Positions 1 to 48,272 of a stretch of 48,272 bases of DNA are shown here, one piece after another (the stretch's first letter is position 1; each line of letters opens with the position of its first letter). Both the position numbers and the translations under genes were made by a program. The DNA comes from Desulfobacterales bacterium. Lineage in GTDB: Bacteria; Desulfobacterota; Desulfobacteria; Desulfobacterales; JALSRD01. The notes under the pieces are model-generated. The model saw nothing but the letters and a program-made list of their open reading frames with translations. It was not told the origin of the DNA and made no database searches. The stretch is taken from assembly GCA_026984935.1 (NCBI GenBank), contig JALSRD010000072.1, forward strand, positions 1-48,272. The letters run 5' to 3'.

Positions 1-11
1 ATCTCGCAATA

Positions 12-43
12 GTCGCCCCCCACGCGGGGGCGTGGATGGAAGC
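12..43 (+). CRISPR. Single degenerate type I-C CRISPR repeat (end of array)
   Basis: These 32 bases begin GTCGCCCCCCACGCGGGGGC and end with GTGGATGGAAGC. From memory, the Desulfovibrio-type I-C repeat has the same sequence except that it ends GTGGATTGAAAC, so this copy differs at positions 38 and 42. The inner CGCCCCC/GGGGGCG arms give the usual repeat hairpin. Bases 1-11 would be the tail of the last spacer. Mismatches in the 3' part of the repeat, with no further copy to the right, fit the leader-distal end of an array whose body and cas genes lie left of the window. No cas gene is visible here. Confidence 0.82.
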
Positions 44-129
44 CTTGACTTTATAAGTCGTCATTCGTATTTTGCAAGTCTCTCCTTGTGCACAGGCGGC
101 GCAGCAGCGTCTGACGGGCGAAAGCGCGC

Positions 130-1641
130 ATGGCGGGAAAGTTGGTGGCAGACATGGCAAACAGGGCGTTTCGCGTACGTGCGGTTTTTATGGATGTGGA
201 TCCTTATGGCGGGCGGGCTGAGGCACAGACGCCGGGAGCGGCGGAGTTGCTGAAAGCGGCGTCGGAGCGCATCAGCCGGCTTTATGCGCACAAACTCAAG
301 ATCGCGCTTTTCGGCCGGGACAGCGCCAAGGTGCTGGCGGGTATGCCCGACGATGTGCGGGCGCTGTGCGACGGGATGCAGGCCGCCGACAATAGGGCCG
401 CAACGCCGGCCCATGACCTGGCTGCAGTGATCCGGCGCACGCTCGTTGATCTCGAGGTACCTGCAGGCAGCGCACTTGTGGTGTCCGGCCGGCCGGACCT
501 GCTGTCGGCCGCCGCCCGGATCGGTGCTGTGACGGTGGCCCTGGGGCTGTGTGCAGACGGCGCAAAGATCCCGACGGCAGATTACACAGCCGCCGACCCG
601 GCGGAACTGGAAACCGTTGTCCGCCTGGGCCTGCCGTTATCCGGCGGGAAATTGCCCAATGATCTGCTGGCGCGCCATTTCGGGCGGATTGCCATTGACG
701 ATCCGGCCCTGCTGGTACGGCCGGGCGTGGGCGAAGACACGGCCGCCGTGGACATTTCCGGTGAAGAAGTGCTGGTGATCAAGTCCGACCCGATCACCTT
801 CGCCAGCGATGCCATCGCCCGCTATGCCGTGCTGGTCAATGCCAACGACATTGCCACTGCCGGCGCCGTGCCGCGCTGGCTGCTCACCACGCTGATTTTC
901 CCCTCCGGCTCAACGCCTTCGGAAATCCTGCAGGTCATGGACGAACTGCAGGCTGTTTCCAGGCGCTTTCAGATTACCCTCTGCGGCGGCCACACCGAGA
1001 TCAGCGATGCGGTGCGGCGGCCGGTAATCACCGGTATGCTGGCGGGTACGGTGATGCGCCGGGATCTGGTGGACAAAGCCCGCATGCGGCCGGGTGACCG
1101 GATTTTCATCACCAAGGCGCTGGCGGTGGAGGGCACGGCCCTGATTGCCCGCGAGTTTGGCGCAAAACTGCGCCAGCTGGGGATGCCGGCGGCCGAGATC
1201 GACCGCTGCCGGGATTTTCTCGAGCACCTCAGCATTTTGTCCGAAGCGTATGCCGCCTCAACGCTTAAAGGCGTCAGCGCCATGCACGACGTGACCGAGG
1301 GGGGGCTGGCCACGGCGCTGACCGAGCTGAGTTGGGCCGGGGGCTGCCGGCTCGAGGTGGACATGGACGCCATCCCCGTCTTTGCCGAAACGCGCCGGGT
1401 CTGCGATCTGCTGGGCATAGATCCGCTGGGGCTGATCGGGTCCGGTTCGCTGCTGATCTGCTGCCGTCCGGCGGACGGGGACCGGCTGGTGGAGCGGGTA
1501 CGCAAAACCGGCGCAGCGATCACCCCGATCGGCAAAGCCCTGGAAGAGGGGCACGGGGTGCGGGCTTTGCAAAATTCCCGGACGGTGGCCTGGCCGCAGT
1601 TCGAGGCCGATGAAATCACGCGCCTGTACGGCGGTGCCTGA
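130..1641 (+). CDS. AIR-synthase-like protein with degenerate HAD-like N-terminal domain
   Basis: This protein of 503 residues has two parts. Residues ~15-165 resemble a HAD phosphatase that has lost its active site: the nucleophile loop reads VFMDVDPYGG instead of DxDGT, and the region expected to hold the GD(S)xxD motif reads VVSGRPDLLSAAARIGAV. Residues ~195-490 are an AIR synthase (PurM/HypE/SelD-like) ATP-binding fold, with GVGEDTAAVD at 199-208, NANDIATAG at 237-245 and GGHTE at 286-290. It is not a standard HypE, because the C-terminal cysteine motif is absent, and it is not recognisable as SelD. The substrate is unknown. ATG 130 and ATG 154 are both possible starts; neither has a strong ribosome site. 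The 3' end overlaps the convergent HAD gene by 26 bases. Confidence 0.75.
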   Translation: MAGKLVADMANRAFRVRAVFMDVDPYGGRAEAQTPGAAELLKAASERISRLYAHKLKIALFGRDSAKVLAGMPDDVRALCDGMQAADNRAATPAHDLAAVIRRTLVDLEVPAGSALVVSGRPDLLSAAARIGAVTVALGLCADGAKIPTADYTAADPAELETVVRLGLPLSGGKLPNDLLARHFGRIAIDDPALLVRPGVGEDTAAVDISGEEVLVIKSDPITFASDAIARYAVLVNANDIATAGAVPRWLLTTLIFPSGSTPSEILQVMDELQAVSRRFQITLCGGHTEISDAVRRPVITGMLAGTVMRRDLVDKARMRPGDRIFITKALAVEGTALIAREFGAKLRQLGMPAAEIDRCRDFLEHLSILSEAYAASTLKGVSAMHDVTEGGLATALTELSWAGGCRLEVDMDAIPVFAETRRVCDLLGIDPLGLIGSGSLLICCRPADGDRLVERVRKTGAAITPIGKALEEGHGVRALQNSRTVAWPQFEADEITRLYGGA

Positions 1642-2281
1642 TTCCGCCGGCCCCGGGGCTGCTCCGCGTTTCCAGATACGCCCGGATCTTCGAGAGATCC
1701 GAAACATGGCAGGCGGCCGCAAGCGTGGGGTTGCAATAGGCCGCCAGCGGTACGCCGGCGGCGCGGGCCGCGGCTTCATCGACGCCCGAATCGCCGATAT
1801 AGAGCATCTCACGGTTCTGGATGCCGAAATGGGACAAAACCCTTAACAGTGGTTCGGGGTGCGGTTTGGGATGCCGGACATCGTCGGCCGAAATGACCAG
1901 GTCGAACCAGGCATCCAGGCCGAATTTTTGCAGCACCGGACCAATGGTGTTGGTGCGGTTGGTCACCACGGCGGTCCTTACCCGCGGCTTCAGCCATCTC
2001 AACAGGTCCTCCAGATGCGGCTCCATGGCCATGTGGTCCAGGAAGGGCAGATAGTCGAGCCGCCGGCGGTAGGCCTGCACGCGTTCGATCAGCCGCGGGT
2101 CTTCGAACAGATGGGCGATGGCCGCGTGTACGGTGTGCATGTGCACGAAAGCGAACTGCGCCTCATCCATGGGCGGGCGGCCGAAGTGTTCCAGCAGGTG
2201 GTTGTAATAGCTGCGGTTGACCTGCGCGGTGTCGAACATGACGCCGTCACAGTCGAAGGCCACGGCCTTAATTTTTGTCAT
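1616..2281 (-). CDS. HAD family hydrolase (subfamily IA, phosphoglycolate phosphatase-like)
   Basis: A 221-residue haloacid-dehalogenase-type phosphatase. The nucleophile motif FDCDGVMFD gives Asp10 and the acid Asp12, VVTNRT supplies motif II, the HPKPHPE stretch carries the motif III lysine, and YIGDSGVDEAAARAAG is motif IV. A helical cap sits between motifs I and II (about residues 20-95), as in Gph-like enzymes, so the likely reaction is hydrolysis of a small phosphomonoester in the cytoplasm. The start has a GGGGAAGG ribosome site. It overlaps the upstream DUF1573 gene by 14 bases, which suggests translational coupling. The substrate cannot be told from sequence. Confidence 0.88.
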   Translation of the reverse strand: MTKIKAVAFDCDGVMFDTAQVNRSYYNHLLEHFGRPPMDEAQFAFVHMHTVHAAIAHLFEDPRLIERVQAYRRRLDYLPFLDHMAMEPHLEDLLRWLKPRVRTAVVTNRTNTIGPVLQKFGLDAWFDLVISADDVRHPKPHPEPLLRVLSHFGIQNREMLYIGDSGVDEAAARAAGVPLAAYCNPTLAAACHVSDLSKIRAYLETRSSPGAGGIRHRRTGA

Positions 2282-3041
2282 GGCCTTCCCCGGCTTTCCC
2301 GCCGGCGGCTGAGCCGTTTTTGCCGGCCGCCGACTCGGGCGGGCGGATCATGCCGAAAACGTTGATCGTCAATTCCGGCCGGATCGTGCTGTCCGTTTTC
2401 AGGATCACAGTGTCGACATACCGTCCGGCATCGCGCCTGACGTTTTCAACCTCGATTTTGTATGGGCTGTCGGCCTCCGGGTGGTCCATCAGGCGTACAT
2501 GGATGAATTTCCCCGTACGCGCGCGGGCGGCGACAACCTTGAAGGGATATTTTTTTTCGGGTTTGACGGTGACGGTCGCCTTTATCGTCTCACCCGCGGT
2601 TCCGAACAGCCGCAGATAACGCGGCTGTACGCTGGCGAACTTTTCCACCATGCCCGAAATGCCCAGACGCAGCTTGGGTGTATTGGGGTCGTTGGTGATG
2701 ACGACAATCTGTTTGTGGACCTTTCCGCCGCCGTAGCCCCTGGTATTGACCTGCACACGCACGTTGCCCCTGCCGCCGGCAGGGATGTCTCTGGTGTAAG
2801 AGACCGCCGTGCAGCCTCACCCGGTCTTGACGCGCTGGATGTGCAGCGGCGCATCCCCGTAATTTTCGATGACAAAGTCATGTTCGACCTTGGTGCCGTC
2901 CACTACCGGGGCGAATTCATAGGTGCGCTCGGGTGCCACCGCGCGCGGGGCCGCCGCCGATTCTTCGGCGGCCGGTGCCGCAGCGGACAGGATGAACAGG
3001 GCGAAAAACAGGGTCAACGCGTAAATCAGGCGTCGTTTCAT
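2268..3041 (-). CDS. DUF1573 secreted protein, probable selenoprotein (in-frame UGA, Sec75)
   Basis: Reading begins at ATG 3041 behind AAAGGAG and runs 257 codons with one in-frame TGA at 2817-2819 (codon 75). Residues 1-25 are a signal peptide, so the product is probably periplasmic. Residues ~40-150 match DUF1573: IENYGDAPLHIQRVKTG, then the TGA, then GCTAVSY, IPAGG, VNTRGYGG and ITNDPNTPKLRLGI. In the family the TGA position is the first cysteine of the conserved CGCT motif, so UGA would give U-G-C-T, a selenocysteine/cysteine pair (U75, C77). The frame is intact and family-like on both sides, and a hairpin starts 12 bases after the TGA. The alternative is a recent TGC-to-TGA nonsense mutation. 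The molecular function of DUF1573 is not established. Confidence 0.75.
2787..2804 (-). promoter_or_regulatory. Candidate bacterial SECIS hairpin after the in-frame UGA
   Basis: On the minus strand, 12 bases after the TGA, the arms GTCTCT and AGAGAC form a perfect 6-bp stem with the loop TACACC. Two further G-C pairs are possible below a 2x2 mismatch. The loop starts 18 bases after the UGA, inside the range known for bacterial SECIS elements. The usual G in the first two loop bases is missing, so the match to the consensus is incomplete. Confidence 0.45.
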
Positions 3042-3152
3042 CGGTGATGCTCCTTTGGCTGAGGTTATGAAAGCGGCCACGCAGGACCTAAAGCCGCGCA
3101 AAATTCCCCATGCGTGCCGGCCGGCGGAGGCGGGGCACAAGGGTTTGCCGGA

Positions 3153-3647
3153 TCAGCGGAGGCGTTGTTCCGCAATTGCGCCGTTTGCCGTGTCCACGGT
3201 GCAGAAACCCGGGCGGCCCTCTTTGCCCATGATTTCGCCCGGGTTGAGCAGAGGCGTTGCCCCCACCGTCTCAAGGCGCTGCACGTGCGAGTGTCCGTAG
3301 CAGACCAGGTCGTAGCGTTTTGACAGCGCCAGACCGCGCCCCACTGCATAATAGTGGGTCAGCGCGATACGGAAACCGTCGACATCGAGTTCGGCCACCA
3401 GGCCGTGCAGGTGAATCCGCGTCAGCTCCGTCAGCGCCAGTCGGGTCAACTGGTGCTGGTCGCCGTCGTTGTTGCCGAACACGCCGTGTACCGGCAGGCC
3501 GGCGGCGGCGAGTTCTTTCAGCATGAAGGGCGCCACGAAATCGCCGCAGTGCAGAATCATGTCCGCCTTTTCCCGCGAAACGATCTCAAGCGCGCGGCGC
3601 AGGTTCCAGATGTTGTCGTGGCTGTCGCTCATGACGGCGATGATCAT
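3153..3647 (-). CDS. YfcE/MJ0936-type metallophosphoesterase
   Basis: A 164-residue calcineurin-like phosphoesterase of the small YfcE/MJ0936 family. The metal-binding motifs are in order: DSHDN (residues 8-12), HCGDFV, GNNDGD, THYYA and GHSHV, followed by LNPGE. These coordinate two metal ions for hydrolysis of phosphodiesters in the cytoplasm; the natural substrate of the family is poorly defined. Length is normal. It is transcribed in the same direction as the DUF1573 gene, with about 110 bases between them, and lies downstream of priA. The cluster does not suggest a specific pathway. Confidence 0.88.
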   Translation of the reverse strand: MIIAVMSDSHDNIWNLRRALEIVSREKADMILHCGDFVAPFMLKELAAAGLPVHGVFGNNDGDQHQLTRLALTELTRIHLHGLVAELDVDGFRIALTHYYAVGRGLALSKRYDLVCYGHSHVQRLETVGATPLLNPGEIMGKEGRPGFCTVDTANGAIAEQRLR

Positions 3648-3713
3648 GGCCCGGCCTCCAAGTATCGGTACACGGCGGCAAGCGTTGGTGCGGCCTCTTC
3701 CGGCATTTCCAAG

Positions 3714-6176
3714 TTACATCATGAACACCGGATCCACATCGACTTCGAGGCGCGTGCCCGCCGCAAGCCTGGTGCCCCCTTTATCAAATATCAGGCGGCG
3801 GGTAAAGCGATGAAGTGCGCGCGTGCGCGGGCCGCACAGCAGGATCTGCCAGCGGTAGCGGTTGGCCAGCCGGGCCAGCGGGGACTCGATGGGGCCCAGC
3901 ACCGTGATCTGCCCGCCGAATTCCGGCTGCCGCAGCAGCTTCCGGCAGCCGTCGCCGATGTGCGCGGCGCTGTGGCGGGTTTTGCGGGCATCGCGGCCCG
4001 AAATTCTGATCTGCACCATGCGCGCCGTGGGCGGGTAGCCCAGTTGGGTGCGGAAAACGATTTCGGTATCGTAGAAAAGATCAACATCTTGTTTTCTGGC
4101 GGCCGCGATGCTGAAATGCTCCGGGTTGAAGGTCTGCAAGATCACACGGCCGGGAGATGTCCCCCTTCCGGTGCGTCCGGCCACCTGGGCCAGCAGCTGG
4201 AAGGTGCGTTCGGCAGCCCGGAAATCGGGGAAGTTCAGCGTCAGGTCGGCACAGATGATGCCCACCAGCGTAATGTTGGGGAAATCGTGACCCTTGGCCA
4301 CCATCTGGGTGCCGATCAGGATGTCGATGCGGCCGTTGCGCAGCCCCTTGAGGATGCGGACCAGAGAACCCCTGGCGGCGGTGGTGTCGGCATCCATCCT
4401 GGCTACCGTTGCAGCCGGGAACAGGGATTTGACGGCGGATTCGATTTTTTCGGTCCCCAGGCCCAGGGGCTTGATGGCGGCACTGCCGCAGGCTTCGCAG
4501 TAGATGGCCGCAGGGCGCGTCAATCCGCAGTAGTGGCATTTGTAAACTCCGGCGGCGCGGTGCAGCGTCAGGGAAATGTCGCAATTCTGGCAGCGCACCG
4601 GCCGGCCGCAGGCACTGCAGACCGGAAAGCCGGCAAAGCCGCGGCGGTTCAGAAAGAGCAGCGCCTGTTGGCGGTGCGCCAGGGTTGTCGCAATGGCGGT
4701 TTTCAGCCGGGGGCTGATCATGTGATCCGCACTGCGGGAAGAGCTCTTGCGGCGCAGGTCGACGGTTTCGATGTGCGGCAGGGGCCGCTGGGCCACACGC
4801 CGGGTGAGCCGCAGGAGCCTGAATTTTCCCTGGCGGGCGTTGTACAAAGACTGCATGCAAGGCGTGGCCGATCCCAGAAGGACCGTGGCCTGTGCCAGCT
4901 TGGCGCGCACCACGGACAGATCGCGGGCGTTGTAGAGCAGGCCACGCTGTTCCTTGTAAGAGCTGTCGTGCTCCTCGTCCACCACGACCAGCCCCAGGTT
5001 GTCGAAAGGCGCGAAGACGGCCGAACGCGTGCCCACGGCGATGGCAACCTCGTGCCGTACGATGCGCCGCCACTGGTCGTAGCGCTCGCCGGCGGAAAGC
5101 CCGCTGTGCAGCAGTGCCACGCGCTCGCCGAACCTGGCCCGGAAGCGCCGCTCCATTTGCGAGATCAGGGCGATCTCCGGAACCAGCACCAGCACCGTGG
5201 CCCCTGCGGCCATGACTTCGGCGGCCAGGCGCAGGTAGATTTCGGTTTTGCCGCTGCCGGTGACGCCGGCCAGCAGAAAGGCGCAAAACCCCTTCCCAAA
5301 GGCGTCTTTCAGCGTGTTAAAAGCCGCCTGCTGCTCGTCGGTCAAATGCGGCGGCGTGTCCGGCGCGATGGATTCTCCGAAAGGATCACGGTAGACCGGC
5401 CTTTCCTGGACCTTGATCACCCCGTGTTTCTCCAAAAACGGAAGATAGCCGGCCGATCCGGGCAAGCGCTGCTTCAGGGTTTTCAGGGGCAGGCTGCCGC
5501 ATTGCGCGAGCAGGTCGATGATTTCCCGGCGGCGGGCCGCAAAGCGGTCTTCGGGGATGTCGCTTTTGGCCAGTGTGACCGTGCGCTGCATCAGCGGCCG
5601 CACCGTACCGCTCTTGATGCGGCGCCGGGCAGCTACGAGGCCGTTTCGGGCCATGCCGCGCAGCAGGGCGGCCGGGACCCGGCGGCCCAGCCTGCGGCTC
5701 AGCTGACGGGTTGAAAGCGCCTGTTTTTGCAACTGGTCCAATACGGCCAGTTCCAGTGCTCCGGCCCGGGCGTCGCGCAGGAGCGTGCGGCCGCTTTCCG
5801 TGATGGCGAAGGTCACCTGATCGGCCAGGGTCAGGCTGCCGGGCAGGGCGCACTGAATGACCTCCCCGATGGATCGCAGGTAGTAGTCGGACGTCCATTT
5901 GAAAAGCGGAAGCATTGCCGGCGGAAACAGCGGCGTGTCGTCGAGGATTTCTATGACTGGCTTGATGGCGGCGGTGTCGGGAACCGATGCCGCAGGTCCT
6001 AGTATGTAGCCGGTGATCTTGCGCTGGCCGAAAGACGCGCTGGGGCGGCCGAAAGGGATCAGCACGCGTTTGCCGCAGTCGGCCTGTCCTCTGAGAGCCG
6101 GGGGAACGCTGTAGGTCAAGGTATGCTGCAGCGGCAGGGCGACAGCCACTTCGATGAGGTCTTGCGGCCGGCTCAT
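3714..6176 (-). CDS. priA: Primosomal protein N', replication restart helicase PriA
   Basis: An 820-residue superfamily 2 DNA helicase that recognises stalled forks and reloads the replisome. The N-terminal DNA-binding domain opens with VAVALPLQHTLTYSVP. Walker A is GVTGSGKTEIY (about residues 304-314) and the DEEH box follows near residue 400. The cysteine-rich zinc insert CSACGRPVRCQNC, CHYC and CEAC provides the expected paired zinc sites. The helicase C-terminal motifs LIGTQMVAKGHDFP and QVAGRTGRG are intact. I chose ATG 6176; an in-frame TTG lies eight codons earlier at 6200, and neither has a good ribosome site. The opposite strand carries a very long open frame here, which is a composition artefact. 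Confidence 0.96.
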   Translation of the reverse strand: MSRPQDLIEVAVALPLQHTLTYSVPPALRGQADCGKRVLIPFGRPSASFGQRKITGYILGPAASVPDTAAIKPVIEILDDTPLFPPAMLPLFKWTSDYYLRSIGEVIQCALPGSLTLADQVTFAITESGRTLLRDARAGALELAVLDQLQKQALSTRQLSRRLGRRVPAALLRGMARNGLVAARRRIKSGTVRPLMQRTVTLAKSDIPEDRFAARRREIIDLLAQCGSLPLKTLKQRLPGSAGYLPFLEKHGVIKVQERPVYRDPFGESIAPDTPPHLTDEQQAAFNTLKDAFGKGFCAFLLAGVTGSGKTEIYLRLAAEVMAAGATVLVLVPEIALISQMERRFRARFGERVALLHSGLSAGERYDQWRRIVRHEVAIAVGTRSAVFAPFDNLGLVVVDEEHDSSYKEQRGLLYNARDLSVVRAKLAQATVLLGSATPCMQSLYNARQGKFRLLRLTRRVAQRPLPHIETVDLRRKSSSRSADHMISPRLKTAIATTLAHRQQALLFLNRRGFAGFPVCSACGRPVRCQNCDISLTLHRAAGVYKCHYCGLTRPAAIYCEACGSAAIKPLGLGTEKIESAVKSLFPAATVARMDADTTAARGSLVRILKGLRNGRIDILIGTQMVAKGHDFPNITLVGIICADLTLNFPDFRAAERTFQLLAQVAGRTGRGTSPGRVILQTFNPEHFSIAAARKQDVDLFYDTEIVFRTQLGYPPTARMVQIRISGRDARKTRHSAAHIGDGCRKLLRQPEFGGQITVLGPIESPLARLANRYRWQILLCGPRTRALHRFTRRLIFDKGGTRLAAGTRLEVDVDPVFMM

Positions 6177-6278
6177 TGATGATTTTTTTATGGAGCGCAA
6201 AAAGGGTTTGAGTGAAAACGGCGGTGAAGATCGCCACCATCGGAGAAAGCGGCCACAGGGGGTGTACGCACCGCCGTG

Positions 6279-7520
6279 TTACGCCGGCGGTTGCGGCGCG
6301 GGCGCTTTCTGCCGGACGTAATACTCGGTAATGCGGTTGCCGTCTTTCCTGCGAACCGTCACTTCATAATTGTCTATGGTGATTTTTTCTTTTTCCCGGG
6401 GGATCCTGCCGATGCGCTCGAGCACGAACCCGGAAAAGGTGTCGTATTCCCTGGAGTCGGGGATGTTCATTCCGATGGTTTCGTTGACCTCATCGATTTC
6501 CGATTTTCCGAGTACGATCCACTCGCCGGTTTTCACCCGGACGATGTGTTGCTCTTCACGGTCGGTTTCGTCGCTGATCTCGCCGACGATTTCCTCGAGT
6601 ACATCTTCCAGCGTGATCAGGCCAGCCACACCTCCGTGTTCGTCGATGACAACGGCCAGGTGGTTCTTGCGCCGTTTGAACTGGTGCAGCAACTGGTCGA
6701 TCTTTTTGTTTTCGGGAACGAAATAGGCCGGCCGCATCAGTCTGCCGATTTCGATGGGGGCCTGCGATGTGACCTGGTGCATGAATAAATCCTTGATGTT
6801 GATGATTCCGATAACGTGGTCCAGGTCGTCTTTGATGACCGGAATGCGCGTGTAGCCCGATTGGACAACGGCCGCCAGGTCCAGCGGCTGGTTGATGTCG
6901 ATGACGAACATGTCGGTGCGCGGGGTCATGATCTCCGAGGCATTGGTATCGTCAAACTCAAAGATGTTTTCGATAAATTCCCTTTCTTCCTCTTTGATCT
7001 CCCCCTCTTCTTCCACCACCTCGACAAAGGTCTTCAAATCGTCCTCGGTGATGCCCGAGGCCTGTTTGATTTTGCCGGTCAGCTTGGGAATAAAGTTAAG
7101 CAGTTTGATGGCCGGCCAGAAGAGTATCGACAGCCAGTAAATGGGATAGACCACGGCCCGGGCGACCAGTATGTTGTTGCGTGTCGCCAGGGATTTGGGG
7201 AAGACTTCGCCGAACACCAGAATGGTAAAGGTCATGACACCGGTGGCGATGCCCACGGCGTTGTTGGGGATGAATTTGAGCATCAGCGAGGTGGCGAGGG
7301 CCGACGCCCCCACGTTGGCCAGGTTGTTGCCGATCAGGATGGTGGAGAGCAGGCGGTGGGGATCATCCTTCATCTGTTCGATAAGCCGAAAGCTCCTGGC
7401 GCCGTCTTTGGCCAGGTGCCGTGCGCGCGTCCTGCTGATGGAAAAGAAGGCCGTCTCCGCGGAAGAAAAAAATCCAGATATCAGCAGCAGGCTGACAAGG
7501 ATTGTAATATCAAGTGTCAT
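6279..7520 (-). CDS. CNNM/CBS/CorC_HlyC domain membrane protein
   Basis: A 413-residue protein of the CorC/HlyC (CNNM, DUF21) family. Residues 1-~190 form the membrane CNNM domain with about four hydrophobic segments and the SGFFSSAETAFFSISRTR signature. Residues ~200-320 are a CBS pair, with IMTPRTDMFVID and AVVIDEHGGVAGLITLEDVLEEIVGEI as landmarks. Residues ~335-405 are the CorC_HlyC domain that ends such proteins. Homologues are linked to magnesium or cobalt efflux and metal homeostasis, with CBS domains sensing nucleotides. It sits alone between priA and the cytochrome gene, all minus strand. Transported ion not predictable from sequence. Confidence 0.92.
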   Translation of the reverse strand: MTLDITILVSLLLISGFFSSAETAFFSISRTRARHLAKDGARSFRLIEQMKDDPHRLLSTILIGNNLANVGASALATSLMLKFIPNNAVGIATGVMTFTILVFGEVFPKSLATRNNILVARAVVYPIYWLSILFWPAIKLLNFIPKLTGKIKQASGITEDDLKTFVEVVEEEGEIKEEEREFIENIFEFDDTNASEIMTPRTDMFVIDINQPLDLAAVVQSGYTRIPVIKDDLDHVIGIINIKDLFMHQVTSQAPIEIGRLMRPAYFVPENKKIDQLLHQFKRRKNHLAVVIDEHGGVAGLITLEDVLEEIVGEISDETDREEQHIVRVKTGEWIVLGKSEIDEVNETIGMNIPDSREYDTFSGFVLERIGRIPREKEKITIDNYEVTVRRKDGNRITEYYVRQKAPAPQPPA

Positions 7521-7764
7521 ACAACAAAATTAGCATCTTTTGAAAGAATGTAAAGCCGGAATTTTACCGACCGGCGTGGAGAAGTTGCCGCGTGGCCCGG
7601 CAGCAGACACACGCACAGCAGGGTCGGGGGAAATGCTGCCGCCCGCGCTTTGGCGTATGCATCTTTTCCAATCTGCGGCGGAGCCGGATCGTAGCCGCCC
7701 TGCAGGTGTCAGGAAAGCTGAAGCCGGTGTACACATCAGCGCACGGGTTGTACGGGGAAAGGTG

Positions 7765-8259
7765 CTATTCTCCCTTCGGGTGGCATTTGACACATCCTGT
7801 GGGGCCGACGGGAGACGGTTTTTCTTCCAAAAGCTGGGTGGATGCGGCCAGCAGCTGGTTTTTGGCCTTGATTTTCTTGTGGCACTTGATGCACAGGCCG
7901 TGGAATGCATTTTTATAGTACCGTGTCCTGATGGTCGCATCGGCGGCTTTTTGGCTGCCGGCCGGGGGCAGTTTCGCCAGGCTGTGGCAGCCGGCAGTCA
8001 TGCATGATTTGACCTTCTCGGTGGCCGTCCATTTGTGGTGGCAGGTCCGGCAGGTGAAATTGAAGTGTGTGCTGTGGGGAAATTCAACCGGCGTCCGCTT
8101 GACGGTGGCGCCTTCCGGAGGCTTTAACGTTATGGTTCCCATGGGGATGCACATGGTTTCATCAGTCGGCTGTGCATTCTTGTCGGCAGCTGCAAGAAAG
8201 TTTCCGGAAAACAACACGACCGCTGCGAAAACCACGATCACAATGCCCGCTTTAAACAT
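7765..8259 (-). CDS. Periplasmic tetraheme class III cytochrome c
   Basis: A 164-residue cytochrome. A signal peptide covers residues 1-25, giving a periplasmic product. Four heme-attachment sites are visible: CRTCH (70-74), the longer CMTAGCH (86-92, CX4CH), CIKCH (123-127) and CVKCH (156-160). Histidines at 62, 65, 75 and 120 are candidate distal ligands. The mix of CX2CH and CX4CH is typical of the cytochrome c3 family, which shuttles electrons between periplasmic hydrogenases or formate dehydrogenases and membrane complexes in sulfate reducers. I moved the start to ATG 8259, behind GGGGGTG, because the upstream extension lacks a signal peptide. No redox enzyme lies beside it, so its partner is unknown. 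Confidence 0.9.
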   Translation of the reverse strand: MFKAGIVIVVFAAVVLFSGNFLAAADKNAQPTDETMCIPMGTITLKPPEGATVKRTPVEFPHSTHFNFTCRTCHHKWTATEKVKSCMTAGCHSLAKLPPAGSQKAADATIRTRYYKNAFHGLCIKCHKKIKAKNQLLAASTQLLEEKPSPVGPTGCVKCHPKGE

Positions 8260-8405
8260 GCGACACCCCCCGGTAAAAGCCTCTATGGCGCACTCATGAA
8301 CAGTCCGGCATTTCCGATTTGCCCCGTCTGCGGCCCGAATGCGCACTGCTTGACAGCATGCAGGCCGGTGCGGAGCGTGTGCTTCCCCTGCCCCAGGGGA
8401 AAAAG

Positions 8406-8481
8406 TGGTGGTCCCAACGGGACTCGAACCCGTGTTTTCGGCGTGAGAGGCCGACGTCCTAGGCCACTAGACGATGGGACC
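8406..8481 (-). tRNA. tRNA-Glu (anticodon CTC)
   Basis: On the minus strand the gene starts GGTCCCATCGTCTAGTGGCC and ends with acceptor half TGGGACC, discriminator A and an encoded CCA. The anticodon arm is TCGGC, loop CTCTCAC, GCCGA, giving anticodon CUC, which reads GAG. The T arm has GGTTCGAGTCC. The closeness to bacterial tRNA-Glu supports the call. An 8-bp hairpin (8383-8401) follows directly, but its T-run lies on the wrong side for an intrinsic terminator. Confidence 0.97.
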
Positions 8482-8529
8482 GCATTTGCTGCCGCAAAAA
8501 AAGTCATATATGGAACCGCTTGATTTTTG

Positions 8530-8763
8530 TCAAACATTATTTTGCCGGCGGCTGCTTCCAGCGGGCTTGGCGCCCCGGCGGAATCCGAAGAGCAGATAGA
8601 TGAAAAACCCCACAAAAGGAATGGCGGCGATAAGGCCCCAAAACGCTTTTTCGCCGATCGATGTGAAATCCTTGCGCGCCACATCGACGACCGCCCATAC
8701 CGTCATGGCGAAAAACGGTAGCGCGAGGATTATGACGGTCAGCGCGGTTTTGAGGTCCATCAT
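8530..8763 (-). CDS. Small PLDc_N-type membrane protein
   Basis: A 77-residue protein with two hydrophobic segments (about residues 6-27 and 40-62), a VWAVVDVARKDF stretch and an IPFVGFFIYLLFG ending. This pattern matches the phospholipase D N-terminal (PLDc_N) membrane module, here free-standing without a catalytic domain. A basic tail follows. The start codon overlaps the stop of the upstream transglycosylase gene as TGATG, so the two are probably translationally coupled. A second ATG follows at 8760. Function unknown; the coupling hints at a cell-envelope role. Confidence 0.78.
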   Translation of the reverse strand: MMDLKTALTVIILALPFFAMTVWAVVDVARKDFTSIGEKAFWGLIAAIPFVGFFIYLLFGFRRGAKPAGSSRRQNNV

Positions 8764-9692
8764 CAGCTTCGGGCTTTTAAAAGGTCAGCGATTTTCAGGA
8801 TGGTGTTGGCGTAATATCGGCTGTAGTTGTAGTGCAGCAGGACACGGTAGGCCTTGTCGCGGCTGATTCCCCGGCGCCAGCCGTAATGTGCCAGGTAGCT
8901 GGCAATACTCATGATGGCGTCGGCGTGATCGAAAAGATCGATACGCCCATCCTGGTCGCCGTCTTCGGCCAGGGAGAGCACATTGGTGGGCATAAATTGG
9001 GCAATGCCCATGGCGCCGGCATAAGAGCCACGGATGGCCACCGGGTCGATGCCCTGCTGGTTGGCATGCACGAACAGGGCCTTGAGTTCGGTGTAGGCCC
9101 ACTGGGATTTCTGTTTGACTTTTTTTAAAAAAGCCTGCCGGGAGAGCCGCCGTGAGGGGGGGATGCTGTGCCACAGTTTTTCGCGCAGCCCCGGATCGAC
9201 CAGAGACGCCATGGTGGACAAGGTGTTGATGATCTGGCTGCCGCCCAGATAGGTTCCCAGCTTGGTTTCCACCAGGATGATGGCGGTGATGATTTCTTTG
9301 GGGACGCCGTGGGCCTTTTCGGCGGCATCCAGCTGTTTGCGATGCAAAAGCATGTACTGGCGGGCCGCCGCGATACGCGCTTTCGTTGTGAACTGGCCGT
9401 AGTCCAGCTGGGCTTCGTTGTGCATGAAAAAAAGCGATACACTGTGCGCATCGAAAAAAACCTCGGGGCGCCCGAAGATTTTTTTCAGTTCGGCGGAATT
9501 GAATCCGTCGGCGTTCAGGCGCTGTTGCAGTCCGTCAAAAACATGGGAGGCCTGTGCCATGGCGGTGGACGCCGGCCGGCCGGCTGCAACAGGCAGGATG
9601 ATCATCAGTACGAGGATCCACCGGCAGGAGGCGAAACGCCGATGGCTGTACAACCGGTCGCAGGTCCGCCGGATGTCGGGAATAAAGCGCAT
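8763..9692 (-). CDS. MltB-family lytic murein transglycosylase
   Basis: A 309-residue periplasmic enzyme that cleaves the MurNAc-GlcNAc bond of peptidoglycan with 1,6-anhydro product formation. A long basic leader and hydrophobic segment (about residues 24-46) form the signal region. The SLT_2/MltB fold follows, with YGVPKEII-like PKEIITAIILVETKLG carrying the catalytic glutamate in VETKLG, then SYAGAMGIAQFMPTN and DLFDHADAIMSIASYL. These motifs are typical of MltB. No lipobox cysteine is evident, so a soluble form is likely. It is the first gene of a two-gene unit with the PLDc_N-like protein. Confidence 0.92.
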   Translation of the reverse strand: MRFIPDIRRTCDRLYSHRRFASCRWILVLMIILPVAAGRPASTAMAQASHVFDGLQQRLNADGFNSAELKKIFGRPEVFFDAHSVSLFFMHNEAQLDYGQFTTKARIAAARQYMLLHRKQLDAAEKAHGVPKEIITAIILVETKLGTYLGGSQIINTLSTMASLVDPGLREKLWHSIPPSRRLSRQAFLKKVKQKSQWAYTELKALFVHANQQGIDPVAIRGSYAGAMGIAQFMPTNVLSLAEDGDQDGRIDLFDHADAIMSIASYLAHYGWRRGISRDKAYRVLLHYNYSRYYANTILKIADLLKARS

Positions 9693-9943
9693 AAATCCGA
9701 TCTTTCGATATATTTAGCAGAGATGGTGGCGACCGTTGCCGTGAAATTTTTTCTATAGCACAGCCGGGCCGGTTCGATCCAGCATCTTTTTGTTTCTGAC
9801 GGTAAGCGCCTTATATGAAAGCGGACCGATGCACCGGGGCTGCCTTGATCCGCCTGCCGGAGCGTGATATAGCCGTTTGCAAAAGCGGGTTATCCGTTGC
9901 GGGCAACTTTTCAGCTGTTTCAGGGCCATGGGGAGACACCACC

Positions 9944-11308
9944 ATGCGCAAACCGGCAAAAACGATATACATCTGCCAGGCATGCGGCAGCCAGGCCCCC
10001 AAGTGGATGGGGAAGTGCCCGGACTGTGGCCGGTGGGACGCCATGGTGGAGGAACGGCTGGTAAAAACGGAGCAGGGCAAAACCCGCGTGCCGCCGGCGT
10101 TGCATAACCGACCCGTACCCATCGACGCCGTAACGCAGAAAGACGAAGATCGTTTCAGCACCGGTGTGGGCGAGTTCGACCGCGTTCTGGGCGGCGGACT
10201 GGTGACCGGCTCCCTGGTGCTGATCGGCGGTGACCCCGGCATCGGGAAATCGACGCTGATGCTCCAGGTGCTCTACGGGCTGGCAAGCCTGGGGCGCAGG
10301 GTGCTCTATGTTTCCGGCGAGGAATCCGTACGCCAGATCACCATGCGCAGCCGTCGCCTGGAAACCGTTTCGTCCAACCTGCTGGTCGTGGCTGAAACCG
10401 ATCTCGATGCCATCATGGCCATGCTGGAAAAGACGCTGCCCGACGTCTTGGTGATCGATTCCATTCAGACCATGTACAACGCTGAGCTCTCCTCGGTGCC
10501 CGGCAGTGTCAGCCAGGTGCGCGAGTCGGCCATGCGTCTGATGCTGATGGCCAAAAAAACGGGCGTGCCGACTTTTCTGGTGGGGCATGTGACCAAGGAA
10601 GGCGCCATTGCCGGCCCGCGCCTGCTGGAGCACATGGTGGACACCGTGCTCTATTTCGAGGGGGACCGCCAGCACCTGTTCCGCATCCTGCGGGCCGTGA
10701 AAAACCGCTTCGGCTCCACCAACGAGATCGGGGTTTTTGAAATGCAGGGCAACGGCCTGCGGGAAATTTCCAACCCGTCGGCGATCTTTCTTTCCGAGCG
10801 CTCCATCAATGCGCCGGGCTCGGTGGTGACGACCTGCATCGAGGGCACGCGTCCGGTCCTGGTGGAGCTGCAGGCCCTGGTCAGCAGCACGAGCTTCGGC
10901 ACGCCCCGGCGCACGATCCTGGGGCTGGACCAGAACCGTGTAGCCCTGCTGGTGGCGGTGATGGAGAAAAAGCTGGGCATGCACCTGATGGGGCACGATA
11001 TTTTTATGAACGTGGCCGGCGGCATGCGCGTCGACGAACCGGCGGTGGACGTGGGGATCGTGTCGGCCATAGCTTCCAGTTTCCTCGACCAGCCGGTGCA
11101 GGAAAACACCGTTGTTTTCGGCGAAGTGGGACTGACCGGCGAAGTGCGCGCCGTGGGACAGATAGAATCCCGTGTCCGCGAGGCATCCAAGATGGGGTTT
11201 TCACGTGGCATCGTGCCGCAGGCCAATTTGAGCCGTGCGGGCATCGCGGATGGTATGGCGCTGGAAGGCGCGGCAACCGTGGCACAGGTTGTCGAGGCCC
11301 TCTTCTGA
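9944..11308 (+). CDS. radA: DNA repair protein RadA (Sms)
   Basis: A 454-residue RecA-like ATPase that assists branch migration and recombinational repair. An N-terminal zinc finger uses C11, C14, C25 and C28. Walker A is GGDPGIGKST at residues 95-104, the RadA-specific motif KNRFGSTNEIGVFEM follows, and the C-terminal Lon-like domain starts near GMRVDEPAVDVGIV. ATG 9944 is preferred over the longer frame because GGGGAG precedes it and the zinc finger begins at once, as in the family. About 250 bases without a gene precede it. rlmE and yebC follow on the same strand. Confidence 0.97.
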   Translation: MRKPAKTIYICQACGSQAPKWMGKCPDCGRWDAMVEERLVKTEQGKTRVPPALHNRPVPIDAVTQKDEDRFSTGVGEFDRVLGGGLVTGSLVLIGGDPGIGKSTLMLQVLYGLASLGRRVLYVSGEESVRQITMRSRRLETVSSNLLVVAETDLDAIMAMLEKTLPDVLVIDSIQTMYNAELSSVPGSVSQVRESAMRLMLMAKKTGVPTFLVGHVTKEGAIAGPRLLEHMVDTVLYFEGDRQHLFRILRAVKNRFGSTNEIGVFEMQGNGLREISNPSAIFLSERSINAPGSVVTTCIEGTRPVLVELQALVSSTSFGTPRRTILGLDQNRVALLVAVMEKKLGMHLMGHDIFMNVAGGMRVDEPAVDVGIVSAIASSFLDQPVQENTVVFGEVGLTGEVRAVGQIESRVREASKMGFSRGIVPQANLSRAGIADGMALEGAATVAQVVEALF

Positions 11309-11381
11309 TGCGAACCCGTCGTACCCGTGCACGGGCTCCGGCCGGGCGGCTTGACTTCCGGCAGGTCTGAGTATATGAAAA

Positions 11382-12020
11382 ATGACGAAAGCTAAAACAA
11401 AGGATCGCTGGTCGGATCACTACACCCGCCGGGCCAGAAAAGAGCACTACCCGGCCCGTTCGGTGTACAAACTCAAAGAGCTTCAGGCCAAGTACCGGCT
11501 GATCCGCAAAGGGGGGCGTGTGTTGGATTTGGGTTGCGCCCCGGGAGCCTGGCTGCTTTATGCGGCAGCCCGGGTGGGTGAAAGGGGGTATGTGGCGGGC
11601 ATTGACCGCAAACCGCTGCACATCGCCGTGCCCGCGCATGCAAAAGTTTTCAACGGGGACATTTTCGCCTTTGAAGACCGGTTGAAAAAAGACGTCGGCC
11701 GGGGATTTCACGTGGTGTTGAGCGACCTGGCGCCGGATACCACCGGCAGCCGGCATGTGGATGCCTTCCGCTCCCAGGCATTGTGCGAAGCCGCGCTGGC
11801 CATTGCGCAGCAGGTGCTGCTGCCCGGCGGCGCTTTTGTCTGCAAGATTTTTCAGGGGACCGATTTCCAGGACTTTCGCCGGCAGGTTGCCGGCGGTTAC
11901 CAGAGTTGCCGGCTCTTCAAGCCGCGCAGCAGCCGCAAGGCCAGCCGCGAAATTTACATCGTGGGCTTGGGAAAGAAACAGGAGGAGGCATGTCCGGACA
12001 CAGTAAGTGGTCGACCATAA
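11382..12020 (+). CDS. rlmE: 23S rRNA (uridine-2'-O-)-methyltransferase RlmE/FtsJ
   Basis: A 212-residue S-adenosylmethionine-dependent enzyme that methylates U2552 in the A loop of 23S rRNA. The SAM-binding motif is [11 protein letters not shown]. The catalytic K-D-K-E tetrad is seen in RSVYK, LSDLAP, FVCKIF and SREIY. Length fits the family. Its end overlaps the start of yebC by 31 bases, and yebC has its own strong ribosome site inside the rlmE frame, so the two are likely cotranscribed. The ribosome site of rlmE itself is weak; the start is a reasonable but not certain choice. Confidence 0.94.
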
Positions 12021-12733
12021 AGCATAAAAAAGGCGCTGCCGATGCCAAGCGGGGCAAGATCTTTACACGCCTGATCAAAGAAATTACGGTGGCCGCGCGC
12101 ATGGGTGGCGGCGATCCGGGGTCAAACCCGCGCCTGCGCACGGCGATCCAGGGTGCCAAAAGCGAGAACCTGCCAAAGGACCGCATCGAACGCGCCATCA
12201 AAAAGGGCACCGGGGAGCTGGAAGGGGTGGACTACGAGGAGGCGGTCTACGAAGGGTACGGCCCCGGCGGTGCGGCGGTGCTGGTGGAATCGCTGACGGA
12301 CAACAAGAACCGCGCTGTGGCCGACATCCGGCACATCTTTTCCAAAAACGGCGGCAGCCTGGGGGAGAACGGATGTGTGTCCTGGATGTTCGATAAAAAG
12401 GGCTACATCGCCGTCGCCGGCGACCAGGTGGACGAAGACACCCTCATGGAAGTGGCCTTAGATGCCGGCGCCGAGGATGTGCGCCAGGATGGGGACAATT
12501 ATGAGGTGATCAGCGCGGCGGAGGATTTTGAAGCCGTCAGGGCGGCCATCGAAAAAGCGGATATTGCGTATATCGAAGCCGAGATCACCATGCTGCCCCA
12601 GTCCACCACCGACCTGGTCGGAAAACAGGCCGAGCAGATGGTGCGCCTGATGGAGGCTTTAGAGGACTGCGAGGATGTCCAGAAAGTGTACACCAACGCC
12701 GATATTCCGGAGGAAATCGTCGCCGGCGTGTAA
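11990..12733 (+). CDS. yebC: YebC/PmpR-family DNA-binding/translation factor
   Basis: A 247-residue member of the YebC/TACO1 family. The start [20 protein letters not shown] is the family signature and lies behind GGAGGAGG. Further landmarks are [40 protein letters not shown] and the C-terminal [19 protein letters not shown]. Members have been described as transcription regulators and, more recently, as factors that relieve ribosome stalling. The gene overlaps rlmE and ends five bases from the convergent lolA gene. Confidence 0.95.
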
Positions 12734-12738
12734 GGAGC

Positions 12739-13404
12739 TCACTGCGGCGCATCCATCTGTACGACATCGGCGCCCGGCGGGATGGTGAAAGCAAAGAGAG
12801 CGTCATCCAGCGACGGGACAAAGCGGATGTCGCGAAATACGATTTTCGTAATGTCGCCGTAAGTGTTGACGGTGGTGATTTCGACGATATTCCATAGGTT
12901 TCTATCGATTTTGAGCGCAACGCTTTTCAGCCCGGGGGTCTTGTTTTTGGGGTGCAGGAGCAGCGTGTCGAATTGTGCATCCGCGGGCGCTGCCAGGGAA
13001 ATGCGGAATTTCTGGCGCAGAATACTCAAGTCCGACAGGAAACTGGCGCCCTTGCCGTTGCCGATGATCTCCGGCGCCTTGCCGGTCATGACTTGGTTCT
13101 CCTCAGGTCGATAGATCCACAACCGCTGCCCGTCGGTAATCAACGTCTGCCTTTCGGGCTGATCGTAGTCCCAGCGCATTTTGCCCGGATACTTCACGCG
13201 GATGATACCGGCTGCGGTGTCGGTGATGTCCATGGCTTTGAGCACCGACCGCTGAAAGAAATGGGCGCTGAAGCTTTTTTGCGCGTAGTGTTTTTCGATG
13301 TGCGCAAGGATGGTGTCGACGTTCCGGGGCACGGCAGCGGCGGCGTGGGCCTGCAGGATACCCGTGCCCATAAGCAGCAGGAGTGCCCACTGGATTTTCG
13401 TCAT
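12739..13404 (-). CDS. lolA: Outer-membrane lipoprotein carrier protein LolA
   Basis: A 221-residue periplasmic chaperone that ferries lipoproteins from the LolCDE complex to the outer membrane. A signal peptide (residues 1-23) ends at an Ala-rich site. The LolA fold shows FSAHFFQRSVLKAMD, GIIRVKYPGKMRWDYDQPERQTLITDG, LWIYRPEENQV and a C-terminal FVPSLDDALFAFTIPPGADVV. Length is normal. It is convergent with yebC, with five bases between them, and has the unknown 303-residue gene just upstream on the same strand. Confidence 0.93.
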   Translation of the reverse strand: MTKIQWALLLLMGTGILQAHAAAAVPRNVDTILAHIEKHYAQKSFSAHFFQRSVLKAMDITDTAAGIIRVKYPGKMRWDYDQPERQTLITDGQRLWIYRPEENQVMTGKAPEIIGNGKGASFLSDLSILRQKFRISLAAPADAQFDTLLLHPKNKTPGLKSVALKIDRNLWNIVEITTVNTYGDITKIVFRDIRFVPSLDDALFAFTIPPGADVVQMDAPQ

Positions 13405-13438
13405 CTTGTCTCCTCTCTATCGGCGGGATTTAAAGTTT

Positions 13439-14350
13439 TCAGTCCAGCAACCTGCCGATGGTCCCAAGATCATCCGGATTTCCCGGTGAAAGCGCGAGTG
13501 TGACCGGCTGCCGGCCGGGTGCCACCATTGCCGTTTGCCCGTAAACCGCCAGGCAGACGGTGTCGATCTGCGCGATGCGGCGGACGATCTGGCCGCGGTC
13601 CGCCTGGCAGATCCTGGCCCCTTGCAGAACCATGGTTTCCATGTTGTGGCGCCGGAGCTGTCTGTCCAACGCATCGGCCTGCCGCAGCATTTTGAAAAAC
13701 AGGTGCTTGCGTGCCGCCAGGGCGTCGAAGATGTTTGGCGTGGCGTGCTTTTCCGCCAGAAACTCCAGTGTAAAGTCCAGGCAACTGAAGAAATCGGCCG
13801 ACCGCTGGTCAAAACCTTTGAAGAAACGGTTCAGGAAAGCGACAGCCGGAGGCATTTCGCCGACACCGGCGTTTCGCAGCCGCACTTTTACGGCGGTCTG
13901 CAGATCTTGGTCCAGGCTGGCGGCCAGCGTGTGGGCAAGAGACGGAGCCAGGCGCCGGGTGATGTGCAGGCGCACCACGAACGACCCCAGGGCTTCCGGC
14001 GGAACTTGCAGGTGGAAACCGCCGCGTCCGTCCGGGAAATAAAATCGGACGTGAAGCGGCCGTCGGCTGAGGCAGTCGATGAGCGCCGCCGGGTCCGCGC
14101 TATTGTACTGCCAACGATCGAGCGTGTCTTCCAGCTCCATCTGCATACGGCGGTCGGGGAAAAGGAGCAGTTCGATCAGTGAGTCGCGTTCACAGCTGGC
14201 GCGGTCTGCGCAGATCGCAGCGACCTGCGCGGCCTTGGGGCATGAAAAGGTGGCATCGATATACTGCCGGCTTTCCGCGCTGATTTCTAAACCGCGGCCG
14301 AACAGGCTGCGAATTTGCTCGGCCAGCCGGAGGATGCGCTCGGGAAACAT
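13439..14350 (-). CDS. Conserved-looking protein of unknown function
   Basis: This 303-residue protein is not recognised. It is soluble, with no signal peptide or membrane segment, and largely helical by appearance. It contains a PLHVRFYFPDGRGGFHLQVP beta-like stretch near residue 105, followed by a long helical half rich in Leu, Arg and Ala. Cysteines are scattered with no metal-binding spacing. Codon use matches its neighbours, so it is probably a true gene rather than a shadow. It lies between the zinc-ribbon thioredoxin gene upstream (10 bases apart) and lolA downstream, so it may be cotranscribed with the thioredoxin. Confidence 0.7.
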   Translation of the reverse strand: MFPERILRLAEQIRSLFGRGLEISAESRQYIDATFSCPKAAQVAAICADRASCERDSLIELLLFPDRRMQMELEDTLDRWQYNSADPAALIDCLSRRPLHVRFYFPDGRGGFHLQVPPEALGSFVVRLHITRRLAPSLAHTLAASLDQDLQTAVKVRLRNAGVGEMPPAVAFLNRFFKGFDQRSADFFSCLDFTLEFLAEKHATPNIFDALAARKHLFFKMLRQADALDRQLRRHNMETMVLQGARICQADRGQIVRRIAQIDTVCLAVYGQTAMVAPGRQPVTLALSPGNPDDLGTIGRLLD

Positions 14351-14360
14351 GGTTTGAGCC

Positions 14361-14936
14361 TTAATAGAGATACGGGGTCATATTCTGCATGATCTGGTGC
14401 CTGGGCAGACCGCCGACCCAGGTGTCCAGCAGCTTCCCGGCGTCGAAAACCAGCAGCGAGGGGACACTGCGCAGGTCGAACCGCGAAGACAGCCGCGGGC
14501 TGCTGTCGACGTTGAGTTTGCACACCCGTACCCGCCCCTTCCAGATCCGGGCCAGCTCATCGATGACCGGCGCCACGCTGCTGCAACTGGGGCACCATGG
14601 CGCCCAGCAGAACATCAGAACGGGCAGGGGCGAAGCCAGCACGGTGGATTCGAAGGAGGCATCAGTGACCGGCAGGGCTTCGCCGTGGAAAGCTTCGGCC
14701 GTCGGGATTTCAGCGCCGCAGCGCCCGCATTTGGCGGACATGCCGGCTTTTTCAGCCGGAATCCGGTTTTTGGCGCGGCACCGGCTGCAGCGCAGAATGA
14801 AAGCCCGGGCAGACTCTGGCAGCAGCGGCCGGCCGCAGCGGCCGCAGCGTGCCGCGGCCGCCGATTTTTCAGCCGGCACCCGGTTTTGGGCGCCGCAGGA
14901 GCTGCAACGCAGGATACGGCTGTCACGCTGCATCAT
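14361..14936 (-). CDS. Thioredoxin with two tandem N-terminal zinc ribbons
   Basis: A 191-residue cytoplasmic thioredoxin-like protein. Two zinc ribbons with identical spacing (CX2C-X16-CX2C) come first, using C11, C14, C31, C34 and C50, C53, C70, C73, with matching AQNRVPAEK and AKNRIPAEK segments: an internal duplication. A thioredoxin domain follows from about residue 88, with active site W114-C-P-S-C118 instead of the usual WCGPC, and the cis-proline in RSVPSLLVFD. TrxC has a single such ribbon. I start at ATG 14936, because the longer frame would run into the dnaK terminator only about 30 bases upstream. Confidence 0.87.
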   Translation of the reverse strand: MMQRDSRILRCSSCGAQNRVPAEKSAAAARCGRCGRPLLPESARAFILRCSRCRAKNRIPAEKAGMSAKCGRCGAEIPTAEAFHGEALPVTDASFESTVLASPLPVLMFCWAPWCPSCSSVAPVIDELARIWKGRVRVCKLNVDSSPRLSSRFDLRSVPSLLVFDAGKLLDTWVGGLPRHQIMQNMTPYLY

Positions 14937-14965
14937 GACGTCCCCGTTTGAAGTCGCTTGACGTG

Positions 14966-15003
14966 AAAAAGAAATCCCGCAGCACCGACACCCGCGGGAT
15001 TTC
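14966..15003 (-). terminator. Intrinsic terminator after dnaK
   Basis: On the minus strand, GAAATCCCGC and GCGGGATTTC form a perfect 10-bp stem around a 13-base loop, followed at once by TTTTT. It begins 25 bases past the dnaK stop. Confidence 0.92.
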
Positions 15004-15028
15004 ACTGACGGTCAGACGTTGCGGTCGG

Positions 15029-16969
15029 TTATTTATTGTCTTTGACTTCTTCGAAGTCAGCATCGACCACGTCGTCGTCACCGGAAGGCGCGCTGTCCGG
15101 CTGCTGGGCACCGGCCTGGTCGCCCGCACCGGCGGCACCCTGTGCGCCGGCGCCACCCTGGGCGGAAGCCTGCTGGTACATGGCTTCGGCCAGCTTGTGT
15201 GACGCCTGGGTCAGCGCTTCGCTGAGGCGTTTGATTTCCGCCGCGTCGTCGCCCTCCATGGCTTTTTTGAGCGGTTCGATGGCCGCTTCCACCTTGCTCT
15301 TGGTCTCAGCGTCAACCTTGTCCCCCAAATCCTTGATGGATTTTTCGGTGGAGTAAATCAGGGCGTCGGCGCTGTTGCGTGCCTCCACCAGCTCGCGTTT
15401 TTTCTTGTCCTCGTCGGCATGCATCTCGGCGTCCTTGACCAGTTGCTCGATTTCTTCCTGTGAAAGGCCGCTGGAAGCCGTGATCCGGATGGATTGTTCC
15501 TTGCCGGTGGCCAGGTCCTTGGCGGAAACGTTGACGATGCCGTTGGCATCGATGTCAAACGTGACTTCGATCTGCGGGACTCCGCGGGGTGCCGGCGGGA
15601 TACCGACGAGTTCGAAGCGGCCCAGGGTCTTGTTGCCGCTGGCCATCTCGCGCTCACCCTGCAGCACATGGATGGACACGGCCGGCTGGTTGTCTGCGGC
15701 AGTCGAAAAGATCTGGCTCTTTTTTGTCGGGATGGTGGTGTTTTTCTCGATCAGCTTGGTCATGACGCCGCCAAGCGTTTCAATCCCCAGTGAAAGCGGG
15801 GTGACATCCAGCAGCAGAACGTCTTTGACGTCCCCTTTGAGAACGCCGCCCTGAATGGCGGCGCCCAGGGCCACCACCTCGTCCGGATTTACACTCTTGT
15901 TGGGGGCCTTGCCGAAAATCTGTTTGACGCGTTCCTGCACCGCCGGCATGCGGGTCATGCCGCCCACCAGGATCACCTCGTTTATGTCGCCGGGCTTGAG
16001 GTTTGAGTCCTTCAGAGCGACCTTGCACGGCTTTTCGAGCTTATCCAGCAGATCGGCCACCAGGGCTTCGAGCTTGGCCCGTGTAATCTTGATGTTGAGA
16101 TGCTTGGGGCCGTTGGCATCCGCCGTGATAAAGGGCAGGTTGACATCGGTCTCCAGTGAAGTGGAAAGCTCCATCTTGGCTTTTTCAGCGGCCTCTTTCA
16201 GCCGCTGCAGGGCCATTTTGTCGTTGCGTACGTCGATGCCCTGGTCCTTTTTGAACTCGTCGGCCAGGTAATCGATAATGCGCAGGTCAAAATCCTCGCC
16301 GCCCAGGTGGGTGTCCCCGTTGGTCGCTTTGACCTCGAAGACGCCCTCTCCGATCTCCAGTACGGAGACATCGAAAGTGCCGCCGCCCAGATCGAAAACC
16401 ACGACTTTTTCTTCGCCCTTTTTATCAAGGCCGTAGGCCAGCGACGCGGCCGTGGGTTCGTTGATGATGCGCAGCACGTTGAGGCCGGCGATCTTGCCGG
16501 CGTCTTTGGTGGCCTGGCGCTGGCTGTCGTCAAAGTAAGCCGGCACGGTAATCACGGCGTCGGTGACCTTCTCGCCGAGGTACTCTTCAGCAGTCTTTTT
16601 GATGTTGGACAGAATAAATGAAGAAATTTCCGCCGGGCTGAATTGTTTTCCCCGCAGAACAATGCGGACATCGCCGTTGGATGCCTGCTTCAGTTCGTAG
16701 GGCAGGATCTTGATATCCCTTTGCACTTCCGGCGAGGCGAACTTGCGCCCGATCAGGCGTTTGACGCCAAACACGGTATGCTCGGGGTTGGTGATGGCCT
16801 GCCGCTTGGCGATCTGTCCGACCAGCCGTTCGCCGCTCTCAGAAACCGCAACAATCGAGGGCGTTGTCCGTCCGCCCTCCGGGTTGGTAATGACCTTGGC
16901 CTCGCCGCCTTCCATCACGGCGACACAGGAATTGGTGGTGCCAAGATCGATGCCGATAACTTTACTCAT
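15029..16969 (-). CDS. dnaK: Chaperone protein DnaK (Hsp70)
   Basis: A 646-residue Hsp70 that binds and refolds exposed hydrophobic peptides in an ATP cycle with DnaJ and GrpE. It starts [18 protein letters not shown] behind AGGAGGAAATACAG. The nucleotide-binding domain shows [17 protein letters not shown] and the linker is [13 protein letters not shown]. The substrate domain and helical lid follow, and the tail ends with the acidic [14 protein letters not shown] motif. Length is normal. It lies 51 bases downstream of grpE on the same strand and is closed by a strong terminator; dnaJ proper is not next to it. Confidence 0.98.
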
Positions 16970-17020
16970 CTGTATTTCCTCCTTAGAATTATATATAAAC
17001 CGCTTTTTAGGCCACAAAAA

Positions 17021-17653
17021 TCATGCACGTTTGCAGGCTTGCTTTGAATTGTCCTTTTCCCTGGCTTTCGACACCACGACCATGGCCGGCCGCAACAGCC
17101 GGTCGTGAATGGTATACCCCTTCTGCAGCTCTTCGATGACCGTGTTGCCCGGGTCTTTATCCGTTTCTTTCTGCATGACCGCCTGGTGAAAGTTGGGGTC
17201 GAACGGTTGCCCCAGCGCATGGATGGGTTTTACCACGAACTTTTCGAAAACCTTGAGGATCTCATCAAGGGTCATGCGGATGCCCTGAAGAACGCCACCG
17301 CTGGCAGCGGCATCATTTTCGCTGCATGCCGCGATGGCCCGTTCCAGGTTGTCCACCACCGGCAGAAGTTGCTGCACAAAGGATTCATTGGCGAATTTCT
17401 TGAAATCCGCCATCTCGCGTGCCGCACGTTTCTTGTAGTTTTCGAATTCTGCCGATACCCTCAGAAAACGGTCGTAGTTCTCCTGGGCTTCTTTTCGGGC
17501 AGCCTCGAGCTGTGCCTCCAGATCCCTGATACTTGCCTTGTGCCTGGTGGACCTTGATTTGCCGCCTCCGTCTGTCGAAGGTGCTTTTTTCCGGTTTGCG
17601 TTGACACCCTTGCCGTCCGGCGGCGGGGTCGCATTTTTTTTCTGTGCCGTCAT
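17021..17653 (-). CDS. grpE: Nucleotide exchange factor GrpE
   Basis: A 210-residue co-chaperone that releases ADP from DnaK. A charged, low-complexity N-terminus rich in Lys, Pro and Gly precedes a coiled-coil (about residues 45-100), then the GrpE head with SAEFENYKKRAAREM, FVQQLLPVVDNLERAI and the family ending with FDPNFHQAVMQKE and GYTIHDRLLRPAMVVVSK. I start at ATG 17653 (MTAQKKN); the longer reading frame adds an implausible hydrophobic stretch that overlaps the promoter. It forms a two-gene heat-shock unit with dnaK. Confidence 0.95.
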   Translation of the reverse strand: MTAQKKNATPPPDGKGVNANRKKAPSTDGGGKSRSTRHKASIRDLEAQLEAARKEAQENYDRFLRVSAEFENYKKRAAREMADFKKFANESFVQQLLPVVDNLERAIAACSENDAAASGGVLQGIRMTLDEILKVFEKFVVKPIHALGQPFDPNFHQAVMQKETDKDPGNTVIEELQKGYTIHDRLLRPAMVVVSKAREKDNSKQACKRA

Positions 17654-17708
17654 CTGCCGTTCAAATCTCCTCGGATGGTTTGCCGTTACGGAATTTAAGT
17701 TTTGACAG

Positions 17709-17736
17709 AAAATAATGCTATATCTAACAATGTCAA
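17709..17736 (-). promoter_or_regulatory. Putative promoter of grpE-dnaK
   Basis: On the minus strand, TTGACA (17731-17736), a 16-base spacer and TATTTT (17709-17714) lie about 55 bases upstream of grpE in an AT-rich stretch. No CIRCE inverted repeat and no sigma-32 type CCCCAT box is seen, so heat control is not evident from sequence. It is the main content of the 316-base gap between grpE and the MBL gene, together with the terminator at 17902-17930. Confidence 0.55.
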
Positions 17737-17901
17737 GGTGATAAATGTGGTATCCGGCGATCCCCGACAGGTGCCTGAAATTCAATCATAAGTGTCGTTT
17801 ATATTTTTTAGGTGGCACGGTGTTGCAGCAGGTCATCGACGGCGGGCCAAAGAAAAAAGCATGGCGGGGGATCTTCAGACGGAGGGTTTCCGGACTGATG
17901 G

Positions 17902-17930
17902 AAAACGCCGGCGGCGGGCGGCGCCGGCGT
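17902..17930 (-). terminator. Intrinsic terminator after the MBL-fold gene
   Basis: On the minus strand, ACGCCGGCG pairs perfectly with CGCCGGCGT around an 8-base loop and runs into TTTT. It lies about 40 bases past the MBL gene stop. Confidence 0.75.
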
Positions 17931-17969
17931 CAACCCGTTGCGGAATTGCGATGTCCAGCCGTTTTCGTT

Positions 17970-19259
17970 TCAGGATATCCGGTAAACATGTCCTTTTCTG
18001 ACAAGTGGCAGGGGGGGATTGTTTTTGGCAGCGGTGTGATAGACCAGCATTTTCCCCTGGATGGCATCTTGGATTTTGGCCACTTCTTTCCAGTAGCTGT
18101 GCACGCCGTGCGGGTGCTCAAAATCGACTTCATGAAAAACAAGATCACAGTCGCAAAACCAGGATTCGTATAGTTCGGGCCTTTTAAGAAATCGATTGAT
18201 GCCCGTATCGAATTTCGTGTCACCCGAAAAACCCCATTTTCTGCCACCGGCTTCAAATTTCAGCCCGAGTGTGCCATAGGGCAGGAAGTGATGATTCCAA
18301 CGGGCCTCGATCATCACGCCGTCGAGGCTGATGGGCTTTCCCGGGACAATTGCATTGAAATCGACGTGGTTTTTCATATCCGGGAACAAGCGGCTGTATT
18401 GCTCGCACAGGACTCGGTAGATACTGGGGGCACTGATCAGCCTTAATTTTTTTCTGTGATCGATGCACCGCTTCAAACAGGCTGAAAACCCGGCAATATG
18501 ATCCTCGTGGTTGTGGGATATCAAAATGTCGGTCACATCATCCCAGTGTACACCGATGCAGGCGAGCGCGTGTGCGGGTTGAGCACATGGGTCGATCCAT
18601 AAGGCCTTACGGCCAAAGCGTAATAGAAAACTTGACGTGGTTCCGACAAAACCATTCCCATTGCCGACAGCTGTGATTTCCAAATGATCGCGGTGCCGCC
18701 CATCCCGCTGAATCCGGCTTAGGACCTCGTTGATGATTGTATCCGTTTTGGTCGCAGGGCTGAACGCCAGACCGTCGTAAAGGGCACGGCCATGGTCGTA
18801 AACGGCCAGGTTTCCCGAAGTGAACCGAATTTCCAGATCATGGTCTCTGTAAACCCCGCACGTTCCTTTTTTGAGAACCCATTGTTTCAGCCATGGCTTG
18901 CGGACAATACGGATGCGCTTTTCGTCAAAATAGTAGGAGAAAATGGCGTCAAGATTGTGGTGCATTGTTTCCACATTCTGAAAAGACCCGATGTACTTTT
19001 TGGGGCGACTCCCATACACTTGAGCCCGCCACAATACGAATTCTTCACCTGTATAGTTGTCCCCGGCTTGGTTGACAGACCATTCAGGCAGCACAACGGC
19101 GTCCTCAAGCAGGTTGAGGCGATAGGTCAGTTTTGAAATGTCCGGCATGCTTCCGACCCGCAAAAGCCCCCGCGACGTTTTGACAAAGTCTGTGTACAAA
19201 GCACCATACTCGAGTCGCGTAACATTCGCGTCCAATGCCGTCAGTTCAGGTGGATGCAC
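17970..19259 (-). CDS. MBL-fold metallohydrolase with a ~190-residue N-terminal extension
   Basis: A 429-residue protein. Residues ~190-425 are a metallo-beta-lactamase fold: the metal motif is H249-N-H-E-D-H254, later ligand positions are in FSGDTKFD and FHEVDFEHPHGVHSY, and YHTAAK near the end supplies the last histidine. Residues 1-190 are not recognised. No signal peptide is seen, so the enzyme is probably cytoplasmic. It starts at GTG 19259 with AAGGAG at good spacing. It diverges from the LacI-type regulator and shares operator-like sites with it, so it probably acts on what the ABC importer brings in, perhaps as a phosphodiesterase or lactonase. That role is inference; the substrate is unknown. 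Confidence 0.85.
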   Translation of the reverse strand: MHPPELTALDANVTRLEYGALYTDFVKTSRGLLRVGSMPDISKLTYRLNLLEDAVVLPEWSVNQAGDNYTGEEFVLWRAQVYGSRPKKYIGSFQNVETMHHNLDAIFSYYFDEKRIRIVRKPWLKQWVLKKGTCGVYRDHDLEIRFTSGNLAVYDHGRALYDGLAFSPATKTDTIINEVLSRIQRDGRHRDHLEITAVGNGNGFVGTTSSFLLRFGRKALWIDPCAQPAHALACIGVHWDDVTDILISHNHEDHIAGFSACLKRCIDHRKKLRLISAPSIYRVLCEQYSRLFPDMKNHVDFNAIVPGKPISLDGVMIEARWNHHFLPYGTLGLKFEAGGRKWGFSGDTKFDTGINRFLKRPELYESWFCDCDLVFHEVDFEHPHGVHSYWKEVAKIQDAIQGKMLVYHTAAKNNPPLPLVRKGHVYRIS

Positions 19260-19280
19260 AATAACGCTCTCCTTGTCTAG

Positions 19281-19322
19281 TGTAAACGTTTCCAGCGTAG
19301 GGAACCTGGTTCAGCATGTCAA
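19281..19322 (-). promoter_or_regulatory. MBL gene promoter with LacI-type operator
   Basis: On the minus strand, TTGACA (19317-19322), 17 bases and TACGCT (19294-19299) form a promoter. The operator-like palindrome, TGTAAACGTTTCCA on the plus strand (19281-19294), touches the -10 and covers the expected start site. It has one mismatch from TGTAAACGTTTACA, which is the usual form of LacI-family operators with a central CG. This geometry fits repression. Confidence 0.68.
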
Positions 19323-19363
19323 GGTTAAGTTGAGCAAACGGTGGGTGGAAAAATGCTTTAACT

Positions 19364-19388
19364 TACTATTTTGATATAAAAAATAGTA
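19364..19388. repeat. AT-rich perfect inverted repeat in the divergent intergenic region
   Basis: TACTATTTT and AAAATAGTA form a perfect 9-bp inverted repeat around GATATAA, between the two divergent promoters. It could be a second protein site or an A/T-rich structural element; no T-run placement supports a terminator. Confidence 0.6.
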
Positions 19389-19439
19389 TCGTGCAATAGG
19401 CTAAAAGAGGGGGCTGAACGTAGAATCGGGCCGAACCAT

Positions 19440-19485
19440 TTGACATTATGCAGATAGTTGGGTAATCAGAATGTAAACAGTTACA
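19440..19485 (+). promoter_or_regulatory. Promoter and operator of the lacI-type gene
   Basis: TTGACA (19440-19445), 17 bases and a weak TAATCA -10 are followed by the palindrome TGTAAACAGTTACA (19472-19485), whose TGTAA/TTACA arms are perfect. It covers the expected start site, as at the MBL promoter, so autorepression is likely. Confidence 0.6.
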
Positions 19486-19504
19486 TCAAGCATTGATGGG
19501 TATC

Positions 19505-20518
19505 ATGAGCACGATCCGCGATGTTGCCAGAATTGCCGAGGTCTCCACCGCTACGGTTTCCAGGGTCATTAATTCACCGGAAAAAGTGAGTCGCGAGACC
19601 CGTGAAAATGTTTACCAGGCGATGCGGCTGTGCCATTATACCTACAATGCCTTGGCGCGTGGGTTTGCCACCCGGCGTTCCCATAGCATAGGTCTTATCA
19701 TCCCCACAATCACCAACCCGATTTTTGCAGAATCCACCCGCGGCATCCAGGATGTTGCCGATGAATATGGATACCATGTGATCATTGGGAATTCCGATTA
19801 TCAATACAAGCAGGAAGAAAGGCTGGTAGCGGTCCTCCGGGAAAGGCAGGTGGAAGGCTTTATGATTACAACGACCGATCTGCGGGGTAAAGTGATATCT
19901 TCCCTGTTGCACGAACGCTTTCCCCTTGTGCTGCTCTACAGCACGGTACGCAAAGGAGGCATCTCAGCGGTTGGCGTGGACAACTTCAAAGGTGGTTTCC
20001 GGGCCACCGAACACCTGGTTAGCCGGGGACACCGACGCATCGGCATGCTGGCCGGCAAGTTCAGTTTTTCAGACAGAAGTTATCACCGTTGGTATGGATA
20101 CCGAAATTGTTTGAAAAAATACGGTATTTCCTATGACCCCCAACTGGTGGTGCAGTCTGATTACAGCTTGGCGAGCGGCAGGAATGGCGCTGTGCGGTTG
20201 ATGAATCTCAACAACCCCCCCACCGCCATTTTCTGCGCGAACGACTACATTGCGCTGGGCGCCATGGAGGGGGCCCGGCAGATGGGTCTATCGCTTCCTG
20301 ATGACCTTTCCATTGTTGGATTCGATGGCATTAAAATCGGCTCTTTCATAACACCGAACCTGACAACGATATTGCAGCCGGCGTATGAGATGGGCAAAGT
20401 GGGCACTCAGGTTCTACTCAACCAGATTCAGCAAAAGATCAAGAAGCCAGTACATATCCTACTGGAAACACAGCTAATTGAGCGGCAATCGACGACACGG
20501 CCCAAAGCCTCGCACTGA
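19505..20518 (+). CDS. LacI-family transcriptional regulator
   Basis: A 337-residue repressor-type regulator. Residues 1-~55 form the helix-turn-helix and hinge: MSTIRDVARIAEVSTATVSR, then VINSPEKVSRETRENVYQAM. The rest is a periplasmic-binding-protein-like sensor, with IGLIIPTITNPIFAESTRGI, RGHRRIGMLAGK, PTAIFCANDYIALGAMEG and LSIVGFDGIKIGSFITPNLTT. In-frame TTG 19493 and ATG 19496 precede the chosen ATG 19505, which gives the family's normal N-terminus. It is divergent from the MBL gene and is followed by the ABC genes on its own strand. By position it should control both sides, with the imported compound or a derivative as effector. Confidence 0.94.
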   Translation: MSTIRDVARIAEVSTATVSRVINSPEKVSRETRENVYQAMRLCHYTYNALARGFATRRSHSIGLIIPTITNPIFAESTRGIQDVADEYGYHVIIGNSDYQYKQEERLVAVLRERQVEGFMITTTDLRGKVISSLLHERFPLVLLYSTVRKGGISAVGVDNFKGGFRATEHLVSRGHRRIGMLAGKFSFSDRSYHRWYGYRNCLKKYGISYDPQLVVQSDYSLASGRNGAVRLMNLNNPPTAIFCANDYIALGAMEGARQMGLSLPDDLSIVGFDGIKIGSFITPNLTTILQPAYEMGKVGTQVLLNQIQQKIKKPVHILLETQLIERQSTTRPKASH

Positions 20519-20615
20519 GAGCTGAAAAGCGGCACTTTGCCGTCGCCTAATCGTGCACTGACAAAACTGTGCCGACAATTAACGCCATCTTGATGGGGAT
20601 ACAGGAGTTGGGTTT

Positions 20616-21722
20616 ATGGCAACCGTATCTTTTGAGCATGTGACAAAACGCTTTGGCGAATACGTGGCTGTTGATGATTTTAATCTGGAAATACAGGACA
20701 GAGAATTCGTCGTCCTTGTCGGGCCTTCCGGATGCGGCAAATCCACTACCCTGCGCATGTTGGCGGGGCTTGAAAAACTTAGCGAAGGCACCATCAAAAT
20801 CGGGGGGCGGGTGGTGAATCACATTCTCCCCAAAGAGCGGGATATTGCCATGGTATTTCAGAATTATGCCCTCTATCCCCATATGACGGTATACAAGAAT
20901 ATGGCCTTTGGACTGCGGTTGCGAAAATTCAGCAAAGATGAGATCGATCTTCGTGTGCGGAACGCCGCTGAAATACTGGATATTCATGACCTGTTGAAGC
21001 GCAAGCCAAGAGAGCTGTCCGGCGGGCAGCGTCAGCGTGTGGCGGTGGGAAGAGCCATCGTGCGCAAGCCGTCCGTTTTCCTGTTTGATGAACCGCTCAG
21101 CAATCTGGATGCCAAACTCAGGGTCCAGATGCGTACGGAAATACTTAAATTATATCACCGTCTTCAAACAACCATACTCTATGTCACCCATGATCAGATT
21201 GAAGCCATGACCATGGGGAACAAGATTGTCATCATGAACGCGGGCAAGACCCTGCAGGTTGGAAGGCCCATTGATGTGTACAATTCGCCGGACAACCGGT
21301 TCGTTGCCGGATTTATCGGCAGTCCGGCCATGAATTTTCTGGAAGTCACCCTGGTTGATGAGGGCGGGAAGCTATACGTCGACGGGGAAAAATTCCGGTT
21401 CCCGATTCCAGCTGATAAGGCGCAGGGATACATGGAGTTTAAGGGGCAGCGCTGTACCTTCGGCATTCGCCCCGAACATATCTATGAACAAGCACAAAGC
21501 AAGGGCCACGATCCAACAGTTTTGGTTGAAGCGCGGGTGGAACTTATAGAATTGGTGGGCCCCTTCGCGATTCTTCAAATTGCTTTCGGTGGTCAAATTG
21601 TTGTTGTCCAGGTTGACTCCAGCACGCAGGCCGAAATCGGCAAAAAAATTGCACTGGTCTTTGACATGCAAAAAATGCATCTGTTTTCCACACAGCCGCC
21701 CTACCGGCGGCTTGGGCGATAA
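20616..21722 (+). CDS. Carbohydrate-type ABC transporter ATPase (UgpC/MsmK-like)
   Basis: A 368-residue ATP-binding subunit of a CUT1 importer. Walker A is GPSGCGKST (36-44), the signature LSGGQRQR starts at 134, and Walker B ends in FLFDEP (155-160). Residues ~240-365 form the TOBE/MalK-type regulatory domain with GIRPEHIYE. It should energise the two permeases encoded downstream. AGGAG precedes ATG 20616. It is separated from lacI by about 100 bases with no operator copy, so it may share the lacI transcript. Confidence 0.94.
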
Positions 21723-21769
21723 CATTTAGAAATGGAGGGGGGTGGACGTTTGAGGGCTAAATTTCAAAT

Positions 21770-21785
21770 TGTAAACCTTGTAAAC
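21770..21785 (+). promoter_or_regulatory. Doubled TGTAAAC half-site before the binding-protein gene
   Basis: TGTAAAC occurs at 21770-21776 and again at 21779-21785 in the same direction, in an AT-rich stretch about 30 bases before the start codon. The half-site equals that of the two operators near the regulator. A TTGAGG lies 16 bases before TAAACC, so an internal promoter controlled by the same regulator is possible. Confidence 0.45.
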
Positions 21786-21813
21786 AAATTTCCAAGAAAA
21801 AGGAGAAGGTGCC

Positions 21814-23106
21814 ATGAAACGAAAAATTTTTTTTAGTGTCATTTGCGCACTGACAATTGCCTTTGCGTCAAGTGCTTCGGCCAAAGTGAAGATAAAATTT
21901 TTCTATCCGGTCGGTGTCGCCGGTCCCTTGGTCAAGGTTATGAACGGCATGGTGGCCGATTTTGAAAAACAAAATCCGGACATAGACATTGAGCCTGTCT
22001 ATGCGGGGAACTACAACCAGACCATGCAGAAGGTCCAGACTGCGGTCATGGGAGGCAATCCCCCGGACGTTGCTGTCGTGGAAATTTCTGAACTTTACTC
22101 CCTTTTGCAGATGGATGCATTGATTCCCCTGGATGGCTACATCCAAAAGGAAGGCGGAAAAGCTTTCCTGAAAGACTATTTCAAGGGGTTTCTGGGAAAT
22201 GCTTACGGGCGCGACGGCAAAATGTACGGCTTTCCTTTCCAACGCAGTACCCCGATCCTGTATTGGAACAAGGATATGTTTAAAGCCGCCGCCGCCAAGC
22301 TGAAAGCCGTCGGTCTGGACCCTGACCGCCCGCCGCAGACATGGGATGAATTGGTTGCTTATGCAAAAATTCTGACCATTCGGCAGGGGAACCAGACCAA
22401 GCAATACGGCCTGATCATTCCCGGAGGTTGGGATGACTGGATTTTCGAGGCCTTTTCGCGGCAGAATGGTTCGCAGCTGATCAAATCCGATGGCCTGACG
22501 GTCACGTTTAATACCCCTGAGAATCTCGAAGCCCTCAAACTCTGGGTAAAGCTTATGCAGGAATTAAAGGTCTGCCCGGTATTGCGGCCCTGGAATATTA
22601 CGCCTGATGATTTTATCGGTGGCGTGACTGCCATGATGTACTATTCCACCGGCGGCATGGCCAAGGTACGGAAAACTGCAAAATTCAACTGGGGCGCGGC
22701 GTTCCAGCCGAAACACAAGCAGTATGGGACCCCGGTAGGCGGAGGCGACTTCCATATTTTCAAAGGGATTCCGAAGAAAAACCAGGATGCGGCATGGAGG
22801 TTCATCAAATTTATGACCAGTCCGCAGATGGCAGCCCATTGGAGCATTGAATCCGGATATGTCTCAGTCAATAAAAAAGGTTACAACCTGCCGAAGATGA
22901 AAGCTTTTCTGAAAAAATTTCCCCAGATGAAAGTGGCGCGGGATCAGTTGAAATACGCTTATCCGAAAATGATGGCGGTAAACTATCAGCTCATTCGGAA
23001 TGCCATGACAACGAATCTGGATGCGGCTCTGGAAGGGCAAAAGACGCCGGAACAGGCTCTGGCGGATGCGCAAAAACTGATGGAAAAAGCCATCAAGGGC
23101 CAATAA
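21814..23106 (+). CDS. ABC transporter extracellular solute-binding protein (family 1)
   Basis: A 430-residue periplasmic receptor for the importer. A signal peptide ends near residue 23 (SSASA). The family 1 fold is marked by VKVMNGMVADFEKQNPDIDI, TAVMGGNPPDVAVVEIS, GFPFQRSTPILYWNKDMF and DPDRPPQTWDELVAYAK, the last very like glycerol-3-phosphate or sugar receptors of the UgpB kind. Ligand cannot be fixed from sequence; a sugar or a glycerol-phosphate compound is the best guess. A strong AAGGAGAAGG precedes the ATG. A stable hairpin follows the gene, as expected where receptor output must exceed that of the permeases. Confidence 0.93.
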   Translation: MKRKIFFSVICALTIAFASSASAKVKIKFFYPVGVAGPLVKVMNGMVADFEKQNPDIDIEPVYAGNYNQTMQKVQTAVMGGNPPDVAVVEISELYSLLQMDALIPLDGYIQKEGGKAFLKDYFKGFLGNAYGRDGKMYGFPFQRSTPILYWNKDMFKAAAAKLKAVGLDPDRPPQTWDELVAYAKILTIRQGNQTKQYGLIIPGGWDDWIFEAFSRQNGSQLIKSDGLTVTFNTPENLEALKLWVKLMQELKVCPVLRPWNITPDDFIGGVTAMMYYSTGGMAKVRKTAKFNWGAAFQPKHKQYGTPVGGGDFHIFKGIPKKNQDAAWRFIKFMTSPQMAAHWSIESGYVSVNKKGYNLPKMKAFLKKFPQMKVARDQLKYAYPKMMAVNYQLIRNAMTTNLDAALEGQKTPEQALADAQKLMEKAIKGQ

Positions 23107-23120
23107 AAAAGGAGAACCGC

Positions 23121-23147
23121 GGGGCTTTTCTTCTGCGGGAAAGCCCC
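23121..23147 (+). promoter_or_regulatory. Intercistronic hairpin after the solute-binding protein gene
   Basis: GGGGCTTTTC pairs with GGAAAGCCCC (10 bp, one T-G pair) around TTCTGCG. No T-run follows, so it is more likely to protect the upstream mRNA end or weaken readthrough than to stop transcription fully. Confidence 0.65.
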
Positions 23148-23163
23148 GACGGCAGGGAATGTT

Positions 23164-24045
23164 ATGACGGAAAAACTCGAAAATTTAAAGTGTTATCTGT
23201 TTTTGTTCCCGGGGCTTATTTTTTTGTTTCTGTTTACCTACATTCCCATTTTCTGGTCAGTGTGGCTCAGTTTTAACCGTTGGAATCTGCTGTCTCCCAA
23301 ACCCAGGTTTGCCGGCCTGGAAAACTTTATCAGGTTGTGGAACGATGAAGTGTTCTGGATCGTGATGAAAAACACCTTTGCCTTTGTCACGATCAGTATC
23401 TTTCCGACCATGATTCTGGCACTGATATTTGCGATTTTAATTGACGAGCGCATGAAAGGGCGTGTTTACTATATTTACAGCCTTTTTTATCCCACCTTGA
23501 TTCCCATGGCTGCGGCCGCCATGCTCTGGGTTTACATTTACTCTCCCAACTTGGGCATATTGAACATCCTGCTGGCAAAATTCGGCCTTCCCAAACTCGG
23601 TTGGCTGGGAAGCTCCAAAACCTCGCTGTGGGCGCTGATTATCATGACCTTCTGGAAAAACCTTGGTTTTTTCATGTTGATTTACCTCTCCGGCCTGCAG
23701 AACGTCAATCGTGAGTTATATGAGGCCGCATATATAGACGGGGCCGGGTGGTGGCGCCGGCATATTCAGATTACGTTCCCCCTGATCGGGCCGACGTCGC
23801 TTTTTGTGCTGGTCGTAGCCATCATTCTGACCTTTCGTGTCTTTGATCAGATCCAGCTGATGACCGAAGGCGGCCCAGGCAACAGCTCCAATGTAATTGT
23901 TTATTATATTTTCGAAAATGGGTTTAAATTTTTTGACTGGGGCAAAGCCAACGCTTTAACAGCCATACTGGTCGTGATTATGTTGACACTTACGGTCCTT
24001 ATTTTCGGCATCTTCGGAAAACGCATCACTTATACCTCGGATTAA
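23164..24045 (+). CDS. ABC transporter permease (MalF/UgpA-like)
   Basis: A 293-residue inner-membrane subunit with six predicted hydrophobic segments. The cytoplasmic EAA loop that docks the ATPase reads EAAYIDGAGWWRRHIQITFP from residue 188. The N-terminus LFLFPGLIFLFLFTYIPIFWS is typical of the MalF/UgpA class without the long periplasmic loop. It pairs with the next permease to make the channel. It follows the receptor gene by 57 bases containing a hairpin. Confidence 0.94.
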   Translation: MTEKLENLKCYLFLFPGLIFLFLFTYIPIFWSVWLSFNRWNLLSPKPRFAGLENFIRLWNDEVFWIVMKNTFAFVTISIFPTMILALIFAILIDERMKGRVYYIYSLFYPTLIPMAAAAMLWVYIYSPNLGILNILLAKFGLPKLGWLGSSKTSLWALIIMTFWKNLGFFMLIYLSGLQNVNRELYEAAYIDGAGWWRRHIQITFPLIGPTSLFVLVVAIILTFRVFDQIQLMTEGGPGNSSNVIVYYIFENGFKFFDWGKANALTAILVVIMLTLTVLIFGIFGKRITYTSD

Positions 24046-24060
24046 CGCAGGGTCGGCAAA

Positions 24061-24888
24061 ATGGAAGAAAAAAAGTATGAAGTGGTATTGAAAGTCTTTG
24101 TCCTGCAGCTCGGCGCGATGCTGATGATCTTGCCGTTCGTGTGGCTGGTCTCGACGGCTTTGAAGAGTCCGGGCGAGGTTTTCACTTCAGGCCTTTCACT
24201 CATCCCTGAAAAATTTATGTGGTCCAATTTTACGGCCATAATGGACCAGGCCCCTTTCATGTTGTATATGCTCAATACGGTGATCGTCTGTACCGGGATT
24301 CTGGTGATCCAACTGCTGCTGGTTATACCCGCCGCCTATGCGTTTGCCCGTCTGGACTTTACAGGCAAAGACGTCATATTTCTTCTGTTTGTCATCCAGA
24401 TTATGCTTCCGCTGGAATCGATTATCATACCGAATTATCTGATTACCAAGAACCTGGGCCTTCTCAACACGCGAACAGGGTTGATCTTGCCGTTCGTTGC
24501 CAGCGGATTCGGCACGTTCATGCTTCGCCAGACCTTCAAACAGGTGCCAAAGTCGCTGGAAGATGCCGCACTTATTGACGGGGCCGGGCATCTCCGTTTC
24601 ATCTGGCACGTGCTGATTCCGCTTTCGCGCCCCACCATTGTCACCTTTTCAATGATCAGTATCGCGACGCACTGGAACGATTATTTCTGGCCGCTGATTA
24701 TAACGGATGTGGATAGGGTCAGGACGTTGACCATTGGGCTGGGAATGTTCGTCCAACAGGAAAGCGGGTCGGATTGGACGCTGTTGATGGCCGCGACGCT
24801 TTTTGTCTGCGCCCCGATTATTGCTTTTTTCCTGGCGACCCAGAAAAGCTTCATTAAAAACTTTCTGACTTCCGGTATCAAAGGCTGA
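24061..24888 (+). CDS. ABC transporter permease (MalG/UgpE-like)
   Basis: A 275-residue second permease with six hydrophobic segments. The EAA loop reads EDAALIDGAGHLRFIWHVLI from residue 167, and AAYAFARLDFTGK near residue 91 is typical of the MalG/UgpE class. It starts 15 bases after the first permease, in the same transcript. No catabolic gene follows; the operon ends here, before the SRP RNA on the other strand. Confidence 0.94.
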   Translation: MEEKKYEVVLKVFVLQLGAMLMILPFVWLVSTALKSPGEVFTSGLSLIPEKFMWSNFTAIMDQAPFMLYMLNTVIVCTGILVIQLLLVIPAAYAFARLDFTGKDVIFLLFVIQIMLPLESIIIPNYLITKNLGLLNTRTGLILPFVASGFGTFMLRQTFKQVPKSLEDAALIDGAGHLRFIWHVLIPLSRPTIVTFSMISIATHWNDYFWPLIITDVDRVRTLTIGLGMFVQQESGSDWTLLMAATLFVCAPIIAFFLATQKSFIKNFLTSGIKG

Positions 24889-24997
24889 TCGTTTTAAAGG
24901 TGCTTTGCCGCCCATGCGTCAGGAAGGGAGAGATGGTTGTGCACCCAATATCGGAACGCCGGGATTCAGCCGTCATGTGTTTGACCGGGATCGATCC

Positions 24998-25183
24998 ATG
25001 ACACAGCCGGGGTCACTTATCGCTGCTTCCTTCCGGACCTGACGAGGTTCGTGACTGTCTGTTGCATGGCGGCCGGTCAGCATGATCTGCGAAATACCGG
25101 CAGATTCCTTTAATTGGGGATTCAGCCCCGCATAAAGCGGATTTCGGGTACAGGGCACCGCTAGCTCCCCGCCTAGCACAACC
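24998..25183 (-). ncRNA. ffs: Signal recognition particle RNA (ffs)
   Basis: The minus strand contains the invariant SRP core GTCCGGAAGGAAGCAGC (25022-25038), which binds Ffh. Its 5' part, GGTTGTGCTAGGCGGGGAGC followed by GGTGCCCTGTACC, resembles the longer ~180-190-base SRP RNAs of several phyla rather than the 114-base E. coli form. The 5' end is set by the promoter; the 3' end is approximate because no clear terminator is visible. It fills most of the 396-base gap between the ABC operon and tilS. Confidence 0.9.
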
Positions 25184-25189
25184 ATGTTT

Positions 25190-25218
25190 ATCTTATACGC
25201 GAAACATGGTATTTTCAA
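25190..25218 (-). promoter_or_regulatory. Promoter of the SRP RNA gene
   Basis: On the minus strand, TTGAAA (25213-25218), 17 bases and TAAGAT (25190-25195) place transcription start at about 25183, exactly where the conserved RNA begins. Confidence 0.7.
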
Positions 25219-25284
25219 GCCCAAAATGAGCGGCAGTGGAAATGTGCGCTCTGCGCCCATCTGACCCAACCGGAAAGCGTCGCA

Positions 25285-26712
25285 ATGTCCACCCGGAGCT
25301 TTGTGCATACCGTGCGCCAGACCATCGATACATTCCGGATGTTTGCCCCCGGAAGCCGGGTGCTGGTGGCCGTTTCAGGAGGACCGGATTCGGTGGCCCT
25401 GCTGGCGGTGCTGCGGATGCTGTCGCCGGCATACGGCCTGCATCTGGAAGTGGCGCATCTGGAGCATGGCCTGCGTGGTGCCGCTTCTGAGCATGATGCC
25501 GAATTCGTGGCGCAGCTGGCGGACCGTTGGCAGATGACTTTTCACATGCGCCGTGTGAACGTGGACGTGCATGCCCGGAGAAACGGCCTTTCGCTCGAGG
25601 AAGCCGGACGGGTGTTGCGCTACGACTTTTTCCAGGCGCTGGCCCGCGAGCAACGCCTGGATAAAATCGCGCTGGGCCACCACATGGATGACAATGCCGA
25701 ACTGGTGCTGATGAATATGCTGCGCGGCAGCGGCCCGCTGGGGCTGGCGGGTATTCCGGCGGTTCGTGGAAAACGGATCGTGCGGCCGCTGATGCGTGTG
25801 AACAAAGTGCAGATCCAGGCCTTTCTGGCAGCGCGGGGTATTCCCTGGGTGGCAGACCAAACCAACCTGGTGCAGCGCCATCTCCGCAACCGGGTGCGCC
25901 AACGCCTGCTGCCGCTGATGAAATCGGCATTCAACCCGGCGGTTGTGGAAACCCTGAACCGTACTGCCGGCATTGCCCGTGATGAAAACAGCTGGATCGA
26001 AACGCAGGTGGAAGCGATTTTTGCAGACTGCCGGGTTGCCGATCCCCAGAATCAACTGGCGCTGTCGGCCGGGAAAATGTGCCGCCAGCATGTTGCGGTT
26101 CAACGCCGCCTGGTTCGGCTGGCCGTGCGCCGGGTGAAAAATGACCTCAGACGCCTGACCTTCCGACACGTGGAGGCTGTATTGCAGCTGGCGCAGGCAA
26201 AGCGCAGCGGGGCGGCGCTTTGCCTGCCCGGCGGTGTGCGTGTGGAGCGCCATGGCCGGCGACTCGTTTTCCTGCAGCGCACCGGCGGGCGCCAACAGAA
26301 CGCAAGTCCGCAGTCCCCGCGCTTTTGCCACCGCATCGAGGCGCCGGGCCGCTTCTGGATCGCCGAGCTCGGCATCGGCATCTGCCTGACGCCCGTTGGC
26401 CGGGAGGAGGTGCCGGACGGATATCGCGCTGGACAGCGGGTGGCTTTTTTTGATATGGATAAGGCAGGCTTTCCCCTGACATTGAGAAACGTTATCAGCG
26501 GTGACCGTTTCGTGCCGCTGGGCATGCGGGGCACCAAAAAGGTGCGCCGGTTTTTCATTGACCGCAAGGTGCCGGCCCACCTGAGGGAGCGCGTGCCGCT
26601 GCTGCTTGACGGCGGGCGCGTCATATGGGTGGTCGGCTGGCGCCTGGACGAGCGGTTCCGACTGGATGCCGGCAGCCGCAATATTTGCAGGGTGGAGCTG
26701 CTGCTTGCGTAA
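25285..26712 (+). CDS. tilS: tRNA(Ile)-lysidine synthase TilS
   Basis: A 475-residue enzyme that converts C34 of tRNA-Ile(CAU) to lysidine using ATP and lysine, so that the tRNA reads AUA. The N-terminal PP-loop is SGGPDS (31-36), with HLEHGLRG and GHHMDDNAE as further N-type ATPase signatures. The middle TilS domain and the C-terminal TilS_C domain (from about residue 385, with GDRFVPLGMRGTKKVRRFFIDRKVP) are complete. It is followed on the same strand by ftsH, an arrangement common in bacteria. No strong ribosome site precedes ATG 25285; the PP-loop position supports this start. Confidence 0.95.
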   Translation: MSTRSFVHTVRQTIDTFRMFAPGSRVLVAVSGGPDSVALLAVLRMLSPAYGLHLEVAHLEHGLRGAASEHDAEFVAQLADRWQMTFHMRRVNVDVHARRNGLSLEEAGRVLRYDFFQALAREQRLDKIALGHHMDDNAELVLMNMLRGSGPLGLAGIPAVRGKRIVRPLMRVNKVQIQAFLAARGIPWVADQTNLVQRHLRNRVRQRLLPLMKSAFNPAVVETLNRTAGIARDENSWIETQVEAIFADCRVADPQNQLALSAGKMCRQHVAVQRRLVRLAVRRVKNDLRRLTFRHVEAVLQLAQAKRSGAALCLPGGVRVERHGRRLVFLQRTGGRQQNASPQSPRFCHRIEAPGRFWIAELGIGICLTPVGREEVPDGYRAGQRVAFFDMDKAGFPLTLRNVISGDRFVPLGMRGTKKVRRFFIDRKVPAHLRERVPLLLDGGRVIWVVGWRLDERFRLDAGSRNICRVELLLA

Positions 26713-26800
26713 GCGTTCAGGATGCTTACTATGGGCCTGCCGGTAGGCGGCGGGCGATGGATCGCCGGCCTGGAAATCAACCCGAAAGAGGAATATTCCG

Positions 26801-28696
26801 TTGAACCCTTTTTATAAGAACCTGGCGTTGTGGCTGGTCATTACGCTGATGATGATCATGCTCTACAATCTGTTCAACCAGCAGAATCTGTCAGAGACCA
26901 ACCTGAGCTACAGCGATTTTCTGTCCATGGTCAACGAAGACCGCATATCCCAGGTGGTGATTCAGGGCCAGCAGCTGTTTGCCGAGGATACCAACCGGAA
27001 CCGCTTCAAGGTCTATGCTCCGCGGGACCCGGACCTGATCCGCACACTGCGCGACAAGGGCGTCAAAATCAACGCCAAGCCGCCGGCCCAGTCTCCCTGG
27101 TACATGTCGATCCTGGTATCGTGGTTTCCCATGATCGTGCTCATCGGCATCTGGATTTTCTTCATGCGCCAGATGCAGGGCGGGGGCGGCAAGGCGCTTT
27201 CCTTCGGCAAGAGCCGGGCGCGGCTGCTGTCGGATCAGTCCGAAAAGGTGACATTCGATGATGTCGCCGGCATCGATGAAGCCAAGGAAGAACTCGGTGA
27301 AATCGTTGAATTCCTCAAGGAGCCGAAAAAATTTACGCGCCTGGGCGGGCGCATTCCCAAGGGTGTTCTGCTGATGGGGTCGCCGGGTACCGGCAAGACG
27401 CTTTTGGCACGGGCCATTGCCGGCGAAGCCGGTGTGCCCTTTTTCAGCATCAGCGGATCGGATTTCGTGGAAATGTTCGTGGGTGTTGGTGCCTCGCGGG
27501 TCAGGGACCTTTTTGTGCAGGGCAAGAAAAACGCGCCCTGCATCATCTTCATCGATGAAATCGATGCCGTCGGCCGCCACCGCGGCGCCGGTCTGGGGGG
27601 AGGACACGACGAGCGCGAGCAGACCCTGAACCAGCTGCTGGTGGAAATGGATGGGTTCGAGTCCAACGAGGGCGTGATCCTGATTTCCGCCACCAACCGG
27701 CCCGATGTGCTGGACCCGGCCCTCTTGCGACCCGGGCGCTTCGATCGTCAGGTGGTGGTGCCGCTGCCGGATATACGTGGCCGGGAGCTGATCCTGAAGG
27801 TCCACATGAAAAAAACCCCCATTGCCGACGATGTCGACCCGGTCATACTGGCCAAGGGAACCCCCGGCTTTTCGGGCGCCGATCTGGAAAACCTGGTCAA
27901 TGAAGCTGCGCTGCTGGGGGCCAAGCGTAACAAGGAAAAGGTCGATATGACCGACTTCGAGGACGCCAAGGACAAGGTCTACATGGGCCTGGAGCGCAAG
28001 TCCAAGGTGATCCGCGAAGAAGACCGCAAGACCACGGCCTACCACGAGGGCGGCCATGCCCTGGTGGCGCGTTTTCTGCCGGGGACCGATGCGGTCAACA
28101 AGATCACCATCATTCCGCGGGGCCGCGCGGCCGGCCTGACGTGGTTTCTGCCCGAAGAACGAGATTTTAAATACAAGGACCAGCTGCAGAGCGAACTGGC
28201 GGTGGCTTTCGGGGGGCGCGTGGCCGAGGAGCTGGTTTTCAACCGTATCAGCACCGGTGCGGCCAACGATATCAAGCAGGCCACCAAGCTGGCTCAGCAG
28301 ATGGTACGCGCCTGGGGGATGAGCGAAAAGCTCGGGCCGCTCTCCTATGACCAGGGGGAAGAACAAATTTTCCTGGGCCGTGAAATCAGTCAACACCGCG
28401 ATTACTCGGAGGCCACGGCACGCCGCATCGACGAAGAAATTTCGCTGTTGGTGAAAACGGCGCATGCCAAGGCAAAGAGCCTTTTGTCCGAAAACATGGA
28501 TGTGCTGCACAAGCTGGCCGAGTTGCTGCTGGAAAAGGAAACGGTGCTGGGAAAGGAACTGGACGAGCTGATCCGATCGGTGCGGCCTGATTTCGAGTTT
28601 CCGTCCCATTCCTCCGCGACGGATAAGGCCTCGGAAACCGAAAGCACACCGGATTCCGAGCCCGAAAACACATCCCCGGCCGCGCAACCGGAGTAA
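26801..28696 (+). CDS. ftsH: ATP-dependent zinc metalloprotease FtsH
   Basis: A 631-residue membrane AAA+ protease that degrades misfolded membrane and regulatory proteins. Two membrane segments (about 8-25 and 103-122) flank a short periplasmic domain. Walker A is GSPGTGKT (193-200), Walker [12 protein letters not shown], and the second region of homology includes [10 protein letters not shown]. The zinc motif is HEGGH (415-419), where most family members have HEAGH. The start is TTG 26801 behind GAGGAA, not ATG. The tail is acidic and Ser/Thr-rich. folP starts four bases after the stop. Confidence 0.97.
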
Positions 28697-28699
28697 CCT

Positions 28700-29593
28700 G
28701 TGGAAACGGCACGCTGCTACACCATCCGCTGGGATGGCCGGGAACTGGATTTGGGTGTGCGGACGCTCGTCATGGGCGTGTTAAATGTAACGCCCGACTC
28801 TTTCTCGGACGGCGGGCGTTTTTTTAAAGCCGATGCCGCTATAGCCCAGGCCCGGGCGCTGGTGCGTGACGGAGCGGACATCCTGGATGTGGGCGGGGAG
28901 TCGACGCGCCCTTTTGCCGATGAGGTGCCGGCGTCGGAGGAGATCCGGCGGGTCATTCCGGTGATCGAGGCGCTGGCCGGCCGGATTGCGGTACCCATTT
29001 CCATCGACACCACCAAGGCGGCCGTGGCGCACCGGGCGCTGGCAGCCGGTGCCTCGTTGATCAACGACGTCAGTGCGCTGGCGGGCGATGCGCAAATGGC
29101 CGCGCTGGCAGCCGAGGCGGGCGTGCCCGTGGTCTTAATGCACATGCTCGGCAACCCGCGTACCATGCAGGTGGATCCGGTATACGACGACCTCGTTTCC
29201 GATATCCGGGCATACCTCGGGCAAGCCATCGATAGGGCCGAAAAGGCGGGCATTTCACGCGCCAAAATCATCATTGACCCTGGTATCGGGTTCGGCAAGA
29301 CGGTGGACCATAATCTGCAGCTGATCAAGTGCCTCCCGGAGTTTGCCTCCCTGGATGTGCCGCTTCTCGTGGGACCCTCCCGCAAATACTTCATCCGCAA
29401 GCTGCTCAGCGACCATCCGGACCGGGCGCTGACGCCGGATGTGCCGGAGGTGGAAAACGGGACCCAGGCGATCGTAGCGGCCTGCGCCCTGCAGGGCGCT
29501 CACATCGTGCGCGTGCATGATGTGGCCCGCACCCGGCAGACACTGACGATGATCGATGCTCTGAAGGGGACTGAATACAATTCTGACCGATGA
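28700..29593 (+). CDS. folP: Dihydropteroate synthase FolP
   Basis: A 297-residue enzyme of folate synthesis that joins 4-aminobenzoate to the pterin diphosphate. Signatures are VMGVLNVTPDSFSDGGRF (from residue 24), DVGGESTRP, PISIDTTKA, LINDVSAL, VVLMHMLG and IIIDPGIGFGKT, all expected for DHPS. It starts at GTG 28700, four bases after ftsH, so translation is probably coupled. A YbbR-domain gene follows 40 bases downstream. Confidence 0.96.
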   Translation: METARCYTIRWDGRELDLGVRTLVMGVLNVTPDSFSDGGRFFKADAAIAQARALVRDGADILDVGGESTRPFADEVPASEEIRRVIPVIEALAGRIAVPISIDTTKAAVAHRALAAGASLINDVSALAGDAQMAALAAEAGVPVVLMHMLGNPRTMQVDPVYDDLVSDIRAYLGQAIDRAEKAGISRAKIIIDPGIGFGKTVDHNLQLIKCLPEFASLDVPLLVGPSRKYFIRKLLSDHPDRALTPDVPEVENGTQAIVAACALQGAHIVRVHDVARTRQTLTMIDALKGTEYNSDR

Positions 29594-29633
29594 GGTCCGG
29601 GCGAAACGCACAATTTCTCACAAACTTGCATCG

Positions 29634-30575
29634 ATGACCTTTCCACGGCCTGCCACGATTTTTCGTAAACGGTACAGATTGCTGGGGATTGTTTTACCGC
29701 TTTGCCTGACGGCGCTGTTCCTGATGGGCTGGTGGCCGGGCGCGCCCCTGCAGGAGACCGATCTGCTGATGCATGTCAAAGCCGGCCACCCGGCAAAAGG
29801 ATTGGTGGTGGCCTCCTTGTCCGTGCGCGACATCAGTGTACGGGTGCGTGGCGCACCCGCACAGATCGAACGCCTGTCGACCCTGGAATTGCGCTCCTAC
29901 GTTGTGCCGCTTTCAAAACTGGGGGCAGGTATACATAGCGTGGCGATCGATCGCAAGCGCATTCCGCTGCCCGAAAAAATCGATGTTGTTGCGGTTAAGC
30001 CGTCTGTTTTTATTGTCAAGCTAGAAAAGGAAATCCAAAAGCAGGTGCCGGTGGTCGTCACGGTCAGCGGCAAGCCGAAAGCCGGGTTTCTGGTCAGTGA
30101 CGCCTATGCCCAGCCGGCCTATGTGCGCCTGCGGGGCCCGCAGTCACGCTTTGCGGCCCTGGAAAAAATTTCCACTCGGCCCGTGGATGTCAGCGGACAG
30201 TCGCAGCCTTTTAAAAAGGAGGTTTCACTCGTCCTGCCGAAAAGCTTGAAGCCGTTTGAATCCAGCGGCGTTGTAGTCGCCCGGATTGTCATCAACCAGA
30301 AGATCGTCATCCGGACGTTCAAAAATGTGGCCGTCGGGGAGCGCAACACGCCGTGGCCGTGTGTCATCCGTCCGGCGACGCTGACGGTGCAGCTCAAGGG
30401 CCCGGAAAATCTGCTGGCGGGACTGTTTGCCGGCAGCGGACCGGACGTGTATGTCGATCTGAAAGGTTTGGCTCCCGGCGTCTATGTGCGCCGCGCGGTC
30501 ATCGCCCTTCCGCTGGGCACAACGCTTGTGCACGCGGCACCCGAGCTTTTTACGGTCAGCATCCAAAAGCCCTGA
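29634..30575 (+). CDS. YbbR/CdaR-like domain protein
   Basis: A 313-residue protein with one N-terminal membrane anchor (about residues 16-33) and an extracytoplasmic part made of repeated YbbR beta-domains, seen as ASLSVRDISVRVRGAPAQIE, PVVVTVSGKPKAGFLVSDAY and YVRLRGPQSRFAALEKI. Such proteins usually lie next to and modulate CdaA, the membrane diadenylate cyclase. Here the gene sits directly between folP and coaX, and neither cdaA nor glmM is present. The start codon has only a weak ribosome site. The function without a local cyclase is uncertain. Confidence 0.85.
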   Translation: MTFPRPATIFRKRYRLLGIVLPLCLTALFLMGWWPGAPLQETDLLMHVKAGHPAKGLVVASLSVRDISVRVRGAPAQIERLSTLELRSYVVPLSKLGAGIHSVAIDRKRIPLPEKIDVVAVKPSVFIVKLEKEIQKQVPVVVTVSGKPKAGFLVSDAYAQPAYVRLRGPQSRFAALEKISTRPVDVSGQSQPFKKEVSLVLPKSLKPFESSGVVVARIVINQKIVIRTFKNVAVGERNTPWPCVIRPATLTVQLKGPENLLAGLFAGSGPDVYVDLKGLAPGVYVRRAVIALPLGTTLVHAAPELFTVSIQKP

Positions 30576-30609
30576 AAGCCGGAGTCACTGGAGAGGAGGA
30601 GAAACCTGT

Positions 30610-31380
30610 ATGCTGCTGGTCATCGATGTGGGCAATACCCACATGGTCATGGGCGTCTACGACGGGGACAGACTGACGGAAAACTGGCGCGTTCACACCC
30701 AGCGGCATGCCACGGCTGATGAGTTTTCCGTCCTGGCGCGCGGTCTGCTGGCCGCCGGCCGGATCGGCCTGGACGACATCCACAGAACCGTGATTTCCTG
30801 CGTGGTGCCGCCGGTGGTCTCCGTGCTGGAGAACTTTTGCCGCAAATACCTGAAGCATGCACCGATATGGATCGATCCGCGCTCGTTTACCGGCATTCGC
30901 ATCCTGACCCACAATCCGGCGGAAGTCGGTGCCGACCGGATTGTCAATGCTGTGGGTGCCTACCAGAAGTACAGGCGGAGTATGGTAGTGATCGATTTTG
31001 GCACGGCCACCACCTTCGATGCCATTTCTCCCGACGGGGCGTACCTGGGCGGCGCCATCAGCCCCGGCATCATGATTTCCGCAGAAGCCCTGTTCATGAA
31101 GGCCTCCAAATTGCCGCGGGTCGAAATCTTCCAGGCCCCTGAGAGCGTCATCGGCAGGGATACGCAGGCCAGCATTCAGTCCGGAATCATCTTCGGATAT
31201 GCCGGCATGGTCGACGGAATGGTACGGCGCATGCGCAAAGAAATGGGCGGCCGCCCGGCCGTTATCGCCACCGGCGGTCTGGCCCCGCTGATGTATCAGG
31301 TGGCGGAAACCATCGAGGCCGTGGAATCCAGCCTGACGCTGGAGGGGTTGCGCTTCATCAGTGACAGCTTTAACGACTGA
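30610..31380 (+). CDS. coaX: Type III pantothenate kinase CoaX
   Basis: A 256-residue kinase of the ASKHA fold that phosphorylates pantothenate in the first step of coenzyme A synthesis. The phosphate-binding motif is IDVGNTHMVMGVY from residue 5, then GADRIVNAVGAY, VVIDFGTATTFDAIS and GGAISPGI. CoaX enzymes need a monovalent cation and are not inhibited by CoA. I start at ATG 30610 behind AGGAGGAG, not at the longer upstream frame that overlaps the YbbR gene. It is the last gene of the tilS-ftsH-folP run. Confidence 0.95.
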   Translation: MLLVIDVGNTHMVMGVYDGDRLTENWRVHTQRHATADEFSVLARGLLAAGRIGLDDIHRTVISCVVPPVVSVLENFCRKYLKHAPIWIDPRSFTGIRILTHNPAEVGADRIVNAVGAYQKYRRSMVVIDFGTATTFDAISPDGAYLGGAISPGIMISAEALFMKASKLPRVEIFQAPESVIGRDTQASIQSGIIFGYAGMVDGMVRRMRKEMGGRPAVIATGGLAPLMYQVAETIEAVESSLTLEGLRFISDSFND

Positions 31381-31405
31381 TGCGCCCGATGATCATGTGC
31401 GGGCG

Positions 31406-31564
31406 TCATTCCATCTCCATTTTCCGCTCCAACTCCTTGATCTCACGACGGATGCGACGGCGATCCTCTTCCGCCAGCCCCGGCATGTTGAGCCGGCGCC
31501 GCAGTTCCAGCAGCGTCATCTCTTCGCGGTACTGGGCACATCCGTATGGCTGGTGTTTTTCCAT
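31406..31564 (-). CDS. Small charged helical protein (52 residues)
   Basis: A short frame begins MEKHQPYGCAQYREEMTLLE at 31564 and ends at the TGA at 31406-31408. After a lone Cys9 the sequence is a strongly charged, probably coiled-coil helix (LRRRLN, then RRRIRREIKELERKMEM). It starts 11 bases after the stop of the zinc-ribbon/receiver-like gene on the same strand, so it would be the last gene of the pilT operon. The ribosome site is weak. No function is recognised; the heptad-like composition and tight spacing are what support it. Confidence 0.6.
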   Translation of the reverse strand: MEKHQPYGCAQYREEMTLLELRRRLNMPGLAEEDRRRIRREIKELERKMEME

Positions 31565-31574
31565 TGGCGTACGG

Positions 31575-32246
31575 TCAGGCTTTTCCCAGGCTTTTTAAAG
31601 ACTCCTTGAAGGTGTCGTAGAAGCGCTTTTCCTCTTCCAGGCTGCGCGCCAGGATCTCTTCCAGCCGGTTGAGATGCTCGTGATTGATTATTAGATTGAC
31701 GCTTCTGTGCAGCGCCGTGAGCTGGTTGAGCGAGCGAAAACGGTTGGTGAGCATGACAATAAACATGTGGCGCCGCACCGCCATTTCAAGGTTTCTTACG
31801 AAAATCAGCACGCCGTTTTCTTCGGGCTGGCTGGTATCGAAGCTTTCATCCACCACCAGCAGATCGAACCGGTGGTAGCGCATGCGTTTGAGTGCGTCAC
31901 GGGTATCTTCGGCGGCCACAACGTAAAAATCAAGACTTTTTAACGTCGCCGTCAGTTTTTTCCTGGTGGCCGTATAGGGTTCGCAGACCAGGGCCGTCCG
32001 GTTTCCCAGACGCGCGAGTTCAAAGGATTCGCGCGAAAGGTCTGCAGATGTGGCCAGCATGTCCAGATCTTCATCCGGTGCCTGGGCGACGGCGTCCCCG
32101 GCGGCTTCAGCGCCCTTGAGCCGGCTGCCGTTGATGTGGATCTTGGTTTCGCATTTCGGGCAGCGCAGCGAGAAAGATTTTCCCGGTGGCAGCTTGACAT
32201 CGGGAACCCTGAGCTTGCTCTGGCAGTTGCTGCAGATAATTTCCAT
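31575..32246 (-). CDS. MJ0042-type zinc ribbon joined to a receiver-like domain
   Basis: A 223-residue cytoplasmic protein. Residues 1-~40 form a zinc ribbon: CSNC (5-8) and CPKC (29-32), with the LRVPDVKLPPGKSFSLRC style of the MJ0042 family. Residues ~80-205 resemble a response-regulator receiver, with ALVCEPYTATRKKLTATL and DLLVVDESFD, where the second Asp position fits a phospho-acceptor. The usual late lysine is replaced in NLIINHEH, and no histidine kinase is nearby, so it may not be a standard two-component protein. It follows pilT and pilU on the same strand, which suggests a role in type IV pilus control. Confidence 0.78.
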   Translation of the reverse strand: MEIICSNCQSKLRVPDVKLPPGKSFSLRCPKCETKIHINGSRLKGAEAAGDAVAQAPDEDLDMLATSADLSRESFELARLGNRTALVCEPYTATRKKLTATLKSLDFYVVAAEDTRDALKRMRYHRFDLLVVDESFDTSQPEENGVLIFVRNLEMAVRRHMFIVMLTNRFRSLNQLTALHRSVNLIINHEHLNRLEEILARSLEEEKRFYDTFKESLKSLGKA

Positions 32247-32315
32247 GGTGTGGTGCGCTCCTTTTTAAATTGCCGCTGCACGGCGGATTGCATCCGGTCA
32301 GCCTGCCGGGGGTGC

Positions 32316-33485
32316 CTATAGATGGTTTTTGACGTACTCCCGGTCAATATCCAGGTCTTCAATGTCGGAAGTTGACTCCCCTCGCGCACTTTTGACCATA
32401 TCGATACCGCGTCCCACGATCGCTCTGCGCGAAGCGTACGCCATGGCCGTTTTTTCGGTGATCAGCCCCCGTTCATAAAGCCCGACAATGGATTCATCAA
32501 AAGTGGTCATACCGAAGGGGCGGCCGGCCTGCATGATTTCATAGAAGGTTTTCCCCTCGGATTCACCGTGCAAAATGGCGTCTTTGACCCGCAGGTTGGT
32601 TCTCAGGATTTCGAAAGCCGCTACCCGGCCGCCACCCACCTTTGGCAGAAGGCGCTGGCCGACGATCCAGCGCACCGAGTCAGCCAGCCGGATACGAACC
32701 TGTCGTTCTTCCTCGGTGGAGAACATGCCCAGCATACGGTTGATGGTCTGTCCGGCGTCGGACGTGTGCAGTGTGGTAAATACGAGATGGCCGGTTTCGG
32801 AAGCCGTCAGCCCGATTTCTACGGTTTCGCGGTCGCGCATCTCACCGACCAGGATCACTTTGGGCGCCTGGCGCAGTGCCGCCCTCAGGCCGTTGGCATA
32901 AGTGTCGAAATCGATGCCCAGCTCCCGCTGGTTGAAGGTGGATTTCTTGTGCGGGTGCTGGTATTCCACCGGATCCTCCAGGGTAACCACGTGAACCGAT
33001 TTGTTTTCGTTGATCTGGTCCAGGATGGCGGCCAGCGAGGTGGTCTTGCCGGATCCGGTGGCACCGGTAACCAGCACGATGCCGTTTTTTTCCTCGGCAA
33101 TATCGAAAAAAGCCTCGGGCAGGTCGCGTTCCCGGATGGTGGGGATCTTGGATTCGAGTTTTCGTAAAACAATGGAGTAGCGTCCGCTTTGGGAGAAAAT
33201 GTTGACACGGAAACGGGCTTTGCCCGGAAGGCTGTAGGAGAGGTCGCACGACCCCTGCGTGTTCAGCGCATCGATCAGGCGGCGGTCGTGGTTGATCAGG
33301 TTCAGCGCGATACGTTCCGTCTGGAAAGGCGTCAGGTCGGCGAAATCCGGTTTCATGACCACCGGCATCAACACACCGGCACTTTCCACCTGAAGCGGTT
33401 TGCCGACCGTGAAATTGAGGTCGGACACGTTTTCATGGGAATCCAGCATCTGGGTCAGAATGTGATCGACTTCCTGTTTTTTCAT
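32316..33485 (-). CDS. PilT/PilU-type pilus retraction ATPase
   Basis: A 389-residue hexameric secretion ATPase of the PilT family. Walker A is GATGSGKTT, the Asp box is HVVTLEDPVEYQH, Walker B lies in VILVGEMRDRETVEIGL, and the His box is HLVFTTLHTSD. The C-terminal tail is longer than in PilT and acidic, as in PilU. PilU acts with PilT to retract type IV pili under load. It lies 50 bases downstream of pilT in the same direction. Confidence 0.9.
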   Translation of the reverse strand: MKKQEVDHILTQMLDSHENVSDLNFTVGKPLQVESAGVLMPVVMKPDFADLTPFQTERIALNLINHDRRLIDALNTQGSCDLSYSLPGKARFRVNIFSQSGRYSIVLRKLESKIPTIRERDLPEAFFDIAEEKNGIVLVTGATGSGKTTSLAAILDQINENKSVHVVTLEDPVEYQHPHKKSTFNQRELGIDFDTYANGLRAALRQAPKVILVGEMRDRETVEIGLTASETGHLVFTTLHTSDAGQTINRMLGMFSTEEERQVRIRLADSVRWIVGQRLLPKVGGGRVAAFEILRTNLRVKDAILHGESEGKTFYEIMQAGRPFGMTTFDESIVGLYERGLITEKTAMAYASRRAIVGRGIDMVKSARGESTSDIEDLDIDREYVKNHL

Positions 33486-33535
33486 GGCACCACTCTTTTG
33501 CTTGGGCTTGCCGCCGGATGTTCCGGCTGCAGGTT

Positions 33536-34618
33536 TTATACTTCCGTGAAGTCCGCCGGTGCAGCGGTCAACAGCGGCCGGAAACGCGCTTTTTCATTGG
33601 CCCTGGCATAGGCGTCATTGGGACTGATCTTGCCCTGCTGGCAAAGATCCATGATGGCGTCGTCGAGCAGTTGCATGCCATATTTTTTCCCGGTCTGGAT
33701 CATGGATGAAATCTGGTGTGTTTTGCCTTCCCGAACCAGATTGCGGACCGCCGGCGTGGCGATCATGATTTCGAAGGCCGCGATGCGGCCACGCCGGTCG
33801 ATGCGTTTGATCAGGGTCTGGCCGATGACCCCCCGGATGCCGTCTGCCAGCGTGGAGCGGATCTGGGGTTGCTCATGGGACGGGAAAACCTCGATGATGC
33901 GGTCGATGGTCTTGATGGCACTGACGGTGTGCACCGTGCTGAAAACCAGATGACCCGTGGACGCCGCCTCGATGGCCAGCGAGATGGTTTCCAGATCACG
34001 CATTTCCCCCACCAGGATAATGTCCGGGTCTTCGCGCAGGGCGCCGCGCAGGGCGGCGGCAAAGGACTTTGTGTGGATGCCCACTTCACGGTGGTTGATG
34101 ATGCATCCCTTACTCTGGTGGACGAATTCAATGGGATCTTCAATGGTGATGATATGCTCTTTGCGCTGGCGGTTGGCCACGTCGAGGAGGGCGGCCAGGG
34201 TGGTCGATTTTCCGCTGCCGGTGGGTCCGGTGACCAGCACGAGCCCCCGCGGCAGCAACGCCAGTTTGGGCAGTACCGGCGGCAGTCCAAGCTGCTGGGC
34301 GGTCAAAATCTCGCTGGGGATTTCCCGGAAAACCGCACCCACACCATTGCGCTGCATGAAGAAGTTGGCCCGGTAGCGGGCGGTTCCCGGAATCTCGTAG
34401 CCGAAGTCCAGATCCCCGGTTTCCTCGAAAACCTTGATCTTCTGTTCGGGTGCGATTTCGTAGAGCATGGTCCTCAAATCGTCGCTGTCGAGGATTTTGT
34501 ACTTGATGCGCTCCATTTCTCCGTTGATGCGCAGGGCCGGAGGCTGCCCGGCCACGAGGTGCAGGTCGGAGGCCCCCTGATCGTGCATCAGTTTGAAAAA
34601 AGCATCTATCTTGGCCAT
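33536..34618 (-). CDS. pilT: Type IV pilus retraction ATPase PilT
   Basis: A 360-residue ATPase that powers pilus disassembly and twitching. The N-terminal PAS-like domain starts with ASDLHLVAGQPPALRINGEM. Walker A is GPTGSGKST, the Asp box is HIITIEDPIEFVH, Walker B lies in IILVGEMRDLETISLA, and the His box is HLVFSTVHTVSA. The retraction-specific AIRNLIRE-type motif appears as AVRNLVREGK. It is the first gene of the unit pilT, pilU-like, zinc-ribbon/receiver-like, small helical protein. A 443-base non-coding gap lies upstream. Confidence 0.95.
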   Translation of the reverse strand: MAKIDAFFKLMHDQGASDLHLVAGQPPALRINGEMERIKYKILDSDDLRTMLYEIAPEQKIKVFEETGDLDFGYEIPGTARYRANFFMQRNGVGAVFREIPSEILTAQQLGLPPVLPKLALLPRGLVLVTGPTGSGKSTTLAALLDVANRQRKEHIITIEDPIEFVHQSKGCIINHREVGIHTKSFAAALRGALREDPDIILVGEMRDLETISLAIEAASTGHLVFSTVHTVSAIKTIDRIIEVFPSHEQPQIRSTLADGIRGVIGQTLIKRIDRRGRIAAFEIMIATPAVRNLVREGKTHQISSMIQTGKKYGMQLLDDAIMDLCQQGKISPNDAYARANEKARFRPLLTAAPADFTEV

Positions 34619-35061
34619 CTGTCGCTCCCGGTATCCGGCAGCCCGTACGGTCCCGATCCGGGCTGCATGGTTGTCCAGTCAAAGCCATTTAACCGTACCG
34701 CTGCATGGGTCCGGCGTACAGTTTCATTTTCGGACGGATGGCGGGAATCTTTAGGAAATCCTCGCAAAATCCGGATGGAATCGATGGCCACGGCTGAAGG
34801 GCATGCGCGGATGAGAAATGCGAAATGGGAAAGACGGCCGCCTGCGGTTCGGTTTCAGGCGGGTGCCGAAGGCCGGAAGCGCTGCCCAAAAAACTTGCCG
34901 GCTCCGGGCGAGTGGGAATATTGGGATGGGCTGTGGGGTGTCGCTTGGCGGCAGGTACCCGCAATCACAGGCCTGGCATGCAGCCGGCAGTCAGGATTGC
35001 ACGTGCTGCAATCTGCGATGGGGCCTGTCAGAGGCTTGCGGGGAATGCGGTATGCGGTCTT
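34619..35061. other. 443-base gap with no recognised gene
   Basis: The region lies between divIVA and pilT. Open frames here have no ribosome site or family-like sequence. The part next to pilT should hold its promoter, but I see no convincing -35/-10 pair and no sigma-54 site. Confidence 0.6.
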
Positions 35062-35565
35062 TCAGGGCGCTTTTTTCAGGAATTTGAGCTTGCTGTACTC
35101 TTCTTCGGCGGCGTTCATTTCCTCCTTGGCGGCATCAAGCAGCTTGCTGTGGGCCTCGATGACCGAGCGTACCTGGACTTCGATCTGGATGCGCTGACGT
35201 TTCAGCCCGGCGATATCTTCGTGCAGCTGGGCCAGCCGGTTATGTGCCCGGTTGAGAATCCGCTCCGCCCGCACTTCGGCTTCAGAGACGATCAGGTCGG
35301 CGGATTTCTGGGCGTTTTCCTTCATGCTGTCCAGCATGCTGTGGGATTTCTGCAATGCCCGTGTGAGGCTGACCTCGCGCTCCTTGTACTCACGGATTTC
35401 AGCCTGCAAGGTGCTGATTTTGTCCTCCAGGGCCTTGCGGCTCTGGATCAGCACTTTGACGGCGTTGGCGATTTCTTCGAGAAAGCTGTCCACTTCACGT
35501 ACGTCGAATCCCCTGAAGCGGAGCTTGAACTGACGTTCACGGATATCCAGCGGTGTAATCTTCAT
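35062..35565 (-). CDS. DivIVA-domain coiled-coil protein
   Basis: A 167-residue protein beginning MKITPLDIRERQFKLRFRGF, followed by DVREVDSFLEEIAN: the DivIVA/GpsB membrane-curvature domain. The remainder is a continuous coiled coil (about residues 40-160), ending in Lys-rich sequence. Such proteins mark cell poles or division sites and recruit partners. The ATG 35565 has GGAG at good spacing; an in-frame TTG lies one codon before. It follows yggT by 18 bases on the same strand, the usual yggT-divIVA pairing. Confidence 0.92.
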   Translation of the reverse strand: MKITPLDIRERQFKLRFRGFDVREVDSFLEEIANAVKVLIQSRKALEDKISTLQAEIREYKEREVSLTRALQKSHSMLDSMKENAQKSADLIVSEAEVRAERILNRAHNRLAQLHEDIAGLKRQRIQIEVQVRSVIEAHSKLLDAAKEEMNAAEEEYSKLKFLKKAP

Positions 35566-35583
35566 CAAATCTCCGGTATGCGA

Positions 35584-35883
35584 TCAGAGCAGCGTCTGTG
35601 AGAAACGCACCATGCTGCTTATAATGAACGTTTTGGCAAAAACAATCGCCAGCAGCACCACGATGGGTGAGAAATCGATGCCGCCGAAGGTCACGGGCAG
35701 CCTGGCGCGCAGGCGGTAGAGCACGGGTTCGGTCACATTGTGAATGAACCGCACGATGGGATTGTATGGATCCGGATTGACCCAGGAAAGTACGGCGCGT
35801 GCAATGACGATCCACATGAATGCAACCAGGACCCAGTCGAGAACGGTGGCCAGCGCCAGAATAAAATAGCCGATAATGTACAT
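35584..35883 (-). CDS. YggT family membrane protein
   Basis: A 99-residue protein with two hydrophobic helices (about 5-32 and 70-92) around the YggT signature ARAVLSWVNPDPYNPIVRFI and TEPVLYRLRARLP. Members are linked to osmotic or potassium stress and to membrane protein placement, without a settled mechanism. It is divergent from proC and is the first gene of the yggT-divIVA unit. Confidence 0.93.
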   Translation of the reverse strand: MYIIGYFILALATVLDWVLVAFMWIVIARAVLSWVNPDPYNPIVRFIHNVTEPVLYRLRARLPVTFGGIDFSPIVVLLAIVFAKTFIISSMVRFSQTLL

Positions 35884-36136
35884 GGGAAAGTCCGTCTTAA
35901 ATGCGCGATTAATTGAAAAGCCTTTTGCTCCACCTCGGAAACTAAGTATATCCTTTGCGGGAAGTCAAGGCCTTTCACGCTTTCCGGGCAGATTTCGGCG
36001 GGAAAACCGTGCTGTGGGCATGCACGGGGATATCAGCCGGCGGTGGTTCGGCGGCTGGTGCCTGCCGGCGGCCGCAACGCCGATTTCCCGGGTGCCGGGC
36101 TGATGGTTTGGCCGGAAGGGATGCCGGCAATTTTGC

Positions 36137-36165
36137 TTGACTTACCGGAAACGAGTCCTTAAAGT
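36137..36165 (+). promoter_or_regulatory. Putative proC promoter
   Basis: TTGACT (36137-36142), a 17-base spacer and TAAAGT (36160-36165) place transcription start near 36172. That is past an upstream in-frame ATG at 36169 and so supports the later proC start at 36256. The rest of the 372-base gap between yggT and proC shows nothing else I can name. Confidence 0.5.
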
Positions 36166-36255
36166 CAAATGAGTTGTTTTTGCGCCGTCAACGGGCCGGA
36201 TCGGCTTGCCGTGGCCCGTCTTTTTTTAACGTTACCAGAAAGGATATGTCAGGCG

Positions 36256-37098
36256 ATGTTGTCGCAAAAAAAGATCTGTATTCTGGGCTCCGGCAATATG
36301 GGGGAGGCCCTGGTCAGCGGTATGACGAGTTCCGGGGCGAGCCGGCCGGAAGACCTCATCTGCACCGATGTGCGGACGGAAAAACTGGCCGCCATGCGCG
36401 AGCGCTACGGAGTGCGGACCAGCGAGGACAACAACGCCGCTGTGCAGGCTTCCGATATCGTCATTTACGCGACCAAACCCCAGATACTGGCATCGGTGCT
36501 GCGGGAAACAGCTCCCAGTCTTGATTTGTCCAAACTGGTGATTTCCATTGCCGCCGGTGTGCCGCTGGCAGCCATAGAATCCTGTTTGAACAAGGAATTG
36601 CGGCTGATCCGGGTGATGCCCAACATCGCCGCCTCGGTAAAGATGGCGGCTACCGCCATTGCTGCCGGAACCCATGTGCAAAAAGACGATGTCCAGCTTG
36701 CCAAGGCTATCTTTGACTCCGTGGGACGTTGTGTCTTCATCAAAGAGAACGAGCTGATGGATGCCATCACAGGGCTCAGCGGATCCGGGCCGGCGTATAT
36801 TTTTCTGATCATCGATGCACTGGCCGACGCCGGTGTCAAGATGGGACTTGCAAGGCAGGATGCCCTTGCATTGTCGGCCCAGACCGTACTGGGTGCCGCC
36901 AAGCTGCTGCAGGAAACCGGGGAACATCCGGGACAGCTGAAAGACCGCGTCACTTCACCGGGCGGTACGGCCATCGCCGGCCTGCATACCCTGGAAAAGG
37001 GAGGGCTGCGCACTACGCTGATCAACGCCGTGGAAGCGGCGACCCGGCGCTCCAAAGAACTGGGAGAGATGATGATCCAGAGTTTCGCCGAAGAGTAG
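36256..37098 (+). CDS. proC: Pyrroline-5-carboxylate reductase ProC
   Basis: A 280-residue NAD(P)H-dependent enzyme that makes proline from pyrroline-5-carboxylate. The dinucleotide motif is KICILGSGNMGEAL (6-19). The substrate domain has the P5CR signature GSGPAYIFLIIDALADAGVK and the ending RVTSPGGTAIAGLHTLEKGG. I start at ATG 36256, 29 codons inside the longest frame, because the Rossmann motif begins there and the predicted promoter start lies after the first ATG. It diverges from yggT. Confidence 0.95.
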   Translation: MLSQKKICILGSGNMGEALVSGMTSSGASRPEDLICTDVRTEKLAAMRERYGVRTSEDNNAAVQASDIVIYATKPQILASVLRETAPSLDLSKLVISIAAGVPLAAIESCLNKELRLIRVMPNIAASVKMAATAIAAGTHVQKDDVQLAKAIFDSVGRCVFIKENELMDAITGLSGSGPAYIFLIIDALADAGVKMGLARQDALALSAQTVLGAAKLLQETGEHPGQLKDRVTSPGGTAIAGLHTLEKGGLRTTLINAVEAATRRSKELGEMMIQSFAEE

Positions 37099-37205
37099 TT
37101 TCGGCTGTTTGCCACGCGTCCTCCGGCATGTATGCCGCATGGAAGCCGGAAAGGGACGTACGATATGCGCACCGCAGGGCGGTGCATTGAAAGTGGAAAA
37201 TTCCG

Positions 37206-37709
37206 ATGAGCATCAAAGACACCATACGGGGCAAAGGGTCCGGATTTTGCGCCCTTTTGCTGACGCTGGCGGTTTTAGGCAGCGGTTTTCCGGCGTCTGC
37301 GGGCGACGTTTCGCCGTCCGGCGTTACGCGCCATATCCGCTGGTATGCCTATAAGGATTCCCTCGAGCTGGGAAGAAAAGAGGGCAAAAAGATCTTTGTC
37401 AACTTTTACGCGGACTGGTGCCGCTACTGCGTAAAAATGGACAAGGAAACCTTCCGGGACCCCGCCGTGGTGGATTATCTGAATCGGCACTTCATTTCTG
37501 CCAAGGTCAATTCCGACACCCAGCGCCAGGTGGCCGAAAAATACCATGTGCGCGGCCTGCCGTCCACCTGGTTTCTGGCGGAAAACGGTGAGGCCATCGG
37601 CAGTCTGCCGGGCTATATCCCGGCGAAAATGCTCTTGAAGATTCTGGGTTTCGTGGAATCCGAAAGCTACAAGAAGATGACTTTCGAGCAGTACCTGAAA
37701 AAGCTGTAA
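37206..37709 (+). CDS. Periplasmic thioredoxin-like protein (WCRYC)
   Basis: A 167-residue protein with a signal peptide (residues 1-32, ending SASA) and a thioredoxin fold. The active site is W71-C-R-Y-C75, after KIFVNFYAD, and the cis-proline is in RGLPSTWFL. DPAVVDYLNRHFISAKVN is typical of the DsbD-gamma/Thioredoxin_7 group, which passes electrons to periplasmic disulfides. It follows proC by about 100 bases and is convergent with the next small gene. Its partner is not apparent. Confidence 0.88.
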   Translation: MSIKDTIRGKGSGFCALLLTLAVLGSGFPASAGDVSPSGVTRHIRWYAYKDSLELGRKEGKKIFVNFYADWCRYCVKMDKETFRDPAVVDYLNRHFISAKVNSDTQRQVAEKYHVRGLPSTWFLAENGEAIGSLPGYIPAKMLLKILGFVESESYKKMTFEQYLKKL

Positions 37710-37721
37710 ACCCGGGGACTT

Positions 37722-37982
37722 CTACTCCGAGCTGTGCCCCATGCGGCGCTTTACCAGCCTCCAGAGTGTGGAAACAACGACGCCGGCGCTCATCAGCGCC
37801 AGGCTCAGAGGCACCCACAGCATGCCATGATAGGTGCTCTGGGTGCGGGCTACCCACACACCGGTCAGGGCGAAGCCCAGGACGGCCAGCATGCATATAA
37901 TCAGGACCCAGCAAACCGCGTTGGTGTCGTACCATGGGGTCATCTGTCGCCGGTAAAAGGGGCTTTGCTGCAGATGTTTCAT
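37722..37982 (-). CDS. Small two-helix membrane protein
   Basis: An 86-residue protein with two hydrophobic segments (about 22-45 and 54-74), a soluble N-terminus containing MTPWYDTNAVCW and a basic C-terminus. No family is recognised. It is convergent with the thioredoxin-like gene (12 bases apart) and divergent from the ChaN-like lipoprotein gene, and codon use matches its neighbours. Confidence 0.65.
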   Translation of the reverse strand: MKHLQQSPFYRRQMTPWYDTNAVCWVLIICMLAVLGFALTGVWVARTQSTYHGMLWVPLSLALMSAGVVVSTLWRLVKRRMGHSSE

Positions 37983-38028
37983 GGTGGTATTGTAACCGAT
38001 TTTTTTAAAAGTTCAAGTGGGAGCGAAA

Positions 38029-38979
38029 ATGACATTCCACAAACCCCTTGCCGGTTGGATTATCCAGCTGGCCGCCGTGTTTTTTTTGCTGCTGGGGAGC
38101 TTATTTTTGCAGGGGTGTGTCCCGGCTTCCAGGGCGCCGGGGATTAAGGGCATGCCGTCATCTGCCGCCGCCGACCGGATCCTTTCCGCCACCCGCAGGC
38201 AGCCCGTGAGCTTTCAGCAGATGATCGGCGACCTGCAAAAGGTCAAGGTGGTCTACATCGGCGAACGGCACACCAACCGCCGCCATCACCGGATCCAGCT
38301 GCGGATTTTAAAGGCGCTTTACCGGTCGCATCCCCGCCTGAGCGTCGGCATGGAGATGTTCGATACGACCTATCAGCCCGTGCTGGACCGCTGGTCGAAG
38401 GGGGAACTGGATCGACAGACTTTTCTGCGCCTCACCCACTGGTATGCCAACTGGAAGTTCGATTACAAATTGTATGCCGACATCCTCGATTTCATCAAAG
38501 CCAGACACATCCCTCTGGTGGCGCTGAATGTGCCTTTTTACATCCCGCCGAAGATTTCCACCGGCGGCATCGACAGCCTTTCAGCGCAAGACCGCCGTTA
38601 CCTGCCGGACAAGATCGATCTGCACAACAGGGCGCATCGGGCTTATCTGAAGCGTATTTTTTCCTTTCACCACATCAAGGGACGCACCAGTTTCGAATAT
38701 TTTTACGAAGCGCAGTGTGTCTGGGAAGACGCCATGGCCCAGGCCGTTGCGGACAACCTGGGACAAAATTCCATGGTGGTTCTGGCAGGCAACGGCCACA
38801 TCATCCACAAGTTCGGTATTCCGGAGCGCGCATTTGCGCGCACTGGCGCACCTTTTGGTACGGTTTATCTCGCCGAATCCGGCGAGCACACCGATTTTTC
38901 TTTTGCCGACTACATCTGGCTGATACGGGGTGCCACGATTAAATCCGAACCTGTACAGCAGGCCAGAGCTTCCCTCTGA
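38029..38979 (+). CDS. ChaN-type (DUF399) lipoprotein
   Basis: A 316-residue protein with a lipoprotein signal: a hydrophobic run ends in LQGC, giving lipidated Cys30. The ChaN/DUF399 domain follows, with VVYIGERHTNRRHHRIQLRIL, LSVGMEMFDTTYQPVLDRW and AGNGHIIHKFGIP carrying conserved histidines. Homologues bind haem and are tied to iron uptake; here that is only a family-level inference. ATG 38029 has GGGAG just upstream; an in-frame GTG at 38017 is less likely. Nothing nearby suggests an iron uptake operon. Confidence 0.87.
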   Translation: MTFHKPLAGWIIQLAAVFFLLLGSLFLQGCVPASRAPGIKGMPSSAAADRILSATRRQPVSFQQMIGDLQKVKVVYIGERHTNRRHHRIQLRILKALYRSHPRLSVGMEMFDTTYQPVLDRWSKGELDRQTFLRLTHWYANWKFDYKLYADILDFIKARHIPLVALNVPFYIPPKISTGGIDSLSAQDRRYLPDKIDLHNRAHRAYLKRIFSFHHIKGRTSFEYFYEAQCVWEDAMAQAVADNLGQNSMVVLAGNGHIIHKFGIPERAFARTGAPFGTVYLAESGEHTDFSFADYIWLIRGATIKSEPVQQARASL

Positions 38980-39677
38980 CCCCTCCTCCCCCCGCACACA
39001 CTTGTCCGACCGGCCGCCGTGTTTGCAAATGGCCCTTACCGGCGGCAGGGGATCTCATCTGGATTGTCCGCCATGCGATGGTTCAGGTCATTGCATACCT
39101 GCGCCATGCGGACGTGCGGCGGGTGTCGGGAAACGCCCGCTGATAAAATACCTGAATCTTGCACAGGCAATTTTGAAAACTTATAAAATTGTAATGTTAT
39201 CTCATGGTTGTCTATGGATGCAGCCCGATATTTTTTAGCGTCATTGGTATGTTCGGAAACCTTCCATTTTGACTTCAAAATTGTCCGCCCTGCGGGAGCG
39301 CCGATTTTACCGCATCGACTGTGTTGCAGGGCATTTGCGTCTGTATACGAAAGCTGCATGCCCTGCGCCTTGTATAGGCGGCAAACGCGACGCTTGCAAA
39401 ATTCAGGAAATAATTCTCAAGTTGTTCCCGCGGCCGGCCGATAACCCGATGTGGTGCAGACGCACGGTAGTCGAACTGCAGTCAAATTTTGGGGTCCGGA
39501 AAGCATTAACTCACGCTCTAAATTGTCTTGCTGTCCGTGTTCTGCGTTGCATCAGAGGTTACAACCAAACAGGTTGCACCCGCTGATGCCCCTTGAACAC
39601 GGAGAGAAATCAGGCGCTATAGCTGTGGGCTTTATTCTTACCGTGACCCTTTAGCGAAAGTTTTTGCGAGGTGAGCC
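38980..39677. other. 698-base non-coding stretch with two hairpins
   Basis: No gene is recognised; the small open frames lack family-like sequence and ribosome sites. Composition is more AT-rich than the flanks. Two hairpins stand out: GCAGGGCAT/ATGCCCTGC (39326-39366, 23-base loop), and an irregular one at 39549-39589 with GCATCAG/CTGATGC outside and CAACC/GGTTG inside. They could be an sRNA, a long leader of the following small gene, or decayed sequence. Confidence 0.5.
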
Positions 39678-39977
39678 GTGAATAAATTTACGATTGTCGG
39701 TATCGGTGCGTTCATCGGCGGTGCAGTGCTTTTGGGGTTTCAGACCATTTCCACCCTGATGCAGACCGAGGGCGGACCGCTGATGCACCCCAAAAGTGGC
39801 TGGAAGCAGATGGCGCTGGTGGACATATTCAACGCAAAGTCGTTTGACTGGATCGACTCCCTTTCCTGGCAGACGCTGCAGCACGTCGCCAATTACATCG
39901 TCACCATGCCGCTGTTCCTGCTGCTGTTCGTCATCGGTGCGCTGGCCTTTGTCCTGAACGCGTTCTTCGGCAAGTAG
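39678..39977 (+). CDS. Small two-helix membrane protein
   Basis: A 99-residue protein with hydrophobic helices at about 5-25 and 72-97, and a loop containing GWKQMALVDIFNAKSFDWID. It begins at ATG 39678 behind GAGGTGAGCC. Not recognised; the topology suggests both ends on one side of the inner membrane. It stands alone, with a 698-base gap before it and the convergent transglycosylase gene after it. Confidence 0.7.
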   Translation: MNKFTIVGIGAFIGGAVLLGFQTISTLMQTEGGPLMHPKSGWKQMALVDIFNAKSFDWIDSLSWQTLQHVANYIVTMPLFLLLFVIGALAFVLNAFFGK

Positions 39978-40110
39978 CCGTTTCGCGCGTGCCGCATCCC
40001 GGCCGGCCGCATGCCTTTCCGGAAAGCGCCGTCCATACTCCCTGTCCGTTGCGCCTTGCAGCGACAGTAAAGCCCCGTCGATGCACACCCGTCGTTTACC
40101 TGCCCGGCGC

Positions 40111-41250
40111 CTATCTCCGCCTGCCGCCGAAAAGCTCGCGCACGGGTTCCCGTTGTTCGTAAAAAAACAGGTGCTGGCCCGGGCGGATCACGCGCCGGGT
40201 GTCGAGTCTGTTCCAGCGCAGCAGGGCTGCCAGGGAAACGTTGAGGTTCCGGGCGATCACCGACAGTGAATCCCCTTTTTTTACGGTGTAAACATGCTGA
40301 GGGGCAAAGGCCGGTGCCCGGCTGGCCGCTTTGCGGAAACGTTGCACAAACCCCGGCAGGGCCGATACCGGCACCAGGATACGGTAGCGGCCATGTGGCA
40401 GGTAAGGTTGCCGGATCTGCGGATTGAGATCCCTGAAGTGTTTGAAATAGGTTTTTGCGGCCCGCGCCAGTACATTTAAGTGGAGGCTACGGGGGCACAC
40501 GATGTTGACATGGCCGGCCGCGATGGGCGGATAAAACGCCTTTTCAGGCAGATTGAATCCGTATTTTCGGGGGTGCGCCAGAATCAGCTTGGCAGCCAGA
40601 ATTTTAAATATGAAACGCTGGGTTTCACGCGGCAGGTACAAACGGTAAAAGTCGACCGTGTCCTGGGACGCGATTGCGTTGTGCAGTCCCTTTTCTCCTA
40701 TGTTGTAGGCGGCGGCTGCCAGTGTCCAGGATCCGAATTCGGCATGCAGTTTCTGCAGGTATAATACGGCGGCGCCGGTGGCCGCATCGAGGCTGCGGCG
40801 CTGGTCGATGACCTCGTCGATGCGCAGCCCGTACTTGCGGCCGGTGGAACGGATCAACTGCCAGATGCCCACTGCGCCTTTTACGGAAATCACGTCGGGC
40901 CTGAGGGCGCTTTCCACAACGGCGATATACTTCAGATCGTCGGGGACGTCATTTTTGCTCAAGATGCCGGCAATGGGTGTGAGGTAGCGGCGGGAACGCT
41001 TCAACCACAGAATCACCTGGGGCCGGTTCCAGACCGCGAGCAGGAGCTCCTTTTCCAGCCGTTCCCGGACACCGGGCGTAAGCAGCGGAACCGCCTCGCC
41101 GCAAAATACCAGGGGCGGATCGATCTGCAGGCTGTCCGCCAGCGGCGGAATTCTTTCCGCTGCCGGCGGTTCCTGCGCCTGCGCGGCAGAGGTTGTCCAC
41201 AGCATGGCAATGAGTCCTAGGAGCACCCAAACGCCAGGATTGGATTTCAT
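40111..41250 (-). CDS. Lytic transglycosylase (SLT) with C-terminal LysM
   Basis: A 379-residue MltD-like cell-wall enzyme. A signal peptide covers residues 1-25. The SLT domain (about 95-230) has YIAVVESALRPD with the catalytic Glu, GAVGIWQLIRSTGRKYGL and AAAYNIGEKGL. A single LysM peptidoglycan-binding domain ends the protein, from YTVKKGDSLSVIARNLNVSL to IRPGQHLFFY. MltD of E. coli has two LysM repeats and a lipobox; this one has one LysM and no clear lipobox. Confidence 0.92.
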   Translation of the reverse strand: MKSNPGVWVLLGLIAMLWTTSAAQAQEPPAAERIPPLADSLQIDPPLVFCGEAVPLLTPGVRERLEKELLLAVWNRPQVILWLKRSRRYLTPIAGILSKNDVPDDLKYIAVVESALRPDVISVKGAVGIWQLIRSTGRKYGLRIDEVIDQRRSLDAATGAAVLYLQKLHAEFGSWTLAAAAYNIGEKGLHNAIASQDTVDFYRLYLPRETQRFIFKILAAKLILAHPRKYGFNLPEKAFYPPIAAGHVNIVCPRSLHLNVLARAAKTYFKHFRDLNPQIRQPYLPHGRYRILVPVSALPGFVQRFRKAASRAPAFAPQHVYTVKKGDSLSVIARNLNVSLAALLRWNRLDTRRVIRPGQHLFFYEQREPVRELFGGRRR

Positions 41251-41386
41251 TTAGCGATACCTCTCAGGCCGGGGTCGGGAGCGGTTTTCCCCCGGAGGCC
41301 GGCGACTGCCGACGCCGGGCTGTGTGTGGCTTTCTTGTAGGAGCTATGGCGGGGTTTGTCAAATGCTCCGTTGGCCGGGTTTCGGG

Positions 41387-41415
41387 TTGAGGGCCCCATG
41401 GGGGTGTGGTATAGA
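41387..41415 (+). promoter_or_regulatory. Putative promoter of the PLP-enzyme gene
   Basis: TTGAGG (41387-41392), 17 bases and TATAGA (41410-41415) predict a start near 41422, leaving an mRNA leader of about 195 bases before ATG 41616. Confidence 0.45.
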
Positions 41416-41487
41416 GCCTGCAGACGCGTTGGCCGTCTCCGGCTGGTTTGATGGACGGCCGGAACCGATGTGTCGCAAACAGCCTTT

Positions 41488-41518
41488 GGCATGCATTTCC
41501 GTACATGTGGTGCATGCC
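41488..41518 (+). promoter_or_regulatory. Hairpin in the long leader of the PLP-enzyme gene
   Basis: GGCATGCA (41488-41495) pairs perfectly with TGCATGCC (41511-41518) around a 15-base loop, in the middle of the predicted leader. I do not recognise a known riboswitch class, including the common SAM families. Confidence 0.4.
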
Positions 41519-41615
41519 GCCCGCGCTGTGTCCCAACCGAACGGCCATGGCCCGAGGCCAAAGCAGGTATTGTGCGGGTCTGCAGAGACTTTTGAAAAGC
41601 CACCAGGAGGTAATC

Positions 41616-42836
41616 ATGCAGAGCTATGATCCCGATCAGGCCATGACGGAAGTACGCCGGGAATTCGGCGAGCACGGCGGTGTGACCCCTTCCATTGCGC
41701 GTTCGGCGACTTTTACCGTCATCGAGCCGCAGACCATGCCGGAAATTTTCCGCGGCCTCCGGGGGCCGGACAAAGGCGGCTGTTTCCTGTACAGCCGGCA
41801 TTTCAATCCCACGGTCGACGTCCTGGCCCGGTATCTGGCCGCCATGGAGGGGACCGAGTTCGCTCTCTGCACGGCCAGCGGCATGTCGGCCATCGCCTGC
41901 ACGCTGCTGCAGCTGTGCAGGGGAGGCGACCATATTGTTGCCAGCGACACGGTCTACGGCGGGACCCATGCGCTGCTGAAAGACCTGTTTGCCGAAATGA
42001 ACATCCGCACCACATTTGTGGATCCATCCCGCATCGAGGAATTCGAAGCGGCCATTGTGCCCGAAACGCGCGTCATCTACACCGAGACCATCGGCAACCC
42101 CACTTTAAAGGCGGCCGACATTCCCGCTCTGTCCCGGCTGGCGCATGAGCGGGAGATCGTGCTGGTGGTGGACAACACCTTCACTCCCATGATGATTTCA
42201 CCGGCCCGGCTGGGAGCCGACATCGTCGTTTATTCGATGACCAAATTCATCAACGGCGCCAGTGACCTGATTGCCGGGGCGGTCTGTGCCGAGCGTGATT
42301 TTATATACCGGCTCATGGACCTGCACACCGGCCGGGTGATGCTTCTGGGGCCCACCATGGACCCACGGGTGGCTTTCGATATTCTGCAGCGGCTGCCGCA
42401 CCTGGGACTGCGCATGCGTGAACACAGCGCACGTGCCCAGGCCATTGCCGAGCGCCTGCAGGCCCTGAACGCACCGGTGACCTATCCGGGCCTGACGGCT
42501 TATGCCCAGCACACCCTGGTGGAGCACATGGTCAACATGGGCTACGGGTACGGTGGCATGCTGACACTCGACTGCCGGACCCGCGAAAGGGCCGAGCAGC
42601 TGATGGCCATTTTGCAAAACGAGGAGCGTTTCGGCCTGATAGCGGTTTCACTGGGTTACTTCGATACGCTGATGTCCTGCTCAGGATCTTCCACGTCATC
42701 GGAAATTCCGCCCGAGGAGCAGGCTGGCATGGGGCTGTCTCCGGGCCTGTTGCGTATTGCCATCGGTTACACGGGCGGGCTTGAGGCCCGCATTGGGCAG
42801 ATCGAACGTGCGGTCAGGGCGGTTGGACTGGTTTAA
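41616..42836 (+). CDS. Cys/Met metabolism PLP-dependent enzyme
   Basis: A 406-residue PLP enzyme of the gamma-lyase / gamma-synthase family. The cofactor lysine is K210 in VVYSMTKFINGASD, CTASGMSAIACTLLQL is the phosphate cup region, and VVDNTFTPMM supplies the Asp that holds the pyridine nitrogen. The family includes methionine gamma-lyase, cystathionine gamma-synthase and O-acetylhomoserine sulfhydrylase; sequence alone does not separate them here. GGAGG precedes ATG 41616; the longer frame adds an unlikely N-terminus. The 3' end overlaps the convergent radical SAM gene by four bases. Confidence 0.9.
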   Translation: MQSYDPDQAMTEVRREFGEHGGVTPSIARSATFTVIEPQTMPEIFRGLRGPDKGGCFLYSRHFNPTVDVLARYLAAMEGTEFALCTASGMSAIACTLLQLCRGGDHIVASDTVYGGTHALLKDLFAEMNIRTTFVDPSRIEEFEAAIVPETRVIYTETIGNPTLKAADIPALSRLAHEREIVLVVDNTFTPMMISPARLGADIVVYSMTKFINGASDLIAGAVCAERDFIYRLMDLHTGRVMLLGPTMDPRVAFDILQRLPHLGLRMREHSARAQAIAERLQALNAPVTYPGLTAYAQHTLVEHMVNMGYGYGGMLTLDCRTRERAEQLMAILQNEERFGLIAVSLGYFDTLMSCSGSSTSSEIPPEEQAGMGLSPGLLRIAIGYTGGLEARIGQIERAVRAVGLV

Positions 42837-43756
42837 GGGCCCCGAAAACGAAGCCCCTGGCGGGAGTTGCGCTGCGCCATGCGCGTGCGGATCATGTCCA
42901 GTGTCGCCTGCTTTTGCAGCGCCCAGGCGGGGGCCACCAGCTCGTCGGCATGCGGATCGCTGGTCAGGCGCTGGATGATCATGCCCGGCGGCAGGAATTC
43001 TAGGAACGTGGTGACGATGTCCACGTATGTTTCCTGATCGAGGCAGCGGTAGCGATTGCGGCGGTAGAGTGTTTCCAGCGCCGTGCCGCGCACCACATAA
43101 AGCAGGTGGAGCTTGACGCCGTCGATGTCCATACCGGCTAGTGTGCGGGCGGTTTCCAGCATCTGCCGGCGGTTTTCGCCGGGCAGACCCAGGATGACGT
43201 GCGCGCAGATTTTGATGCCGCGCCCGCGGGTGGCGGCCACGGCGTCGTGAAAGCAGGCAAAGTCGTGGCCGCGGTTGATGCGCGCCAGTGTCGCGTCGTG
43301 AACCGATTGCAGCCCGTACTCGATCCAGATCAGCCGGCTGCGGGCGTAGCGCTGGAGCAGCGCCAGCACGGCTTCGTCGATGCAGTCCGGCCGCGTGCCG
43401 ATGGACAGCCCCACCACGTCCTTGGCGGCCAGTGCTTCGTCATACAGTCGCCTGAGGGTTTCCACGGGCGCGTAAGTGTTGGAGAAAGACTGGAAATAGA
43501 CCAGAAACTTTTTGGCCTTGTAGCGCGCTGCCAGGAAGCGCCGGCTTTCTTCGATCTGTGCGCGGATGCCAAGGCCCCTGGCGTGAGCCCCGGTTCCCGA
43601 CCCACGCTGGTTGCAGTAGATGCACCCCCCCATGCCGCGCGTGCCGTCGCGGTTGGGACAGGTCAGGCCGGCGTCCACGGCGATTTTCTGCACCCGGCAG
43701 CCGAAAAGGGCGCGCAGGTAGGTGTTCAAGTCGTTGTAGGGCAGCTTTGGCGGCAT
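42833..43756 (-). CDS. TIGR01212-family (YhcC-like) radical SAM protein
   Basis: A 307-residue radical SAM protein. The iron-sulfur cysteines are C33, C45 and C48, in the spacing CX11CX2C typical of TIGR01212, with [20 protein letters not shown] around them. Further family motifs are [36 protein letters not shown] and HVILGLPGE. The family is widespread, and its reaction is not established; it is related to the Elp3 radical domain. It is divergent from mnmG, which may be only chance. Confidence 0.92.
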
Positions 43757-43785
43757 ATTTCAGAATCCGCAGGAATTCTAGACAA

Positions 43786-45684
43786 ATGTCCGGTTACCCG
43801 AAATCCTATGACGTGATCGTGGTTGGCGCCGGCCACGCCGGCTGCGAAGCGGCGCTGGCGGCCGCCCGCATGGGCTGCCGCGTGCTGCTGGTGGCCATCG
43901 ATCTGGACAAGGTGGCGGCCATGCCCTGCAGCCCCTCCATTGGCGGCATGGCCAAAGGGCAGCTGGTCAGGGAGGTCGACGCTCTGGGCGGCCAGATGGC
44001 CAGGATCGCCGATCAGACCGCTATTCAGTACCGGCGTTTGAATACCAGAAAGGGCCCAGCGGTACAAGCCTCCAGGACCCAGAACGACAAGAATCGCTAC
44101 CATGTCTTGATGAAAAAGGCGCTGGAAACACAGCCGCGCCTGGATCTCAAACAAGCCATGGTCGAGCGGCTGCTGATCGCCGGCAACGCCGTTAGCGGCG
44201 TCGAAGATCAGACCGGTTTCGGATACCCGGCGCGTGCCGTCGTGCTGGCCACGGGCACCTTTTTAAGCGGCATGGTGCACATCGGCGCGCATAGCTTCAA
44301 AGCCGGGCGTGCCGGCGAATTCGCGTCCTATGGCTTGGCACGGCAGCTCAGGGCCTTCGGATTCGAGCTGGGCCGCATGAAAACCGGCACACCGCCGCGG
44401 CTGAAAAAATCCAGCATCGATTTTTCCCAATTCAGTCCGCAACCACCGGAGGGTGCACCGCAGCCGTTTTCTTTTTTCACAAAGCGGCTGGCGATGCCCC
44501 AACTGCCCAGCTACATCGGGCACACCAATGCCCAAAGCCATCGCATCGTGCGGGAGAATTTGCAGCATTCCGCACTTTACGGCGGATTCATCGCGGGGGT
44601 CTCCGCGCGCTACTGCCCTTCCTTCGAAGACAAGATCGTCAAATTTCCGGACCGCCCGCGGCATCAGGTCATCCTGGAACCCGAAGGCTTAGACACCGAA
44701 GAGATCTACGCCAGCGGCCTGGGAAACAGCCTGCCCATGGAAGTCCAGATCCGCTTCGTACGCTCCATCGCCGGACTGGAGGAGGCCGAAGTCACACGGC
44801 CGGCCTATGCCATCGAGTACGACTACGTCAATCCCAGCCAGCTGCAGCCTACGCTGGAAACCAAACGCCTGGCCGGCCTCTACCTGGCCGGGCAGATCAA
44901 CGGCACCTCCGGTTACGAGGAGGCCGCCGCCCAGGGCCTGTGGGCCGGCATCAACGCCGCCAGCCGGATCCAGAAACGGCCCCCTTTTATCCTGGACCGT
45001 TCGCAGGCATACATGGCCGTGATGATCGACGACCTGGTGACGCGCGGCACCAACGAACCCTACCGCATGTTCAGTTCACGGGCCGAGTACCGCCTGACCC
45101 TGCGCGAAGACAATGCCGACCTGCGGCTTATGCGCTGCGGCCATGCGCTCGGACTGATCGATGATGCGGCTTTGAAGCAGGTCGAAGAACGCCGCCAGCA
45201 GGTGGCACGGGAAATCCGGCGCGTGCGCAGTAGGCTGATCCGGCCGTCCGAACAGGTCAACCGCTTTCTGGCTGCGCAGGGATCCCCGCCGCTCAAACAG
45301 GCCGTGCGCCTCGACCGGCTGTTGAAGCGCGCCGAACTGGATTACCGGGCGGTGGAGACATTGGCCCCAAGCCCCGTAGCGGTCAGTCCGGCCGTTGCCC
45401 GCCAGGTGGAAATCGAGGTCAAATACGAGGGCTACATCCGCCGCCAGATGCACGAGATCGAGAAATTCCGGCACCTGGAAAGCATCAAGATCCCCGGCGG
45501 CTTTGATTTTAGCGCCGTGCACGGCCTGTCCAACGAGCTGAAAGAAAAACTCAACCACATTCAGCCGGTTTCGCTGGGACAGGCCTCGCGCATTGCCGGC
45601 ATGACGCCGGCGGCGCTGTCCGTAATGATGGTGGCACTGAAGTCACGGGCAGCCAGTCCGGACCAAGAGGCTTCCGGTGCTTGA
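43786..45684 (+). CDS. mnmG: tRNA uridine-5-carboxymethylaminomethyl modification enzyme MnmG (GidA)
   Basis: A 632-residue FAD protein that works with MnmE to modify U34 of certain tRNAs. The FAD motif is [14 protein letters not shown] (10-23). Then come [60 protein letters not shown] and the C-terminal helical domain that binds MnmE. I begin at ATG 43786; the longest frame starts 76 codons earlier, inside the opposite-strand radical SAM gene. AGGA lies 12 bases upstream. No mnmE or parAB cluster is next to it. Confidence 0.96.
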
Positions 45685-45709
45685 CACCCGGGGGGATCAA
45701 ACTTATTAT
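45681..45709 (+). promoter_or_regulatory. Strong sigma-70-type promoter before cbpA
   Basis: TTGACA (45681-45686), a 17-base spacer and TATTAT (45704-45709) match the consensus closely; start is expected near 45716. The -35 overlaps the mnmG stop codon. Confidence 0.75.
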
Positions 45710-45783
45710 AAGCTCCTAAAATAAGAGAGTGTTTTGCCTGGCTTTTACAGAAGCGGCAAGGCAGGCGGAGGGAATTTGCAACC

Positions 45784-46701
45784 ATGTCGGAAACCGATTA
45801 CTATAAAATTTTAAACGTTTCCAAGAAGGCCAGCAGCGACGAAATAAAGAAGGCCTACCGCAAGCTGGCCATGAAATACCACCCCGACCACACCAAGGGG
45901 GACAAGGCCGGCGAGGAGAAATTCAAGAAAATCAGCGAGGCCTACGCGGTGCTGTCCGATCCCGAAAAGCGCAAGCAGTACGATACCTTCGGCGCCGACG
46001 GTTTCCAGCAGCGATACAGCCAGGAGGATATCTTCAAGGGGTTTGATTTTGGAGATATTTTCAAGGAATTTGGTTTTGGCGGCTTCAATTCCTTCAGTGG
46101 CAAAAGGGGCGGCATGCGCTTTTCTTTCGGCGGCGGGAGTCCCTTCGGCAGTTATGGGCGGCAGCGCCAGGCCAGTGCCAAAGGTGCCGATCTGATATAC
46201 GAACTGCCCCTGACGCTGCAGGAAATCGCCAACGGTACGCGCAAGAATATCAGCTTCCAGCACGAGGGGCGTTCAGAAAATCTGACGGTCACCATCCCCA
46301 AGGGAATGATCGAGGGGAAAAGACTGCGTCTTGCGGGCAAGGGGCAGCCCAGTCCCTATGGTGGTAAACCAGGCGACCTGTTCATCAAGGCAAAACTCAT
46401 TCAGGATCCACTTTTTCAGGTTGACGGGTACGATTTGTACATTGACCGCCAGATCCGTCTCAGTGAGGCGCTCCTCGGTACCCGGCTGGCGGTGCCGACG
46501 GTGGAGGGCAAATCATTGAACCTGAAAATTCCAGCGGGAACCCAGCATAAAACCAAGATGCGCCTTGCCGGTCATGGGCTGCCTCATATGAAAAGCAATG
46601 ACAGGGGCGATTTGTACGTCCGGATCCATGTCAAGTTCCCCAAGCGACTCAACGCCAGACAGAAAAAACTGGTTGAGGAACTGGCCCGTGAAGGGCTATA
46701 A
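45784..46701 (+). CDS. cbpA: DnaJ-type co-chaperone without zinc finger (CbpA-like)
   Basis: A 305-residue Hsp40. The J domain (1-70) has the HPD tripeptide in [12 protein letters not shown] and the usual YDTFGADG end. A Gly/Phe-rich segment (about 85-130) follows, then the two-part DnaJ C-terminal substrate domain with [19 protein letters not shown] and [19 protein letters not shown]. The four CXXCXGXG zinc motifs of DnaJ are absent, which places it with CbpA. It should stimulate DnaK, whose gene is about 29 kb away in this window. It has its own promoter. Confidence 0.93.
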
Positions 46702-46877
46702 AAGCTTGCACTTCGATTCAAATAACGCTATCCTGAATTCAAAATGGACCAGTTGGTTCAATTTGGCCCATTATGTCTCCCGCGGGTCGGTACGATCCCC
46801 GTTCCTTAACGATGCGTTTCGATAAATAGCATAACAAAATCAATATAATGCGACGTTAACGGCAATCTGCCGGAAAC

Positions 46878-46894
46878 TTGGCATCCAACTTGCT
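46878..46894 (+). promoter_or_regulatory. Possible sigma-54 promoter before hpt
   Basis: TTGGCATCCAACTTGCT has GG at 46880-46881 and GC at 46892-46893 with the required 10 bases between them, and the flanks TGGCA and TTGCT match the -24/-12 consensus apart from one C-to-T. Start would be near 46905, about 80 bases before the hpt ATG. Single matches of this quality occur by chance. Confidence 0.4.
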
Positions 46895-46985
46895 GATACC
46901 CTGCAGCGGACAGGTCTACTGTGATTCGGGACCGGCTTTGCGGGGCGCACAACCGGCCGTAAGCTGCGTTAATCCTTTTGCAATC

Positions 46986-47504
46986 ATGCCTGAATTCATA
47001 CCGGTCCTTTCCAGAGAAGCGATTCAGCATGCGGTGGCATCGCTGGCAGAAAAAATATCAGCAGATTACAATGGCAGGCACTTGGTGTTGGTCGGTGTAC
47101 TGAAGGGTGCTTTTATCTTTTTATCGGACCTGGTGCGGCAGATATCGATGCCGGTGGAAATTGACTTCGTGTGTGCCGCCAGTTACGGTTCGGGCACCTC
47201 AACTTCAGGCCGGGTGCGGCTGACCAAAAAACTGGATGTCGATATCGAAGGCAAAGATGTGGTGGTGGTTGAAGACATCATCGATACCGGGCTGACGCTG
47301 GCATGCCTGATCGAATATCTGGAATCATTCGCTCCCAGGTCGCTTCGGGTGTGCGCGCTGATTGACAAACATGAGCGGCGCCAAAAGAAAATCCAGGCCG
47401 ACTATGTCGGACAGGTGATTCCGGAGGGTTTTCTGGTGGGTTACGGTCTGGATTATGATGAACATTACAGGAATCTGCCGGAAATATACCATTTGAAACT
47501 TTAA
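46986..47504 (+). CDS. hpt: Hypoxanthine phosphoribosyltransferase
   Basis: A 172-residue purine-salvage enzyme that makes IMP or GMP from the free base and PRPP. The N-terminal LVLVGVLKGAFIFLSDLVR, the acidic PRPP loop VVVVEDIIDTGLTL and the base-binding FLVGYGLDYDEHYRNLPEI are all present. Length is normal for Hpt. I start at ATG 46986; an upstream extension is rich in Cys and Pro and not family-like. It is followed 16 bases later by the zinc-ribbon gene. Confidence 0.95.
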   Translation: MPEFIPVLSREAIQHAVASLAEKISADYNGRHLVLVGVLKGAFIFLSDLVRQISMPVEIDFVCAASYGSGTSTSGRVRLTKKLDVDIEGKDVVVVEDIIDTGLTLACLIEYLESFAPRSLRVCALIDKHERRQKKIQADYVGQVIPEGFLVGYGLDYDEHYRNLPEIYHLKL

Positions 47505-47520
47505 AAAGCGGGGGCGATCC

Positions 47521-48272
47521 ATGATCCTTACCTGTGAGAACTGCATGACCAGCTTTAAGCTGGACGACAGCTTGATCAAGCCCACGGGGACTAAAGTCAG
47601 GTGTTCGAACTGCAAGACCGTTTTCATGGCCTACCCGGCGGTGTCCGCGGGAGCAGCCATGGGCGGGGAGCCTGAACATCCGGATGCCGGCCCGTCCAAC
47701 CATACGCCGGAAACCGAAGGCCAGATGGAAGCCGCCGGTTTCGATGCGTCACAGCCCGAACAGATGTTGAATATGGATGAGGCGGCCATTGCCCGCATGC
47801 TGGAGCTGGATGAATCCGCCGCAGCGCCGGTATCTGACGGGGATATGCCGCAATCGGAAATGCAAGAGCCCGGCACACCGGACCAGCCGGATGAAGATCT
47901 TCAGTTGGATTTCGATCTGGGAGTGGATCTCGAGAAAAACGGCATTGATGTGGCGGAAATAGCAGATATGGATTCCGGCAGAATCCCGTTTGACTCCGAA
48001 GCCGAGGACATCGAGGAGATCGCTCTTTCGGAACTGGAGCAGGTTTCGGCAAAAAGTTCGTCCGCACCGGAAGCCGGGGCTGACGAGATCGACCTGTCGG
48101 AGCTGGAGCAGGCGTTGGAGGAGAGTCCGGAGGCACCGGAGGCCGCGCCGGCCGAGGAGCCGGAGCCGGAGTTGGAGCTGGACTTGGGCGGTGGAGAGGA
48201 CCTGGCATCGTCCGCACCGGAAGCCGGGGCTGACGAGATCGACCTGTCGGAGCTGGAGCAGGCGTTGGAGGG
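47521..48272 (+). CDS. MJ0042 zinc-ribbon protein with acidic repeats (runs off the window)
   Basis: The frame opens at ATG 47521 behind GGGGG and continues without a stop to the window edge, 250 full codons. Residues 1-~38 are a zinc ribbon with CENC (5-8) and CSNC (28-31). The rest is acidic and rich in Ala, Glu, Pro and Leu, with an EIDLSELEQALE unit occurring twice at a 150-base period. Such proteins in Deltaproteobacteria often carry further domains toward the C-terminus, which cannot be seen here. It is probably cotranscribed with hpt. Function unknown. Confidence 0.8.
   Translation, partial: MILTCENCMTSFKLDDSLIKPTGTKVRCSNCKTVFMAYPAVSAGAAMGGEPEHPDAGPSNHTPETEGQMEAAGFDASQPEQMLNMDEAAIARMLELDESAAAPVSDGDMPQSEMQEPGTPDQPDEDLQLDFDLGVDLEKNGIDVAEIADMDSGRIPFDSEAEDIEEIALSELEQVSAKSSSAPEAGADEIDLSELEQALEESPEAPEAAPAEEPEPELELDLGGGEDLASSAPEAGADEIDLSELEQALE
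48058..48121 (+). repeat. Direct repeat, copy 1 (64 bases)
   Basis: These 64 bases recur exactly at 48208-48271, a 150-base period inside the zinc-ribbon gene. The encoded unit includes SSAPEAGADEIDLSELEQAL. Exact DNA identity points to a recent duplication or gene conversion. Confidence 0.93.
48208..48271 (+). repeat. Direct repeat, copy 2 (64 bases)
   Basis: Exact second copy of 48058-48121. The window ends one base later, so more copies may follow. Confidence 0.93.

Follow-up and report, generated by a model that had tools for sequence, protein, structure and literature searches.

The DUF1573 locus

The window (the whole stretch of DNA analysed, 48,272 nucleotides) contains on its minus strand a gene of the DUF1573 family that starts with ATG at 3041, ends with TAA at 2268 and has a TGA as its sole in-frame stop (Table 1). 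Translation of 2268-3041 has confirmed the single frame of 257 codons, broken only by this TGA, that had been proposed in the sequence-only reading, and the AAAGGAG ribosome-binding site named there is present upstream. The family-typical sequence that it had recognized on both sides of the TGA was also recovered, as the Pfam profile DUF1573 (PF07610) runs across the codon from residue 38 to residue 132 (E 1.2e-19, 70.6 bits against a gathering score of 26.1). A second Pfam match, to the HYDIN/VesB Ig-domain family PF22544, covers residues 40-130 (E 6.4e-10). The perfect 6-bp hairpin described 12 bases after the TGA (H1) exists as claimed, and a second hairpin just beyond it (H2) had been overlooked. 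The Rfam scan of positions 2200-3100 gave only a sub-threshold dinG match, which was taken as chance.

Table 1. Genes and elements at the DUF1573 locus, in window coordinates.
Feature	Position	Strand	Basis
DUF1573 (OS_HP2 family) gene with selenocysteine, 257 codons plus TAA	2268..3041	-	translation, Pfam, NCBIfam
In-frame TGA at codon 75, interpreted as selenocysteine; next residues Gly76-Cys77-Thr78	2817..2819	-	translation and homologue codons
Hairpin H1: GTCTCT, 6-base loop, AGAGAC; loop start 18 nt past UGA	2787..2804	-	folding, named-structure count
Hairpin H2: stem of 8 bp with GGC at the apex; loop start 38-39 nt past UGA; matches the bacterial SECIS loop pattern	2767..2785	-	folding, scan
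Ribosome-binding site AAAGGAG	3050..3056	-	sequence read directly
HAD-family phosphatase gene; ATG inside the terminal part of the DUF1573 gene; recurring neighbour	1616..2281	-	ORFs, Pfam/NCBIfam, neighbour count
YfcE-type phosphodiesterase gene, upstream, same strand	3153..3647	-	Pfam/NCBIfam
priA (primosomal protein N'), on the same strand upstream; neighbour conserved in some relatives	3714..6200	-	NCBIfam, neighbour count

The protein also matches the NCBIfam model NF041425, "OS_HP2 family (seleno)protein", over residues 37-133 (139.8 bits, cut-off 100), and carries the UGC motif of this DUF1573 selenoprotein family as U75-G76-C77. Whether a selenocysteine-containing DUF1573 protein had already been reported was left open by the sequence-only reading, and the answer is positive: besides NF041425, the sections consulted of two papers list a DUF1573 domain protein with the motif UGC as a selenoprotein family (PMC9312934, 2022; PMC13188914, 2026), the latter citing Zhang and Gladyshev 2007 and the Olavius algarvensis Delta 1 symbiont. 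The protein of this locus has the same domain (PF07610) and the same UGC motif, with no family difference from the OS_HP2/DUF1573 selenoproteins. The selenocysteine-containing family is thus already catalogued, though uncharacterised, and the locus adds a member to it. No function for the OS_HP2/DUF1573 family was found in the portions of the literature and listings consulted; DUF1573 is not named in the part of the main text of PMC8318568 that was available, and it is otherwise mentioned, in the literature sections searched, in connection with the iron response in Bacteroidetes.

Codon 75 in related genomes

A search for DUF1573 copies has been carried out in 116 genomes, namely the own genome, another one of the same genus (G001) and the rest of the same order. 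Matches were found in 103 of these 116 genomes, and in the own genome there was none other than this locus. A scan of genome contigs for DUF1573 returned three loci, one of them close, and a plasmid search yielded two distant matches and nothing useful. The codon aligned with codon 75 was read in 134 same-order copies, the window among them (131 loci were fetched). It was TGA in 109, TGC in 20 and TGT in 3, two copies fell outside these classes, and TAA or TAG was seen in none. The two exceptions were L165, whose TGA is shifted one codon upstream, and L175, an alignment gap. Codon 77 encodes cysteine in 108 of the 109 TGA copies, and past the TGA the frame continues without a stop over a median of 168 codons. 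In a phylum-wide sample that includes the own order, DUF1573 matches were found in 151 of 395 genomes, and the best 40 places outside the order comprised 21 with TGA and 19 with a cysteine codon at position 75. The comparison proposed earlier, a search for UGA aligned with cysteine in the DUF1573 homologues, was therefore positive both within the order (109 TGA and 23 Cys copies of 134) and outside it (21 and 19 of 40). A TGA restricted to this strain, which would have spoken against the proposal, is excluded because the copy of G001 (L051, 59% identity) also has TGA at codon 75.

Two variants of the motif were observed in these sets. The L165 copy (genome G051) shows the context G-G-U-A-S, with no cysteine two codons on, and is a one-Sec variant. 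A subfamily of cysteine copies outside the order (L201, L202, L203, L206, L207 and similar) has D-C-A-C-T in place of U/C-G-C-T.

A quick tree of the copies, with good support for 28 of its 128 inner branches, mixes selenocysteine and cysteine copies and requires at least 14 changes between them, 6 of which are forced by well-supported branches, against a mean of 21.3 after shuffling. This suggests that selenocysteine and cysteine have been repeatedly exchanged along the DUF1573 tree.

The codon counts bear directly on the reading of the TGA as a true stop, which would leave a 74-residue truncated protein followed by a pseudogene tail, or would reflect a sequencing error. A table-11 translation does end at this TGA, but the codon is TGA in 109 of 134 copies and cysteine in 23, with two shifted or gapped copies and never TAA or TAG; the downstream frame is open, the same TGA/Cys pattern is replicated outside the order, and strong local RNA structure accompanies the TGA (see below). 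The probability left to a true stop is practically nil.

Selenocysteine machinery and decoding of the UGA codon

The own genome (3.89 Mb in 112 contigs, 99.45% complete) contains the four components that had been proposed for checking, selA (613.6 bits), selB (387.2 bits), the tRNA-Sec gene selC (76.1 bits) and selD (362.3 bits), the last of which has an in-frame TGA itself; an absence of the machinery, which had been named as grounds for rejection, is consequently excluded. SelB was found above the cut-off in 98 of the 116 genomes, and 13 of the other 18, G001 among them, carry a TGA copy of DUF1573. In these 18 genomes selA was present in 17 and tRNA-Sec in 13, and the one lacking selA (G032) does have tRNA-Sec. 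The sub-cut-off SelB matches of G006 and G008 are fragments that start inside the model. We read the SelB gaps of the 18 genomes as probable gaps of the assemblies.

The presence of the full machinery also argues against a reading of the UGA by a suppressor that would insert an amino acid other than selenocysteine. In addition, the homologues place cysteine at codon 75, and the SelD and FdhA genes of the same genome have in-frame TGA codons followed by typical SECIS hairpins. No support was found for such a non-Sec readthrough, which is very improbable and has been rejected in view of the selenocysteine machinery and the cysteine of the homologues. The assignment of UGA 2817-2819 to selenocysteine is, on these comparative grounds, strongly supported.

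RNA structure downstream of the UGA codon

Folding energies were set against 40 to 100 synonymous recodings that preserve the protein and follow the codon usage of each gene, and both this analysis and the SECIS scans have been carried out on 107 of the 109 TGA copies, since L173 and L176 were too short. The stretch from +9 to +54 after the TGA gave a mean z of -2.33 in the 107 TGA copies versus -0.09 in the 23 cysteine copies (offset +9), and in the TGA copies the mean z lay between -0.46 and +0.25 at offsets of at least 30 bases before or at least 36 after the TGA. Considered separately, H1 (+12 to +36) had a mean z of -2.68 in selenocysteine copies versus -0.78 in cysteine copies of the same order, and H2 (+33 to +57) had -1.98 versus +0.25. 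A weak H1 signal is retained in the cysteine copies, 9 of 23 being below -1, so H1 pairing partly persists in some of them. Outside the order, the values were -2.67 (21 Sec) versus +0.15 (19 Cys) for H1 and -1.38 versus +0.26 for H2, the 21 selenocysteine copies not being fully independent because L189 and L190, as well as L222 and L228, resemble each other across the folded segment. The conserved RNA structure expected after the UGA is thus present, stronger in selenocysteine than in cysteine copies and replicated outside the order. For this gene alone the folding signal was weak (z -1.54, a value reached by 14 of 200 shuffles), and its best fold pairs the UGA region differently.

Covariation was evaluated in 99 of the 107 sequences, after leaving out eight copies that were far outliers or had an insertion close to the hairpins (L100, L095, L101, L097, L116, L161, L177 and L181). 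Changes on both sides were found in 13 of the 15 named pairs of the H1 and H2 structure, and the covariation score was 0.229 compared with 0.147 after shuffling, with 0 of 500 shuffles as high. Slid registers gave lower covariation (0.092 to 0.176), and register -1 equals the real structure in pair-type count (33) but not in the other scores, a control that leans towards the named structure as this was derived from the same 99 sequences. RNAalifold, run on the same 99-row alignment, proposed only 3 weak pairs. A pseudogene or a sequencing error has been rejected on the basis of the 109 TGA copies among 134 together with the RNA structure linked to the TGA.

Comparison with the bacterial SECIS model

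The bacterial SECIS model, as given in the legend of Fig. 2 of PMC13188914, has a loop of 3-9 nt with G in its first two places, a stem of 4-16 bp, a spacing of 16-37 nt and an energy of at most -7.5; according to the sections consulted of this 2026 review, a subset of bacterial SECIS elements departs from the standard model. The fit was scored with a simple in-house scan (stem of at least 4 bp, energy of at most -7.5, loop of 3-9 nt starting with GG). At 16-37 nt the model fitted 29 of 107 selenocysteine copies and 2 of 23 cysteine copies, and at 38-40 nt it fitted 84 of 107 and 2 of 23, respectively. In this gene a fit at 36 nt requires a 9-nt loop, and a 5-nt CGGCG loop lies at 38 nt.

H2 resembles the bacterial SECIS model as a hairpin placed after the UGA, with the apical pattern N1-G-[G/U]-N-N2 in 71 of 99 copies, but its spacing is mostly 38-40 nt instead of the 16-37 nt of the model, and it is separated from the UGA by an additional conserved hairpin, H1. 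The Gs of the H2 loop are also forced by a conserved glycine codon, so the stem alone is independent evidence. G occupies the first two loop places of H1 in 29 of 99 copies. Two other selenoprotein genes of the same genome were examined, those of SelD (L183) and the formate dehydrogenase alpha subunit (FdhA, L229), and both have in-frame TGA codons with ordinary SECIS hairpins, with a GGUC loop 17 nt after the UGA in SelD and a GGUCU loop 18 nt after it in FdhA. As the H1 loop starts at 18 nt, H1 has the usual position but not the usual loop sequence.

The family may use a composite SECIS element of two hairpins, with H1 in the usual place mostly without the G signature and H2, which carries the GG loop, roughly 20 nt beyond it, a reading that we hold to stand in even balance. 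If true, it would define a distinct class of bacterial SECIS elements in which H1 folds away the extra distance or acts on the ribosome and SelB binds H2. A tentative case can also be made for H1 alone being a non-canonical SECIS element with H2 as an auxiliary, as opposed to SelB binding at H2 and H1 serving to shorten the path or to slow the ribosome. The loop start at 18 nt, as in the FdhA (18) and SelD (17) genes of the same genome, and a folding signal that is stronger for H1 than for H2 agree with H1 as the SECIS element; on the other side, only 29 of 99 H1 loops start with GG, and the GG pattern sits in H2, at 38-39 nt.

A limited literature search found no description of a bacterial SECIS element with two stem-loops, and the term "two hairpin" is absent from the portion of PMC13188914 consulted. 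The double hairpin may be undescribed, within the scope of a search that did not extend to Zhang and Gladyshev 2007. Neither the two-hairpin element nor its recurrence beyond the order, nor the arrangement of genes described below, was found elsewhere in this limited search.

Gene neighbourhood

In 88 of the 109 selenocysteine loci and 6 of the 23 cysteine loci the DUF1573 gene is followed directly, on its own strand, by a HAD hydrolase gene, and a PriA gene lies upstream in 49 and 3 of them, respectively; loci cut by a contig end are scored as misses in these counts, 127 of the 134 loci having 1200 bases downstream and 121 having 2500 upstream. Since in the window the HAD gene begins before the DUF1573 gene has ended and this neighbour is recurrent, both genes are taken as an operon. 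Rarer neighbour clusters of the selenocysteine loci include DNA polymerase I (24 loci), uracil phosphoribosyltransferase (18) and a metallophosphoesterase (14). A small protein encoded on the opposite strand, some 3.4 kb upstream (cluster 7, e.g. L082:12083-12436 +), for which no Pfam match was obtained, is found in 33 selenocysteine and 2 cysteine loci. Redox genes were absent among the annotated conserved neighbours (HAD phosphatase, PriA, phosphodiesterase, DNA polymerase I and uracil phosphoribosyltransferase). We take the gene order as probably supporting orthology more than function.

Other genes of the window encode a 503-residue protein (130-1641, plus strand) with C-terminal AIR-synthase domains and an extra N-terminal part, which scores below the HypE, SelD and ThiL cut-offs and is an unassigned member of the AIR-synthase superfamily; a CNNM/CorC-type protein with CBS domains (6279-7520, minus strand); and a class III cytochrome c family protein (7765-8346, minus strand).

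Protein fold and conserved residues

The AlphaFold2 model, built with 29 sequences, consists of two beta, Ig-like domains (mean pLDDT 91.4, pTM 0.76), with U75-G76-C77 in a loop of the first domain flanked by strands 66-73 and 77-82. The helix that this model shows at residues 2-19 is predicted to be a signal peptide, and the protein should be periplasmic. Structure comparison of domain 1 revealed a match to the VesB Ig domain (Z 12.3; 96 residues at an rmsd of 1.9), as well as to the ASH/PapD-like domains of HYDIN and CEP192. The likeness to the HYDIN/ASH/VesB-type Ig domains (PF22544) is one of fold and profile, and the fold in common with VesB, HYDIN and CEP192 shows no function. A PDB profile search with the alignment A2 (29 copies picked by hand from the 134) gave marginal matches only, the best of them to troponin I (E 0.015), and these were read as chance.

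Residues conserved in at least 90% of both the 107 selenocysteine and the 23 cysteine copies are His54, Asn60, Gly62, U/C75, Gly76, Cys77 and Thr100, position 75 being entered as C by construction in the selenocysteine rows. His54 is conserved in 94% of the 107 selenocysteine copies and in 96% of the 23 cysteine copies.

Discussion

On the sequence evidence it is almost certain that this gene encodes a selenoprotein. The explanation that we hold highly probable as a whole is an OS_HP2/DUF1573 protein decoded with selenocysteine that would be exported, fold into two Ig-like domains and work by thiol/disulfide exchange through a reversible selenenyl-sulfide. The ribosome would decode UGA 2817-2819 as selenocysteine by means of SelB, tRNA-Sec and the two-hairpin RNA located just downstream, and the product would be exported through its N-terminal signal helix and fold as two Ig-like domains. 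Sec75-Gly76-Cys77, in the loop of the first domain, would most likely form a reversible selenenyl-sulfide bond and could exchange with thiols and disulfides of periplasmic partners, as the CxC motif of CsgC, with electrons supplied by a DsbD-type membrane protein. The own genome contains two DsbD_TM matches, so that such an electron donor is possible.

Periplasmic thiol/selenol-disulfide exchange is likely to be the role of the protein, by analogy with CsgC, which is described in the sections of the literature consulted as a periplasmic protein with an Ig-like fold and a CxC motif of -139 mV. CsgC and nDsbD, as presented in those sections, have a periplasmic Ig-like fold with a close pair of redox-active cysteines, arranged as CxC in CsgC, to which the modelled Ig-like fold and the U-G-C motif of the probably periplasmic DUF1573 protein would correspond. 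The DUF1573 protein differs from both in having two Ig-like domains and selenocysteine in place of the first cysteine, and the likeness to CsgC is proposed as a working analogy. No CsgC or DsbD family match was obtained in Pfam at E values up to 0.01, where only DUF1573 and PF22544 appeared, and neither protein is among the best 50 matches listed by Foldseek or VIA-align, further down which they may be present. CsgC may be regarded as the nearest working analogue found for a U-G-C motif in an exported Ig-like domain.

Selenocysteine and cysteine are good ligands of soft metals. The protein could alternatively be a selenoprotein in which U75 and C77, together with the conserved His54, bind a metal or metalloid and carry out no redox exchange. 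The conservation of His54 in the selenocysteine and cysteine copies and the ligand properties of both residues fit this proposal, but no further conserved ligand set was seen, the L165 copy has its UGA one codon earlier with no cysteine after it, and no metal-transport family appears among the annotated neighbour clusters, some clusters being without annotation and cluster 7 without a Pfam match. Metal binding is considered unlikely, and thiol/selenol-disulfide exchange remains the preferred role.

A plain standard-code reading splits this conserved and widespread selenoprotein in two. The pairing of selenocysteine with cysteine, the fold and the conserved gene order offer concrete tests of a periplasmic redox role for the family, and the two-hairpin RNA bears on the definition of bacterial SECIS elements.
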